DNA from: Croceicoccus mobilis
Lineage (GTDB): Bacteria > Pseudomonadota > Alphaproteobacteria > Sphingomonadales > Sphingomonadaceae
Direction of reading: 5' to 3'
NCBI RefSeq assembly: GCF_001661965.1
Contig: NZ_LYWZ01000030.1
Location: forward strand, 1-64,000
DNA length: 64,000 nucleotides
Under the pieces are notes generated by a model. The model had not been told where the DNA came from and ran no database searches. It saw only the letters and a program-made list of their open reading frames with translations. Below, in pieces: positions 1-64,000 of this stretch. The position numbers and the translations under genes were made by a program. The first letter of the stretch is position 1. Each line of letters begins with the position of its first letter.

Positions 1-27
1 ATGACAGCCTGTCAGAGAGCATTGCCT

Positions 28-1035
28 ATGTCCAAACCCACTCTCAGCCGTTTTCTCATCGATCAGCAGCGCATGCCGGATTCGACCTGTCCGGCCGAAC
101 TGCGCCTCTTGATCGAAACCATTGCCCGCGCCTGCAAGGTGATCAATCACGCCATTTCAAAGGGCGCTTTGGGGGATGTGCTGGGCAGCCTCGACAGCGA
201 AAACGTGCAGGGCGAGGTGCAGAAGAAGCTGGACGTGATCGCCAATGACCTGCTGCTCGACGCGAATGAGTGGGGCGGCCATCTTGCCGGCATGGCGTCT
301 GAAGAGATGGAGGCGATCCACCCGATCCCGAACCGCTATCCCAAGGGCGAATATCTGTTGCTGTTCGATCCCATCGACGGGTCGAGCAATGTCGATGTCG
401 ATCTTTCCGTCGGCACTATTTTCTCGATCCTGCGCGCGCCGGAGCACACGTCTGGCCGCGATGTGGAGGAAGGTGATTTCCTCCAGCCCGGTCACTGCCA
501 GGTGGCGGCGGGCTATGCGATCTATGGCCCGCAGACGCTGATGGTGCTGACCGTGGGCACGGGCGTCTATGAATTCACGCTGGATGCCGAAATCGGTTCG
601 TGGCGTATGACCGACGGGCCATTGAAGATCCCGACCGGCCGCCGCGAATTTGCGATCAACATGGCGCGCCGTCGCCAGTGGTCGCCTGCGATCAGCCAAT
701 ATGTGGAAGAGCGCATCCTTGGCGCAGAGGGGCCTTTGGGCGTCGATTACAACATGCGCTGGACCGCATCCATGGTGGCCGACGTGCATCGCATCCTTAA
801 GCGTGGCGGCGTGTTCCTTTACCCCGAAGATCACCGCAACGGTAAGGCGAAGCTGCGCCTGCTATATGAAGCGAACCCGATGAGCATGCTGATCGAACAG
901 GCTGGCGGCGCGGCGACCGATGGGGCCAACCGCATCCTCGATGCAGAGCCTGTCGGCCTGCACCAGCGTATCGGCGTGGTGCTGGGCGATCCGCAAGAGG
1001 TGGCGATCGTTTCGGGCCAGCTGGCCGACGCCTGA
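28..1035 (+). CDS. fbp: Fructose-1,6-bisphosphatase, class I
   Basis: Hydrolyses fructose-1,6-bisphosphate to fructose-6-phosphate in gluconeogenesis (or the Calvin cycle in autotrophs), in the cytosol. The N-terminal part carries the family signature around [13 protein letters not shown]-like text (here [18 protein letters not shown]), and the metal-binding motif DPIDGSSN is intact, followed by the GTIFSI stretch typical of class I enzymes. The 335-aa length matches the family. An in-frame ATG at position 1 would add nine residues. I prefer the ATG at 28 because an AGAG element lies about 10 bases upstream and because the protein then begins like other family members. The gene could nevertheless extend beyond the window edge. 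It is followed by a GC hairpin and a convergent TetR gene. Confidence 0.93.
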
Positions 1036-1043
1036 TTTTACGG

Positions 1044-1069
1044 GGCGGGAGGGCCTTGGCGCTCCCGCC
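1044..1069 (+). terminator. GC-rich hairpin after fbp
   Basis: Inverted repeat GGCGGGAG (1044-1051) and CTCCCGCC (1062-1069) with a 10-base loop, nine bases after the fbp stop and just before the end of the convergent TetR gene. There is no clear T-run, so if it terminates it may be weak or factor-dependent. Confidence 0.45.
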
Positions 1070-1073
1070 TCGA

Positions 1074-1691
1074 TCAGCGCGGCAAAAATCCCGTGGCCAG
1101 GTTTTCGACCATGGCGTCGACTGTCTTGTAAGGGTCGTGCCCCGCATCCGGATCGTACCAGCGCGCGGGCCAGTTAAGGGCGCCTGCCAGCGTGAATGCC
1201 ATCAGGTTCGCGTCGCACGGGGCGATCGATCCGTCGCTCATTCCTTCTTTCAGAAAATCGCACATTGCCGCATGGACCCGGCGTTTGAGCGTGAGCAGGC
1301 TTTCGAGATTTTCCGCTCCCAGCGCTTCATCCGGGGTGCGGATGACGCAGCGCCCGAATTCGCTGAGATTCACCTTGGCATAGCCGACAAGAAAACGGTG
1401 CAATCGCTGCGCCGCATTGCCGCTGGTCGCGCGCGCATCCGATGCAGCTTGAAGCAATTGCTTTAGCCCGATGCGCAGGCACTCGCTCAGCACGTTCTCC
1501 TTATTGCCGAGATAATGGTATATGGTCGGCTTCGAAACGCCGAGCGAAGCGGCGACGTCGTCGAGTGAGGTGGCGTGGTAGCCGCGGGTGTTGAACATGC
1601 GCACCGCAGCCTCCAGCAAAGCCTGCTTCTTGGCTTGCCGGTCCGCCTCGCGCTGCTTGGCGCTGCGGAATGGGGATGGTGATGCACTCAC
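1074..1691 (-). CDS. TetR/AcrR family transcriptional regulator
   Basis: A 205-aa one-component regulator. Residues about 20-65 form the TetR helix-turn-helix (LLEAAVRMFNTRGYHATSLD, then VSKPTIYHYLGNKENVL). The C-terminal part is a helical ligand-binding domain with no recognisable ligand signature. It is transcribed away from the thiolase gene at 1827, with 135 bases between the two starts. The usual expectation for this arrangement is control of the neighbouring acyl-CoA gene and of itself, probably with an acyl-CoA or fatty-acid-type ligand; that is inference from position only. Confidence 0.85.
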   Translation of the reverse strand: MSASPSPFRSAKQREADRQAKKQALLEAAVRMFNTRGYHATSLDDVAASLGVSKPTIYHYLGNKENVLSECLRIGLKQLLQAASDARATSGNAAQRLHRFLVGYAKVNLSEFGRCVIRTPDEALGAENLESLLTLKRRVHAAMCDFLKEGMSDGSIAPCDANLMAFTLAGALNWPARWYDPDAGHDPYKTVDAMVENLATGFLPR

Positions 1692-1826
1692 GCGCCAAAA
1701 TCCTCTCTAGGCATCATCGGGGTGAAGCCCCGTTGCGGTGATACCCGTTGGAATGCTATATACTCACCAGTAAAACAACAAGCCCCCTGTTCAAATGCAG
1801 GCAGTTCATTTCCAGAGGATACTCCC

Positions 1827-3008
1827 ATGGCCGACCCCATCGTCATCGCTTCCTATGCCCGCACGCCGATGGGCGGCCTGCAGGGGGTTTTCGCGAACAC
1901 CAAATCGACCGATCTTGGTGCCGCCGCGGTCAGGGCTGCGGTGGAGCGTGCCGGAATTTCAGGCGACAAGGTCGATCAGATCGTGATGGGCTGCGTCCTT
2001 CCTGCAGGGCTGGGGCAGGCCCCGGCGCGGCAGGCGGCGATCCTTGGCGGGCTGGGCGAACATGTACCCGCCACCACCGTCAACAAGATGTGCGGATCGG
2101 GCATGCAAGCCGCGATCATGGCGCATGACGCGCTGGTCGGCGGCAGCGCCGATGTCATCGTCGCCGGCGGGATGGAGAGCATGACGAGTGCGCCGTATTT
2201 GCTGAAAAAGCATCGCAGCGGGGCGCGGCTGGGCCATGACGTGGTCAAGGATTCGATGTTCCTCGACGGGCTGGAGGATGCCTATGAGGAAGGTACGCTG
2301 ATGGGCGTCTTTGCTGAGCGCGCAGCCCAGAAATACCAGTTCACCCGTGAGGTTCAGGATGAATATGCGATCCGATCGCTGACCCTGGCACGGCAGGCCA
2401 CCGAAAGCGGCGCGTTCGATCGCGAGATTACGCCGGTGGAGGTAAAGGGCCGGAAGGGCAGCGCCACCATCGCCGAGGACGAGCAGCCCGCCAAGGCCAA
2501 TCCCGACAAGATCCCGACCCTTCGCCCGGCCTTTGCCAAGGACGGCACCGTGACCGCGGCCAATAGCTCTTCGATCAGCGATGGCGCGGCGGCGCTGGTA
2601 ATGTGCCGCGCCAGCACCGCCGAAGCATTGGGTATGAAGCCTGTCGCTCGCATCGTGGGTCATTCCGCCTTTGCCCACGCACCGGGCGAATTCACCAGCG
2701 CACCTGTCCACGCGACGCGCAGGCTGATGGAGCGGATTGGCTGGACCATCGACGATGTCGATCTGTTCGAGGTCAACGAGGCATTCGCCGTCGTCGCCCT
2801 GATAGCAGAGCGCGAGCTAGGTATCCCGCGTGAAAAGCTGAACGTGAACGGCGGCGCCTGCGCTTTGGGTCACCCGATCGGTGCATCGGGCGCGCGGATC
2901 ATGGCGACTTTGCTCGGTGCGCTGGAGAACCGCGAGCTCAAGCGCGGCGTAGCGAGTATTTGCATCGGTGGCGGCGAGGCTACCGCCATCGCGCTGGAGA
3001 GAATCTGA
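1827..3008 (+). CDS. Acetyl-CoA C-acyltransferase (thiolase II type)
   Basis: Catalyses reversible thiolytic condensation or cleavage of acyl-CoA (acetoacetyl-CoA from two acetyl-CoA, or the last step of beta-oxidation). The 393-aa protein has the nucleophilic cysteine at residue 89 in NKMCGSGMQ, the GHPIGASGAR histidine motif and the C-terminal CIGGGEATA cysteine motif, so the catalytic set is complete. The start was placed at 1827 because AGAGGA lies 8 bases upstream. Thirty-five upstream in-frame codons are not thiolase-like. It stands alone, divergent from the TetR gene. Whether it acts in PHB synthesis (phaA) or degradation (atoB/fadA) cannot be told here, because no phaB or phaC lies nearby. 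Confidence 0.92.
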   Translation: MADPIVIASYARTPMGGLQGVFANTKSTDLGAAAVRAAVERAGISGDKVDQIVMGCVLPAGLGQAPARQAAILGGLGEHVPATTVNKMCGSGMQAAIMAHDALVGGSADVIVAGGMESMTSAPYLLKKHRSGARLGHDVVKDSMFLDGLEDAYEEGTLMGVFAERAAQKYQFTREVQDEYAIRSLTLARQATESGAFDREITPVEVKGRKGSATIAEDEQPAKANPDKIPTLRPAFAKDGTVTAANSSSISDGAAALVMCRASTAEALGMKPVARIVGHSAFAHAPGEFTSAPVHATRRLMERIGWTIDDVDLFEVNEAFAVVALIAERELGIPREKLNVNGGACALGHPIGASGARIMATLLGALENRELKRGVASICIGGGEATAIALERI

Positions 3009-3022
3009 TCACCCGCTGGTGA

Positions 3023-3370
3023 TCAACTCAGGCGCGCGAAGGTCGCAACGCCAGGCGTAGGCGTGCGGACAGCTGCGGCAGGGGCGGGCGCTTCGGCCTG
3101 CGTTCCCGCCAGCGCGGTCAGCATCTCGGCCAGTTCGCCCAGCGCCTCGCGCGCCAGCGAATAATAGACCATTTTCGCTTCCTTGCGCGTTTCCACCAGC
3201 TCGGCCTTGCGCAGCACGGCCAGCTGCTGGGAAAGCGCCGGCTGGCCAACGCCGCTTGCCGCCTCGATGTCTCCGACATTGCGCTCACCATCCTTGAGTG
3301 CGTGCAGCAGCCGCAGGCGGACGGGATGGGCTATGGCCTTCAACGCCTCGATATTGTCGTTCTCGCTCAC
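3023..3370 (-). CDS. ArsR/SmtB family repressor without cysteines
   Basis: A 115-aa winged-helix repressor. The core about residues 8-80 contains the ArsR pattern AHPVRLRLLHAL, VGDIEAASGVGQPALSQQLA (recognition helix) and the wing ending in VYYSLA. The C-terminal 25 residues are an Ala/Pro-rich tail. It most resembles the BigR/SqrR branch that controls sulfide and persulfide genes, which fits its place opposite the persulfide dioxygenase operon. That branch senses polysulfide through two cysteines, but this protein contains no cysteine at all; the position usually occupied by the first is a histidine (LLHAL). Its start overlaps the stop of the upstream peroxiredoxin gene by four bases (ATGA), so the two are translationally coupled. 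Confidence 0.88.
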   Translation of the reverse strand: MSENDNIEALKAIAHPVRLRLLHALKDGERNVGDIEAASGVGQPALSQQLAVLRKAELVETRKEAKMVYYSLAREALGELAEMLTALAGTQAEAPAPAAAVRTPTPGVATFARLS

Positions 3371-4020
3371 TTGCTGGCTCCCGGGGCTTCCTCAAGGAAC
3401 CAGTCGCTTGCGCTTTTGGCCGCATACACGCTGTCGAGATCGACGCTGGGCTGTTTCAAAAGCTTTTCGCCCGGCTGCCAGTTCGCAGGGGCGAGCAATG
3501 GGCCGCTGTCCACCGCCTGCAGCGCATCGAGAATGCGCAGCATCTCTCCCACCGAACGGCCGATGCTGGCCGGATAGCAGGTCATGGCGCGGATGATGCC
3601 ATCGGGATCTATGAAGAAGGTCGTGCGCACGGTCGCGCTGTCATTGTCGCCGGGCGCGACCATGCCATAGGCGCGGCCGATCACCAGCGTCGGATCCTCG
3701 ACGATCGGAAACCGAACCTCCACGCCGAAACGCTCGCGGATCATGCGTAGCCAGGCGAAATGCGAAAACAGGCTGTCGACCGATAGTGCCATCATCGCGC
3801 AATCGCGTGCTTCGAACTCATGCGCGACCTTGGCCAGTTCGACGAATTCGGTGGTGCAGACGGGCGTGAAATCGGCCGGGTGCGAAAACAGCATTAGCCA
3901 GCGTCCGCGGTAATCGGACAGGTCGACGTCGCCGGTCGTGCTGCGCGCCGTGAAATTGGGTACCGCATCGCCGATGCGCAAGCCCGCGCAGGGCGGGGGA
4001 GGTTGATCGTTCGTGGTCAT
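3367..4020 (-). CDS. Peroxiredoxin, 1-Cys (Prx6-like)
   Basis: A thiol peroxidase of 217 aa that reduces H2O2, organic peroxides or possibly sulfur-centred oxidants in the cytosol. The peroxidatic site PADFTPVC is present near residue 55 (PxxxTxxC), followed by TEFVELA. The extended C-terminal domain with KLLKQPSVDL-type text is typical of the Prx6/1-Cys group. It is the first gene of a two-gene minus-strand operon with the ArsR repressor, and is divergent from the persulfide dioxygenase operon across only 75 bases. This arrangement suggests a role in handling oxidants or persulfides formed during sulfide oxidation. GAGGG lies a suitable distance before the ATG. Confidence 0.9.
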   Translation of the reverse strand: MTTNDQPPPPCAGLRIGDAVPNFTARSTTGDVDLSDYRGRWLMLFSHPADFTPVCTTEFVELAKVAHEFEARDCAMMALSVDSLFSHFAWLRMIRERFGVEVRFPIVEDPTLVIGRAYGMVAPGDNDSATVRTTFFIDPDGIIRAMTCYPASIGRSVGEMLRILDALQAVDSGPLLAPANWQPGEKLLKQPSVDLDSVYAAKSASDWFLEEAPGASK

Positions 4021-4036
4021 GCAGCCCTCATAGCAC

Positions 4037-4064
4037 TTGACAAATTAAAAGCAATACATATACA
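4037..4064 (+). promoter_or_regulatory. Sigma70-type promoter of the sulfide-oxidation operon
   Basis: TTGACA at 4037-4042, a 16-base spacer and TATACA at 4059-4064, inside an unusually AT-rich 75-base gap between the divergent peroxiredoxin and persulfide dioxygenase genes. Short inverted arms AAATT (4042-4046) and AATTT (4066-4070) flank the -10 region and could be part of an operator for the neighbouring ArsR repressor, but they are weak evidence on their own. Confidence 0.6.
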
Positions 4065-4095
4065 CAATTTATGAAAGTGAAATTCGGAGGTTTCA

Positions 4096-5046
4096 ATGGC
4101 TGACACCGACGCCACCATCGCCAATGATGCCGCCCTGGCCGCTGCCTCGGTGCAGGTTGAGCGCGCCAGCGCGAACAAGGAGCTGCGCCCCTCGATTGCA
4201 GGCTTTTTCGACGAAGCGACCTATACGGTCAGCTATGTCGTGCACGATCCCGCGACGAAGGAGGCCGCGATCATCGATTCGGTCCTCGACTATGAGGCCG
4301 CTTCGGGGCGGACTTCAAACGGTTCTGCCGATCGTATAATCGAATATGTGAAAGTGAACGATCTGACCGTCACCTGGCTGATCGAGACGCACGCACATGC
4401 CGATCATATTTCGGCGGCTCCCTATCTGCAGGAAAAGCTGGGCGGTAAGCTGGCCATCGGCAAGGATATCGTCCGCGTGCAGGAAGTGTTCGGCAAACTC
4501 TTTAATGCGGGCACCGATTTCGAGCGTGACGGTTCGCAATTCGACCACCTTTTCACCGATGGCGAAACCTTCAGGATCGGCACGATCGAGGGCATTGCCC
4601 TGCATGTGCCGGGTCATACGCCCGCCGACATGGCTTTCCTGATCGGCGATGCCGCATTCGTCGGCGATACGATCTTCATGCCAGATTTCGGCACCGCGCG
4701 TGCCGATTTCCCCGGCGGCGATGCGCGCCAGCTCTTTCGCTCGATCCGTCGCCTGCTGTCGCTGCCGGCCGCGACGCGCCTGTTCCTGTGCCATGATTAC
4801 AAGGCGCCGGGCCGCGACGACTATGCGTGGGAGACCACCGTCGGCCAGCAGCGCAACGAAAACGTCCATGTGAACGACAAGATCACCGAAGACGAATTCG
4901 TCGAAATGCGCACCAGCCGCGACAGCACTCTGGCCATGCCGAAGCTGATCATGCCCAGCGTTCAGGTCAACATCCGCGGTGGCCGACTGCCCGAACCTGA
5001 AGCCAATGGCGTCAGCTACATCAAGATCCCCGTGAACGCACTTTGA
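4096..5046 (+). CDS. Persulfide dioxygenase-like metallo-beta-lactamase-fold protein
   Basis: Oxidises glutathione persulfide to sulfite and glutathione in the ETHE1/Blh-type pathway. The 316-aa protein shows the metal ligands H99, H101, D103 and H104 (THAHADH), the second histidine block VPGHTPAD, GDTIFMPDFG and a final CHDY histidine. The fold normally holds one mononuclear iron in this branch. SD GGAGG lies at 4086-4090, so the start is secure. It heads an operon in which nearly all downstream genes overlap or abut, including the YeeE channels, DUF442 protein, SQR and TauE. DUF442 and this fold are fused in some relatives (Blh), while here they are separate genes of one operon, which supports the assignment. 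Confidence 0.9.
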   Translation: MADTDATIANDAALAAASVQVERASANKELRPSIAGFFDEATYTVSYVVHDPATKEAAIIDSVLDYEAASGRTSNGSADRIIEYVKVNDLTVTWLIETHAHADHISAAPYLQEKLGGKLAIGKDIVRVQEVFGKLFNAGTDFERDGSQFDHLFTDGETFRIGTIEGIALHVPGHTPADMAFLIGDAAFVGDTIFMPDFGTARADFPGGDARQLFRSIRRLLSLPAATRLFLCHDYKAPGRDDYAWETTVGQQRNENVHVNDKITEDEFVEMRTSRDSTLAMPKLIMPSVQVNIRGGRLPEPEANGVSYIKIPVNAL

Positions 5047-5057
5047 GTATCGGATTC

Positions 5058-5519
5058 ATGACTCCCATCGCACTTTCCCTGCCTGGCTTCCCCGACGCCG
5101 CCCCCGGCGCCGGTCTGGCTGGCGGTATCCTGATCGGCCTTGCCGCGGCGCTTATGCTGCTCGGTCTGGGCCGTATCGCGGGCATTTCGGGCATCACCGC
5201 CCGCGTCGTCGGCCTTGGCGGCGGGATCGACCGGGCGGCGGCCGTCGCCTTTCTGGTTGGCCTGCCTGTCGGCGCGGCAATCATTGCCATGGCGCAGGGC
5301 GGCCTGCCGGCCAATTTCGCCGGGCCCATTCCGCTGATCATCGCTGGTCTTCTGGTCGGCATCGGTACGCGGCTGGGTTCGGGCTGCACCAGCGGGCACG
5401 GCGTGTGCGGCGTTTCGCGCCTGTCGACGCGTTCGCTGGTCGCGACCGGCACGTTCATGGTCGCCGGTATCGCCACGGTCGCCATCATGAATGCCCTTGG
5501 GCTGGAGGTGCTGTCATGA
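5058..5519 (+). CDS. YeeE/YedE family sulfur-compound transporter, half 1
   Basis: A small inner-membrane protein (153 aa) of the YeeE/YedE (sulf_transp) family, whose members import thiosulfate or related sulfane-sulfur compounds. It has about four hydrophobic segments (around AGGILIGLAAALMLLGLG, AAAVAFLVGLPVG, IPLIIAGLLVGIG and a final one) and the family signature GSGCTSGHGVCG with two cysteines, proposed to relay the sulfur compound. An in-frame TTG at 5043 overlaps the previous stop (TTGA) and is an alternative start; ATG at 5058 was preferred. The end overlaps the start of half 2 by four bases. Confidence 0.85.
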   Translation: MTPIALSLPGFPDAAPGAGLAGGILIGLAAALMLLGLGRIAGISGITARVVGLGGGIDRAAAVAFLVGLPVGAAIIAMAQGGLPANFAGPIPLIIAGLLVGIGTRLGSGCTSGHGVCGVSRLSTRSLVATGTFMVAGIATVAIMNALGLEVLS

Positions 5520-5938
5520 CCATGCGCAAGGTAGCGACCTCGCTGGTCGCAGGCACATTGTTCGGTTCCGGTCTCGCGCTGGGGGGAATGACCAATCCGG
5601 CCCGCGTGCGCGGCTTTCTCGACCTGTTTGGTGACTGGGACCCGACCCTTGCTTTCGTGATGGGCGGGGCGGTGCTGGTGATGGCCATTGCGTGGCGTTT
5701 CCAGCCAAGGATGATCGCGCCCTTGTTCGAGGACAAGTTCTACATCCCCACCCGCAAGGACCTGACGACGCCTCTGGTGTTCGGATCGGCGCTGTTCGGC
5801 ATCGGCTGGGGCGTTGCGGGACTGTGTCCGGGTCCGGGTATCGCGGCGCTGGTGATTGAGCCGGTGTCGGCGCTGATTTTCGTCGCTTCGATGATCGCGG
5901 GGATGGGGCTGGTCCACCTGCTTAAAGGAGAAGGCTGA
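5516..5938 (+). CDS. YeeE/YedE family sulfur-compound transporter, half 2
   Basis: The second half-size YeeE/YedE protein (140 aa), starting in an ATGA overlap with half 1. It has hydrophobic segments near the start (VATSLVAGTLFGSGLALGG), middle and end, and the matching cysteine motif GVAGLCPGPGIAAL. Paired short proteins like these are expected to assemble into the equivalent of a single full-length transporter. I chose the start at 5516 because the longer upstream reading frame lies entirely inside the coding sequence of half 1 in another frame. The stop overlaps the next start (TGATG). Confidence 0.87.
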   Translation: MTMRKVATSLVAGTLFGSGLALGGMTNPARVRGFLDLFGDWDPTLAFVMGGAVLVMAIAWRFQPRMIAPLFEDKFYIPTRKDLTTPLVFGSALFGIGWGVAGLCPGPGIAALVIEPVSALIFVASMIAGMGLVHLLKGEG

Positions 5939-6351
5939 TGGAAATCCGCCGCGTCGATGCACATTTCGCGGTCGCCCCGCAATTGCAGGCGGGCGACATG
6001 ACGCGGCTTGCCGATGAGGGTTTCACCACCATCATCTGCAACCGCCCGGATGGCGAGGAACCGGGGCAGCCGCCCGTCGCCGACATCGCGGAGGCGGCAA
6101 CCGCGGCAGGCCTCGCCTTTTATTTCATCCCGGTCAGCGGGGGTGAGTTTCCCGATAATGCGGTGAGCGCATTTCGCGAAGTCCGCCAAAAGGCGAGCGG
6201 GCCCGTGCTGGCGTTCTGCCGCACCGGCACGCGTTCGATCACGCTCGAAACGCTGGCAAATCCCGATGATCGCAGCGTCGAAGACAGGCTGAGCCGCGCC
6301 GCTGGTGCCGGATATGATCTGCAGGGGCTGGCCGAAAGCCTGGCCGGGTAA
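5938..6351 (+). CDS. DUF442 / TIGR01244 phosphatase-fold sulfur protein
   Basis: A 137-aa protein with a dual-specificity-phosphatase-like fold. The P-loop CRTGTRS starts at Cys94 (CX5R), preceded by a short beta strand (PVLAF). Members are usually encoded with or fused to persulfide dioxygenases (the N-terminal part of Blh), and a sulfurtransferase or persulfide-handling role has been proposed rather than protein phosphatase activity. It is translationally coupled to YeeE half 2 (TGATG) and is followed after 29 bases by SQR. The exact reaction is not established by sequence. Confidence 0.85.
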   Translation: MEIRRVDAHFAVAPQLQAGDMTRLADEGFTTIICNRPDGEEPGQPPVADIAEAATAAGLAFYFIPVSGGEFPDNAVSAFREVRQKASGPVLAFCRTGTRSITLETLANPDDRSVEDRLSRAAGAGYDLQGLAESLAG

Positions 6352-6380
6352 AAGCCCGAGAACGAGAACGGAGAGACACT

Positions 6381-7616
6381 ATGGCCAAAGCGCATGACAT
6401 CGTCATCATCGGCGGCGGTTCCGCCGGCATCGCCACGGCATCATCGATGCTGAAGCGCAGGCCGTCGCTCGACATCGCCATCGTCGAACCTTCGGGCGTG
6501 CATTATTATCAGCCGGGCTGGACCATGGTCGGCGGCGGCGTGTTCGATGCGCCCGTGACCTGCCGCTCGATGGAAAGCGTCATGCCTTCCACCGTGACAT
6601 GGGTGAAGGACGCGTGTGAGAGTTTCCAACCGGAGCAGAAGCAGGTCACGCTGCGCGATGGATCGACGCTTTCATACAAGATCCTGATCGTCGCCCCCGG
6701 CATCCGCCTTGCGTGGGAAAAGATCGACGGCCTGGCCGATGCGCTGGGCACCAATGGCGTTACCTCGAACTATCGCTACGATCTCGCGCCCTATACCTGG
6801 CAGACGGTACAGGCGTTAAAGGAAGGCGTGGCGCTGTTCACCCAGCCGCCGATGCCGATCAAATGCGCAGGCGCGCCGCAAAAGGCGATGTACCTGTCGT
6901 GCGACGAATGGCTGGGTTCGGGTGCGCTGAAGAACATCGATGTCCAGTTCCACAATGCGGGCGGCGTATTGTTCGGCGTCGATGCCTATATCCCGGCGCT
7001 GATGGAATATATCGAACGTTACGGCATCGACCTCAATCTCGGCTCAACGCTGGTAGCCGTGGATGGTCCGGCACAAAAAGCAACCTTCAAGACGGCCGAG
7101 GGCGAGGTCACGCGCGATTTCGACATGCTGCACGCGGTGCCGCCGCAGGTCGCCCCCGATTTCGTGGCGAACAGCCCGCTGGCGGGTGAAACCGGCTTTG
7201 TCGATGTCGACCAGTTCACCATGCAGCATGTGCGTTTTCCCGATATTTTCAGCCTTGGCGATGCGGGCGGCATGCCCAATGCAAAGACCGCCGCTGCCGC
7301 GCGCAAGCAGGCGCCGATCGTTGCGGTCAACGCGCTTGCGGTGCTGGATGGGAAGGAGCCGGTGTCGGACTACGACGGCTATGGCTCATGCCCGCTGACG
7401 GTTGAGCGCGGCAAGATCGTGCTGGCCGAATTCGGCTATGGCGGCAAGCTGCTGCCCAGCTTCCCGAAATGGGTGATCGACGGAACGCGGCCGCGTAAGC
7501 TTTCGTGGCTTTTGAAGAGCGAGGCGCTGCCGTGGATCTATTGGAACGGCATGCTCAAGGGGCATGAGTGGCTGGTGAAGCCGCAGATGAACCACGGGGT
7601 CAAGGACGCGGCCTGA
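6381..7616 (+). CDS. Sulfide:quinone oxidoreductase-like flavoprotein
   Basis: A 411-aa FAD enzyme of the type II SQR/SQRDL kind, which oxidises sulfide to a persulfide and passes electrons to the quinone pool at the membrane. The N-terminal dinucleotide-binding motif is VIIGGGSAGIATA. The two catalytic cysteines expected for the type are seen at Cys162 (PIKCAGAPQKAM) and Cys337 (GYGSCPLTV). FSLGDAGGMPN is the second FAD motif. The C-terminal segment around LPWIYWNGMLKG is amphipathic and may be the membrane anchor. GGAGAG precedes the start. The product persulfide would be the substrate of the first gene of the operon. Confidence 0.9.
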   Translation: MAKAHDIVIIGGGSAGIATASSMLKRRPSLDIAIVEPSGVHYYQPGWTMVGGGVFDAPVTCRSMESVMPSTVTWVKDACESFQPEQKQVTLRDGSTLSYKILIVAPGIRLAWEKIDGLADALGTNGVTSNYRYDLAPYTWQTVQALKEGVALFTQPPMPIKCAGAPQKAMYLSCDEWLGSGALKNIDVQFHNAGGVLFGVDAYIPALMEYIERYGIDLNLGSTLVAVDGPAQKATFKTAEGEVTRDFDMLHAVPPQVAPDFVANSPLAGETGFVDVDQFTMQHVRFPDIFSLGDAGGMPNAKTAAAARKQAPIVAVNALAVLDGKEPVSDYDGYGSCPLTVERGKIVLAEFGYGGKLLPSFPKWVIDGTRPRKLSWLLKSEALPWIYWNGMLKGHEWLVKPQMNHGVKDAA

Positions 7617-8392
7617 TGCTCGATCCGCTTCACATGGCGCTGGGCGCGGCTTCTGGCGGGCTGGTCGGCTTTTCGCTGGGGCTCGTTGGCGGCGGGGGGT
7701 CGATCCTTGCCGTGCCGCTGATGGTTTATCTGGTGGGCGTGAAAAGCCCGCATGTCGCGATCGGCACAAGCGCGCTGGCCGTGGCCGCAAATGCTGCAAC
7801 CGGATTGCTGCAGCATGCGCGCGATCACAACGTGCGCTGGCGCTGCGGTTTGATGTATGCGGCAGCCGGCATCATCGGCGCGTTCGGCGGTTCGACACTG
7901 GGCAAGAATTTTGACGGGCAGAAGCTGCTTTTCCTGTTCGCCTTGCTCATGCTGGTGGTCGGCGCGCTGATGCTGCGCGGGCGCGGCAACATGGGCACGC
8001 CCGGCGCACGCTGCAATCGCCGAAACGCGCCAAAGGTGCTGGGCTATGGGCTTGGCACTGGCGTGTTTAGCGGGTTCTTCGGTATCGGCGGCGGCTTCCT
8101 GATCGTGCCGGGTCTGATCGCATCGACCGACATGGTGATGATCAACGCGGTGGGGACCAGCCTTGTCGCGGTCACGGCGTTCGGTCTGACCACGGCAGCG
8201 AACTATGCGTTTTCCGGTCTTGTCGACTGGGTGCTGGCCGCGACCTTCATCGCAGGCGGCGTCGTCGGCGGGTTCGGTGGCACCCTGCTGGCGAAAAAGC
8301 TTTCGGGGGGCGGACAATTGAAGGCAGTGTTCGCGGTGCTGATCTTCGTCGTCGCGATCTACATGCTCTGGAAAAGCTGGAACGCGATGTGA
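7616..8392 (+). CDS. TauE/SafE family sulfite/sulfonate exporter
   Basis: A 258-aa polytopic inner-membrane protein with a repeated GxxxGGGG pattern (FSLGLVGGGGSILAVPL and, in the second half, FSGFFGIGGGFLIVPG) typical of the two-fold TauE/SafE repeat, and about eight hydrophobic segments. The start overlaps the SQR stop (TGATG). At the end of a sulfide-oxidation operon the natural role is export of sulfite or another product anion. The substrate itself is inferred from context. Confidence 0.87.
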   Translation: MLDPLHMALGAASGGLVGFSLGLVGGGGSILAVPLMVYLVGVKSPHVAIGTSALAVAANAATGLLQHARDHNVRWRCGLMYAAAGIIGAFGGSTLGKNFDGQKLLFLFALLMLVVGALMLRGRGNMGTPGARCNRRNAPKVLGYGLGTGVFSGFFGIGGGFLIVPGLIASTDMVMINAVGTSLVAVTAFGLTTAANYAFSGLVDWVLAATFIAGGVVGGFGGTLLAKKLSGGGQLKAVFAVLIFVVAIYMLWKSWNAM

Positions 8393-8532
8393 GCGTGATC
8401 CCCGACAAGGATGCGCGCTGCCGCCGGATCGAGGCACTGATCGCATCGGGTAGAGGGGTGTGCGAAAGCTGCCGCGAGATCGGCATTTCGGAAAAGACGT
8501 TCTATCGCTGGCGCAAGGCGAGAGCCGCCTGA
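8389..8532 (+). CDS. 47-aa helix-turn-helix mini-protein (transposase OrfA-like)
   Basis: A short open reading frame that begins with GTG overlapping the TauE stop (GTGA) and runs 47 codons to TGA at 8530-8532. The product is Arg-rich and is essentially one helix-turn-helix: RIEALIASGRGV, CESCREIGISEKTFYRWRKA. The segment GISEKTFYRWRK resembles the N-terminal HTH of IS3-type OrfA transposases. No other transposase sequence, inverted repeats or target duplication could be seen around it. It may be a remnant or a domesticated small DNA-binding protein cotranscribed with the sulfur operon. The gene is supported by coupling and motif only. Confidence 0.5.
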   Translation: MSVIPDKDARCRRIEALIASGRGVCESCREIGISEKTFYRWRKARAA

Positions 8533-8536
8533 ACCG

Positions 8537-9436
8537 TCAGTGCGAGGTTTTGACAGGGCTTGCCGCGTCCAGCGCAGGTTGCAGCCGTTCGCGCAGCAGG
8601 TCGAGGAAACGCGACACCTTCGACGAAAGGTGGCGGCGTGTCGGATAGACCGCCCAGATCGGTTCGTCATCGGGCGTTTCATCGGCGAGGATGATTTTCA
8701 ATCGCCCTGCCGCCAAGTGGTCGCCGACATAGAATGCGGGAAGCTGGCAGATCCCCATACCTGCAACGCATGCCTCCAGCAGGGCATTGCCCGAATTGCA
8801 GTGCCAGCGGCTTTCGGGGCGGAATACTTCCTCGCGCCGAAAGCGCCATTGTCGCGACGATCCGACAAGGCAATGATGGCTGGCCAGATCCGAAACCTGC
8901 TGCGGCGTGCCATGGGCGGACAGGTAATGGCGCGATGCCACGGTGACGAGCTGACGCTGCGCCACCCGTGTCGCGATCAGGCGCGAATCCTCCAGATGGC
9001 CGGTACGCAGGGCAAGGTCATAGCCGCCGCTGACGATATCGACGACATCATTGTCGAGATCGAGCCGTACCGACAGCGCCGGAAAATCCCGCGCAAAATC
9101 GAGCAGCAGCGGCGCGACGAATTTCTCTCCCAGCGCGTATGAGCAGGTGAGGCGCAAGGTGCCGCGCGGCTGGTCCTGTCTGCTGACCGCTGCGATCGCC
9201 TCCTCGCGCTCTTCCACAAGCCGCTGGCAGTGATCGAAGAACGCATGGCCCGCATCGGTAATGTGCAGCGACCTGGTCGTGCGCGCGAACAACTGCGTGT
9301 CGAGCCGCGCTTCAAGGCGGGCGACGGCGCGGCTCATATGGGTGACCGATGCGCCAAAGGCCGTTGCCCCGGCAGTAAAGCTGCCCGCGCGGGCGACAGC
9401 CACGAATTCCTCAATCCCGTCCCATCCGTTGATCAT
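8537..9436 (-). CDS. LysR family transcriptional regulator
   Basis: A 299-aa LysR-type regulator. Residues 1-65 form the winged HTH (FVAVARAGSFTAGATAFG, then SRAVARLEARLDTQLFARTTR). The remainder is a periplasmic-binding-like effector domain of the CrgA/AaeR sort (TLRLTCSYALGEKFVAP, DLALRTGHLEDS). It is divergent from the S-(hydroxymethyl)glutathione dehydrogenase gene with 121 bases between. Inverted repeats in this gap are candidate binding sites, so it is the likely regulator of the formaldehyde operon. The effector is unknown. Confidence 0.88.
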   Translation of the reverse strand: MINGWDGIEEFVAVARAGSFTAGATAFGASVTHMSRAVARLEARLDTQLFARTTRSLHITDAGHAFFDHCQRLVEEREEAIAAVSRQDQPRGTLRLTCSYALGEKFVAPLLLDFARDFPALSVRLDLDNDVVDIVSGGYDLALRTGHLEDSRLIATRVAQRQLVTVASRHYLSAHGTPQQVSDLASHHCLVGSSRQWRFRREEVFRPESRWHCNSGNALLEACVAGMGICQLPAFYVGDHLAAGRLKIILADETPDDEPIWAVYPTRRHLSSKVSRFLDLLRERLQPALDAASPVKTSH

Positions 9437-9457
9437 TGGCGATGCCCGCTGATTATT

Positions 9458-9515
9458 GCGTCATGGTGATAATGCTTTGCTCAATTGCCGGTTTATCACC
9501 ATCCGGCCATGACGC
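9458..9515. promoter_or_regulatory. Nested inverted repeats, candidate LysR operator
   Basis: Two overlapping perfect dyads lie in the LysR/dehydrogenase gap. ATGGTGATAA (9463-9472) pairs with TTATCACCAT (9493-9502), and GCGTCATGG (9458-9466) pairs with CCATGACGC (9507-9515). They share one centre near 9483-9487, as expected for a site occupied by a dimeric or tetrameric regulator. Confidence 0.5.
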
Positions 9516-9557
9516 TAGTGTCCGTTTCAATTCGATCACCGAAATAAAGGATTCGTC

Positions 9558-10670
9558 ATGAAGACCCGCGCAGCCGTCGCTTTCGAAGCGAAAAAGCCTC
9601 TCGAAATCGTGGAAGTCGATCTGGAAGGGCCCAAGGAGGGCGAGGTCCTGGTCGAGATCATGGCGACGGGCATCTGCCATACCGACGCCTACACGCTGGA
9701 CGGTTTCGACAGCGAAGGCATCTTCCCCAGCATCCTTGGCCATGAAGGTGCTGGCATCGTGCGCGAGGTCGGGCCGGGCGTCACCAGCGTGAAGCCCGAT
9801 GATCATGTCATCCCGCTCTACACCCCCGAATGCCGCCAGTGTAAGATGTGCCTGTCGGGCAAGACCAACCTGTGCAGCGCCATCCGCGAAACGCAGGGCA
9901 AGGGATTGATGCCCGATGGAACCAGCCGCTTCAGCTATAAGGGCGAGACGATCTTCCATTACATGGGATGCTCGACCTTTTCGAACTTTACCGTGCTGCC
10001 CGAAATCGCCGTTGCGAAGATCCGCAAGGACGCGCCGTTCAAGACCAGCTGCTATATCGGCTGCGGCGTGACGACGGGCGTTGGCGCGGTGACCAATACC
10101 GCGAAGGTGCAGGTTGGCGACAATGTCGTGATCTTTGGCCTTGGCGGCATCGGCCTCAACGTCATTCAGGGCGCGCGTCTGGCCGGCGCGAACAAGATCA
10201 TCGGCGTAGATATCAACCCTGACCGCGAGGAATGGGGCCGCAAGTTCGGCATGACCGACTTCCTCAACACGAAGGGGATGAGCCGCGAGGACACGATCGC
10301 CAATATCGTGCGGATGACCGATGGCGGCGCGGATTACACCTTTGACGCGACCGGCAATACCGAAGTCATGCGCACCGCGCTGGAGGCGTGCCACAAGGGC
10401 TGGGGCACGAGCATCATCATCGGCGTGGCCGAAGCGGGCAAGACGATCGAGACGCGTCCGTTCCAGCTGGTGACGGGCCGCAACTGGCGCGGCACCGCAT
10501 TTGGCGGGGCCAAGGGGCGCACCGACGTTCCGAAGATCGTCGACATGTACATGACCGGCAAGATCGAGATCGATCCCATGATCACCCACGTCATGGGGTT
10601 GGAGGAGATCAACACCGCCTTCGACCTGATGCATGAAGGCAAGTCGATCCGCTCCGTCGTGGTGTTCTAA
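9558..10670 (+). CDS. S-(hydroxymethyl)glutathione dehydrogenase / class III alcohol dehydrogenase
   Basis: Oxidises S-hydroxymethylglutathione, the spontaneous adduct of formaldehyde and glutathione, to S-formylglutathione with NAD. It can also reduce S-nitrosoglutathione. The 370-aa protein shows the catalytic zinc region [21 protein letters not shown], the structural zinc cluster [16 protein letters not shown] and the Rossmann motif [13 protein letters not shown]. These and the length are diagnostic for class III ADH (adhC/flhA/frmA). AAAGGA lies before the ATG. It is the first gene of a three-gene formaldehyde-detoxification operon. Confidence 0.95.
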
Positions 10671-10683
10671 AGTACCGCTGGCA

Positions 10684-10721
10684 TTGCAGCCGGAAGAACG
10701 CCTAGGCTCCTCCGGCTGCAA
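10684..10721 (+). other. Hairpin in the adh-VOC spacer
   Basis: Perfect 11-base arms TTGCAGCCGGA (10684-10694) and TCCGGCTGCAA (10711-10721) lie between the dehydrogenase and the VOC gene. No T-run follows. It could be an RNA-processing or stability element or a partial terminator that sets different expression of the two parts of the operon. Confidence 0.45.
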
Positions 10722-10744
10722 AAACCATTACAGGAGAGCGATTT

Positions 10745-11128
10745 ATGTTCAGCCACGTCCATCTCGGCGCCAATGATGTCGAGAAATCCCGCCGCTTTTA
10801 CGATGCCATCATGGGCGTGCTGGGCGCCGGGCCGGGGACCTATGACGCCGAACGCAATCGCTATTTCTGGAGCCACAACGGCACATTGCTGATCGTTGGC
10901 GAACCGCTTGACGGCGAGGCTGCGACGGCAGGCAATGGCATGACCATCGGCTTTACCGTCGAGGACGAGGCCATGGGCCACAAATGGTACGAGACCGCCT
11001 GCGCCAATGGCGGCACCGGTATCGAGGAACCGCCCAGCGTTCGCACCAAGATGGTGGGCGATCTGTTCCTGGCCTATGTCCGCGATCCTGACGGCAATAA
11101 GCTGTGTGCCCTTAAAGTCATGGGATGA
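10745..11128 (+). CDS. VOC family protein (glyoxalase/bleomycin-resistance fold)
   Basis: A 127-aa vicinal-oxygen-chelate protein made of two beta-alpha-beta-beta-beta modules. Metal-ligand candidates are the histidines of FSHVHLGANDVEKS and the C-terminal FLAYVRDPDGNKLCALK block. Proteins of this kind are often encoded in glutathione-dependent formaldehyde operons, where a role as glutathione-adduct isomerase or lyase is supposed but not shown. SD AGGAGAG precedes the start. Its stop overlaps the S-formylglutathione hydrolase start (ATGA), so the two are coupled. Confidence 0.82.
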   Translation: MFSHVHLGANDVEKSRRFYDAIMGVLGAGPGTYDAERNRYFWSHNGTLLIVGEPLDGEAATAGNGMTIGFTVEDEAMGHKWYETACANGGTGIEEPPSVRTKMVGDLFLAYVRDPDGNKLCALKVMG

Positions 11129-11970
11129 ATATGACGCTTGAAACAGTTTCGACGAACAAGACCCACGGCGGCGTGCAGGGCGTGTACAAGCACCGCTCCG
11201 TCGCCACCGGGACGGAGATGACATTTTCGGTCTTCGTGCCCGACCATGCCGAAGGTGCCTATCTGCCGGTCCTGACCTATTTGTCGGGACTGACCTGCAC
11301 CCACGCGAATGTCACCGAAAAGGGTGAATACCGCGCCGCCTGCGCAAAGCACGGCATCATCTTCGTCGCGCCAGACACATCGCCGCGCGGCGATGAGGTT
11401 CCCGATGACGATGCCTATGATTTCGGCAAGGGCGCGGGTTTTTACGTCAACGCGACCGAAGAGCCCTGGGCGCAGCATTTCCAGATGCGCCGCTATGTCG
11501 AGGAGGAGCTACCCGCTCTGATCCAGCAGAACTTCCCCGCCGACATGGCGCGGCAGGGGATCATGGGCCATTCCATGGGCGGCCATGGCGCGCTGACCAT
11601 ATCGCTGCGCAATCCGGGGCGATACAGATCGACAAGCGCATTCGCGCCGATCGTCGCGCCGCTTGAATGCCCATGGGGTGAAAAGGCGCTGACAGGCTAT
11701 ATCGGCGCGGACAAGGCGGCATGGCGTGAATATGACGCCTGTGCGCTGATCGAAGATGGCGCGCGCCTGCCGGACCTGCTGGTCGATCAGGGCACGGCGG
11801 ATGGATTCCTCGAGGAGCAGCTGAAAACGCATCTCTTGCAGAAGGCCGTCGATGCCGCAGGCATACCCGCCCGGATCCGGATGCAAGAGGGGTATGATCA
11901 CTCATACTACTTCATCTCGACCTTCATGGCCGAACATGTCGATTGGCATGCGGAGCGGATGAAGGGCTGA
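11125..11970 (+). CDS. fghA: S-formylglutathione hydrolase
   Basis: Hydrolyses S-formylglutathione to formate and glutathione, the second enzymatic step after the dehydrogenase at 9558. The 281-aa alpha/beta-hydrolase has the characteristic LTYLSGLTCTHANV oxyanion-region motif, the nucleophile elbow GHSMGGHGAL, the acid in the LVDQGTADGFL block and the histidine in EGYDHSYYFI. The set and the length match the esterase D/FghA family. The start overlaps the VOC gene; ATG at 11131 is an equally good start two codons later. Confidence 0.93.
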   Translation: MNMTLETVSTNKTHGGVQGVYKHRSVATGTEMTFSVFVPDHAEGAYLPVLTYLSGLTCTHANVTEKGEYRAACAKHGIIFVAPDTSPRGDEVPDDDAYDFGKGAGFYVNATEEPWAQHFQMRRYVEEELPALIQQNFPADMARQGIMGHSMGGHGALTISLRNPGRYRSTSAFAPIVAPLECPWGEKALTGYIGADKAAWREYDACALIEDGARLPDLLVDQGTADGFLEEQLKTHLLQKAVDAAGIPARIRMQEGYDHSYYFISTFMAEHVDWHAERMKG

Positions 11971-11995
11971 ACGCAGGCATGATCTGAACAGTAAT

Positions 11996-12032
11996 CGCGA
12001 TACTGTGCTGTGCATCACAGCGCGGTATCGCG
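11996..12032 (+). other. 17-bp hairpin between fghA and the cysteine synthase gene
   Basis: Left arm 11996-12012 and right arm 12016-12032 can pair over 17 positions (two G-U in RNA) with a CAT loop. It starts 25 bases after the fghA stop and ends 46 bases before the cysteine synthase ATG. A GC run but no T-run follows. It may be a factor-dependent terminator for the formaldehyde operon or a leader structure for the next gene. Confidence 0.5.
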
Positions 12033-12078
12033 GGGGCGGGCAAAAGCATTGGCAGACACTCCACACAAGGAAACTGCC

Positions 12079-13572
12079 ATGACCCGCTATAATTCCATTC
12101 TCGACACCATCGGCAACACGCCTGCCGTGCGTATCAACAATCTCGGCCCCAAGGTGCGTGCGCGCGGGGTTGAACTCTACGTCAAGATCGAGAGCGCCAA
12201 TCCCATGGCCTCGGTCAAGGATCGCCTTGCTCTTGGCGTGATCGAGGCGGCCGAACGCGACGGTTCGCTGCAGCCCGGACAGACCGTGATCGAGGCGACC
12301 AGCGGCAATACCGGTATCGGCCTTGCCATGGTCTGCGCGCAGAAAGGCTATCCGCTTGTCATCGTGATGGCCGAGAGCTTCTCGGTCGAACGTCGCCGCC
12401 TGATGCGCTTTCTGGGCGCGAAGGTCGTGCTGACGCCCGCTGGCGTTAAGGGTTCGGGCATGATCGCCAAGGCGCAGGAACTGGCCGACAAGCATGGCTG
12501 GTTCCTCGCCCGCCAGTTCGAGAACGAGGCGAACCCCGACATGCATTCGCGCACCACCGCGCGTGAGATCATCGCCGATTTCGATGGCCGGGGCCCCGAT
12601 TACTTCGTCACCGGTTTCGGCACCGGCGGCACGCTGAAGGGCATTGCCCGCGTGCTGCGCGCCGAATGCCCCGATACGCAGATCATCGCGGCAGAGCCTG
12701 AAAATTCGCCGCTGATGGGGTCGGGCATACTGCAGCAATATGATGTCGATGGCCGGCCTGCCGCTAGCCACCCTTCTGCCCGCCCGCACCCGATGCAGGG
12801 CTGGTCGCCCGACTTCACGCCGAAGATGGCGCATGATGTCTTGCAGGCCGGCATGATCGACCGCGTCATCGGCGTGGAAGGCGCAGACGCACTGACCTGT
12901 TCGCGTGATCTGGCGCGCAAGGAAGGCATCTTTTGCGGCATAACAAGCGGCGCGACCTTCGCCGCCGCGCTGAAGGTTGCCGAGAACGCGCCTGCCGGTT
13001 CGCGTATCCTTGCCATGCTGCCCGATACGGGCGAACGCTATATGTCGACCGTGCTGTTCGACGGGATCGAGGCCGGGATGGACGAGGACGAACTCGCCAT
13101 CTCGACCAGCACGCCGATGGCGCAGTTCGGCGCTTCGGCTCCGGCTGCCCCGATCAAGGCGCCCATCGTGGCCGCCGATCATCCCGGCGCGCGTGAACTC
13201 GCCCGCATCCTGCTCGGCACCGAAGAGCCGGTGACCATGTTCGGTTTCGAATGGTGCGAATTCTGCTGGTCGGCGCGCGCGATGCTCGATGATTGCGGCG
13301 TACCCTATCGCACCGTCAATCTCGACGCCGCCGATGCGGACAAGGCCGCCATGGCCGAATTGCGCCAGGCCCTGTTCGCGCGCTGCAAGGTGCCCTTCGT
13401 GCCGCAGATTTTCGTAGGCGAACGGCTGATCGGCGGCTGCAGCGAACTTTTCGCCGCCTATGCCGACGGGTCGCTGCAGGCCGCTTTGGCGACGCGCGGC
13501 CATGTGCTGGGCCACAACGACAATTTCGACCCCGCCGCATACCTGCCCAAGTGGATGCAGGCACGGGCCTGA
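12079..13572 (+). CDS. Cysteine synthase-glutaredoxin fusion
   Basis: A 497-aa two-domain cytosolic protein. Residues about 1-330 form a fold-type II PLP enzyme of the O-acetylserine sulfhydrylase family: Lys47 in PMASVKDRLA binds PLP, EATSGNTGIG is the substrate loop, GTGGTLKG the phosphate loop, and SGATFAAAL follows. After a linker rich in Ala and Pro (about 340-375), residues about 385-455 form a glutaredoxin with a dithiol site Cys393-Glu-Phe-Cys396 and a cis-proline motif near KVPFVPQIFV. The fusion would bring thiol-disulfide or persulfide chemistry to cysteine synthesis. SD AAGGA precedes the start. It is followed closely by a PLP decarboxylase. Confidence 0.9.
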   Translation: MTRYNSILDTIGNTPAVRINNLGPKVRARGVELYVKIESANPMASVKDRLALGVIEAAERDGSLQPGQTVIEATSGNTGIGLAMVCAQKGYPLVIVMAESFSVERRRLMRFLGAKVVLTPAGVKGSGMIAKAQELADKHGWFLARQFENEANPDMHSRTTAREIIADFDGRGPDYFVTGFGTGGTLKGIARVLRAECPDTQIIAAEPENSPLMGSGILQQYDVDGRPAASHPSARPHPMQGWSPDFTPKMAHDVLQAGMIDRVIGVEGADALTCSRDLARKEGIFCGITSGATFAAALKVAENAPAGSRILAMLPDTGERYMSTVLFDGIEAGMDEDELAISTSTPMAQFGASAPAAPIKAPIVAADHPGARELARILLGTEEPVTMFGFEWCEFCWSARAMLDDCGVPYRTVNLDAADADKAAMAELRQALFARCKVPFVPQIFVGERLIGGCSELFAAYADGSLQAALATRGHVLGHNDNFDPAAYLPKWMQARA

Positions 13573-13595
13573 GGCAAAGGACAAGGAGAAGAACG

Positions 13596-15017
13596 ATGAG
13601 CGATCTCGCCGCCCTTCTGGCCAATGCTGCCAGCCGCGCCGCACGCTATCGGCAGCAGGTGGCGAAACGCTCGCCGCTGCCGACGGCCAGCCTGTCGGAA
13701 CTTCGCGCCGCACTCTGTCGTCCTCTGGGCGAAGAGGGACGGCTAGCCAGCGAAGTCATCGCCGAACTCGCCGATGCGGCGGAACCGGGGTTCGCTGGCA
13801 CCACCAGCCCGGCCTTCCACGGCTGGGTCATCGGTGGGTCGCATCCCGCCGGGGTCGCGGCAGAGATGCTGACGGCGGCATGGGGGCAGAATGCGGTGCT
13901 CTACCAATCCGCGCCCGCTGCCGCCGTGGTGGAGGAAGCGGCGGCCGGATGGCTGCTCGACCTCCTCGACATGCCGCGCGAAAGCTCGGTCGGCTTTGCG
14001 ACCGGCGCGACGATGGCGAGCTTCATCGGCCTGACCGCCGCGCGCATCGCCATGCTGGAACGCGCGGGCTGGGATCTGGAGCAGGACGGGTTGTTCGGCG
14101 CACCCGAAGTCACCGTGTTTCTGGGGGCCGAAGCGCATTCGACGATCTTCCACGCACTGCGCCTGCTGGGTTTCGGTCGCCGCCGTCTGGTGACGGTGGA
14201 GGCTGACGGGGAAGGGCGCATGATGCCGGGCGCCTTGGCCCGTGCCATGGCGCGCCGTTCCGGCCCAGCCATCGTCATCGCGCAGGCGGGGCACATCAAT
14301 TCGGGCGCGTTCGACGACATCACCGCCATTGCCGCCACCGCGCAGGCCCGCGGCGCATGGCTGCATGTCGATGGCGCTTTCGGCATGTGGGCACGCGCCA
14401 GCCGCACCCGCCGGCATCTCGCAAAGGGCATGCATCTGGCGGACAGCTGCTCACTCGACGGTCATAAATGGCTGCAGGTGCCCTATGACTGCGGCTATGC
14501 GATCCTGCGCAATGCCGACATGCACCGCCGCGCCATGTCGATCAGCGCCAGCTATCTGAACCGCGAGGCCGAGGGCGGGCGCAATCCCAGCGACTATGTG
14601 CCCGAACTTTCGCGCCGCGCGCGCGGTTTCGCCAGCTGGGCGGTGATGCGGGCCTTGGGCCGCAAGGGTATCGCCGACATTATCGAGGACAGCTGCGACA
14701 ATGCCCGTATCTTCGCCGTGCTCTGCGCGATGGAGCCGTCGATCCGGGTGATGAACGATGTGCAATTGAACCAGGTCTGCATCGCCCCGCGCAATCGCGC
14801 AAACGAGGATGCGATCGTGGCGCGGGTGTCGCAGGCGCTGGCCGATGACGGACGCTATTTCGTGAAGCCCGCCGAATGGCAGGGGCGGCCCGTGCTTCGC
14901 TTTTCCTTTTGCGGGCAGCCAGCCACCCATGTGCAGGTGGAGGCGATGGCCGCACTCGTCGCCTGCGCCTTTGCGAAAGCCGATCCCATGGCGGACGGGA
15001 GCCGCATGGCAGCCTGA
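13596..15017 (+). CDS. PLP-dependent group II amino-acid decarboxylase
   Basis: A 473-aa fold-type I decarboxylase of the glutamate/aromatic-amino-acid/cysteine-sulfinate group. The PLP lysine is Lys291 in SLDGHKWLQVPYD. The Asp of HVDGAFG binds the PLP nitrogen, and TSPAFHGWV and GATMASFIGL are group motifs. The start at 13596 follows AAGGAG. The gene begins 23 bases after the cysteine synthase fusion and is probably cotranscribed, so a cysteine-derived substrate (for example cysteine sulfinate) is conceivable. The sequence does not fix the substrate. Confidence 0.85.
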   Translation: MSDLAALLANAASRAARYRQQVAKRSPLPTASLSELRAALCRPLGEEGRLASEVIAELADAAEPGFAGTTSPAFHGWVIGGSHPAGVAAEMLTAAWGQNAVLYQSAPAAAVVEEAAAGWLLDLLDMPRESSVGFATGATMASFIGLTAARIAMLERAGWDLEQDGLFGAPEVTVFLGAEAHSTIFHALRLLGFGRRRLVTVEADGEGRMMPGALARAMARRSGPAIVIAQAGHINSGAFDDITAIAATAQARGAWLHVDGAFGMWARASRTRRHLAKGMHLADSCSLDGHKWLQVPYDCGYAILRNADMHRRAMSISASYLNREAEGGRNPSDYVPELSRRARGFASWAVMRALGRKGIADIIEDSCDNARIFAVLCAMEPSIRVMNDVQLNQVCIAPRNRANEDAIVARVSQALADDGRYFVKPAEWQGRPVLRFSFCGQPATHVQVEAMAALVACAFAKADPMADGSRMAA

Positions 15018-15053
15018 AATCACCCTGCCACCTGGCGAAGGGCGTGGAAGCGA

Positions 15054-15788
15054 TTGACTTCCGCGCCCTTTGTGTTTGGTTATCCGTGGATGGAGGGACT
15101 CTGGGATCTGATCGCCCGGCTTGACGATACCGCGCTTTTGCGCGCGTTCGAGCCGGATGCCTTGTCCGACCTGCTCAATCGCGGCCAGCGCCGCCATTTG
15201 AAGCGGGGGGAGGAGGTTATCCGGCAGGGGGATGACGGCGATTTTCTTGTCGTGCTGCTGACAGGCCATCTCAAGATTGGCCTTGCAAGTGCGAATGGGC
15301 GCGACATCATCCTGGGCTATGCGGAACCGGGCGACGTGCTGGGAGAGATCGCCATGCTCGACGATTGCCCGCGCACCGCAACCGTATCTGCCAGCGAACC
15401 AGCGGAAGTGGTCATCGTCTCGCGCGCCGATTTCCGGCATGCGGCGATGGACCGGCCTGAATCGATGTGGGCGATGATGCGGTTGATGGCGAACCGCATC
15501 CGCCTGCTTGACCAGACGGTTGAGGGGGATCGCAGCTTTTCGATGGGGCCGCGCCTTGCGCGTGTGATCGTTCGGCTGATGCCGGTGGAGGCGGCTGGCG
15601 ACGGGGCGCTGAGGCTGGATCTCAGCCAGTCGGACCTCGGCGCTTTTGCTGGGCTCAGCCGGGAAAACGTCAATCGCCAGATCGGCGAATGGGAAGCGGC
15701 CGGGGTGCTGGCGCGGGCGGGGAGGAAGCTGGTGATCCTCGACCCTGAGTATATCCGCGAACTGGCCGAATTCGGGGATCCGGAATAG
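15054..15788 (+). CDS. Crp/Fnr family transcriptional regulator
   Basis: A 244-aa one-component regulator with an N-terminal cyclic-nucleotide-binding-type beta barrel (RGEEVIRQGDDGDFLVVLLTG, EPGDVLGEIAMLDDCPRTATV) and a C-terminal helix-turn-helix (LSQSDLGAFAGLSRENVNRQIGEWE split at about residue 200). No N-terminal cysteine cluster is present, so it is not an oxygen-sensing FNR. The barrel keeps GE and R in GEIAMLDDCPRT, the cAMP phosphate-binding pattern. The start is TTG at 15054, with ATG at 15090 as an alternative. An adenylate cyclase is encoded just downstream on the other strand. Confidence 0.87.
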   Translation: MTSAPFVFGYPWMEGLWDLIARLDDTALLRAFEPDALSDLLNRGQRRHLKRGEEVIRQGDDGDFLVVLLTGHLKIGLASANGRDIILGYAEPGDVLGEIAMLDDCPRTATVSASEPAEVVIVSRADFRHAAMDRPESMWAMMRLMANRIRLLDQTVEGDRSFSMGPRLARVIVRLMPVEAAGDGALRLDLSQSDLGAFAGLSRENVNRQIGEWEAAGVLARAGRKLVILDPEYIRELAEFGDPE

Positions 15789-15804
15789 GCCGGTCAATAG
15801 AATT

Positions 15805-15842
15805 CGACCGGTAAGCGCCGGGCTTTTTGCGCTTACCGGTCG
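15805..15842. terminator. 14-bp perfect stem between convergent genes
   Basis: Arms 15805-15818 and 15829-15842 are perfectly complementary (CGACCGGTAAGCGC and its complement), with a 10-base loop CGGGCTTTTT. It sits between the Crp/Fnr stop at 15788 and the stop of the minus-strand peptide gene at 15853. Its symmetry suits a bidirectional terminator, although the T-run is in the loop rather than after the stem. Confidence 0.6.
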
Positions 15843-15852
15843 GGGTATTTCA

Positions 15853-15972
15853 TCATGCCATCTGCTCGAAGGCGGCCTCGGTCACAGAGGCGTTCATCAC
15901 ATTGATGCCGCCCGAAAGAACACATGCGGCGGCGAAGATCGCCATCACGGAATTACGGATCATTTCCTGCAT
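15853..15972 (-). CDS. 39-aa hydrophobic small protein
   Basis: A 39-codon reading frame with a strong ribosome binding site: GAAGGAG lies 7 bases before the ATG at 15972. The peptide has a short charged start (MQEMIRNS), a hydrophobic run of about 17 residues (VMAIFAAACVLSGGINV) and a polar tail with two acidic residues, so it could be a membrane or exported peptide. It lies 120 bases downstream of the adenylate cyclase gene on the same strand and ends beside a perfect hairpin. I recognise no family. The RBS and position are the main support. Confidence 0.55.
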   Translation of the reverse strand: MQEMIRNSVMAIFAAACVLSGGINVMNASVTEAAFEQMA

Positions 15973-16092
15973 TTTCTTACTCCTTCATCACTGGCGGGGC
16001 ACCGTGCCGCGCCGTGTGAAGGCTGTTTAGGGGAGGGGCCGCGCCCCGACTGTGCCGCAGGTCACAGGGCCAAAAAAATTGCCACAAAAACT

Positions 16093-17136
16093 TCAGCGCT
16101 TTTCGAAATCGAGCGAATAGATGCGCTGCTTGCCGAAGCCCTTTACCTCCAGCTCGTCGATCTCGCTGGTGGCAAAACTGTCGTCGAGGGCATCGCGAAA
16201 GCCTTGCGAGATGGTGATCCCCATCGGATCGCACAGCTGCTCCATCCGTGCGGCAAGGTTCACCGCGGGGCCGAAGATGTCATAGACATATTTCTGGATG
16301 CCCACCATCGATCCGATCAGCGATCCGCGCGCAAGGCCGATGCGGAACTGCCAGACATTGGAATGCGCAGCGTTCCGCTTTTCAAGGAAACGCTTCATGC
16401 GCACAGCGACGCGGGCAAGGTGGACGGCATGGTTGTCGCCCTGATCGGGCACGCCCGCCACCGCGATATAGGCATCGCCGATCGTCTTGATCCGCTCGCA
16501 TTGGTAAAGCTCGGTAATGCGGTCGAAGGCGCTGAAGATGTCGTTCAACTCGCTGACCAAGGCGCCGGGTTCGCGCGCGACCGTCATTTCGGTGAAGTTC
16601 ACGAAGTCGAGCATCAGCACGCTGGCATCGTCATAGCGTTCGGGGGTGGTGGTGCCGTAGTCGCGCAGTTCCTCGTAAACGGTGCGGGGCATGAGGTTGA
16701 GGAGCAGCTTTTCCACCCGCTCCTTTTCGCGGCTCAGTTCCTTGGCGTTTTTCTCGGCCATGCGGGCATAGCTGTCGAGCATGTATTCCGCCTCGCGCTG
16801 CTTGGCGACATCGCGGCCCTCGGCCAAAAGGAAGCGCTGCCCGCCGCTTTCGATGAAACGCAATTCAACCTGCTGCTGGCTTTTGCGCGTATCGCCGCCA
16901 AGGTCGATGTCGGCCTTGTACGCACGGCCCGACGACAGGCGGCGTTCGGCCTTGTCCCAGTCGACCTGGGTCAGATGTTCGGCAAGCGCGTCGCTCTCCA
17001 CTTCGGGCTTACGGAAAAGTTCGAAGAAAGCGGCGTTTTCATAGAGGATCAGGCGGCTGTCGGCATCGGCCAGCGCAACCGGCGCGGACAGCGCGGCGCA
17101 GGCGATCTGCGCAGGCGTCAGGCTGTCACTCGACAA
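16093..17136 (-). CDS. PAS-type sensor class III adenylate cyclase
   Basis: A 347-aa protein. Residues about 10-115 look like a PAS fold (ALADADSRLILYENAAFFEL, FLLAEGRD). Residues 115-150 form a coiled-coil signalling helix, and 165-345 a class III nucleotide cyclase domain. Both metal aspartates are seen (Asp177 in LMLDFVNF and Asp221 in IGDAYIAV). Lys217 and Asp286 are the purine-specifying pair of adenylate rather than guanylate cyclases. Asn293 and Arg297 are the transition-state pair in VNLAARME. All catalytic residues are therefore present. There is no membrane segment. The first codons overlap the end of the truncated haemoglobin gene by 11 bases. Confidence 0.9.
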   Translation of the reverse strand: MSSDSLTPAQIACAALSAPVALADADSRLILYENAAFFELFRKPEVESDALAEHLTQVDWDKAERRLSSGRAYKADIDLGGDTRKSQQQVELRFIESGGQRFLLAEGRDVAKQREAEYMLDSYARMAEKNAKELSREKERVEKLLLNLMPRTVYEELRDYGTTTPERYDDASVLMLDFVNFTEMTVAREPGALVSELNDIFSAFDRITELYQCERIKTIGDAYIAVAGVPDQGDNHAVHLARVAVRMKRFLEKRNAAHSNVWQFRIGLARGSLIGSMVGIQKYVYDIFGPAVNLAARMEQLCDPMGITISQGFRDALDDSFATSEIDELEVKGFGKQRIYSLDFEKR

Positions 17137-17482
17137 TGAACGACCTCAAGTTCTCCACCTCGCGCACCACGGCGTCGCGGTCGGCGTCCTCGAACCCTGC
17201 ATCGTCCAGCGTTTCGTCAAGAATGTCGCATAGCCGGTCGTAGTCCTCCTCGGTAATCTCGCGCCGGCGATGGGCGCGGGCCAGTTCCTCCTTGGACAGA
17301 TGGGCCGGGCCGCCGAGCAGCGAGGAGATCATCTTCGTCTGGTGGTCGATGAGCTGGCGCATGTTCACGCCCACGAAATGGCGCTGCAGCAGATTGTCGT
17401 CGAGCACCTCGTCGTAAAAGGCCGACACGACTTTGCGTACTTCGGCAAAGCCGCCGTACTTCTCGAACATGGATTGCGCCAA
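17126..17482 (-). CDS. Group I truncated haemoglobin
   Basis: A 118-aa haem protein of the 2-on-2 globin fold. The start SMFEKYGGFAEVRKVVSAFYDEVLDD matches the A-B helices with Tyr23 at the B10 position. Phe36 (LLQRHF) is CD1, the E helix is LIDHQTKMISSLLGGP, and His71 in LARAHRRREIT is the proximal F8 haem ligand. Such proteins bind O2, NO or CO and may act in NO detoxification or sensing. Its stop lies inside the start of the cyclase gene, which implies cotranslation and argues that the two work together. Alternative readings are simple NO dioxygenase or oxygen carrier roles. Confidence 0.88.
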   Translation of the reverse strand: MAQSMFEKYGGFAEVRKVVSAFYDEVLDDNLLQRHFVGVNMRQLIDHQTKMISSLLGGPAHLSKEELARAHRRREITEEDYDRLCDILDETLDDAGFEDADRDAVVREVENLRSFIVE

Positions 17483-17750
17483 GCGCGTCCCTCCCCCCAG
17501 ATGCGACCCCGGGCAGTGGTTATAGCAGCCGGGAAGGGGAGGCCAATCGCTTTCGCGTTTGGGTTAATTACGGATAACCACAATGGGTTAGCGCCGCCTG
17601 TCGCATCCCGGCCTCCATCCACCCCGCACAGGGGGAAATCGGTCCGGGCCATTAAGCCGAAATTTACTATTTGAGCCAAAGCGTTGTCACTCGATCACGG
17701 CCGCGGGGATCCGGCTGTGCGGGGACACTCGTGGGGCGCGAGGCGGGACG

Positions 17751-19613
17751 ATGACGAAATATGCGATGACGGGTTGGGCGGCTGGCAGCAAATGGGCTGG
17801 TCACCTGATGGCGGGAACGGCGCTGCTGGCGCTGGCCGGCTGCGGAGGCGGTGAAGCGGAAGGTACCGCTGCCGTCGCAACGGTAAGCGAGAGCACGACG
17901 GGCGCCACGCCAACGGCCACACCATCGCCCACTCCCACGCCTACGCCGACCCCGACACCCACGCCGACGCCGACACCGACAACGACGACCAGTGCCGGAT
18001 CGGCGCCTGCTGGCACGATGATGCTGGGCGCGGCGACCCACTTCGCGCAAGGCTGGCCGGTATCGGAATTGTCGAAGAACCAGGCGCTCAATTTCAATCT
18101 GCTGCGCGACAGCCTCTATTGGTCGGAAACCGAAACGGTGAAGGGGCAGATCGACCTCACCACAGCCAATGCGAAGAAACTTGATCAGGTCTGCGCCAGC
18201 GGCACCAAGATCATCATGACGCAGCATTTCAAGAACCCGCTCTATGATGGCGGCAATTACGTCTATTCGGCGGCGGGGCGGCAGGCATTCGCCAAATATA
18301 TCCGCGCGCTGGCCGATCACTACGGTTCGTGCATCGCCGCGTTCGAAATCGGGAACGAGATCAATGGCGGCGGCGGGACGGGGCTGTCCTATCCATCGGG
18401 CTATGACCTCGAAGACAGCTATGTCGCGATGCTGAAAGACATCAAGTCCGCCATGGGCGGCACCCATTCCGACATTTCGATCCTGGGCGGATCGACCAAC
18501 ATGATCGGCACCGGCTTCCTTGAGGGGCTGTTTGGGGCAGGCATGCTGAACTATGTCGATGGCGTCGCAGTGCATCCGTATCAGGGATATGCGGCGGGCA
18601 TGGATTTCGAACTGAAGAAGCTGCGCGCGGCCATGTCTGCCCATGGCGGCGGGTCGAAGGAAATCTGGATCCCCGAATGGGCGCATGATCATGCCGACCA
18701 GAACCTGTCTGCCGGGCAGGCGATCATGTCGGCGACGATGATGGCAGAGCAGGGCGTCAAGGGCGCGACGTGGTATGCGCTGCTGGAAGAAAGCTGGTTT
18801 CCCAATCTCGGCCTCTACAACGGCTCATCGCTGAAGAAGCAGGGCAAGGCGCTGAAGGCGGTGGCGACGCATTTGCTGCCGCATGGCAATCCGGTGCGGC
18901 TGGATCTGGGCGATCCGGGGCTCTTCGCCTATCGCTTCGGCACGGGCGCGACCGTCGTTTGGGGCACGCCGCGTACGATTTCCGTTTCGGGCGCGTCGGC
19001 GGCCTATGACATGCTGGGCAACCCGCTTACGAACAAATCCAGCCTGCAGGTCAGCGACGATCCCGTCATGTTCGTCGGCGGCTCGATCAGCAATGTGGGC
19101 AGCAGTTCGACGCTGGCCGATACGCTGCTGCAATTCGGCACCGGCGAGTGGCGCTATTTCGCGCGCAATGCGGCTGGCGACATGAATGAACTGCACTGGG
19201 TCAATAACTGGTACGACGGCGTCTATCGCAGCGACTGGGATGCGGTGGTCTATCTTGGCCCCTATCGCGCGATCCCGGCGCGCGACGGCAATGATCCGAT
19301 GCGCGTGCTGTGGCAGTGGAAATCGGACGAGGCGGTGTCGGTCACCGTCACCGCCTGCTTCACCAAGGAAGCCAATGGCGATGGCATCGATGTCGCGATC
19401 AACCGCAATGGCTCTGCCGTGGCGACCGGGTTCCTGTCGAGCGGGGAGAAGCAGTTCAGTGCCAATATCGATCTGGCCGCAGGCGACAGGGTCATGATCT
19501 CGGCAGGTCCCAATCAGACGTGGGGCGGCGACAAGTTTCAGATGCGCGCGAGGATCTACCGGAAAGGATCGGCCGGAGCGGTCCCCTGTCCCGAGATCTG
19601 GTCCGCTCTCTGA
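17751..19613 (+). CDS. Secreted glycoside hydrolase-like lipoprotein with Thr-Pro linker
   Basis: A 620-aa lipoprotein. Residues 1-30 form a signal peptide ending in LLALAGC (lipid cysteine 31). Residues 52-80 are a Thr-Pro linker, residues about 88-400 a TIM-barrel glycosidase-like domain of clan A and residues about 450-615 a beta-rich module that may bind carbohydrate. Candidate acid/base and nucleophile are Glu203 in AFEIGNEINGG and Glu309 in EIWIPEWAHD, spaced as in clan A (GH5/GH39-like). The substrate is unknown; a polysaccharide such as the cell's own exopolysaccharide or plant material is possible. It is a monocistronic gene with a hairpin after it. Confidence 0.75.
   Translation: MTKYAMTGWAAGSKWAGHLMAGTALLALAGCGGGEAEGTAAVATVSESTTGATPTATPSPTPTPTPTPTPTPTPTPTTTTSAGSAPAGTMMLGAATHFAQGWPVSELSKNQALNFNLLRDSLYWSETETVKGQIDLTTANAKKLDQVCASGTKIIMTQHFKNPLYDGGNYVYSAAGRQAFAKYIRALADHYGSCIAAFEIGNEINGGGGTGLSYPSGYDLEDSYVAMLKDIKSAMGGTHSDISILGGSTNMIGTGFLEGLFGAGMLNYVDGVAVHPYQGYAAGMDFELKKLRAAMSAHGGGSKEIWIPEWAHDHADQNLSAGQAIMSATMMAEQGVKGATWYALLEESWFPNLGLYNGSSLKKQGKALKAVATHLLPHGNPVRLDLGDPGLFAYRFGTGATVVWGTPRTISVSGASAAYDMLGNPLTNKSSLQVSDDPVMFVGGSISNVGSSSTLADTLLQFGTGEWRYFARNAAGDMNELHWVNNWYDGVYRSDWDAVVYLGPYRAIPARDGNDPMRVLWQWKSDEAVSVTVTACFTKEANGDGIDVAINRNGSAVATGFLSSGEKQFSANIDLAAGDRVMISAGPNQTWGGDKFQMRARIYRKGSAGAVPCPEIWSAL
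17907..17990 (+). repeat. Thr-Pro codon repeat in the glycosidase linker
   Basis: Hexamer-type coding repeat (ACG/ACC/ACA CCG/CCC/CCT units) that encodes about 11 Thr-Pro pairs and a Thr run. It is a flexible linker between the lipid anchor and the catalytic domain and a potential site of slipped-strand length change. Confidence 0.8.
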
Positions 19614-19616
19614 CCC

Positions 19617-19652
19617 GATGTGCCCGGCGGGACCTGGCCGGCCGGGCACATC
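19617..19652 (+). terminator. 12-bp hairpin after the glycosidase gene
   Basis: Perfect arms GATGTGCCCGGC (19617-19628) and GCCGGGCACATC (19641-19652) begin three bases after the stop codon. No T-run follows. Confidence 0.55.
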
Positions 19653-19975
19653 CCTTGCTCATGCGCATTCTGGTCAAGCCTGCGGGCGATTCCTTAAGGA
19701 CCTTTCCTGAGCGCGATTGATGCATCTGGAAACCTTGCAATGTACGCTTTTTGAATATTGCACATTATATTTATAATAGCGTTTGTTGCCTCCAATACAG
19801 TTACTTGCACATACTTTCGTGATGCAGGGCAATGTTCCCGAGAAACTATAATTAATCCAGTTTTATCCATGCCGTTTCATCATTGCTTAGCCGCGCCCCC
19901 CCTAGAGTGGAGAGGTGAAGAAGCCGGACCGAACCTTGGCCCGGCGGTAATCGCCTACGGTGGGAGCTTGGTGCA
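19653..19975 (+). promoter_or_regulatory. AT-rich leader of the GTPase/Roadblock operon
   Basis: This noncoding stretch is distinctly AT-rich at about 19740-19870 in an otherwise GC-rich region. It contains TATAAT at 19772-19777 with a TTGAAT 15 bases upstream (19751-19756), and a second CTATAATTAAT element near 19850. I see no convincing reading frame in it. It most likely holds the promoter and a long untranslated leader for the operon that begins at 19976. Confidence 0.4.
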
Positions 19976-21145
19976 ATGCTCGCGTTCGTAAAGGCACGGT
20001 ATACGGTTGGTCTCATCGGCCTCGACATCGTCGACCGCGCCAAAGTGAACATCATTCTGGAGAAGGCCTTCGCCGATGGCGAAGCCTCATGGCTGGCGCT
20101 CTACAACGACAGCTGCGACCTCATCATCACATCGGGCAACCTGCCCGTCGAGGCGATGGATGAGCAGATCGTTGCCCGGATCGTCGATGCCGACTGCCCG
20201 GATGATGGCCCGTTCCTGCTGCGCCGCCCGTTGAGCCATGAGGCTATCGTCAGCCTCCTGCGCAATGCTGAGGCCCAGCTCGACAGCTCCGCTCCCGCGC
20301 CCGAATATGGCCGCCTCAAGGTCACTGGCGTGACCGAGGTGCAGCCCGGTGAAGAGCGCGCGGTGGAGATGGCCGAGGCCGCTCCTGCCGCTGCCCCGGC
20401 GCCGCAGATGCATCCGCAGTTCGCCGCGCTCGGCCCTTCGTATCAGCAGCAGATCGCCGCGCAGCAGGCGCCGCGCCCCTATCCGCCCACGCAGGCGCAA
20501 CGCGGTGTCGCCGCCAGCGCCAATGCTGGCAGCGAAACGGTGGGCGAGAGCTGGGCCGATATCTCGATCGCGCTTTATTCCATCCTGCAGACCCGCGTGC
20601 CGACAATGGCGCGCATCAACCTGCCGCACGCCGAATCGATCCTGATCGATTTCCCGGGCCGCCGCTTTCAGTGCGCAGGCTTTCCGGATTCGATCCCGCT
20701 GCAGCCGCACCAGGTCGTGCTGCGCGCCACGCTGGCGCAGCCGGGACAGGGTCTGCCGCAGGGGCAGCCGCTCGAACGGCTGCTCTGGTTCATCGGCACG
20801 CGCGCTTTGGGCGCCGGGCTGGCGCCGTGGCTGTGCGCCGAAGACCGCTGCCGCCTCGTGCAGTGGCCGAACTTTACCGTGCTCGACCATTCGATCGATC
20901 ACATGCGGATGACCGCTGCCATGGGGAACGGCCTGCTGACCGCAGAGGAGCTTTCGCTACTTTCGGGCGTGCCGTTCCAAAAGGCCGCGGGCATCCTCAA
21001 CGCATTCAGCCTGATGGGTCTCCTCCACATCGAGCGCCAACCCGCTCCGGCCCCGCGCGTGCCCGCGCCGGTGGCCGGAACCGGGGTGGGAACGCGCTCC
21101 TCGGGAAGCCTGTTCGGCAAGCTCATCCGGAAAATGGGACTCTAA
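19976..21145 (+). CDS. Multidomain protein of unknown family, first gene of GTPase/Roadblock operon
   Basis: A 389-aa cytosolic protein I do not recognise. Residues about 8-105 have an alternating beta-alpha pattern ending in FLLRRPLSHEAIVSLLRNAE that resembles a receiver-like domain without the usual catalytic Asp/Lys set. Residues about 110-185 are an Ala/Pro/Gln-rich linker, and about 186-350 a globular region containing WADISIALYSILQ. The end (GLLTAEELSLLSGVPFQKAA, then LMGLLHI) looks like a small winged helix, as seen in the DUF742/DUF4388 partners of Roadblock proteins. A short basic tail ends the protein. It lies four bases before the GTPase gene, so the two are cotranslated. Confidence 0.7.
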   Translation: MLAFVKARYTVGLIGLDIVDRAKVNIILEKAFADGEASWLALYNDSCDLIITSGNLPVEAMDEQIVARIVDADCPDDGPFLLRRPLSHEAIVSLLRNAEAQLDSSAPAPEYGRLKVTGVTEVQPGEERAVEMAEAAPAAAPAPQMHPQFAALGPSYQQQIAAQQAPRPYPPTQAQRGVAASANAGSETVGESWADISIALYSILQTRVPTMARINLPHAESILIDFPGRRFQCAGFPDSIPLQPHQVVLRATLAQPGQGLPQGQPLERLLWFIGTRALGAGLAPWLCAEDRCRLVQWPNFTVLDHSIDHMRMTAAMGNGLLTAEELSLLSGVPFQKAAGILNAFSLMGLLHIERQPAPAPRVPAPVAGTGVGTRSSGSLFGKLIRKMGL

Positions 21146-21149
21146 GGCC

Positions 21150-21716
21150 ATGGCAGAACACGTCATTCTCTTTGCCGGGCCGATGTGTGCAGGCAAGACC
21201 ACCGCGATCCGCAGCCTGTCGGAGATCGAGACGATCTCGACCGAGGCGGCGAATACCGATCGCGAAACCGCCGACAAGGACACGACCACCGTCGCGCTCG
21301 ATTATGGTGAGATCACCATCGGAGACGAGGACAAGGTGCGCCTTTACGGCCTGCCGGGCCAGCGCCGGTTCGATTTCATGTGGCGCATCCTGATGGAACG
21401 CGCGGTCGGACTGGTGCTGCTGGTCAATAATGACGCGGCAGACCCGTTGGGCCAGCTGGCCGAATTCCTGGAGGAATTCGCGGAACTTCACGAACGTGGC
21501 GGCATCGTGGTGGGCATCACCCGCGCCGATATCGCCGAGGGGCCTTCGCTTGGCGATTATGCGCAGACCATCGCGAAATCGACATCCGGCGCAATCATCC
21601 CCGTTTTCACCGTCGATGCGCGCGACGGCAATCACATGCAAACGTGCCTCCTCTCGCTCATCGCCAATATCGAGAGCCGGGCGGCACTGGCCTATCAGCA
21701 GGAGCAGGCAGCGTGA
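21150..21716 (+). CDS. MglA/SRPRB-like small Ras-family GTPase
   Basis: A 188-aa P-loop GTPase of the bacterial MglA/COG2229 group. The Walker A is GPMCAGKTT (residues 10-18), switch I contains TTVALDYG, and switch II is LYGLPGQRRFDFM with the Gln present. The base-recognition motif is TRAD rather than NKxD, as in many COG2229 proteins, and VFTVDARD stands in for the last motif. It is expected to cycle between GTP and GDP under control of the Roadblock proteins encoded downstream. Such modules control polarity and motility in Myxococcus or work with sensor kinases in actinobacterial conservons. The cell process in this organism is unknown. Confidence 0.85.
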   Translation: MAEHVILFAGPMCAGKTTAIRSLSEIETISTEAANTDRETADKDTTTVALDYGEITIGDEDKVRLYGLPGQRRFDFMWRILMERAVGLVLLVNNDAADPLGQLAEFLEEFAELHERGGIVVGITRADIAEGPSLGDYAQTIAKSTSGAIIPVFTVDARDGNHMQTCLLSLIANIESRAALAYQQEQAA

Positions 21717-22123
21717 GCGACAAGCTTCACAAGAACCCGGTCGTCGTCGAGCACGCCCGTGCGGCGCTTGAGACGTTCCGTTCGCATTCGAAGTCGCTGG
21801 GATATGCGACGATCCTCACCACCGACGGTTTCGAGGTGGCCAGCATCGCAGGCGATGCGCAGCAGACGCGACGGGTCGCCTCCATGGCCTCCTCTATGCA
21901 GGCGCTGGGCGATGCGGTCGCCCGCGATCTCAAGATGGGGACCTGCGACTACATCATCATCGCTGCGCCCTCGGGCTATGTGATCCAGCTGCGTGTTCCG
22001 GGGTATGACCTTGTTATCGCAGCACATTTCGACTCGGCGGAAACGCTGGGCAAGGCCCTGTCGGTGGCGCGTCTCGCCGCCAATGACATGGCACAGGTTT
22101 CGGTGGCTGCTGCCGCCGCATGA
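21713..22123 (+). CDS. Roadblock/LC7 domain protein (MglB-like)
   Basis: A 136-aa protein of the Roadblock/LC7 fold. It shows SKSLGYATILTTDGFEVASIAG, MASSMQALGDAVARDL and YIIIAAPSGYVIQLRVPG, the usual strand-helix-strand order. These proteins dimerise and act as GTPase-activating or effector platforms for MglA-like GTPases. The GTG start at 21713 overlaps the GTPase stop (GTGA) and follows GGAG, so the pair is coupled. The longer upstream frame is inside the GTPase gene. Confidence 0.85.
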   Translation: MSDKLHKNPVVVEHARAALETFRSHSKSLGYATILTTDGFEVASIAGDAQQTRRVASMASSMQALGDAVARDLKMGTCDYIIIAAPSGYVIQLRVPGYDLVIAAHFDSAETLGKALSVARLAANDMAQVSVAAAAA

Positions 22124-22184
22124 CGATGGGGAGTGGGCGGGCTCTCTTTTGTTTTTGGACCACCGCTTAAGGAAGGAAATGACA

Positions 22185-22565
22185 ATGGCTACTGTTATTG
22201 ATTCGACGAGCATCAAGGCAACCCTGAGCGAGCTGCTCAGCATCGATGGTGCGAAGGCTGCCGCGATCGTCGATTCGGAAAGCGGCATGGTGCTGGGCAA
22301 GGACGGTTCGGGCCTCGATCTCGACGTCGCCGGCGCCGGCAACACCGAAGTGGTGCGCGCCAAGCTCAAGACCATGAAGGCTCTGGGCCTGACCAAGGAT
22401 GCGATCGACGACATCCTGATCACGCTGACCAGCCAGTATCACATCATCCGTCCGATCTCGGGCCGTCCGACCGTGTTCATCTACCTGGTCCTCGACAAGG
22501 AAAAATCGAACCTGGCGCTGGCCCGCCTCAAGTGCGCCGACTGCGATCGCGCCCTGGACGTGTAA
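22185..22565 (+). CDS. Second Roadblock/LC7-like protein
   Basis: A 126-aa protein (TLSELLSIDGAKAAAIVDSE, then DILITLTSQYHIIRPIS and TVFIYLVLD) with the strand-helix-strand pattern of the Roadblock superfamily but sequence-diverged from the neighbour at 21713. It carries CADC near its C terminus, a cysteine pair the other copy lacks. GGAAGGA at 22171-22177 selects the ATG at 22185 over the one at 22179. The 61-base gap and strong SD suggest a higher translation rate than its neighbours. A strong hairpin terminator follows. Confidence 0.75.
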   Translation: MATVIDSTSIKATLSELLSIDGAKAAAIVDSESGMVLGKDGSGLDLDVAGAGNTEVVRAKLKTMKALGLTKDAIDDILITLTSQYHIIRPISGRPTVFIYLVLDKEKSNLALARLKCADCDRALDV

Positions 22566-22607
22566 TCGCCTCGGGCCTTCAGCCATTACGGCGGGCCCGA
22601 ATGAAAA

Positions 22608-22636
22608 GGGGCCGGATGCAGTTTGCATCCGGCCCC
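22608..22636. terminator. Bidirectional intrinsic terminator
   Basis: 13-base perfect arms (GGGGCCGGATGCA and complement) with a three-base loop. It is followed by TGTTT on the plus strand and by TTTTCATT on the minus strand. It ends the GTPase/Roadblock operon and the convergent putA gene. Confidence 0.85.
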
Positions 22637-22659
22637 TGTTTCATTGGTTGGATGGCCGC

Positions 22660-25600
22660 TTATTCCAGCGTCATCAGGCTGGCGTTGCCGCCGGCCGCCG
22701 TCGTATCGGTAGAGATCGAAACCTCCTCCAGCAGCCAGTGCAGCACATAGGCGGGCTTGGGCTCGGCGCATTCCGCCTCGGTCGCCGATTGCGTCAGCAC
22801 CAGCGGCCCGTCGATTTCGGCGAATTCGGCCAGCGCCGAACGCAATGCTTCCTCATCGCCTTCGACCAGCGCGCCTGCCAGCGGCGTGTGGCTTGGGGCC
22901 TCGATCCGCTCGCGCAATTCGGGCGGCAGGTTCGCGGCGAAATCCATGTTCTCCAGCACAGCGGTATTGCCGGTGGCAAGGACCGCCGAAAGCTGCTGGT
23001 AAAAGCCTGCCTCTGTCTTCGGGCGGATCAGGATATGGCCGCGATTGCGCAGCTCATACACGTTTCGCTCGCCCACGGGGCCGGGCAGCACTTCGCGATA
23101 GCCAAGCCCGCCCTGTTCGGCATGCGCCAGCGCCACGCTTGCCGCGCTCAGCTCGCCGCGCATGCGCAGCCAGTTGGCGAACATGTAGACAGCAGGGTCC
23201 GACATCGCCATCGGCAGGGCAGGGGGCGCGCTGACGAGGCGACCCAGATAAAGCGGACCGCCCGCCTTGGGTCCGGTGCCCGACAGGCGGTGCCCGCCAA
23301 AGGGCTGGCTGCCGACGATCGCGCCGATCTGGTTGCGGTTGATGTAGATGTTCCCCGCCTCGATCACCTGCGCCACCTGCGCGACCGTGCCGTCAAGGCG
23401 GGTGTGCAGGCCGAATGTGAGGCCATAGCCCGACAGGTTGATCTCATTCACCAGCGGGACCAGATCGTGGCGCGCGAATTTCGTCACGTGCAGCACGGGA
23501 CCGAATACTTCGCGGGTCAGTTCGGTGGTCGAATCCAGCTCGATGATGGTTGGCGCGGTAAAGCTGCCGTGCTCGACGCCTGCGGGCAGTTTCTTGCGCG
23601 ACACCTCGTGGCCTGCCGCTTCCATTTCGGCGATGTGGCTTTCGATGATCTCCAGCGCGTCATCGGTGATGACGGGACCGATGTCGTTCGAAAGCTTCGT
23701 CGTCTGGCCGATGGAGAGCTGCGCCAGCGCGCCCTTCAGCAGGCCCAGCGTGCGATCATAGACATCTTCCTGAATGCACAGCAGGCGCAGCGCCGAACAA
23801 CGCTGACCGGCGCTGTCGAAAGCGCTGGCGATGACGTCGCGCACCACCTGTTCGGCAAGCGCGGAGGAATCGACGATCATCGCGTTGATGCCGCCCGTTT
23901 CCGCGATCAGCGGAATGGGCTTGCCCGCCGGTGAAAGACGCTTTGACAGCTGCTTCTGAATCAGCTGCGCGACCTGCGTCGAGCCGGTGAACATCACGCC
24001 CATGACTTCTTCCGAAGCGACAAGCGCTGCGCCCACCTTGCCGTCGCCCGGCACCAGCTTCAGCGCATGGTCGGGGATGCCGGCCTCGTGCAAAATGCGC
24101 ACGGCTTCGGCGGCGATCAGCGGAGTTTCCTCAGCCGGTTTCGCCAGCACGGGATTACCGGCGACCAGCGCGGCTGCGACCTGGCCGGTGAAGATGGCGA
24201 GCGGGAAGTTCCACGGGCTGATCGCGCAGATCGGGCCCAGCGGCTGCTGCTCATGCCCGAAATGTTCGACCGCGCGATTGGCGTAATAGCGCAGGAAGTC
24301 GATGGCCTCGCGCACCTCTGCGATGGCGTTCGGCACGCTCTTGCCAGCCTCGCGGATGGTCAGGCCGATCAGTTCGCCCATGCGCGCCTGCATGGTGTCG
24401 GCGGCGCGGTGCAGGGCCGATGCGCGCTGGCTGACCGGGGTTTCCGACCAGTGCGAATTGGCCGCATCCTTCAACAATGACTTGACGTCATCGGGTGAGA
24501 GATCATGGCTGACGCCCACGACATCGCGGCGGTCGGCGGGATTGGTGACATCGCGCGCGGTGCCGATGCTTGCTTCGCCGGCCACCCAGTCATGCTCCGC
24601 GCTCGCCTTCAACGCTTCGGTCAGCGCGGCCAGCTGGAACTCGTCCGACAGGTCGATGCCTGCCGAATTCAGCCGCATCGGGAAGATCGCCAGCGGCAGC
24701 GAGATCTGCGGATGCATGGAGCCGGGACGCTCCATTTCGCTTACTTCCTTCACCGGATCGGCGACCAGATCGTCGATCTGCACATCGGGATTGTTGATGC
24801 GGTTGAGAAAGGACGAGTTCGCCCCGTTTTCCAGCAGGCGGCGCACCAGATAGGCAAGCAGCGTGTCATGCGTGCCGACCGGCGCATAAATGCGGCACGG
24901 GCGGTTCAGCTTCTTCTTCGGCACGACCTCGTCATAGAGTTCCTCGCCCATGCCGTGCAGGCACTGGAATTCATAATCGCCGGGCTGGAATTCGCGGCCA
25001 GCGATCTCGTCAGCAAGGTGATAGATCGTCGAAAGCGTCTGCGCATTATGCGTCGCGAATTGCGGGAAGATCTGCTCGCGCGCTTCAAGCAGCTTTCGCG
25101 CGCAGGCGTTATACGAAAGGTCGGTGTGGACCTTGCGCGTATAGACCGGGAAATCGGGCAGGCCTTCAAGCTGTGCGCGCTTGATCTCTGCGTCCCAATA
25201 GGCGCCCTTCACCAGCCGCACCGGAATGCGGCGCTCCGCCCGCTTGGCAAGGTCGATAACCCAGTCGATGACGGCGGGACAGCGGCGGCTATAGGCCTGG
25301 ATCACGCAGCCAAGGCCGTCCCAGCCCTGAAGCTCGTGCGCGAGCGTCAGTTCCTCGATGATGTCGAGCGAGAGTTCGAGGCGGTCCATTTCCTCGGCGT
25401 CGATGTTGAAGCCGATGCCGTATGATTTCGCCAGCACTGCCAGCGCGCGGACGCGCGGCAGCAGTTCCTTCATGACGCGTTCTGCCTGAGCACGTTGATA
25501 GCGCGGGTGCAGGGCCGACAGCTTGACCGAAATGCCCGGCGCGGCATGGATGGGCTTGCCTCCCGCCTTGCGCCCGATGGCATGGATCGCCTTTTCATAG

Positions 25601-26298
25601 GCGGCATAATATTCGGCCGCATCGTTCAGATCGACGGCAGCCTCGCCCAGCATGTCATAGCTGTAGGTGAAGCCGCGCCCTTCGGGGCCGCGCGCATGGC
25701 GCATGGCCTCGTCGATCGTCTCGCCCGCGACGAAATGTTCGCCCATGAATTCCATGGCAAGCCGCACGCCCGAGCGGATCACCGGCTCACCCGCACGGGC
25801 GATCAGGCGCTTCAGCGCGGCGGCCAGATTGTTTTCGTCGGTACGTTCGGTCAGTTCACCCGTGACGACAAGGCCCCAGGTCGCGGCATTGACGAAAAGC
25901 GAGTGATCGGGCGCCAGATGCGAACGCCAGTTCCCGCGCGAGATCTTGTCCTTGACCAGATCGTCGCGCGTGCCGGCATCGGGAATGCGCAGCAATGCCT
26001 CGGCAAGGCACATCAGCGCGATGCCCTCTTCGCTCGACAGCGAATATTCGTGCATCAGCCCATCGACGCCCCAGCCGGTCTGCTTCTTGCGGACCTTCAT
26101 GACGAGGGCGCGGGCGGTGCGCTCGATCTCTTCCTTAAGATGCGGCGGCATTTCCGCCTGCGGCAACAATTCGGCCACGCACTCGGGCTCCGCCCGGCGA
26201 TAGGCTTCGGTCACGGCAATTCTCAGATCGCTGGCTTCGCGGATGGGGGGTGCGAAGCGGGCGAACGGGTCACGCAATTCGGAAGTCGTTTCGAGCAT
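22660..26298 (-). CDS. putA: Bifunctional proline dehydrogenase / L-glutamate-gamma-semialdehyde dehydrogenase PutA
   Basis: Oxidises proline to glutamate in two steps, with electrons to FAD/quinone and then NAD. The 1212-aa protein has a proline dehydrogenase barrel about 150-480 (FTYSYDMLGEAAVD, RLVKGAYWDAEIKRA), then an aldehyde dehydrogenase domain about 560-1030 (ISPWNFPLAIF, AETGGINAMIVD, catalytic cysteine in SAGQRCSALRLL), and an extra C-terminal domain as in the longer PutA types. There is no N-terminal ribbon-helix-helix, so it is not the trifunctional autoregulating form. The start at 26298 follows AAGGA. It is divergent from proC. Confidence 0.95.
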   Translation of the reverse strand: MLETTSELRDPFARFAPPIREASDLRIAVTEAYRRAEPECVAELLPQAEMPPHLKEEIERTARALVMKVRKKQTGWGVDGLMHEYSLSSEEGIALMCLAEALLRIPDAGTRDDLVKDKISRGNWRSHLAPDHSLFVNAATWGLVVTGELTERTDENNLAAALKRLIARAGEPVIRSGVRLAMEFMGEHFVAGETIDEAMRHARGPEGRGFTYSYDMLGEAAVDLNDAAEYYAAYEKAIHAIGRKAGGKPIHAAPGISVKLSALHPRYQRAQAERVMKELLPRVRALAVLAKSYGIGFNIDAEEMDRLELSLDIIEELTLAHELQGWDGLGCVIQAYSRRCPAVIDWVIDLAKRAERRIPVRLVKGAYWDAEIKRAQLEGLPDFPVYTRKVHTDLSYNACARKLLEAREQIFPQFATHNAQTLSTIYHLADEIAGREFQPGDYEFQCLHGMGEELYDEVVPKKKLNRPCRIYAPVGTHDTLLAYLVRRLLENGANSSFLNRINNPDVQIDDLVADPVKEVSEMERPGSMHPQISLPLAIFPMRLNSAGIDLSDEFQLAALTEALKASAEHDWVAGEASIGTARDVTNPADRRDVVGVSHDLSPDDVKSLLKDAANSHWSETPVSQRASALHRAADTMQARMGELIGLTIREAGKSVPNAIAEVREAIDFLRYYANRAVEHFGHEQQPLGPICAISPWNFPLAIFTGQVAAALVAGNPVLAKPAEETPLIAAEAVRILHEAGIPDHALKLVPGDGKVGAALVASEEVMGVMFTGSTQVAQLIQKQLSKRLSPAGKPIPLIAETGGINAMIVDSSALAEQVVRDVIASAFDSAGQRCSALRLLCIQEDVYDRTLGLLKGALAQLSIGQTTKLSNDIGPVITDDALEIIESHIAEMEAAGHEVSRKKLPAGVEHGSFTAPTIIELDSTTELTREVFGPVLHVTKFARHDLVPLVNEINLSGYGLTFGLHTRLDGTVAQVAQVIEAGNIYINRNQIGAIVGSQPFGGHRLSGTGPKAGGPLYLGRLVSAPPALPMAMSDPAVYMFANWLRMRGELSAASVALAHAEQGGLGYREVLPGPVGERNVYELRNRGHILIRPKTEAGFYQQLSAVLATGNTAVLENMDFAANLPPELRERIEAPSHTPLAGALVEGDEEALRSALAEFAEIDGPLVLTQSATEAECAEPKPAYVLHWLLEEVSISTDTTAAGGNASLMTLE

Positions 26299-26484
26299 TG
26301 TTTCCTTTCGTCGGGGCCAGTGTCCGCCTGAGCGGTGTTTCCCCTCTCCATGGGAGGGCGCTAATTTCGGGCGCCGGTCTTGCAAGGCCAGCAAGGGTGG
26401 CCAAATCATGTCTTTATGTTAGCTGCAACTGCTTGCGGCTCACTTCGATCCGAAAAGACAGACACTCGACCGAAAAGAGGACCT

Positions 26485-27339
26485 ATGAATACGGAAATTA
26501 CCGGCTCAGACCGGATTGCGCAATCGAACGGACGCGTGCTGCTTGTCGGCTGCGGCAACATGGGCTTTGCCATGCTGCGCGGCTGGATCGAAAAGGGAAT
26601 TCCGGCGAATCGCATCGATGTCGTCGAACCTAACGATGACCTCAGGAAGCGGGCTGCCAGCACCGGCGCATCGGTCCACGCCTCGGCAGAGGACATGACC
26701 GGGGGCGAGGCCCCGGCGATGGCGATCATGGCGGTAAAGCCGCAGGTGATGGCCAAGGTGCTGGAAAGCTATCGCGGTTTTGCGACGCGCGGCACGACAT
26801 TCGTTTCCGTCGCCGCCGGCACATTGATCGAGACCATCGAAAAGGCGCTGGGCGGCAAGCCTTCGGTCATTCGCTGCATGCCCAACACCCCGGCCTTTAT
26901 CGGCGAAGGGATGATGGTCTGCGTCGCCAATGAAAAGGTCGAGGATGCCGACAAGGCCCAGTGTGAAACCCTGCTGTCGGCTGGCGGCAAGGTCGCTTTC
27001 GTCGAAGAAGAATCCATGATGGATGCGGTCACCGGCGTTTCGGGTTCGGGCCCGGCCTATGTCTTCCATTTCATCGAGAGCCTGTCGGCAGCGGGTGCTG
27101 CAGCCGGTCTTCCGCCGGAATTGAGCGAGGAGCTGGCGATCCAGACCGTCTATGGCGCGGCCAAGCTGGCGCGCGAGGCGGACGAGGATCCGACGCAGCT
27201 GCGCAAGAACGTGACCAGCCCCAATGGCACGACGGCCGCGGGCCTGTCGGTCATGATGACCGACGACCGGCTGAGGACGATGATCGAAGAGGTGGTGAAC
27301 GCTGCCGCCGACCGTTCACGCGAATTGGCGAAGGACTGA
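26485..27339 (+). CDS. proC: Pyrroline-5-carboxylate reductase
   Basis: Last step of proline biosynthesis, NAD(P)H reduction of pyrroline-5-carboxylate. The 284-aa protein has the N-terminal Rossmann motif LLVGCGNMGFAMLRGW, then MAVKPQVM, the RCMPNTPAFIGEG block, VSGSGPAYVFHFIE and the C-terminal signature VTSPNGTTAAGL. AAGAGGA before the ATG at 26485 sets the start. It stands divergent from putA, so synthesis and breakdown of proline share one 186-base control region. The convergent transglutaminase gene ends four bases beyond. Confidence 0.95.
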   Translation: MNTEITGSDRIAQSNGRVLLVGCGNMGFAMLRGWIEKGIPANRIDVVEPNDDLRKRAASTGASVHASAEDMTGGEAPAMAIMAVKPQVMAKVLESYRGFATRGTTFVSVAAGTLIETIEKALGGKPSVIRCMPNTPAFIGEGMMVCVANEKVEDADKAQCETLLSAGGKVAFVEEESMMDAVTGVSGSGPAYVFHFIESLSAAGAAAGLPPELSEELAIQTVYGAAKLAREADEDPTQLRKNVTSPNGTTAAGLSVMMTDDRLRTMIEEVVNAAADRSRELAKD

Positions 27340-27343
27340 TCGT

Positions 27344-28273
27344 TTACGAAGGAGCGGGGGCCTGGGCCCCTGCTTCTTCCGTCTCGTCCTCATCCACGCG
27401 CCGCACGTCGACGGCGTATTTCAGCTTTTGGATGGTATTGCCGATGAACACGCCGTCGATCGGCGAGACATCGGCGAAATCGCGTCCCATGCCGATGGTG
27501 ACATGGTCGGTATCGGCCAGCCGGTCATTGGTCGGATCGAACGCGACCCATCCTGTTCCCTCTCCGCACCAGACCGCCACCCATGCATGCATGGCGTCGG
27601 CACCGACCAGCTTTTCCTCTCCCGGCGGGGGCAGCGTATTGAGATAGCCCGACACATAGGCCGCCGGGATCGCATGGCTGCGCAGCGCGGCGATCATCAC
27701 ATGGCTCTGATCCTGACAGACGCCGCGACCGGCGCGAAATGCATCGGCGGGCGATGTCCGGCTGTTCGAGCTTCCCGAGACATATTTGATCTTTTCGTGC
27801 ACGGCATGGTTCAGCGCGTACGCTGCATCCAGTATGTTGCAGTCCGGCTGCAGCATGGGCGCGGCCCAGTCGGCGATATCGGGATCGAGCTGCGCAATGC
27901 GCGAGGCGAAAAGATAAGGCGCCGGCGAGCGCACCGTCAGATCGCGGGATAGCACCGCCTGCTCACGCAGCTGGCTGATGGTGAGCGGCGATTGCGGCGG
28001 AGGCGGCTGCGTGATCGCGACGTGAAACCTGCTCGTCACCGTCAGTTCGTGCAGTGGCTGCGTGAATTGCAGCCGTGTCGTATTGACGAGATAGGGTCCG
28101 TCCGCCTCCGTCATCAGGGCGGGCGTGGGGTCGACGGTAAGGCTGTCGTCAAGGATGACCTGCCCAGGCCAGCGATAGGGGCGCAGGCGCAGGTTGAAGC
28201 GGGCCTGCGCTATCTCTGCGGCATAGGATACGGTCGAGGTGTGCTTGACCCGATAGGTTACGGTTTCGCTCAT
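27344..28273 (-). CDS. Transglutaminase-like cysteine protease-fold protein
   Basis: A 309-aa cytosolic transglutaminase-like protein. An N-terminal beta domain (residues about 5-125) is followed by the papain-like core with Cys in GRGVCQDQSHV, His in DAMHAWVAV and Asp in FDPTND, so the triad is complete. The same protein family appears beside DUF2126 transglutaminases and circularly permuted ATP-grasp proteins in many bacteria. The start at 28273 is seven bases after the stop of the ATP-grasp gene. It may act as a peptidase or amide-forming enzyme for the product of that pathway. Confidence 0.87.
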   Translation of the reverse strand: MSETVTYRVKHTSTVSYAAEIAQARFNLRLRPYRWPGQVILDDSLTVDPTPALMTEADGPYLVNTTRLQFTQPLHELTVTSRFHVAITQPPPPQSPLTISQLREQAVLSRDLTVRSPAPYLFASRIAQLDPDIADWAAPMLQPDCNILDAAYALNHAVHEKIKYVSGSSNSRTSPADAFRAGRGVCQDQSHVMIAALRSHAIPAAYVSGYLNTLPPPGEEKLVGADAMHAWVAVWCGEGTGWVAFDPTNDRLADTDHVTIGMGRDFADVSPIDGVFIGNTIQKLKYAVDVRRVDEDETEEAGAQAPAPS

Positions 28274-28280
28274 CCTGCCA

Positions 28281-30791
28281 TCACCCCAGCAATGCCGATC
28301 CGTCACGCGTGACGGGCAGGTCGGGTTGCAGGAAATAGCGGCGTGCGATCGCGGCATTCAATGCCCCCAGATCGTCGCGCAGGCTGGAAATCGTGGGACC
28401 GTCAAGCTCATCCGCATCAAGCCCCGCGATCCGTGCATCGAGCAGGCGCGCGATGCGGTGCGGCTCTTCCGACATGCCGTCTTCGCGCAGCACGGGGAGC
28501 TGCGAGAGATGATTGAGGATACGCTGGACCTGATAGGCCAGCCCCCGCGGTTCGCTTGGGTCAAGGAGCGCCATGTCAAGCACCGGGGCGATAAAGGGAA
28601 TGGTCAGATAGCGGCTGCGGTACAGCGCCGTGCCGTCGATCATTTCGAGAAGTGCGGAAAGATCCTCCGCGCTGGCGCTGCCCGGCACGATGGCCTGCGC
28701 GCTTTGCAGCATGAGCGATCCGCGTTCCAGCGCGATGCCCATGTCGAAAAAGCGCCATGCCGCGCTGCGCCCGAGGTTATCGGACAGGAGATGCGTCATG
28801 GCCGCCGAAACGCCCACGATCATGTCGCATGCCTCCGACATGGATTCGGTGTCGCGCACGTCGATGGGTGGCGGTAAGCGGTGGATCGCGCGCCAGCTGT
28901 CACGCGTCAGCCGGTCGCGCAGCAGCAGGGCGATCTCTTGCAGCCGACCGATCAGCGCGGGGATGGAGCCGTTGAGATCCTTAGCCGTCAGCGCCGAGGC
29001 CGCGACCTGCCGCGAACGCTGCTTCTTGCCTGCTGGCGCTGCACCCCAGTTCACCAAAAGCTGCGACAGGCGGCGGCGGGTGGTTTCGGCATCGCTCTGG
29101 CTCGCCGGATCGCCGGGCATATCGGCATTGGCAAGCAGCGTGCGCACCACGCGCGCCGTCTGCTGCGCGCGTTCGCCATAGCGGCCCAGCCAGAAGAGAT
29201 TGTCGGCCGCCTGGCTGGGCAGCAGCCCGGCTGCGCGGCGCACGACCGGGGCTGACAGGGCGGGTGGGTCGACGGTGCGGGCGCTGTCCTGGCCTTCGAC
29301 GATGCAGACATCGGCGGAAATATCCTCCGCCCCCATCAATGCGCTTCTCAGGTTGGGCTGGCTCGACACGCGGCCAAAACCGCCGGGCATCGCGACCCAG
29401 CGGCCATCGGGCCCGCGGGCCAGAAATGCGCGCAAGACAAATGGGCGCGGCTCGAACCGGCCATTGATCACGGCAGGGGTCGTGGACGTCTCGACCATTT
29501 CCTGCGCGACATAATCCATCGGCCGGCGGCGCATCCCCTCGACCAGCGCGGCGCGCTCTTCGGGGTTCAGGTCCGAGCCGAGGCGATTATCCGCGCCGGA
29601 CAAGCCTGCAACATCGTTACGAAAGCTGGAAGCGAAGACCAGCCTGTCGAAATTCGCCAGCGCATGCTCACGCTCCGCCTGCTGGCCGCACCACCATGTC
29701 GCGACATTGGGGAGGATCAGCGGCCCGCCGGTCAGCACCTGCGCCAGACGCGGCAGGAAGGCTGCCATGGCCCGCGATTCCACGACCCCCGCGCCGGGCC
29801 AGTTGGCGATGGACAGGTCACCGTGACGGCACGCATCGATCAGACCGGCAACGCCGATCTGCGAATGCTGGTCAAAGGCAAGCGGGTCGATATCCGCAGT
29901 GTTGATCCAGCGCCAGAGCCCGTCGATCCGCTTCAGGCCCGCGATGGTGCGCACATAAAGCCGCCCATCGCGCACGGTAAGATCGCGCCCTTCGACCAGC
30001 GAGAAGCCGAGATGGCGGGCCAGATGGGCCTGCTCGGGATAGCTCTGGTTGAAACGACCGGGCGTCAGCAGCCCGATGCGCGGTTCGCTGCGCGTGCAGT
30101 CGGCCGCAATGCCAAAGCGCAAGGCTTCGAAGAATTCGGCCAGGCGGCGCGTGCCGATGGATGCCAGCAGGCTGCCGGTGCTGCGCGCAAGGGCAAGGCG
30201 GTTTTCCAGCGCATAGCCGACACCGATGGGAAGGCGCGCCCGATCGGACAGCACGCGCCAGTCGCCGGCGGGATCGCGGACGAGATCCACGGCATAGACG
30301 CGAAGGTGATAACCGCCGGGCGGCTGCAGCCCCACCATGCGCCGCGCGAAATTGACGCTGCCCGATGCAAGAGCCGCGGGGAGGTGGCCATTGGCAATGG
30401 TCTGCTGGTCCCCATAAATGTCGGCCAGCAGGCTTTCGTAGATTTCCGCCCGCTGGATCAGCCCGGCCTCTATCCCTTGCCATTCGTCGGCACCGATGAG
30501 GATCGGCATGGGGGCAAGCGGCCAAGGGCGTTCGCGGTCGTCCCCCGTTACGCGGAAGGCCAGGCCCAGATCCTCGACATTGCGGTCGAGATAGGACTGT
30601 ACCTGCGAAAGGTTGCCCTGTCCGGCAGAGGCCAGCCCGGATGCCACGGCATGCCACTGCGCGGCCATGTCGGGTCTGGCGGCGGTGAAGATGTCACCGC
30701 CAGCGGGCGCGCGATACCAGCCCAGCGGATCGCTGCCGGGATCGGGGCCGAAAAGCGTTTCGCCCTGCAGGTTCGATCCCGCTTCGTTCAT
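28281..30791 (-). CDS. Circularly permuted ATP-grasp / alpha-E fusion protein
   Basis: An 836-aa fusion. Residues about 30-500 form a circularly permuted type 2 ATP-grasp (older DUF404/DUF407 names: AEIYESLLADIYGDQQTIA, GLLTPGRFNQSYPEQAHLA, FLPRLAQVLTG). Residues about 530-830 form an all-helical alpha-E (DUF403) domain. In many genomes these are two genes; here they are one. ATP-grasp enzymes make amide bonds through acyl phosphates, so a peptide- or amide-ligase is predicted; the product is unknown. The start overlaps the stop of the DUF2126 gene by one base pair set (TGATG). Confidence 0.87.
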   Translation of the reverse strand: MNEAGSNLQGETLFGPDPGSDPLGWYRAPAGGDIFTAARPDMAAQWHAVASGLASAGQGNLSQVQSYLDRNVEDLGLAFRVTGDDRERPWPLAPMPILIGADEWQGIEAGLIQRAEIYESLLADIYGDQQTIANGHLPAALASGSVNFARRMVGLQPPGGYHLRVYAVDLVRDPAGDWRVLSDRARLPIGVGYALENRLALARSTGSLLASIGTRRLAEFFEALRFGIAADCTRSEPRIGLLTPGRFNQSYPEQAHLARHLGFSLVEGRDLTVRDGRLYVRTIAGLKRIDGLWRWINTADIDPLAFDQHSQIGVAGLIDACRHGDLSIANWPGAGVVESRAMAAFLPRLAQVLTGGPLILPNVATWWCGQQAEREHALANFDRLVFASSFRNDVAGLSGADNRLGSDLNPEERAALVEGMRRRPMDYVAQEMVETSTTPAVINGRFEPRPFVLRAFLARGPDGRWVAMPGGFGRVSSQPNLRSALMGAEDISADVCIVEGQDSARTVDPPALSAPVVRRAAGLLPSQAADNLFWLGRYGERAQQTARVVRTLLANADMPGDPASQSDAETTRRRLSQLLVNWGAAPAGKKQRSRQVAASALTAKDLNGSIPALIGRLQEIALLLRDRLTRDSWRAIHRLPPPIDVRDTESMSEACDMIVGVSAAMTHLLSDNLGRSAAWRFFDMGIALERGSLMLQSAQAIVPGSASAEDLSALLEMIDGTALYRSRYLTIPFIAPVLDMALLDPSEPRGLAYQVQRILNHLSQLPVLREDGMSEEPHRIARLLDARIAGLDADELDGPTISSLRDDLGALNAAIARRYFLQPDLPVTRDGSALLG

Positions 30792-33700
30792 CAGCGGGGC
30801 GCCGGTCGCCTCAGGTCCAAAGTCATCGGGAATTCACCACCATCCTCTGCGGGCGGGATCTCGGCATGGCCCGGCGTATGCCCAAAGGGCTGGAACCGGG
30901 CGCGGCGCCGTGCCTCCGCCTCAAAATCATTGACCGGCACATCGTCGTAGTTTCGACCACCGGGATGCGCCACATGATACACACAACCACCCAGCGAGCG
31001 ATTGTTCCATGAATCGAACACATCGAAGGTGAGCGGAGCGTCTGCCGGGAGCAGTGGATGCAGGCATGAAGGCGGCGCCCATGCCTTGTATCGGATGCCG
31101 CCGACGACTTCTCCCGGCACGCCGGTCGGGTGAAGCGGTATGCGTCGTCCGTTGCAGGCGACGACATGGCGGCCGGGGACCAGCCCGCGCGCCTTGACCT
31201 GCAGCCGCTCGGTCGAGCTGTCGACATAACGCACCGTGCCGCCGATCGCGCCGGTTTCGCCCAGCACGTTCCACGGCTCCAGCGCATGGGCGATCTCTAG
31301 GGCGACACCGCCTGCTTCCACTTCGCCGTGGATAGGGAAGCGGAACTGGCGCTGCGCCTCGAACCAGTTGGGATCGAAATCGAAGCCGGCATCGCGCAGG
31401 TCCGCCAGCACGTCCATGAAATCCGCCCAGCAGAAATGCGGCAGCAGGAAGCGGTCATGCAGGGTGGTGCCCCAGCGAACGAGCGACCCCGATAGCGGCT
31501 TTTTCCAGAACATCGCGGTCAGCGCGCGGATCAGCAGGAGCTGCGCCACGCTCATCTTCGCGTCTGGCGGCATCTCGAACCCGCGGAATTCGACAAGGCC
31601 GAGGCGGCCCGTCGGACCATCGGGCGAATAGAGCTTGTCGATGCAGATTTCGCTGCGGTGGGTGTTGCCCGTCACATCGACCAGCAGATTGCGGAACAGG
31701 AGGTCGCTGATCCACGGGAACTGCGGCGGCGTTTCCGGCCCCGGCACCTGCGCCAGCGCGATGTCGAGTTCATAGAGGCTGTCGTGCCGCGCTTCATCGA
31801 AACGCGGGGCCTGGCTGGTCGGGCCGATAAACAGGCCGGAGAACAAATAGCTGAGCGATGGGTGACGCTGCCAATAGAGCACGAAGCTCTTCAAAAGATC
31901 GGGGCGGCGCACGAAGGGGCTGTCGGGCAGAGTCTGGCCGCCCAGCACGATATGATTGCCGCCGCCGGTGCCGACAGAGCGGCCATCGACCATGAACTTG
32001 TCGGCGGTCAGGCCAACCTCGCGGGCGTCTTCGTAAAGCCCCTCGGTGATCGCGCAGATTTCCTCGAAGCTGGCGGCAGGGTGGATGTTCACCTCGACCA
32101 CGCCCGGATCGGGGGTGACCTTCATCACATTGACGCGCGGGTCGGGGGGAGGGGAATAGCCCTCGATCCGAACCGGCTTGTTGAGACGCGTCGCCACCTC
32201 CTCGATCGCGGCGACGAGTTCGAGGAAATCCTCCATCGCCTCGACCGGGGGGATGAAGACGGACAGGTACTGCCCGCGCGGCTCCACCGTCAGTGCGGTG
32301 CGGACAGCTCCGGCGACAATTTCCTGCTCCACGCGGTCCTGCGCGGCACCTTCGGCAGCGGCAACGCGTTCGACGCGCTGATCGGTGGGCGCGAAACCCT
32401 CTGGCGGCGGGGCGGATTCGCGGGTGTCGCTGGCGGCTTCGCGGCCCTGATGGCGGAAATCGGCCAAAGGCTCTGCCGCATCGGTCGAAACCGTCGGGTG
32501 GATATAGGGGAAGTCGGATTTGGACACATGGGGCAGCGACCCCAGCGGCAGGCGATAGCCCAATGCGCTGTCACCGGGCACCGCGAACAGGGCGCCGCGC
32601 CGCGTCGTCCATTGCTCGGTCTTCCAGCGCGGGCCCTTGGCAGGCTGGGCCTGCTGGCGCTGGATGGGGAGGGCGAAACCCACCGGCTTCGTCAGACCGC
32701 GCGTGAAGGTCTTGACGATGCGCTGGCGTTCTTCGGGATCGTCGATCTTGGGGTCCAATGCGGTGACATTGACCGGCAGTTCGCCCTCGCGCTCGATCCA
32801 TTTCTGGGGATCTTCATAGACCGCCTGCACTGTGTCGCCGGTCAGGCCCAAGGCGCTGGCCGTGCCTTCGATCAGCTGCTCGGCGTCGCCGGCATCGACG
32901 GTCTGCTCCAGCTTCGCCTCGGCCTCGGGATCGTCGCTGCCGCCCGCGATCAGATCGGGATTGTTCCAGATCGGCTTCCCGTCATGCCGCCAATAGAGCG
33001 AGAAGCCCCAGCGCGGCAGGCTTTCGCCCGGATACCATTTGCCCTGTCCGTGATGCAGCAGCGCGCCCGGTGCGAAACGAGTGCGCAATTTGCGGATCAG
33101 CTTGTCGGCATAGGCGGCCTTGGTCGGGCCGACAGCCTCTCCGTTCCATTCAGGGGCTTCGGGATCGTCGGCAGCGACAAAGGTCGGCTCACCGCCCATG
33201 GTCAGGCGCACGTCGCCTTCATCCAGCGCCTCGTCCACCTTGGCGCCCAGATCGAGCAGCGCCTGCCAGCGGGTGTCGGTGAACGGCTTGGTGATGCGCA
33301 CCGCTTCATGCACGCGGTCGACGCTCATCTCGAAGGTGAAATCGACCTCTGCCGGTTCGGCAACGCCGCTGATCGGCGCGGCGGAGCGGTAGTGCGGCGT
33401 GGCGGCCAGCGGAATATGCCCTTCGCCCGCGAACAGGCCGCTGGTGGGGTCAAGCCCGATCCAGCCCGCGCCCGGCACGAAAATCTCACACCATGCGTGG
33501 AGGTCTGTGAAATCTGCTTCCGGCCCCTTGGGACCTTCGACCGGGATCACATCCGCCTTCATCTGGATCAGATAGCCCGACACGAAACGTGCGGCATAGC
33601 CAAGGCGGCGCAGCAGATTGACCAGCAGCCAGCCGGTGTCGCGGCAGCTTCCGGTACCCAATGAGAGCGTTTCTTCGGGCGTCTGCGTGCCCGGTTCCAT

Positions 33701-34183
33701 ACGCACGACGTAATTGATGCGCTGTTCCAGCGCCATGTTGATCCCGACGAGGAAGTCGATGGTCCGGCCTTGCTGCTTGCCCTTCCACTCCTCGACCAGC
33801 GCCTCGAACAGCTCGCCCGCCGGTTCGGCGGTGAAATAGGCGGCAAGCTCGGCCTTTGCCTCTTCGGTATAGCTGAAGGGGACTTCCTCGGCCTCTTCCT
33901 CCACAAAGAAGTCGAAGGGGTTGATGACGGCGAGATCGGCGATCAGGTCGACGTCGATCGAGAAATTCGTCACTCGTTCGGGAAAGACGACGCGCGCCAG
34001 CCAGTTTCCGTGAGGATCCTGCTGCCAGTTGATGAAATGGCCCGCCGGTTCGATCTTCAGCGCATAATTGGGCACCTCTGTCCGCGTATGCGGGGCAGGG
34101 CGCAGGCGTATCACCTGCGGGCCCAGCCTTACCGGGCGGTCATAGGAATAGGCGGTGCGGTGGTGGAGAGCGGCTCTGATCAT
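30791..34183 (-). CDS. Large DUF2126 transglutaminase-family protein
   Basis: A 1130-aa protein. An N-terminal transglutaminase domain (about 1-290) with Cys in [10 protein letters not shown], His in DLHAWCEIF and Asp in GLDPTSGLF is followed by the long DUF2126 region to the C terminus ([40 protein letters not shown]). It is the first gene of a three-gene minus-strand operon with the ATP-grasp/alpha-E fusion and a second transglutaminase. The conserved cluster has been predicted from genomics to make or modify a peptide-like molecule. I chose the start at 34183, which matches the usual beginning of the family. Confidence 0.88.
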
Positions 34184-34279
34184 GAACCGCTTATCGGGCC
34201 GCGCGGGCGCGCATTGCAACTGCGAATTATCGAGCCGGTGCGCAATATTCGTAAAATCCGCCGTTCGGCGCACAATAGT

Positions 34280-35041
34280 CTAATTTTGCTTGTCCAGCTC
34301 CCGCCCGATCTGCAGCGTGCCGTCACCATAGAGATAGCTTTTCTCAAAACCGCCAAGGTCGGTCAGCCGCTCCATGTCGAGGATGGTGATCCGCCCGCGA
34401 GAGATATCGGCGATGCCGCTTTCGCGCAGCTGGCGCACCACCCGGTTCAAATGGATCGCGGTCGTGCCGCAGGCATCGGCCATTTCCACCTGCGTCAATG
34501 GAAAGGGAAAGCCTGTGGGATCGGCAAGGCCGACGAAATTCAGCCGGTGCCACATTTCCGCGATCAGATGGGCAAGCCGGCCATCGGCGTTGAGCTCTTC
34601 CAGCTTCAGGATCCATTCGCGGTGCACGGCGGCATCAAGCAGGGTCGAGAACCAGAGCAGCCGTGCCAGATGCGGCTCGCCCGTTAACAGGCTGGCGATC
34701 CGGCGATGCTCGACATAGCCCAGTTTCGCCCGGCCGATTGTCACGACGGAATGATCCAGCCGCTTCAGCGCAAAGCCGTGAAGGTCGACGAAGTCGCCGG
34801 GCACATGCAGGGCCACGATATGACGCTTGTTGTCACGTTCGATGACGCGCGCCATGAATCCCTCGATAAGCAAGGTGCTCTGTTCGACGATGTCACCGCG
34901 CATCAGGATCGTGTGCTGGCTCGGAACATCCTCCACATTGGTGATCAGGTTTTCGAGCACTTCGCATTCGCGCTGGGTCATGGCGTGACGGACACGACCC
35001 AACAGGAAGCGCCAGCTATAAGGGTACTGCTCTCGGGTCAT
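34280..35041 (-). CDS. Crp/Fnr family transcriptional regulator
   Basis: A 253-aa regulator with an N-terminal effector barrel (HTILMRGDIVEQSTLLIEGF, HVPGDFVDLHGFALKRLDHS) and a C-terminal HTH (LTQVEMADACGTTAIHLNRVV). The ligand-binding arginine pattern of cAMP binders is not evident, so the effector is probably different. No Fe-S cysteine cluster is seen. It lies 96 bases upstream of the transglutaminase/ATP-grasp operon on the same strand and may control it. A perfect 16-base palindrome lies about 160 bases upstream of its start. Confidence 0.87.
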   Translation of the reverse strand: MTREQYPYSWRFLLGRVRHAMTQRECEVLENLITNVEDVPSQHTILMRGDIVEQSTLLIEGFMARVIERDNKRHIVALHVPGDFVDLHGFALKRLDHSVVTIGRAKLGYVEHRRIASLLTGEPHLARLLWFSTLLDAAVHREWILKLEELNADGRLAHLIAEMWHRLNFVGLADPTGFPFPLTQVEMADACGTTAIHLNRVVRQLRESGIADISRGRITILDMERLTDLGGFEKSYLYGDGTLQIGRELDKQN

Positions 35042-35198
35042 GGAAAATTCGCTCCTGCCCGCGGCAAGCGGCGGGGTGCGCGCGATGGGTGGAAGCTTGC
35101 TCTGACGCTTGGGCGAAGCAGGTCGATCCTGCAGCGGGGCATGGCGATCCTTCGTTTTGCGATGATCGCCCGCGCGGCAATAATCTGGCGCGAGAAAT

Positions 35199-35214
35199 CA
35201 ATAAAAGTTTATTG
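35199..35214. promoter_or_regulatory. 16-bp palindrome, candidate operator
   Basis: CAATAAA and TTTATTG separated by AG, in an AT-rich patch 158 bases upstream of the Crp/Fnr start. It could be an autoregulatory site. Confidence 0.4.
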
Positions 35215-35328
35215 GCTATGCGAACGGTTATGAAATTGCCCTGCACGTAGCCGCACCAAGTTACAACCTTTGTGCCGCGCCGCTGTTCCCCTGCAAATTC
35301 AGGAAATTCCATTGCCGGGCGGGTGCCG

Positions 35329-35353
35329 GGAACATCCTCCATGGGAAAAAGTT
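35329..35353 (+). promoter_or_regulatory. EcfG-like promoter candidate
   Basis: GGAAC, 16-base spacer, AGTT (consensus CGTT, one mismatch), 136 bases upstream of the response-regulator gene. It would place this regulator in the general stress regulon; moderate evidence only. Confidence 0.35.
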
Positions 35354-35488
35354 TCTATGCGACAGGGACATGCGATGTCAGGAAACCGCGTGTAGCCGAT
35401 CTTATTCTTGCGCGATCGCAGCCGGCGGCCGCCGCGATTTCTCCCCGATCAGAGTGCGGGGATCAGCCAGCTAAAGGGGCATTGGGGA

Positions 35489-35875
35489 ATGAACGAGGCT
35501 GCGCATAGGCCTGTCCAGGTTCTGGTCGTGGATGACGAGGCGCTTGTCGCCTTCGACATCGCCGACCAGTGCGAGGCAGCCGGCTATGAGGTGATCGGGC
35601 CGGCTCTGACCTTGAATCAGGGCCTCGAACTCGTGGCGCAGCACACGCCTTCGCTCGCCCTGCTCGACATCAATATCCGCAATGAACTGGTCTGGCCTCT
35701 TGCACGCGTCCTGCGTGAAAGGTCGGTGCCGACCGTGTTCATCAGCGCGAATTGTCGCCATGCCGAGATCGACAACGAATTCACCGCCGCGGCGTGCCTC
35801 GATAAGCCCATCAACTGGGATCAGGTGATGCAGACCGTCGCGCCGTTGCTAGGCCTGCCTTACGCGGCGGATTGA
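35489..35875 (+). CDS. Single-domain response regulator
   Basis: A 129-aa stand-alone receiver: acidic pair in VLVVDDEAL, phosphoacceptor Asp in LALLDINIRNE, Ser/Thr position in VFISAN, and Lys in CLDKPINW. No output domain is present. Single-domain regulators next to HWE kinases act as phosphorelay modulators in the alphaproteobacterial general stress response. The gene is convergent with the HWE hybrid kinase at 35902, with 26 bases between the two stops, which suggests a functional pair. The ATG at 35489 follows AAGGGG at a usable spacing. Confidence 0.85.
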   Translation: MNEAAHRPVQVLVVDDEALVAFDIADQCEAAGYEVIGPALTLNQGLELVAQHTPSLALLDINIRNELVWPLARVLRERSVPTVFISANCRHAEIDNEFTAAACLDKPINWDQVMQTVAPLLGLPYAAD

Positions 35876-35901
35876 TTATCGGCCGAAGACCGGTCGGGCA
35901 A

Positions 35902-38900
35902 TCAGCCGGGCTGGTCGAGGCCCGGGATGATGAGCTTACGCCGGAAGAAGCCGTCGCCTTGCTCGCCTTCGACGCTGGCGTCGAGCTGTCGGGACGACGC
36001 CTCGATCAGTCGTGTGCCGAAACCTGCCGGATTGGGCTTGTCGCTGCCAACGGTGCCCGTCTCGTTCCATGCCAGTTCGACCTTGTTGTCCTCGTTTGTC
36101 CAGACAACCTCCAGTGTGCCTTCACTGTGTGACAGCGCGCCATATTTCGCGGCATTGGTCGCCCATTCATGCAGGATGAGGGCAAGGGGCGTAAGCTTGG
36201 GGATGGGCACGATCACCCTTGGCCCGTTGACGCGGATCTGCTGATTTCCCGCTGACGGGGCGATGACGGTATCGATCAGCTCCTCCAGCACGACCGGGTC
36301 GTCACCCACCGATTGCTGCGTTAGCCCGTGGGCGCGGTTCATTGCGCCCACGCGGCCGCGCAGATCCTCGGCAAAGCCGTCGACGGTTTCGGCATCGCGC
36401 CTGCTGATCGAGATCATGCCGCCCACCACCGCGAACAGGTTCTTGATACGGTGGTTCATCTCCCTCAGCAGCAATTCGCGCTGTTCGATCGAACTGCGTT
36501 CCGAAGTGATGTCGAAGGCAACGCCTGCCATCGTACGTTTGTTGTTCTTGTCGACCATGCGGCCCATCGACCGGATCCAGCGATAGCTGCCATCGTTGGT
36601 CTTGACCCGATAGCTCTCGTCGAATTCCTCACCGCTCGAGATCGTGCGGCGAAGTGCTTCTTCTACATCGGCGCGGTCATCTTCGTGGATGCGCGAAATG
36701 ACATTGCTGATCTGATCGGCCGAGGCGCGGTCGATCGACAAAAGAGCGCGCTGCGTATCGTCGAGCGCGGTTTCGCCGGTCGAGGGATCATATTCCCAGA
36801 TGCCGATTCGCGCGACCTCGACGGCGAGCTTCAGCCGTTCGCGCTGGCTTATCAGCTCGCTTTCCATCGTCAGCGCCTGCGTCACGTCGGTGAAGATAAG
36901 CGTGGCGCCATCGAGGGAGCCATCCGCCTTGCGATAGGGCACGGCGCGCAGGGCGAAAACCCGGTCACCGGACGCGTCGGTGACACGCGCATCCTGCGTT
37001 TCGCCGGTCGACGCAACCGTGCGGGCCAATTCGATATGCTGCTTGCTCTGCAGGTAATCGCTCACTTCGATCAAGGCGCGTCCCTTGTCTCCCGGCTGGA
37101 AGGGAAAGAGCGTCTTGGCAGCGTCGGTAAAGCTGCGAATGCACAGGTCCTTGTCCAGCACGACGACGGCAAGCTGGGTGGAATCGAAGAAATTCTTGAG
37201 GTCCGAATTCGCCACGGTGAGCTGGTCGACCTTGGTCTTCAGCTCGTCATTGACGGTGGTCAGCTCCTCATTCGTCGACTGAAGCTCCTCGTTCATCGAC
37301 ATCATTTCTTCGTTGGAGCTCTTCAGCTCCTCGTTCGCCGTTTCCAGCTCCTCCACCGTGGTGCGCAGGCGATGGCGGGTGCGGCGAAGTTCTTCTTCGA
37401 GCAGGTGAACCTGGTCGTCGGGCGCGGTGAGCTCGAGAAATTCTTCCTCGTCATTGGCTCGGAAATTGCCCGTTTCGCGGATGACCACCAACATGGTGCC
37501 GTCGCTGACGGGTTCGCAGATGACATTGACCGGCTGCGTGCCGAAATCGGTCTTCACCTCGACATCTCGGGCGATGCGCTTGCGATCGTCGGTCGCGGTC
37601 TGGCGGATCAGTCCACCCAATGCCTCGCGCAGGCCCGGTTTCGCAAGCGAGGGCACATAGAGCCTGCGCTCCCGCTCGTTCGGAAACTCGAGATAGCGGC
37701 CGACGCGGCCCCAACTGTTGATCAGCCCAGCCGACTTGTCGACCAGCAGCGTCGCGGGCGCATAGGTCTGCGCCCGGCGCAGCGCCTCGCCCTCGACCCA
37801 GCTTTGCGAGCGTTCGTCGCCATCGTCCTGCGTCCTGCGGCGTGCGCGCTTTCGCGTGGGGGCGGGCAGGTCGAGCGAATAGTTGCGCGGCCCGTTTTTA
37901 CGCCGGAACAGGCGCACACGCTGGTCGGCAGGTTCGAACAGATCGTCGAACTGCGTCACGCTTTCGGACGGGCCGAGGAAGAGATAGCCGCTGGACTTCA
38001 GCGAATAATGGAACAGCGGGATGACCGTCTGCTGCAACCGATCATCGAAATAGATCAGCAGATTGCGGCAGGATACGAGATCGATCTTCGAAAACGGCGG
38101 ATCCTTGATCACCGAATGCGAGGAGAAGCGGATCATGTCACGCACCGGCTCGCAAATGGTGAAGGTTTCACCATGGCCGACGGTATAGTTGGAGCGCAGC
38201 GGTTCGGGAATATCGGGCAGGTGCGACACCGGATAGGATGCCGCCCGTGCCAGCTGCAACATCTGGTCGTCGATGTCGCTGGCGAAAATGTTGATGATCG
38301 GACGCGTCGCATATTTCACGCGCGCGGCGTGGAACAGCATCGCGATCGTATAGGCTTCCTCACCACTGGAGCAGCCCGGCACCCAGACGCGCAATTCGTC
38401 GGAATCGCGCGCGGTCGATACCATCGGTTCGATAACTTCGTCGTTCAGAACGCGGAACGCATCGGGGTCACGGAAAAAGCGCGTGACATTGATGAGCAGG
38501 TCGCGAAACAGCGCCTGGCACTCGTCCTTGTCGGTGCGGATGCGGTTCAGATAGACTTCGCCGTCACCGATGCCCAGCACCTGCATCCGGCGCTGGATGC
38601 GGCGCGACAGGGTCGAACGCTTGTAGCCGGAGAAATCGTGCCCAACCGTCTCTCTTAGGGTCGCGCACAATTCGTTGACGTGATCGGCGACGAAAACCGC
38701 TTCGCCGCTCGCTTCGCCGGTTTGTTTGCGGCGGTCGAAGAAATTGCGCAGGCAGGCGATGATCGCCTCCGGCTCCTCGACAAAATCGACAAGGCCAGTG
38801 CCGACTGCCGATAGCGGCATGCCGTCATAGCGCGCGCTCTGCGGTTCCTGCGCAATGGCAAGCCCGCCGTTTTCCTTTACCGCCCGCAGGCCGCGGCTGC

Positions 38901-39312
38901 CGTCCGCGCCCGTGCCCGACAAAATGATGCAGGCCGCCATCGCGCCCTGATCTTCGCCAAGCGATTCGAAGAAATCGTCGATCGGGCGGCGCATTCCGCG
39001 CGGCGTGGCAAATTCGGTGAGCTGGAGGACGCCATTGTCGATCTCCAGCCCGGAACCGGGCGGGATCACATAGACGTGATCGATCTCGATCTTTTCGCCG
39101 CCCTCGATCTGCTTGACCGGCATGTTGGTATAGCGCTCGATCAGCTGCGCCATCATCGATTCATGCGTGGGGTCGAGATGCTGGACGATGACGAACGCCA
39201 TGCCCGGCCGACCCTGATAGCCCTGAAGCGTCTCGCGCAGAGCCTCCAGCCCGCCAGCGGACGCCCCGATCCCGATTATCGGAAAAACATCTGTCGCGCT
39301 GTCATGCGCCAT
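35902..39312 (-). CDS. CheB-CheR-PAS-HWE histidine kinase
   Basis: An 1136-aa cytoplasmic multidomain signalling protein. A CheB methylesterase domain (about 10-190; Ser18 in GIGASAGGLEA, His45 in VQHLDPTH, SGTGADGSRG) is followed by a CheR methyltransferase (about 205-470; RRIQRRMQVLG, VWVPGCSSGEEAYTIA). Then come a long coiled coil (about 640-720, NEELKSSNEEMMSMNEEL), two PAS domains (about 720-960) and an HWE kinase with the H-box LLREMNHRIKNLFAVV, HEWATNAAKYGALS and WNETG. No receptor or membrane segment is present, so the input is cytosolic. It probably signals to the neighbouring receiver and to the general stress pathway. Confidence 0.92.
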   Translation of the reverse strand: MAHDSATDVFPIIGIGASAGGLEALRETLQGYQGRPGMAFVIVQHLDPTHESMMAQLIERYTNMPVKQIEGGEKIEIDHVYVIPPGSGLEIDNGVLQLTEFATPRGMRRPIDDFFESLGEDQGAMAACIILSGTGADGSRGLRAVKENGGLAIAQEPQSARYDGMPLSAVGTGLVDFVEEPEAIIACLRNFFDRRKQTGEASGEAVFVADHVNELCATLRETVGHDFSGYKRSTLSRRIQRRMQVLGIGDGEVYLNRIRTDKDECQALFRDLLINVTRFFRDPDAFRVLNDEVIEPMVSTARDSDELRVWVPGCSSGEEAYTIAMLFHAARVKYATRPIINIFASDIDDQMLQLARAASYPVSHLPDIPEPLRSNYTVGHGETFTICEPVRDMIRFSSHSVIKDPPFSKIDLVSCRNLLIYFDDRLQQTVIPLFHYSLKSSGYLFLGPSESVTQFDDLFEPADQRVRLFRRKNGPRNYSLDLPAPTRKRARRRTQDDGDERSQSWVEGEALRRAQTYAPATLLVDKSAGLINSWGRVGRYLEFPNERERRLYVPSLAKPGLREALGGLIRQTATDDRKRIARDVEVKTDFGTQPVNVICEPVSDGTMLVVIRETGNFRANDEEEFLELTAPDDQVHLLEEELRRTRHRLRTTVEELETANEELKSSNEEMMSMNEELQSTNEELTTVNDELKTKVDQLTVANSDLKNFFDSTQLAVVVLDKDLCIRSFTDAAKTLFPFQPGDKGRALIEVSDYLQSKQHIELARTVASTGETQDARVTDASGDRVFALRAVPYRKADGSLDGATLIFTDVTQALTMESELISQRERLKLAVEVARIGIWEYDPSTGETALDDTQRALLSIDRASADQISNVISRIHEDDRADVEEALRRTISSGEEFDESYRVKTNDGSYRWIRSMGRMVDKNNKRTMAGVAFDITSERSSIEQRELLLREMNHRIKNLFAVVGGMISISRRDAETVDGFAEDLRGRVGAMNRAHGLTQQSVGDDPVVLEELIDTVIAPSAGNQQIRVNGPRVIVPIPKLTPLALILHEWATNAAKYGALSHSEGTLEVVWTNEDNKVELAWNETGTVGSDKPNPAGFGTRLIEASSRQLDASVEGEQGDGFFRRKLIIPGLDQPG

Positions 39313-39508
39313 TAGGATGCGACCCCTCCTGCTGCGGGCAGGGGGGTAGACGAGAAGGGATAGTAAAGCAATGCCATAAACGCCAGATCAAGTTTAAGAT
39401 GCGAGCTCTGGTGGGAGGCACCAATTCTCACCGACTGCACGACGAATCGTTATAGGGATGCGACCGGCCAAGACCAGTGACATTTGACACAGGCGGATGG
39501 GCTGGGCC

Positions 39509-40111
39509 TCATTCTTCCAGCTTGGCGCGGGCGATGATGGCGGCGGAACTGGCGAGGGCCGAAAACGTGCCGGTCAGCACATGTCCGGTTTCGCCGGTGG
39601 CGACGCGCATCCCGGACAGGTCTTTCGTCAGGGCCTCGTCATATCGTTCCGCAGCTTCCTTGTCGCGCGAGGAGATGTCGAACTGCGATCCGAGGATATA
39701 GATGCATTTGCCGGCCCGCTCGATCTTGGACATGTAAAGCAGGTTGAGGAAGGGGCGGCCCGATGCCGTGACATTCGGTATGACGAAACGTCCGTCCTTT
39801 ACCGCATCAGTGTCGAGGAATTTGCGAATCTGCGCACGCACAGGGCCGCCGCCGCCTTCGGGCTGAAGGAACCGGCAATTGTGGCCGACCACCGCTTCTT
39901 TTGAAAACTCGGTCAGCTTCGTGAAGGAGGGATTGGCGTGGACAAGCGGAAAATCCGGCAGCAGCGCATCCGCCACGGTGAAGGCGACGGTGCTCTTGTC
40001 CATGAACGCGGCAAGGCTGGGCGGAAGCGGGTGAAGTTCCTGCTTGATCGACACGACGACTGACCCTTCTGTCCCTGTTTGGCTTACGGTTTGAACAGGC
40101 ATCTGCGCCAT
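39509..40111 (-). CDS. Short LOV blue-light photoreceptor
   Basis: A 200-aa protein with one LOV domain (about 30-150). It has the flavin-reactive cysteine at residue 79 in the diagnostic GHNCRFLQPE motif, the flavin-contact Asn residues in IPNVTASGRPFLNLLYMSK and the Gln of ILGSQFDIS. There is no kinase or other output domain. A C-terminal helix of about 50 residues (SSRDKEAAERYDEALTKD) probably mediates dimerisation. It lies 196 bases upstream of the CheB-CheR-PAS-HWE kinase gene on the same strand, so it may feed light signals to that kinase; this is inference. Confidence 0.9.
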   Translation of the reverse strand: MAQMPVQTVSQTGTEGSVVVSIKQELHPLPPSLAAFMDKSTVAFTVADALLPDFPLVHANPSFTKLTEFSKEAVVGHNCRFLQPEGGGGPVRAQIRKFLDTDAVKDGRFVIPNVTASGRPFLNLLYMSKIERAGKCIYILGSQFDISSRDKEAAERYDEALTKDLSGMRVATGETGHVLTGTFSALASSAAIIARAKLEE

Positions 40112-40360
40112 GCCCGGGCGTGAGACAGATCAGGCTGGCAGCTTACGGCATAGCTGCGAAAGCGTTGCTTGATGTGATTGCCTGCGCACCGGTTTAGGCG
40201 CAGGCCCGCGATCCAGCAAGTGCCCGTTGCGCGCAAACGGGGTATTTATCTGTTCTGTCAGCCTATTAGCGGCATATATTTGATCTGGCGACGAACTCCC
40301 GGCACGCCATCACCGCAGGCGTTTCCAGCCCGAAGCAATGGCGCGTCCGGCATCATTGGA

Positions 40361-43701
<3,341 letters not shown>

Positions 43702-43727
43702 GGTCTGGTGACTGGACGCAGGACAGC

Positions 43728-43763
43728 AAAAAGGCCGCCCCGTCATGCGGAGCGGCCCTTTTT
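43728..43763. terminator. Bidirectional intrinsic terminator
   Basis: AAAAAGGCCGC (43728-43738) and GCGGCCCTTTTT (43752-43763) pair with one bulged base. The stem is flanked by A- and T-runs, so it works for the ZIP gene (plus) and for the convergent UrcA gene (minus). Confidence 0.85.
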
Positions 43764-43787
43764 CGCTGACCTGTAAGGTCGCTCGAC

Positions 43788-44093
43788 TTAGCCGAGTTCG
43801 GCGGTCGAGGCCGAAGCGATCGAGCGCTGTGCGTCGATCTGTGCGTCAGCTTCTTCCATCGCGTCGCGGATGCAGGAACGCACCTGCAGACGGCTGGCGA
43901 AGGACGGAACCTCGTCGTTGCAAGCCGCGCTCACTTCGGTGAGGACACGAGCGCGCAGTTCCGACACGTCGGAAGACTGGGCGAGGTCGAGATCGGAAAA
44001 GTCCACACGGACTTCGGTATCTTCTGCCTGAGCAGCCGGGGCAATGCCGAAAGTGGCAAGAGCGGCCAGGGCAGGAACGATGAACTTACGCAT
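43788..44093 (-). CDS. UrcA family exported protein
   Basis: A 101-aa exported protein. Signal peptide about 1-23 ([20 protein letters not shown]) is followed by the UrcA pattern [22 protein letters not shown], two cysteines (AACNDE and RSCIRDA) and a repetitive alpha-helical C terminus. UrcA proteins are common in Sphingomonadales, are small and periplasmic, and have no established biochemical role. The SD (AGGAGG) precedes the start. It is divergent from guaA. Confidence 0.85.
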
Positions 44094-44341
44094 ATTTCCC
44101 TCCTATGAGTTGCCGCCTGAAAAGCATCCAGAAGTGTTTTCGTTCTCTCTTTTGTCGAGCTTTTTGTGCACTGCACCATACGATTGCGCAAATGCGAAAA
44201 GAAGCGGCTCTGTTGCGTTTTGTGCAATTATGCTCGTCCGTATGGGCAATCCGCCGCTTTCGGCGGTGCTGGATGGGGCGATGCCCGTCTTTTTTTTCCT
44301 GCACTGGACAGAATCGACGGCCTCAAATAACGCGCCGGACC

Positions 44342-45970
44342 ATGGCCCAGAACCCCGAACAGACGTCCGAATCCGGTGAAACCGGCATGCCCCGCCTTGG
44401 TAGTGATAGCCAGGGCGATACGATTCTCATCGTCGATTTCGGCAGTCAGGTCACGCAGCTGATCGCCCGCCGCGTTCGTGAGGCAGGGGTTTATTCGGAA
44501 ATCGCGCCCTTCACCATGGCGGAAGAGGCGTTCAAGCGGATGAAGCCTGCCGGCATCATCCTGTCGGGCAGCCCGGCGGGCGTTCCCGAAGATGGCAGCC
44601 CGCGCGCGCCGCAGATGCTGTTCGAGGCGGGCGTTCCGATCCTGGGCATCTGTTATGGCCAGCAGGTGATGAGCCACCAGCTGGGCGGCGAAGTGCGGCC
44701 GGGGCACGAAACGGGTGAGGGCGGCGAGTTTGGCCGCGCCTTCCTGACCGTGACCAAGCGTTGCGCCCTCTTCGACGGCCTTTGGGAAGAGGGCGAGCGT
44801 CATCAGGTCTGGATGAGCCACGGCGACAAGGTCACCAAGTTCGCCCCCGGATTCGAGATCGTTGCCATTTCCGACGGCGCGCCCTTCGCGGTCATCGCGG
44901 ATGAGGAACGCCGCTTCTATGGCACTCAGTTCCACCCCGAAGTCGTGCACACGCCCGACGGCGGCAAGCTCATCGCCAATTTCGTGCGCCATGTCTGCGG
45001 CTGCGCGGGGGACTGGACGATGGCCCAGTTCCGCGAGACCAAGATCGCCGAAATCCGCGAGCAGGTCGGCGATGCGAAAGTCATTTGCGGTCTGTCCGGC
45101 GGTGTCGACAGCGCGGTTGCCGCCGTGCTGATCCACGAAGCGATCGGCGACCAGCTGACCTGCGTCTTCGTCGATCACGGCCTTATGCGCATGGGGGAGG
45201 CCGATCAGGTCGTCAGCCTGTTCCGCGGCCATTATAACATTCCGCTGGTCCACGTTGACGCCACGACCCTGTTCATGAAGGGCCTTGAGGGCGTCACCGA
45301 CCCTGAAGCCAAGCGCAAGTTCATCGGCAAGACCTTCATCGACGTGTTCGAGGACGAGGCCAACAAAATCGGCGGCGCCGACTTCCTTGCGCAGGGCACG
45401 CTCTATCCCGACGTGATCGAGAGCGTTTCGTTCACCGGCGGCCCCAGCGTCACGATCAAGAGCCACCACAATGTCGGCGGCCTTCCCGAACGCATGAACA
45501 TGGACCTGGTCGAGCCCTTGCGCGAATTGTTCAAGGACGAAGTGCGCGAGCTGGGCCGCGAATTGGGCCTGCCCGACATCTTTGTCGGTCGCCATCCGTT
45601 CCCGGGGCCGGGACTTGCCATCCGCATTCCCGGCGCGGTTGATCGTGACAAGGCCGATATCTTGCGCAAGGCGGATGCCATCTATCTGGAAGAGATCCGC
45701 AATGCGGGCCTTTACGATGCGATCTGGCAAGCCTTCGCCGTGCTGCTTCCGGTGAAGACCGTGGGCGTGATGGGTGATTACCGCACCTATGACTATGTCT
45801 GCGCCCTGCGCGCGGTCACCAGCACCGACGGCATGACCGCCGATGTCTATCCTTTCGACGGCAAGTTCCTTGCCCAATGCGCCACGCGCATCGTGAACGA
45901 GGTGAAGGGCATCAACCGCGTGGTCTATGACTATACGTCAAAGCCGCCGGGCACCATCGAATGGGAGTGA
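44342..45970 (+). CDS. guaA: GMP synthase (glutamine-hydrolysing)
   Basis: Converts XMP to GMP with ATP and glutamine in purine synthesis. The 542-aa protein has the class I amidotransferase half ([20 protein letters not shown], catalytic Cys in [20 protein letters not shown]) and the PP-loop synthetase half ([14 protein letters not shown], then [19 protein letters not shown] and [16 protein letters not shown]-like ending). The ATG at 44342 gives an N-terminal extension of about 20 polar residues; ATG at 44387 is an alternative. No riboswitch or PurR-type site is evident in the 248-base upstream gap. Confidence 0.95.
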
Positions 45971-46017
45971 TCGGCAGGTGTCGCCCGGGCTCGCGTTTTT
46001 GCGTTTGCGCAAATACC

Positions 46018-46042
46018 GGAACCCGATAGACTGCTAGCCGTT
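46018..46042 (+). promoter_or_regulatory. EcfG-type general stress promoter (perfect consensus)
   Basis: GGAAC at 46018-46022, exactly 16 bases, then CGTT at 46039-46042. This matches the EcfG (sigma-EcfG) consensus of alphaproteobacteria. It sits 103 bases before the small gene at 46145 and after the guaA stop, so it is correctly placed and oriented. Confidence 0.75.
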
Positions 46043-46144
46043 CCCCCTAGGGGCCCATTGGCCGAGCGCATTGTGTCACCGGGACCTAAGTCGGGGAATG
46101 ACTGGCCTGTGATCGAAACTGGGGTCGCGCTCGGGGAGAGAACG

Positions 46145-46372
46145 GTGAATGCCATGACCAAGGAAACCAAGCCTTTCGGCGACACGAACCTGCCGCTTGA
46201 GGCGTTCTGGGTCGAGATGTGGATGATGCCCATCACGATGATGGCGCAATTCATGGGGATGAGCCGAACGGTCGTCGATGACGAGCCCGAGATCGACCGC
46301 GAGTGCAAGGATTGCCAGCTGCCGGTCCCGAACAAGATCCAGGAAAGCATGGATCACGATATTTTCGCCTGA
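46145..46372 (+). CDS. 75-aa hypothetical protein behind an EcfG-type promoter
   Basis: A small protein of no recognised family. It is Met-rich with a hydrophobic stretch (EAFWVEMWMMPITMMAQFMG) of about 20 residues that might insert in or lie on the membrane, followed by an acidic segment and a CKDC pair. GGGGAGAG at 46133-46140 favours the GTG at 46145; the ATG at 46154 is an alternative. The strong general-stress promoter upstream suggests induction in stress or stationary phase. Confidence 0.7.
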   Translation: MNAMTKETKPFGDTNLPLEAFWVEMWMMPITMMAQFMGMSRTVVDDEPEIDRECKDCQLPVPNKIQESMDHDIFA

Positions 46373-46457
46373 TCGCATTACTGGCCCACGCAAATTTATA
46401 CCGGAGCCGCGTCCGGCGCTGGACGAGTGCGGGTAAAGCACCTATCTTGTCTCACGC

Positions 46458-46727
46458 ATGAAACGGCTCCTCGCCCTTTTCGCCATTCTGTTCGGCATGG
46501 CCGCGCTTGTCGCGCCGGCCCATGCACGCATGGCTGCCAAGGCGGAGTCGAGCGCGGTCGCGGGCAATACTGCGACTTCAGAGGCCAAGACCGACCGCTA
46601 CGGGCAGGAGGTCCGGCCTGATGCGCGGCGCAAGAAGCGTGAGCGTGAACTGGGCAAGCCCGATACCGAGAGCTATCGGACGGTCATCGTGCCCACCGTC
46701 ATGCTGGTCGACAGGCCGCTTACCTAA
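46458..46727 (+). CDS. Small exported hypothetical protein
   Basis: An 89-aa protein with a clear signal peptide (LLALFAILFGMAALVAPAHA, cleavage near residue 24). The mature part is basic (DARRKKRERELGKPDTESY). No family was recognised. It precedes secA by 141 bases on the same strand. An exported role is certain only as far as the signal sequence goes. Confidence 0.7.
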   Translation: MKRLLALFAILFGMAALVAPAHARMAAKAESSAVAGNTATSEAKTDRYGQEVRPDARRKKRERELGKPDTESYRTVIVPTVMLVDRPLT

Positions 46728-46868
46728 GATCTGATCTCTGGCGCTGCCCGGGCTTTCCGCGCGGCTCCTTTGCGATTGCGCCGGGAACGCCCCGGCATTC
46801 CGTGCGTCCGCCCTGTGAAGAGGGCGCGCTTTCCCCGATAAAACCGCTTAATCACGAAGGGAACGCCC

Positions 46869-49655
<2,787 letters not shown>

Positions 49656-49686
49656 TCCGACCCGCCGAACAGCACTGAAAAACGAC

Positions 49687-49723
49687 CGGGGCCGTCCTTG
49701 CCATGCAGGGGCGGCCCCGTTTG
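49687..49723 (+). terminator. Intrinsic terminator after secA
   Basis: CGGGGCCG (49687-49694) and CGGCCCCG (49712-49719) followed by TTTGT, 31 bases after the secA stop. Confidence 0.75.
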
Positions 49724-49804
49724 TTACAGATGCCGCACAAGCGTCATGAACAAGTCACATAGCTGCGCCATCGACCTGCCTGAAACAGGGTTACGGGGCG
49801 TATC

Positions 49805-50476
49805 GTGGAGACCGTTTACATCTATCTGACCGACCCCCGGTTCGAGGGGTTCGAAGAGTTTCGCCACGGCGAGACCCGGTTCGTGTTCGAACATCTCGAC
49901 GCGGGCGGTCCGCGCCGCCTGCTCGATGGCCCGATCTGGGCCTTTGTCGACTGGGTGATGGACGATCTGTCGGGCCTTGAAATGTGCCGCCGCCTGCGCG
50001 CGGATGAACGCACGCGCGATGCCCATGTGACCATGGTGCTGGAACGCGACGACAAGGAAGATCGCCGCCGGGCACTGGCTGCCGGGGCCGATGACTACAT
50101 GGTTGGTCAGCCCGAACGCAACGCCGTGCTCGACCGTGTGCTGGCGGTGCAGGCGCGGCGGGGGCATTGCAATCTTACGCAGACATTGCAGGCGGGCCAG
50201 CTCGCCATCGATCTTGCCGCGCTGCAGGCGCGCTGGGGGGCGGTGGCGGTGCAGTTGCGGCCCAATGAATTCCGCCTGCTGCGCTTTTTCGCCGAAAACC
50301 CCAACCGGGTGCTGACCCGCCTTGAACTGATCGAGGGTCTGGGCAAGCTGGAGCCGCCCATCGACGAGCGCACCGTCGATGTCTGGATCGGCCGCCTGCG
50401 CCGCGCATTAAAGGCGGCTGGAGCGGGCAATCCGCTGCGCACGGTGCGCTCGCTGGGCTATGTCCTCGACGCGTAA
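49805..50476 (+). CDS. OmpR-like regulator with a degenerate receiver
   Basis: A 223-aa two-domain regulator. Residues about 1-115 have receiver order but lack the acidic pair (VYIYLTDPRF instead of VVDD), have E at the conserved Thr/Ser position (MVLERDD), and have G instead of Lys in the DDYMVGQP block; only the Asp of FVDWVMDD remains. Residues about 130-220 are a winged-helix DNA-binding domain (PNEFRLLRFFAENPNRVLTR, then VWIGRLRRALKAAG). It is probably phosphorylation-independent. The start is GTG at 49805. No kinase is encoded next to it. Confidence 0.8.
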   Translation: METVYIYLTDPRFEGFEEFRHGETRFVFEHLDAGGPRRLLDGPIWAFVDWVMDDLSGLEMCRRLRADERTRDAHVTMVLERDDKEDRRRALAAGADDYMVGQPERNAVLDRVLAVQARRGHCNLTQTLQAGQLAIDLAALQARWGAVAVQLRPNEFRLLRFFAENPNRVLTRLELIEGLGKLEPPIDERTVDVWIGRLRRALKAAGAGNPLRTVRSLGYVLDA

Positions 50477-50501
50477 CGCGCGTCTCGGATTCAGGGCATG
50501 C

Positions 50502-53285
50502 TCAGGGCTTGAACCCGAAACGCGCATATTCCTCCGCCATCGCGGGCCAGGTCCTGGCGATGTAATCGATGTCACTTTCGCCCGCATCGTCGCCCAGCGC
50601 CCGCTGGGCAAAGCCGCGCACATATCGCGACGCGACCATGTCGGGCGAAATCGCCAGAGCGGCATCGGCATCGGCAAGCGCCTTTGCAGGCTCTCCCACC
50701 GTCAGCCACGCCAGTGAACGGCTGTCGAGCACGGCTGGCGAGCCGACCTGTTCAACCGCGCGATTGCACACATCCATCATGTCGTCCCGGCCCACGCCAT
50801 GGCGCGCGCGATACCAGCATGACGAATTGAGCAGGTAGCTCTTGCCCGGACTTTCCGCGATCAGCGCCTCGATCTCGGCCAGCCCGTCCTCGGCCATGTC
50901 GCCATAGGCCATTACCTCGGCCTTGCTCTGCACAAAGCCTTCGTGGGAATCGCCCCAGTCGTCGTTCGCTTCCAGCAGGGCCAGCGCGGCATCGATCTGG
51001 CCGGTTTCGCCCATCTCCTGCGCAAGACCCATGGCGAGATAGGGCTTCGGATCGAGTTCGAAAGCTTTTTGGCGCGCGGCCAGCGATTCCTCGTGCCTGC
51101 CAAGATTGTGGAGGATCAGGGCCCGCCGATTATGGTTTTCTGACGTCGGGTCGATCGCGATCGCCTTGTCGATCTCTTCCAACGCGCCGGGGAGATTGCC
51201 CGTGCGCTGGCGGAACAGGGCAAGGCCTTCATGCGGATAGGAATCGTCCGGATCACGCTCTGCCATCGCCCGATACGCAGCTTCATACGGGGCCAGTCGC
51301 CCCTTCAACCCATCGCGGCCATATTCCCATGCGCGCGCGGCTTTGGCAGGGGCCAGCAGGTAAGGCGTGGAATTGACGATGCGCGCCGCCGCCGTGCGGG
51401 CAGGGCCGATATCGCCTGCGGCAAGCTCACCGCCAAGGCTCTCAATCCGTTCCTTGACGGTGAAGACATTGCCATCGAGCGCGGCATCGCGCACCACCCG
51501 CTGGCCGCCGACCGTCTGGTCCATGCTGGCAAGCCCGCGCATGCGATAGGGATCGGCTTCGTCCGAAAGCAGGATCTTGACGTTGGTGGTGAAAAGCGTG
51601 GGATAGCCCTGTTCGACCGGGATGTCGCGCCATGCGGTGCGCGCGCGGTCGAAATCGAACTGGAAATCGGCGCTGCCCAGCATGTCCAGCGCCTGCTTCT
51701 TGCCCGCGCCTTCGCGTTCCCACGGCGTGGTCATCAAGCCGCTGACATCGACCGTCGCAATGCCCGTTTCCGCATCGAAACTGATGTCGCCATCGGTGAC
51801 GACAAGGCCCTGTTGCATCGATGCGGCAAACCTCTCGACCAGATCGTCATGTTGCTCGTCGCTGACCTGACCGATCATGGATCCCAGATTGCTGCCAAGC
51901 TGACCGCTCAATTCCGCGCGCAAATGGACGAGGGCGGGAATGTCGATGCCGCCACGCTCATCCAGTTCGATGTCGACTGCGGCAACGGCAGAGGCGGGAA
52001 GGCGCGGTTCGATATGCATCAGGCCGGTGCCCGGATCGCGGATCGGCAGGCCATATCGGAATTGCGGCGTGTCGGCGATATTGGCTAGGCGCGCGCCCGT
52101 CTGAGTCCCGTCGATCCAGTAATCCTTGCCCCCGATGACCGCATGCACGATCACGTGGTCGAAGGAGCCGGGAACGGGCAGGAGTTCCGGCAGGGCATCG
52201 CTCAATCTCGTGTTGATGAGCAGCGGCTCCGCCTCGATCCCCAGACCATCGAGCAGGGAGAGCAGGAGGAGCGTCTTCGCCTTGCAGTCGCCAAAGCGCA
52301 TTTCCCATGTCTTTGCAGGCGATTGCGGGGTGTAGTTGCCGCCCGACATGCCATTCATCAGATAGGAGACCTGCTCCTGCACCAGCCGGGTTGCCATGGC
52401 GGCGCGGACCACCGGATCGTCGCTGGCCGCCGCGATCCGCGCGACTTCCCCGGCGAGCGGGCTGCCCGCCGCGATCGTGCCGTCTGTCGCATAGAGCGGC
52501 GCGAAGACCGACGAGACTTCCTGCCATGAAGCGAATGTGCCGGCCTGCACGAACAAAGGGCGGGTAAAGCGGCTGGGCGCGGCGGCAGGCAAATCCTCGC
52601 GCTTTGGCAGCGGGAGGTCGAAGGTCAGGTAATGATAGCCGCCGCGATCCTCCTCGGTCGGCGCAGGGACTTCCGGGTTGGCCTTCCATGTGACCGTCTC
52701 GTCCATGGGCCAGGAAATTACGTTGCGGGCAAAGTCTGCCTCCAGCGGTTTCGAGAACAGATCCGCGCTCATCTGCGCGCCGCCCTGCAGCGTATCGTCA
52801 TGCACGGTCTGGCTGAACACGATATGCAGCACGTCGCCGATTTGCAGGCCCGGCACGGCGAGCGTGGCAGTCAGAATTCCGTCAAGCGTGCGGTTCTCAA
52901 GCTGCTGTTCGCGGCGCAGCACCGTGTATTCCTCACCCGTTTCCAGCACGTCGACGACCTTGTCGCCGCGCACGATCTCGACCTTGTGGATGGTCAGGTC
53001 GCCGCGTTCGGGCATCCATGTCGCGGTGCTGGTGCCGGCCTGCGTCAACGCTTCGGCGCTGCTGAGCTTGATCGCGCGGTCGATATAGGTGGTAACCGTC
53101 CCGTCCTCGATCCGCTGCTGGCGGTCGAGGCGGTTGAGGATGCCCGTGGCGTCGGGATCAATCTCGCTTGTCGGCGTGACATCGACCCAGTCCGGCGCCG
53201 GGCCATAAAGCACTTCCTCTCCCGCAAGGGCGGGCGTTGCCGCCAGCATGACCGGAACCAAAGCGAGATAACGCGCGAATTTCAT
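50502..53285 (-). CDS. DUF3857/transglutaminase/TPR periplasmic protein
   Basis: A 927-aa exported protein. After a signal peptide (residues about 1-22, ending in TPALA) come a DUF3857 domain and a transglutaminase-like core with Cys in FGDCKAKTLLLL, His in FDHVIVHAV and Asp in YWIDGTQTG. A beta-rich middle follows, then TPR repeats (AMAERDPDDSYPHEGLALFR, IDPTSENHNRRALILHNLGR). Such proteins probably bind or process peptides in the periplasm. The start at 53285 was chosen for the signal peptide. It is convergent with the OmpR-like gene. Confidence 0.82.
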   Translation of the reverse strand: MKFARYLALVPVMLAATPALAGEEVLYGPAPDWVDVTPTSEIDPDATGILNRLDRQQRIEDGTVTTYIDRAIKLSSAEALTQAGTSTATWMPERGDLTIHKVEIVRGDKVVDVLETGEEYTVLRREQQLENRTLDGILTATLAVPGLQIGDVLHIVFSQTVHDDTLQGGAQMSADLFSKPLEADFARNVISWPMDETVTWKANPEVPAPTEEDRGGYHYLTFDLPLPKREDLPAAAPSRFTRPLFVQAGTFASWQEVSSVFAPLYATDGTIAAGSPLAGEVARIAAASDDPVVRAAMATRLVQEQVSYLMNGMSGGNYTPQSPAKTWEMRFGDCKAKTLLLLSLLDGLGIEAEPLLINTRLSDALPELLPVPGSFDHVIVHAVIGGKDYWIDGTQTGARLANIADTPQFRYGLPIRDPGTGLMHIEPRLPASAVAAVDIELDERGGIDIPALVHLRAELSGQLGSNLGSMIGQVSDEQHDDLVERFAASMQQGLVVTDGDISFDAETGIATVDVSGLMTTPWEREGAGKKQALDMLGSADFQFDFDRARTAWRDIPVEQGYPTLFTTNVKILLSDEADPYRMRGLASMDQTVGGQRVVRDAALDGNVFTVKERIESLGGELAAGDIGPARTAAARIVNSTPYLLAPAKAARAWEYGRDGLKGRLAPYEAAYRAMAERDPDDSYPHEGLALFRQRTGNLPGALEEIDKAIAIDPTSENHNRRALILHNLGRHEESLAARQKAFELDPKPYLAMGLAQEMGETGQIDAALALLEANDDWGDSHEGFVQSKAEVMAYGDMAEDGLAEIEALIAESPGKSYLLNSSCWYRARHGVGRDDMMDVCNRAVEQVGSPAVLDSRSLAWLTVGEPAKALADADAALAISPDMVASRYVRGFAQRALGDDAGESDIDYIARTWPAMAEEYARFGFKP

Positions 53286-53441
53286 CTGGAAGCGACCCCC
53301 TGAATTTTCCCCAGCAGGGACGTTCAAGTCCCTGAAAAGACAAACTGCATGTTTGCGCGCAAAACGCAAAGGGGGCGCCGCCGATCTGGACCAATTAGTT
53401 ACAACTGCACCATATTCATACGACCATGCCGCCAAGTGAAA

Positions 53442-53473
53442 CGGCCCGCCTCGCCAATGGACGAGACGGGCCG
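53442..53473 (-). terminator. Hairpin after the TonB receptor gene
   Basis: Arms CGGCCCGCCTCG (53442-53453) and CGAGACGGGCCG (53462-53473) pair with one mismatch. It lies downstream of the receptor stop on the minus strand. No T-run is seen. Confidence 0.5.
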
Positions 53474-53512
53474 ATCAATGCGCAGCCAAGGCTGCGGGCG
53501 TAGAAGCCGGGA

Positions 53513-56215
53513 TCAGAACTCCATTGAAGCGCCCAAAGAAAAGGACGGGCCCTTGCGATAGCTGTTCACTTCGATGCGATTGCCGCCGGTTTCCTGATAT
53601 TCCCAGTTGTCGCGGCCAAAGATATTGCGCGCTTCAAAGCTGAGCTGGATGTTCTGGCCAAGGAAATCCATTTCCGACCGCGCGACGAAATCGACGGTCA
53701 GGCCCGGATCCTCGACGATCTCGGGGCGCTGGAAATCGCGGCGGGTCACGCGCTTGCTGGCATAGGCGAGGATCAGGGTGAACTGCTCCAGCCGGTCCTC
53801 GTCCTCAAGACCCAGTTGCAGGTTCGCGACATGCTCGCTCTGCCCCGTCAGCGGATCGCCGTCGGCCACGAAGTTCGAGACCGCGGTGCTGCCGCCCGGG
53901 ATCAGCGTGGTGTCGCCATCAGAAACCGCAATTTCCGATTTCGACCAAGTGTAGTTTGCCGCGACGCGGAAATTCTTGGCATCGAACCAGCCACCCAGAT
54001 CGTAAAGCGGGAAGGCCTTCTGCGCCTCGAACTCCGCGCCATAAAGCTGCGCTTCGGGCACGTTGGCGAATGTGGTGTAGCGACCGCCCCCCGGTAGTGA
54101 GAGCACGATGGCCTCGATCGGGTTGTCGAGCTTTTTGTAAAAGCCGGCGAGGCTGATCTTGTCGCCGCCGCCAAGGTAATATTCGGCGCGCGCTTCGGCG
54201 TTGAACAGCTCGCTGTCGGTCAGATACGGGTTGCCGCGATACTGGCGGTTGTTTTCCGGGTCATAGAAGTTCTGCTCGACCAGTTCGCGGAACTGCGGGC
54301 GGGCGATGGTCTTCGATGCCGACAAGCGCAGCTGCAGATCGTCGCTCGCCTCCCACGTGATGGTGGCGGCGGGCAGGATATAGTCGTTCGAGTTGTAGGT
54401 CTCGGTCGCGCCGGAGACAGGATCGACGAAGATGCTCTGGTCGAGCGCCACCGACTGGTCCGCGGTTTCATAACGCGCGCCGACATCGACGGTCAGCGTG
54501 TCGATCGGCAGCCAGCGCAGCTGGCCATAACCGGCGTGGATGGTCATCGCCGCGTCAAACGCCGGGAAGGCGCTGGTTTCATTGAGGCCGACGTCGAACC
54601 CAGCCAGCGTCGCGCCATTGATCAGGTCGCCTGGACGGCGCAGCGCTACCGCGTCGAGCACGCTTTCATCGAGGCCGGAGCCGACCATGTCGCTATCGGT
54701 GGTGACGGCCAGCGTGAACTCGCGGCGGGTCGAATAGCGGCTGGTGTCGGAATAGGCATAGCCGACCGTGGCAGTCAGGTTCGGCATCAGCTCATAGCTG
54801 GCGTCGATGCCGCCGTACCACAGCTCTTCCTGCAAATCGTCGAACGCGGCCGAGACCGGATTCACATTGTTGATCTGGTTGGTGATATTCGCGACGTAAT
54901 ACTGGCCCGTGGGCGTATCGAGATTGGTGCGCACATAGTTGTAGGTGAGGTTGTACGGCGCTTCACGATCGGTGCGGGCATAGCCGCCGCGCAGGTCGAG
55001 GCTGAGGGGGCCGAATTCGAACTCACCCACCAGCTGGCTGTCGATCAGCTGGCGTTCGTACCATGCGGTGTTCTGGGTGATGACGTCGAACTCGTCCTCG
55101 TACTGGAACGTGTTGGCAAGGCTCGACTGCTTGAGCGTGTCGCGGATGTAGAGGTTTGTCCAGCGCACGGTGTGTTCACCGAAATCGAGGCCAAGGCCCA
55201 GCAGCGCGTTGAAGAGCATGCGCTGGTCGGTGATGAAATTCTCGGTATCGTCGGTGAGTTCAGAGAGGTCGGTATTGGCCTGCTGCGAGGTGACCAGGCG
55301 GTTGCGCCAGTCGTTCTTCAGCCCGACCGTCGCGATCACGCCGAACACAGCATCGTCGCCCACGTCGAACGATGTGCCGCCGGTGAGGAAGCCGGAGAAG
55401 TTGGGCGGCAAATTGCCGACCTTCTGCACGGTCGCCATGTTCAGCGGGAAGAGTTGCGCGGCCACGCCTTCCTGCACCGCGATGGAGGTGTCCTCCATCC
55501 GCGCGCCGCTGTCGATGAAGCTGACGAGGTTACTGGGCAGGTCGCGGTTGCCATTGTCAAAGCCGGTCCAGTCGATGTCGCTGCCGTAATAGGACAGGCC
55601 ATTGCGCCCGGTGGTCCGGGTATCGCCGCTCATGCTGGCGGAGATCTTGAGGAAGCTTTCTTCCGGCACGGCGCGGGTGGTCAGGTTGATGACGCCGCCG
55701 CCGAATTCACCCGGGAAGTTGGGCGAATAGGTTTTCTGCACCAGCGACGATGCGATGACATTGGTCGGGAAGATGTCGAGCGGGACGACGCGGCTCAGCG
55801 GTTCGGGGCTGGGCAGCGGCAGGCCGTTCATCATCGCCAGCGAATAGCGATCGCCAAGGCCGCGGACATAGACGCGGCCATCGCCCACGACCGACAGGCC
55901 GGTGACGCGGCCCAAAGCGCCTGCGATGTCGCCATCGCCGGTCCGCGCGATGTCATCGGCGGAAAGGACCGAGACGACCTGCGTCGAGGAACGGGTGACG
56001 TCGCGTACCTTGCGCCCGGTAACGACGATGGTGCCGCCGGGAACGGAAATATCGGGCTGGTCGCCAAGCGCGTCCTCGGCCTGCTGTTCTTCGGCGGCCT
56101 GGGTGCTCGGATCATCCCCGGCGGGCACGCCCGTGGTCTGGGCGAGCGCGGCGGCAGGGAAGGAAAGCGCGGTGGAAAGCAGGAGCACGCCTGCAAGGCG
56201 CTTGCCGGTCGACAT
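53513..56215 (-). CDS. TonB-dependent outer-membrane receptor
   Basis: A 900-aa outer-membrane receptor. Signal peptide about 1-25 (LLLSTALSFPAAALA), a plug domain with the TonB-box-like region GTIVVTGRK and LSADDIARTGDGDIAGALGR, GGGVINLTTR, and a 22-strand barrel ending in F (SFSLGASMEF). The substrate is not shown by sequence. The lipoprotein gene just upstream on the same strand (56361-57908) is its probable partner. Confidence 0.9.
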   Translation of the reverse strand: MSTGKRLAGVLLLSTALSFPAAALAQTTGVPAGDDPSTQAAEEQQAEDALGDQPDISVPGGTIVVTGRKVRDVTRSSTQVVSVLSADDIARTGDGDIAGALGRVTGLSVVGDGRVYVRGLGDRYSLAMMNGLPLPSPEPLSRVVPLDIFPTNVIASSLVQKTYSPNFPGEFGGGVINLTTRAVPEESFLKISASMSGDTRTTGRNGLSYYGSDIDWTGFDNGNRDLPSNLVSFIDSGARMEDTSIAVQEGVAAQLFPLNMATVQKVGNLPPNFSGFLTGGTSFDVGDDAVFGVIATVGLKNDWRNRLVTSQQANTDLSELTDDTENFITDQRMLFNALLGLGLDFGEHTVRWTNLYIRDTLKQSSLANTFQYEDEFDVITQNTAWYERQLIDSQLVGEFEFGPLSLDLRGGYARTDREAPYNLTYNYVRTNLDTPTGQYYVANITNQINNVNPVSAAFDDLQEELWYGGIDASYELMPNLTATVGYAYSDTSRYSTRREFTLAVTTDSDMVGSGLDESVLDAVALRRPGDLINGATLAGFDVGLNETSAFPAFDAAMTIHAGYGQLRWLPIDTLTVDVGARYETADQSVALDQSIFVDPVSGATETYNSNDYILPAATITWEASDDLQLRLSASKTIARPQFRELVEQNFYDPENNRQYRGNPYLTDSELFNAEARAEYYLGGGDKISLAGFYKKLDNPIEAIVLSLPGGGRYTTFANVPEAQLYGAEFEAQKAFPLYDLGGWFDAKNFRVAANYTWSKSEIAVSDGDTTLIPGGSTAVSNFVADGDPLTGQSEHVANLQLGLEDEDRLEQFTLILAYASKRVTRRDFQRPEIVEDPGLTVDFVARSEMDFLGQNIQLSFEARNIFGRDNWEYQETGGNRIEVNSYRKGPSFSLGASMEF

Positions 56216-56328
56216 GGCTTGGGAACCCCCTCGTTGGTTCGATAAGTTCAATGGGCCGCACCAGTCTCGGGCGACCCGTTCAGAAAAACAGGGGCAGGGT
56301 GGAGGAAAGGCCCGAAGCCGCCATGAAG

Positions 56329-56358
56329 GCAGGCTCCGGACCTTTCATCCGGGCCTGC
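56329..56358 (-). terminator. Hairpin between lipoprotein and TonB receptor
   Basis: GCAGGCTCCGGA (56329-56340) pairs with TCCGGGCCTGC (56348-56358) with one bulge. It may lower or adjust expression of the downstream receptor. Confidence 0.45.
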
Positions 56359-56360
56359 AA

Positions 56361-57908
56361 TCAGTAGACCGGCAGCGCGGTGCAATCGCCGGTGTTGTTG
56401 CCGAAGCTCAGCGTCGCGCTGTCGCAGGTCCAGCCTTCGTACCAAGTGTCGGAGCTGTCAGCGACGGCGCCGATGTAATCGGTCGCATCGAAGTAGCTCG
56501 ACAGCGCGGTCGGGTCATAGGCGGTCCACGCGCTTTCGCTGCTTCCGTTGATGAAGCTGCTCATCAGCGAGATGGTGAATGCCGAGTCCGTATCTGCCGA
56601 CCCGTCGAACAGGGTCTGCACTTCGGTCGCGGTTACGCCCGAACCGCCGTTGAACGGTGCCGAGGCATCGCAATCGGCGACGACCGAGGCGAAGAACGGA
56701 TCCTGGTCCATCGTCACGGTTTCATCGATGCGCAGGCAGGTTTCGGTGTCGGTGTCGATCACGCCATTGACCAGCGATACCTGTGCGCCGCCGCGGAAAC
56801 GCAGGGCCTGCGAATTCGCGTTGGAGCGTTCGAGGAAGGTGAAGTTCGCAACCTGCAGATTGGTGCGCGGCAGCGCGGCGGTGGCGTAATCGCCATCGGG
56901 GCTGTCAAGCTCAATCAGATTGTCGCCAGCGTTGGAACGCTGTGCGGCGATCACATATTGCAGGTTCGCCTGAGCGCCGGTGTCGACGTCGAGCGAGTCG
57001 TCCGATGCGCCAACGATGACCACGTTCTTCATGTTGACTTCGCCGCCGAAGAACTCGGTGCCGTCGTCCGAGCTGTTGAAGCTCATCCAGTGGTCGATGG
57101 TCGTGCCCGAACCGATGCCGCCCAGCGTCAGCGACTGAAGCTCGCTGCCGCCTTCGAGCGTGTAGCCGGAATAGCGGATCTGGAAATACTGCATGGTGCC
57201 CGAACTGTCGGCCGGCGTGTTGCCGCCGAACAGCGTGGTGGTGGCAGCGCCTTCCAGCTCCTGCTCGCACTGCGCCTGGTCGGCCTTGTTGAAAACGCCG
57301 TCGCGGCAATCGGAAACCGGTGCGCGGCCCAGCAGCACGACGCCGCCCCACTGCGCGTCCGAGCTATCGGTCGACAGGCCCAGCACATTGTCGCGGCTGG
57401 TGAAGATGATCGGCATGTCGGCTTCGCCGACCGCGTCGATCTGGTTGCCGCGATTGACGACGAGATACGAACGGCCCGTCACGCCATACAGGATCGCGCC
57501 CGGCTCGATGGAAAGCGTAACGTCGCTGTCTGCGCCCGTGTCGGTCGCACCGCCGTCGGTGCCGACATCGACGCGGCCGTCAATCGCGTAAACGAGGCCT
57601 GCGATATAGGGCAGGGTGTCGTCTTCGTCGAAGGAGGCGGGAAGCGTGCAGACGCGGTAGTCGCCCGCGTCACCGGAAATGGTGCCGCTGTCGGTCAGGC
57701 CGCCGGTCGAATTGATCGTCGGGCAGCCATTGGCGGGCGTGACCGACGGGGTCGGCGTCGGCGTCGGCGTGGGCGACGGCGTCGAGGTTTCGGGATTATT
57801 GATGATGATGTCGCCGCCCGTACCGGGCGAAGCGATCTGGTCGCCGCCGCAGCCGGCAAGAGCCAGCATGCTGCAGCCGAGAATGAGCGAGCGGTGGATA
57901 TTGGTCAC
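56361..57908 (-). CDS. TonB-receptor partner lipoprotein with Thr-Pro linker
   Basis: A 515-aa lipoprotein. Lipobox LALAGC with lipid Cys20, then a Thr-Pro linker (41-58), then a beta-helix-like body. The body contains NSSDDGTEFFGGEVNMKNVV and ASDDSLDVDTGAQANLQYVI, motifs I know from proteins encoded next to TonB receptors in marine gammaproteobacteria and sphingomonads. Several Asp-rich DGTE or DDS motifs could bind a cation. Start is GTG at 57908 after AAGGGG. It and the receptor are probably one transport system of unknown substrate. Confidence 0.8.
   Translation of the reverse strand: MTNIHRSLILGCSMLALAGCGGDQIASPGTGGDIIINNPETSTPSPTPTPTPTPSVTPANGCPTINSTGGLTDSGTISGDAGDYRVCTLPASFDEDDTLPYIAGLVYAIDGRVDVGTDGGATDTGADSDVTLSIEPGAILYGVTGRSYLVVNRGNQIDAVGEADMPIIFTSRDNVLGLSTDSSDAQWGGVVLLGRAPVSDCRDGVFNKADQAQCEQELEGAATTTLFGGNTPADSSGTMQYFQIRYSGYTLEGGSELQSLTLGGIGSGTTIDHWMSFNSSDDGTEFFGGEVNMKNVVIVGASDDSLDVDTGAQANLQYVIAAQRSNAGDNLIELDSPDGDYATAALPRTNLQVANFTFLERSNANSQALRFRGGAQVSLVNGVIDTDTETCLRIDETVTMDQDPFFASVVADCDASAPFNGGSGVTATEVQTLFDGSADTDSAFTISLMSSFINGSSESAWTAYDPTALSSYFDATDYIGAVADSSDTWYEGWTCDSATLSFGNNTGDCTALPVY
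57735..57788 (-). repeat. Thr-Pro codon repeat in the lipoprotein linker
   Basis: A short run of Thr-Pro codon pairs encoding residues 41-58 of the lipoprotein, the same type of linker as in the glycosidase lipoprotein at 17907-17990. Confidence 0.75.
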
Positions 57909-58117
57909 GGCGGTTAGTCCCCTTGTGGCAGCCGAGAATCGAAACTTGCGATTTCGGATCGCGAGGCACCGGCTAGACGGGGGCTGTGACGGTTTCTTTG
58001 CAACTATGTGACCATTCAAAGACTCGATCCTGAAACCCGCACAATCCTGCGGCTGCGCAGCTGCAAAAAAAGTTTTGCGGGCATGGGGGGCAGGTCCCGT
58101 TACAGATTTGTGACAAT

Positions 58118-58135
58118 GTTACAGTTATGTTGCAG
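58118..58135 (-). promoter_or_regulatory. PHO-box-like direct repeat
   Basis: Read on the minus strand: CTGCAAC-N4-CTGTAAC with an AT-only spacer, the 7-4-7 architecture of a PhoB site. It lies 210 bases upstream of the lipoprotein start and 57 bases upstream of the divergent 122-aa gene. Confidence 0.4.
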
Positions 58136-58191
58136 TTCGGCGGGTTTCATCGCATTCTCACCCCAACAGAACGGATTGAGAGGAGATGGAC

Positions 58192-58560
58192 ATGGCCATT
58201 ACCGCAATGATCGCAGGTCTGCTGCTGGCCGGACAGGCTGCGGCGACTCCGGCCAATGACGTGGCTTTCGATGAACTGGCCGCTGGCGCCGACCGCGCCG
58301 CGATCGAGAAGATCGAGGCCAACAGTGCGCTGAACGAAAACGATCCGGCGCGGCTGATCAATCTTGGCATCGCCCATGCACGCGAAGGGCGTGAGGATCT
58401 GGCCCGCGAATATTTCAGCGCGGTGGTCGCCAATCCCGATCGCTATCAGATGGAGACGGCAGAAGGGAAATGGGTGGATTCCCGTAACCTTGGCCGTCAG
58501 GCTCTCGCCATGCTGAATCGCGGCGAATTCTCCACCGCGCGCTACGCCGCCAACCGCTGA
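58192..58560 (+). CDS. 122-aa exported TPR-like protein
   Basis: A small exported protein with signal peptide MAITAMIAGLLLAGQAAA and helical repeats DPARLINLGIAHAREGREDLAREY. The pattern is one to two tetratricopeptide-like hairpins. The start at 58192 was preferred over 58186 because GAGGAG is six bases before it. No function can be assigned. A strong terminator follows. Confidence 0.75.
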   Translation: MAITAMIAGLLLAGQAAATPANDVAFDELAAGADRAAIEKIEANSALNENDPARLINLGIAHAREGREDLAREYFSAVVANPDRYQMETAEGKWVDSRNLGRQALAMLNRGEFSTARYAANR

Positions 58561-58617
58561 CATCTCCTCGGCCCCGGGCGCGCGGCACTGGGCCTGCGCA
58601 CGGACACCGGCCATAAG

Positions 58618-58662
58618 AGGCGCGAGCAGGCCATCCCCCAACGGGTCTGCTCGCGCCTTTTT
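58618..58662 (+). terminator. Intrinsic terminator
   Basis: Perfect 12-base stem AGGCGCGAGCAG (58618-58629) and CTGCTCGCGCCT (58647-58658), followed by a short T-run. Confidence 0.9.
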
Positions 58663-58889
58663 CGTGTCAGCCGGGCACATGCCACGCATTGCCGCGCAGC
58701 CCCCTTGTCACTTTCATCGTCCGGGCGCATCTTCGCATTTGCGAGCGGCGCATCGGGCGGCACCCGTGCGATGCGGTCAGGCGGGGGTCATGAAACCGTA
58801 ACGCTGGCGTCACATGGCATGTCCACTGCGGGCATGCGCTGCAGATCGGCGTGTCCACCCATGGATGAACGGGGCAATTGGCAAGCACT
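58663..58889 (+). promoter_or_regulatory. Upstream region of ppk with PHO-box-like site
   Basis: No gene is seen in it. CCGTAAC-N4-GCGTCAC at 58796-58813 has PhoB-site spacing and partial match (consensus CTGTNAC-N4-CTGTNAC), 77 bases before the ppk start. Weak on its own. Confidence 0.3.
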
Positions 58890-61043
58890 ATGAACGAGTT
58901 GACGCGATCCGAAGCCGCCTCGCTCGATGCTCTTCCCGCGCAGGAACTATACACCAACCGGGAACTGAGCTGGCTCGATTTCAACCGCCGCGTGCTGGCT
59001 GAGGCGAAGCGGGCCGATTATCCGCTATTGGAGCGTGTGCGCTTCCTTTCGATCTCTGGCCATAATCTCGACGAATTCATGATGATCCGCGTCGCCGGCC
59101 TTGTCGGACAGGTGCAGCGCGGCATCAGCAAGCTATCGATCGACGGGCGCACCCCGTCGCAGCAGCTTGCCGCCATTCGCGAAGCGACCGAGGAGCTGGA
59201 GAGCGAACAGCAGGTCGTATGGCGCGAATTGCACGCCCTGCTTGCCGAAGAACGCATCCATGTCGCGGACGAGGGCAAGATCGATCATGCCGCCCGCGTC
59301 TGGCTGCGCGAATATTTTCAGGAGCATCTGCTTCCCGTCATCACCCCGCAGGCGATTGATCCGGGGCACCCGTTCCCTTTTGTTGCGAACCAGGGGCTGG
59401 GCGTGCTTTTCCACCTGACCCGCATTTCGGATGGGGAGGACGTGGTGGAGATGGTGCTGATCCCATCCGCCCTGCCGCGTTTCGTGCGCGTGCCGGGAGG
59501 GGATGCGACCTATATCTCCATTGAGCGACTGATCTGCCGGTTCGGCGAATTGCTGTTTCCCGGCTTCACCATCAACGGCGATGGCGCGTTCCGCGTGCTC
59601 AGGGATTCGGATATCGAGGTGGAGGAAGAGGCCGAGGACCTTGTCCGTTTTTTCCGCACCGCGATCCAGCGCCGCCGTCGCGGCAAGGTCATCCAGCTGG
59701 AGATCGAGGAGGATTTCGACGCGACCGCCGAGGCCCTGCTGCGCGAACAGCTGGGGCTGTCCGATGCGCAGGTCATCAAGACCAATGGCATGATCGGCGT
59801 CGCAGGCCTCGATTCCATCTGCAGCGAGGAGCGGCCCGATCTCAAGTTCGAGCCATATACCCCGCGCTATCCCGAACGCATCATGGAGCATGACGGCGAT
59901 TGCTTTGCCGCCATCGGGGAAAAGGACATTGTCATCCACCACCCCTATGAAAGTTTCGAGGTGGTGGTCGACTTCATCCGGCAGGCGGCTGCCGATCCCG
60001 ACGTGGTGGCGATCAAGCAGACCCTGTATCGAGCGGGCAAGCAATCATCGATCATCGCCGCGCTGATCGCGGCGGCAGAGGCGGGCAAGGCGGTCACCGC
60101 CGTGGTGGAACTGAAAGCGCGTTTCGACGAGGAGCAGAACCTCCTGTGGGCCAATCAGCTCGAACGCGCGGGCGTGCAGGTGATCTATGGCTTCGTCGAC
60201 TGGAAGACCCATGCCAAGGTCTCGATGGTGGTGCGGCGCGAGGGCACGAAATATCGCACCTATTGCCATTTCGGCACCGGCAATTACCACCCGGTGACGA
60301 CGCGCATCTATACCGACCTGTCCTTCTTCACTGCCGACCCGCGTTTCGGGCGCGATGCGGCGAAATTGTTCAATTTCGTCACCGGCTATGTCGAACCGCA
60401 TGGGCTGGAACAGCTTGTCGTCTCGCCCATCGATATGCGCGATGAACTCTATCGCAATATCGACCGTGAGATTTCAAACCAGCAGGCAGGACGCCCCTCC
60501 GCGATCTGGGCGAAATTGAATTCGCTCACCGACAAGGGCGTGATCGACAAGCTGTACGAGGCGGGGCAGGCGGGCGTTCCGGTGCAGTTGGTCGTGCGCG
60601 GGATCTGCTGCCTCAAAACCGGCATTCCCGGCATTTCCGACACGATCGAGGTGAAGTCGATCATTGGCCGCTTTCTCGAGCATTCGCGGATCTGGGCCTT
60701 TGCCAACGGTTACGCCATGCCCTCGCCGCGCGCCCGCGTGTTCATCACCAGCGCCGATGCGATGAGCCGCAATCTCGATCGCCGTGTGGAGGCCATGGTC
60801 CCGATCCGCAACCGCACGGTGCATGACCAGATCCTGCAGCAGGTGTTGCTTGCAAACCTGCTCGATACCGACCAGAGCTGGTTCCTCCAGCCCGACGGCA
60901 GCTATCTTCGTGCCGAGACCGGTGAACGTCCCTTCAACCTGCATCGATATTTCATGACCAATCCATCGCTTTCGGGCCGCGGACAGGCCCTGGTCGAAGA
61001 CGCGGTCCCGCGCCTTGCCTTGCGCAAGGGTGCCGCGGTCTGA
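58890..61043 (+). CDS. ppk1: Polyphosphate kinase 1
   Basis: Reversibly makes polyphosphate from ATP. The 717-aa protein has the N-terminal domain start YTNRELSWLDFNRRVLAEA, the HNLDEFMMIRVAGL motif, PHPFP-like phosphate region (DPGHPFPFVANQGL), HHPYESFEVVVDFIRQAAAD, the autophosphorylated His in TYCHFGTGNYHPVTTRIYTD and the KTHAKVSMVVRR motif. ATG at 58890 was chosen over a TTG at 58878. It is followed by ppx/gppA after 54 bases and probably forms an operon with it. Confidence 0.95.
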   Translation: MNELTRSEAASLDALPAQELYTNRELSWLDFNRRVLAEAKRADYPLLERVRFLSISGHNLDEFMMIRVAGLVGQVQRGISKLSIDGRTPSQQLAAIREATEELESEQQVVWRELHALLAEERIHVADEGKIDHAARVWLREYFQEHLLPVITPQAIDPGHPFPFVANQGLGVLFHLTRISDGEDVVEMVLIPSALPRFVRVPGGDATYISIERLICRFGELLFPGFTINGDGAFRVLRDSDIEVEEEAEDLVRFFRTAIQRRRRGKVIQLEIEEDFDATAEALLREQLGLSDAQVIKTNGMIGVAGLDSICSEERPDLKFEPYTPRYPERIMEHDGDCFAAIGEKDIVIHHPYESFEVVVDFIRQAAADPDVVAIKQTLYRAGKQSSIIAALIAAAEAGKAVTAVVELKARFDEEQNLLWANQLERAGVQVIYGFVDWKTHAKVSMVVRREGTKYRTYCHFGTGNYHPVTTRIYTDLSFFTADPRFGRDAAKLFNFVTGYVEPHGLEQLVVSPIDMRDELYRNIDREISNQQAGRPSAIWAKLNSLTDKGVIDKLYEAGQAGVPVQLVVRGICCLKTGIPGISDTIEVKSIIGRFLEHSRIWAFANGYAMPSPRARVFITSADAMSRNLDRRVEAMVPIRNRTVHDQILQQVLLANLLDTDQSWFLQPDGSYLRAETGERPFNLHRYFMTNPSLSGRGQALVEDAVPRLALRKGAAV

Positions 61044-61097
61044 TGCATGACCGGGCATCGGCCCGGCACCAGAGGAAACCCCACGAGTTAAAGTTGC

Positions 61098-62669
61098 ATG
61101 AATTCCAGGAAGTATAAGTCGAAGAAATCGGGCTCCTCCCGCGGTGGGGGCAATTGCGCAGTCATCGACATCGGGTCGAACACGGTGCGCATGGTGATCT
61201 ATGGCGGGTCGCCCCGCGCACCCGCCATCCTGATGAATGAAAAGGTGACGGCGCGGCTGGGCCGCGATCTTTCCGAGACCGGCAAGATGGGAGAGGAAAG
61301 CATCCAGCTCGCGATGGGCGGGCTGGCGCGATATGCGCTGATCCTCGAAGATCTTGAGGTCGAGGATGTCGAGACCGTCGCCACCGCCGCCGTGCGCGAT
61401 GCGAGGAACGGGAAATCCTTTCTCGGCCTCGTCGAATCGGTGGGCCTGAAACCGCGCCTGATATCGGGTGAGGAAGAGGCGATGACCAGCGCGCTGGGCG
61501 TGGTCGGCGCGTTTCCCGGCCGCGACGGCGTTGTCGCCGATCTGGGCGGCGGCAGCCTGGAACTGGTTGCGATCAGGGACGGGAAGCCGGGCGCCGGGGT
61601 CAGCCTGCCGCTGGGTTCGCTGCGCCTTGCCGCCGTTCTGAAAGATGGCGGGGAAGATGCGCTGGGCAGCCTGATCGACAAGGCGTTGAAGGAAGCGGGC
61701 TGGGATCATTCGATCGAAGGGCCGCTTTTCATGGTGGGCGGCACGTGGCGCGCGATGGCGCTATATTCCATGTGGAAGGATGATCATCCGCTGTCCGATC
61801 CGCATGGACTTGCGCTCGATGCCGATCAGGCGGCGAAGCTTGCCAAGGTGATCGCACGCGGCAGCCCGGAAGAGTTCAAGGAAGTGCAGCGCATCTCCTC
61901 GATGCGGGCGGCGATCCTGCCCGGCGCGGCGACATTGCTGCGGGCTTTGCTCAAACGCCTGTCGCCAGAGGGGCTGGTGTTTTCATCATGGGGCCTGCGC
62001 GAGGGGCTGCTCTATGCCCGGCTCGATCCGGCGGAAAAGGGGCAGGACCCGCTGCTGGCCGGTGTCGGCCATTTCGCCGCGCAATATGGGGCAAGCTCTA
62101 CCAAGGCAGCGCAGGTCGCGGGCTGGACTGTCGGCGCCCTGCCGACGCAGCGGCACGGCACCGAAAGGCTGCGGCTGGCGGCGACCATGCTGGCGCTCGC
62201 TTCCCTGCAGATAGAGCCGAACCTCAGGGTGCAGCATGCGATCGAGTGGGCGCTCTACAAACGCTGGCTCGACCTTGACGATTTCGGGCGCGGCATGATG
62301 GCGGCGACGATCCTTGGCAATGGCGGGCGGACCGATTTGCCCGACATCATCTCCTCGCTCGCCCCGGCTGACCGGCTGGACGAGGCGCTGAACTGGGGCC
62401 TTGCCATCCGCCTGTGCCGCAGGCTTGGCGCGCAGTCGCGGAAATCGCTGAATTGTTCGATGCTGACGGTGTCGGGTGACGAGCTTCAGCTGGTGCTGCG
62501 CCGCAGCCATGCCGCGCTGTATGGCCAGCCGACGAAAAAGGATCTGAAGCAGCTGGCCGAACGCATGGGCCTGACGCCAAAGGTCGAGATTCTGCCGAAA
62601 GAGGAATTTTCGGCCCTGCGCGACGATATCGCCGATCGCAAATGGAGCGCTGCCATGAGCGCGAAATAA
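61098..62669 (+). CDS. ppx: Ppx/GppA family exopolyphosphatase
   Basis: Degrades polyphosphate or pppGpp. The 523-aa protein has the actin-like phosphate motif CAVIDIGSNTVRMVIYGG, the ISGEEEAMTSALGVV and VADLGGGSLELVAI motifs, GGTWRAMA and an HD-type helical C-terminal region. The basic N-terminal stretch (RKYKSKKSGSSRGGG) is unusual for the family. Location next to ppk indicates that the two enzymes balance cellular polyphosphate. A GNRA-looped terminator follows. Confidence 0.92.
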   Translation: MNSRKYKSKKSGSSRGGGNCAVIDIGSNTVRMVIYGGSPRAPAILMNEKVTARLGRDLSETGKMGEESIQLAMGGLARYALILEDLEVEDVETVATAAVRDARNGKSFLGLVESVGLKPRLISGEEEAMTSALGVVGAFPGRDGVVADLGGGSLELVAIRDGKPGAGVSLPLGSLRLAAVLKDGGEDALGSLIDKALKEAGWDHSIEGPLFMVGGTWRAMALYSMWKDDHPLSDPHGLALDADQAAKLAKVIARGSPEEFKEVQRISSMRAAILPGAATLLRALLKRLSPEGLVFSSWGLREGLLYARLDPAEKGQDPLLAGVGHFAAQYGASSTKAAQVAGWTVGALPTQRHGTERLRLAATMLALASLQIEPNLRVQHAIEWALYKRWLDLDDFGRGMMAATILGNGGRTDLPDIISSLAPADRLDEALNWGLAIRLCRRLGAQSRKSLNCSMLTVSGDELQLVLRRSHAALYGQPTKKDLKQLAERMGLTPKVEILPKEEFSALRDDIADRKWSAAMSAK

Positions 62670-62695
62670 GCGCGCCAGATCTGCGAACCGACGAA

Positions 62696-62725
62696 AAGGG
62701 GCCCCGCAGCAATGCGGGGCCCCTT
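62696..62725 (+). terminator. Intrinsic terminator with GCAA tetraloop
   Basis: Perfect 13-base stem (AAGGGGCCCCGCA and complement) with GCAA loop, 27 bases after the ppx stop. No clear T-run after the short TT that ends the stem. Confidence 0.85.
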
Positions 62726-62769
62726 CGTGTTTCGGCCCCATTCGGAAAAGGCCGATATGTCTAATGGCG

Positions 62770-62940
62770 TCAGATGTCGTTGCCGAGCTTGCCTTCGACT
62801 TCGCCCTTCAGCTGCTGGGCTTCGCCCTTGGCTTCCTGCTGGCGGCCTTCGGCGCGGGTGTTCGGGTTGCCGCTTTCCTGCTTGATGTTGCCGATGGCTT
62901 CGTTGGTGTTGCCTTTGATCTTTTCGGTGAGCTCACCCAT
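62770..62940 (-). CDS. CsbD family stress protein
   Basis: A 56-aa hydrophilic CsbD-like protein (GELTEKIKGNTNEAIGNIKQ, then EGRQQEAKGEAQQLKGEVEG). CsbD proteins are abundant in stationary or stress conditions in many bacteria; biochemical role unknown. AAGGAG spaced 8 bases before the ATG at 62940 sets the start; an ATG at 62958 has no SD. Confidence 0.88.
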   Translation of the reverse strand: MGELTEKIKGNTNEAIGNIKQESGNPNTRAEGRQQEAKGEAQQLKGEVEGKLGNDI

Positions 62941-63110
62941 GGGGGGATCTCCTTTCATCTGCTTGTTATTGCCGCGCCATTCGCGGTGTCTTGCCTATGA
63001 AACGCATGGAAAACGCAATCCGATCCGGCGTTTGAAACGCTTTGGCGCGTCTTCGCTTCGGTTGGTCGCGATGACATGAAATTGCCGTATTTCAGCGGCT
63101 TGGCAGCGGG

Positions 63111-63710
63111 TCAGCGGCGCGCGTTCCATGGCTGCTCGGTACGCTCGACAAGCATGTCCCCCGCATAGGGGCGGCACAGGACAAAGGCTTCTTCTGGCGT
63201 TCCCTCGCTCCATTGCTCGCGCTCTGCGGGGTCGATCAGGACTGGCATGCGATCATGCACGCCGGCCAGATGTACGCAGGCATCGGTCATGACCATCGAA
63301 TAGACCGGCCCCCATTCCGCCGAATCGCGCCAGATGCCGGCAGCGGTAAAGATCTCCTGCCCCGGCAGGGAGAACCATGTCCGCGTCTTGCCGCCTTTCG
63401 GGCCTTCCGCCTCGGCAAAGGCAGACAGCGGGATCAGGCAGCGGCGCGATATGAAGCTTGGGCGCCAGAACCCGCCCGAAAGCTTGTCGCTGCGGGCATT
63501 GTTGACGGGGCGCGGTTTCAGCATCTGCCCGCTCTTCCCGCGCGTCGCAAAAGGGAAGCCCCAGGTCATCGGGCGCAGCGCCCCCTGCGCCAGCACCATG
63601 CCGGGATAGCCGGGAAAGACTTCCGCCCCTGCATTGGCGGGCAAGGCCTCTACCCCGAACATGCGGGCGACCTCATCGGCGGGCTTCGTCATGCGATAGA
63701 GGTTACACAT
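63111..63710 (-). CDS. SRAP domain protein (YedK/HMCES-like)
   Basis: Forms a covalent shield on abasic sites in single-stranded DNA. The 199-aa protein begins at MCNLYRM, with the catalytic Cys2 freed by Met removal. It shows the PRPVNNARSDKL block, RRCLIPLSAFAEAEG with the conserved Glu, and the HDRMPVLIDP histidine. All key residues are present. I chose the start at 63710 because Cys must be residue 2. It is upstream of nothing else in an operon here. Confidence 0.93.
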   Translation of the reverse strand: MCNLYRMTKPADEVARMFGVEALPANAGAEVFPGYPGMVLAQGALRPMTWGFPFATRGKSGQMLKPRPVNNARSDKLSGGFWRPSFISRRCLIPLSAFAEAEGPKGGKTRTWFSLPGQEIFTAAGIWRDSAEWGPVYSMVMTDACVHLAGVHDRMPVLIDPAEREQWSEGTPEEAFVLCRPYAGDMLVERTEQPWNARR

Positions 63711-63786
63711 GAACGCAAGGATGCCGCCTGCCCTCGGCAGGAGCAATCGCCCGTTAGGGCAGGCTATCGCGATTTAAGGAAGAAAG

Positions 63787-63861
63787 TGGCTCCCCGAGTT
63801 GGATTCGAACCAACGACCAAGTGATTAACAGTCACCTACTCTACCGCTGAGCTATCGGGGA
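63787..63861 (-). tRNA. tRNA-Asn (anticodon GTT)
   Basis: A 75-base tRNA on the minus strand. The acceptor arms TCCCCGA and TCGGGGA are complementary, the anticodon loop is CTGTTAA (anticodon GTT), the T-loop is TTCGAAT, and CCA is encoded (63787-63789 on the plus strand as TGG). Codon specificity AAC/AAU. Confidence 0.96.
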
Positions 63862-64000
63862 GCAACCCTCCAAGCGGTATGGAGGAGGGCAGGGGCGTGC
63901 CTATATGGGGGGGCGCAGAATTTGGCAAGACAGGATTTTCAAAAATTTTGCCAAGGCGGGGAGAACTGTCGGAAACGGCCGTTTGGCCGCCGGGAACCTT

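Follow-up and report, generated by a model that had tools for sequence, protein, structure and literature searches.

What does a truncated haemoglobin do when its gene runs into that of a nucleotide cyclase? The question is raised by a 64,000-nt stretch of Croceicoccus mobilis DNA, the whole of which we call the window. On its minus strand, ORF and Pfam analyses place a 118-aa group 1 truncated haemoglobin (17126-17482) directly before a 347-aa class III cyclase with a TTG start (16093-17136; also supported by a structure model). An earlier note on this DNA, made from the sequence alone, had proposed that the gas-bound globin controls cAMP formation and that a nearby Crp/Fnr regulator carries the signal to transcription.

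The globin and cyclase genes overlap

The TGA of the globin gene (17128-17126) lies inside the cyclase ORF, giving an overlap of 11 nt, and these ORF coordinates bear out the claim that the globin stop falls 11 bases within the cyclase gene. Both assignments are well above Pfam cut-offs: the globin matches Bac_globin (1.5e-16; PF01152, 61.1 bits against a cut-off of 21), and the cyclase matches Guanylate_cyc (2.5e-42; PF00211, 145 bits against 21.9). The globin has a truncated globin fold, the proximal His at F8 and group 1 proteins as its best solved relatives. Its haem-pocket residues are Tyr23 (B10), Phe36 (CD1), Leu44 (E7), His47 (E10), Gln48 (E11) and His71 (F8), with E7 and E11 assigned through Tetrahymena alignments. 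The adenylate-type class III residues of the cyclase (Asp177, Lys217, Asp221, Asp286, Asn293 and Arg297) are complete, as had been claimed together with the globin's His71, and Lys217 and Asp286 point to ATP as the substrate. In the model, the cyclase consists of a PAS-like part (residues ~8-109), a long helix (111-148) and the catalytic domain. As to the description of the enzyme as a PAS-cyclase, strands and helices of the N-terminal part follow one another in the model as in a PAS domain, but this part has no Pfam PAS match.

Full-length cyclases of this subfamily are paired with the globin

Among 296 genomes of the order (cyclase cut-off E <= 1e-40, globin E <= 1e-10), the cyclase occurs in five and the globin in six; in all five genomes that have both, the globin gene immediately precedes the cyclase gene on the same strand, and the sixth globin, a weak match, has no cyclase with it. 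A scan of relatives, with one genome per species, kept the best 80 of 199 and left the other 119 unseen; these 80, the window and four loci from the order survey make up 85 rows, which correspond to 84 distinct loci because L016 and L031 are the same. In this set the globin is upstream on the same strand in 83 rows, or 82 of the 84 loci, with the aligned ends of globin and cyclase -7 to 322 nt apart in the 83 paired rows. One globin-less row, L030, has only ~210 bases upstream before its contig ends. The other locus, L046, has a subfamily cyclase but no globin in a 19-kb stretch.

Surveys of the class and phylum, whose genome sets overlap with each other and with that of the order, gave the same picture. 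Full-length cyclases were found in 14 of 327 class genomes (E <= 1e-60), two of them with in-frame stops (G501 and G321), and each has a globin no more than 1.5 kb away. The phylum survey (398 genomes; 1e-50) yielded 17 matches, of which three are full-length and have the globin; the matches of the 14 next-best cyclases start only at profile position 99 or beyond, that is, from the coiled coil onward, and none of these cyclases has a globin within 1.5 kb. The restriction of the globin to full-length cyclases indicates that the N-terminal part is what accompanies it. The full-length subfamily is rare (5/296, 14/327 and 3/398 sampled genomes) yet near-obligately paired with the globin. Conservation of the pair, on which the earlier note had staked its proposal, is thus found in 82 of 84 distinct loci and 14 of 14 class genomes, and we rejected chance adjacency on the order, 84-locus, class and phylum counts.

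Two bins labelled Chloroflexota (L052 and L056) carry the pair within the alphaproteobacterial tree, reflecting either transfer or binning error. In the record of plasmid pLA3 the pair is annotated only as a group 1 truncated hemoglobin and an adenylate/guanylate cyclase domain-containing protein. A link between truncated haemoglobins and bacterial nucleotide cyclases was not found in those parts of the open-access literature that were consulted; PMC1592074 may note one.

The distance matrices of globin and cyclase are strongly correlated: across 82 loci r is 0.89, a value reached by none of 2000 permutations. Part of this co-divergence is due to shared descent. In the cyclase (85 rows, one locus counted twice), Asp177, Asp221 and Asp286 are kept in all 85, Lys217 in 83, Arg297 in 82 and Asn293 in 77; five of the eight rows in which Asn293 is altered are loci with a kinase gene, described below. 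Conservation within the cyclase is lowest in its PAS-like part, which gives little reason to assume a tightly fixed interface. In the globin, Tyr23, Phe36, His47, Gln48 and His71 are kept in all 83 paired rows.

A clade-specific helix, DHQTKF, places His at E10 in all 95 paired rows, compared with 5 of 32 unpaired rows (the 32 include several repeats of one gene). Those five are three genes of the same globin clade with no cyclase beside them, and the remaining unpaired truncated globins have Lys, Met, Arg, Ser or Ala at this position. In Synechocystis GlbN, His46 is a haem ligand; by analogy, His47 may serve as a sixth haem ligand here. Clade globins L145, L146 and L147 have no adjoining cyclase. 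At L146 (4626-5437) the globin gene overlaps by 4 bases a gene for a 146-aa PAS-like protein that has a charged helical tail and belongs to no Pfam family, and no cyclase accompanies it; its comparison with the cyclase N-terminus gave an hhalign probability of 0.74 percent (E 0.076), so that kinship between the two is no more than a hint.

The cyclase resembles soluble guanylate cyclase without an H-NOX domain

The cyclase model has a mean pLDDT of 85.2, with a pTM of 0.56 that leaves domain placement unsure. Its best full-length PDB matches in Foldseek are soluble guanylate cyclases (361-405 columns, best E 2e-20), at TM-scores of ~0.49. When only the catalytic part is considered, Rv1625c-type cyclases of bacteria, among others, match equally well or better. 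Like animal soluble guanylate cyclase (H-NOX, PAS, coiled coil, cyclase), the chain combines a PAS-like domain, a long helix and a class III cyclase in one soluble protein. It differs in its adenylate-type residues and in that the haem protein is a separate globin-fold chain: H-NOX has no Pfam match in the cyclase, where only the HNOBA tail appears, below its cut-off (16.7 versus 23.4 bits). We therefore rejected membership in soluble guanylate cyclase, as the cyclase chain lacks the H-NOX haem domain. The simplest reading is that of a cyclase of the soluble guanylate cyclase type that would receive its haem sensor in trans, as a separate protein.

Other known arrangements share parts of this one. 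HemAC-Lm of Leishmania is a globin-adenylate cyclase with O2-dependent cAMP production; it is one fused chain, whereas here there are two genes and the globin is truncated. Stand-alone H-NOX proteins are encoded in operons with separate signalling partners, so that sensor and enzyme are likewise products of neighbouring genes, but here the sensor would be a truncated haemoglobin and the enzyme a cAMP-type cyclase. Membership in the fused globin-coupled sensors was rejected, since the ORFs are separate and no fused pair occurs among the 83 paired rows. As a separate observation, alphaproteobacterial CheA proteins with an inserted truncated-haemoglobin domain are encoded at L149 (3682-6657), L151 (3713-6817), L153 (1893-4841) and L154 (2860-6456), the last with two such domains.

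Crp and kinase genes beside the pair

A Crp/Fnr-type regulator gene (15054-15788, plus strand) is convergent with the cyclase gene and ends 304 bases from its end. It is preceded on the plus strand by genes for a cysteine synthase with a C-terminal glutaredoxin part (12079-13572; likely ATG at 12079), named through similarity to the L017 protein, and a PLP-dependent decarboxylase (13593-15017; Pfam). Between crp and the cyclase gene lies a possible 39-aa ORF on the minus strand (15853-15972) with an AAGGAG ribosome site. We rejected it as a conserved part of the locus: besides its own, it had one weak match (E 0.005, inside a longer frame) in 149 genomes. Elsewhere in the window, a plus-strand cluster at 19976-22565 encodes a hypothetical protein, a small GTPase-like protein and roadblock-like proteins.

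Across the 85 rows (the best 80 of 199 relatives, the window and the four order loci), a convergent crp is present in seven, which represent six genomes including that of the window, and 78 have no crp at the cut-off used. A PAS histidine kinase gene is present in 28, each with a response regulator match, and at the cut-offs used no row has both crp and kinase. In the tree built from the cyclases, the six loci with crp fall within one supported 14-row group and require two changes, with the window on a long branch grouping with L021 and L022 (100/95); of the 28 loci with a kinase, 25 belong to the opposite half. Cysteine synthase and decarboxylase genes adjoin the pair in the window, L021 and L022, and also in the kinase-type loci L017-L019 and plasmid pLA3 of Novosphingobium pentaromativorans US6-1. 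Their association with the pair thus occurs in both halves of the tree.

Two further gene families recur near the pair. In many kinase-type loci, genes for an alpha/beta hydrolase and a SAM methyltransferase precede the pair, divergent from the kinase gene (L072, 6761-8458, and equivalents). A family of ~325 aa that appears ferritin-like by eye and has no Pfam match (L021, 11084-12124) is encoded near the pair in L016/L031, L021, L029, L035, L037 and L045.

The Crp-type regulator and its candidate sites

The earlier note had described a Crp/Fnr protein with cAMP-type residues some 300 bases away on the other strand. Position and phosphate/sugar contacts agree with this description (304 bases; G97, E98, R107 and T108 kept), but the base-contacting Thr of the long helix is replaced, with L152 and D153 at these positions. 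In the closest solved relative, Clr of Sinorhizobium meliloti (7pza), an alphaproteobacterial cNMP-dependent Crp, Thr140 and Thr141 contact the base (PMC10127613). The core site of Clr is GTNNCNNNNGNNAC, compared with TGTGA-N6-TCACA here, where the base-contacting Thr pair is absent. Given Leu152 and Asp153, the cAMP response of the window Crp may be altered or lost. As to the source of cAMP, a search of the genome for PF00211 and class I cyclases found a single PF00211 enzyme and none of class I.

Two CRP-type palindromes lie beside these genes: TGTGCTGTGCATCACA (12004-12019), 60 bases before the likely cysteine synthase ATG, and TGTGCCGCAGGTCACA (16051-16066), between the cyclase end and the 39-aa ORF, which begins 78 bases after it and is all that this site precedes. 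A scan of the window allowing up to two mismatches gave 14 sites versus 14.7 expected, no excess over chance. When one mismatch is allowed, the whole genome has 26 sites, compared with 13 for the reversed pattern; exact TGTG-N8-CACA sites number seven (eight for the control), and two of each set are in the 5.5-kb cassette. The genome-wide totals are weak evidence, and only the placement of the cassette sites stands out. As the motif was sought after the first site had been noticed, the relatives provide the better test.

In the six Crp loci (104 kb), 12 sites have at most one mismatch to TGTGA-N6-TCACA, compared with a mean of 1.0 and a maximum of 3 in 40 dinucleotide shuffles and none for the reversed pattern. 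Corresponding counts against the reversed control were 21 versus 5 in kinase loci and 6 versus 7 in other loci. Sites lie near the crp start in L016, L021, L022, L023 and L029, before the decarboxylase gene in L021 and L022 or the cysteine synthase gene in the window, and before the ferritin-like gene in L021 and L029; the one crp-near site of L016 also falls by the ferritin-like gene. L022 has a site before the globin gene and another, at 7318, inside a gene. Several sites are shared with a divergent gene. Among 22 divergent promoter regions of kinase-type loci, perfect sites occur in L064, L085, L087 and L089 and the majority have none, so we do not claim such sites as a general trait of these promoters; a further perfect site is at kinase-type L096:6580.

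These data suggest that the window Crp-type regulator probably binds TGTGA-type sites near the pair. It is rather unlikely, in our estimation, that this Crp stands outside the route, placed there by chance or unable to bind cAMP. The replacement of both base-contacting threonines and the linkage in only six genomes speak for such a reading. Against it are the Thr-Asn found at the base-contacting positions of the other five linked Crps, the clustering of the six loci on the tree, the 12 sites where 1.0 is expected and the G-E...R-T pocket, which only the window Crp has among five Crp/Fnr proteins compared in the genome (a sixth cNMP-domain protein was outside the comparison). Of the complete gas-to-cAMP-to-transcription route that had been proposed, the step from cAMP to transcription is retained for this branch, with its sole PF00211 cyclase, convergent crp in six genomes and CRP-type sites. 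As a general route it does not stand, given the 78 of 85 rows without crp, the 28 with kinase and response regulator and the missing Thr pair of the window Crp.

The globin as a candidate haem sensor acting in trans

We consider it likely (probability roughly 0.7) that the globin serves the cyclase in trans as its own haem sensor subunit. Through the PAS-coiled-coil part it would alter the cyclase dimer when its haem binds O2, NO or CO or changes redox state, and the altered dimer would change cAMP output, the contact, ligand and sign of the effect being what we infer. The logic would be that of animal soluble guanylate cyclase, with H-NOX exchanged for a separately encoded truncated haemoglobin. 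This reading is based on the gene pair, its co-occurrence and co-divergence, the model folds with soluble guanylate cyclase as best full-length match, the clade-specific globin helix and the single class III cyclase of the genome; for the step to Crp, what is shown is the site enrichment. Counted against it are the L046 cyclase without a globin, the clade globins L145, L146 and L147 without a cyclase, the pTM of 0.56, the TM-scores of ~0.49 and the loss of Asn293 in 8 of 85 rows.

Alternatively, the globin could act enzymatically, perhaps as an NO dioxygenase, or as a scavenger, and be made together with the cyclase without contacting it, gas handling and cAMP both being parts of a single stress response. 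The closest folds to the globin model are group 1 truncated haemoglobins such as HbN of M. tuberculosis, which is an NO dioxygenase, and Tyr B10 and Gln E11 are retained. The window globin has the sequence type and fold of the truncated haemoglobin N/cyanoglobin group, from which it differs in its invariant DHQ helix motif, the His at E10 and its fixed gene partner. Co-expression alone would not explain why the globin is limited to cyclases with this N-terminal part, and the near-obligate pairing spans two deep branches with different neighbours; we regard this alternative as unlikely. Quite improbable is a globin that binds the cyclase as a haem-loading, redox or stability partner, for although an E10 His acting as sixth haem ligand, as in Synechocystis GlbN, could make a redox-type site, Tyr B10, Gln E11 and the pocket are of the ligand-binding group 1 globin type.

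With the globin as sensor subunit, cAMP in this branch would act through the convergently encoded Crp, with presumed cAMP binding by the window protein, on TGTGA-type sites; predicted targets are crp, the cysteine synthase and decarboxylase genes, the ferritin-like gene and, in one genome, the globin gene. The fullest form of this proposal, which we would give an even chance, is a two-part bacterial counterpart of soluble guanylate cyclase in which a free truncated haemoglobin, perhaps with His47 as an alternative haem ligand, controls a PAS-coiled-coil adenylate cyclase in trans, and the cyclase, as the sole class III source of cAMP, drives a Crp regulon of thiol and PLP chemistry via TGTGA-type sites.

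Many bacteria have truncated haemoglobins, and a function is known for few of these proteins; the near-obligate pairing with one cyclase subfamily suggests a testable one in gas sensing, and shows how a haem sensor could reach a cyclase of the soluble guanylate cyclase type in trans. Alphaproteobacterial cAMP signalling would gain a possible gas input and a predicted set of target genes. If the proposal is true, the pair would be the only class III source of cAMP in this C. mobilis genome, with a Crp regulon dedicated to it.
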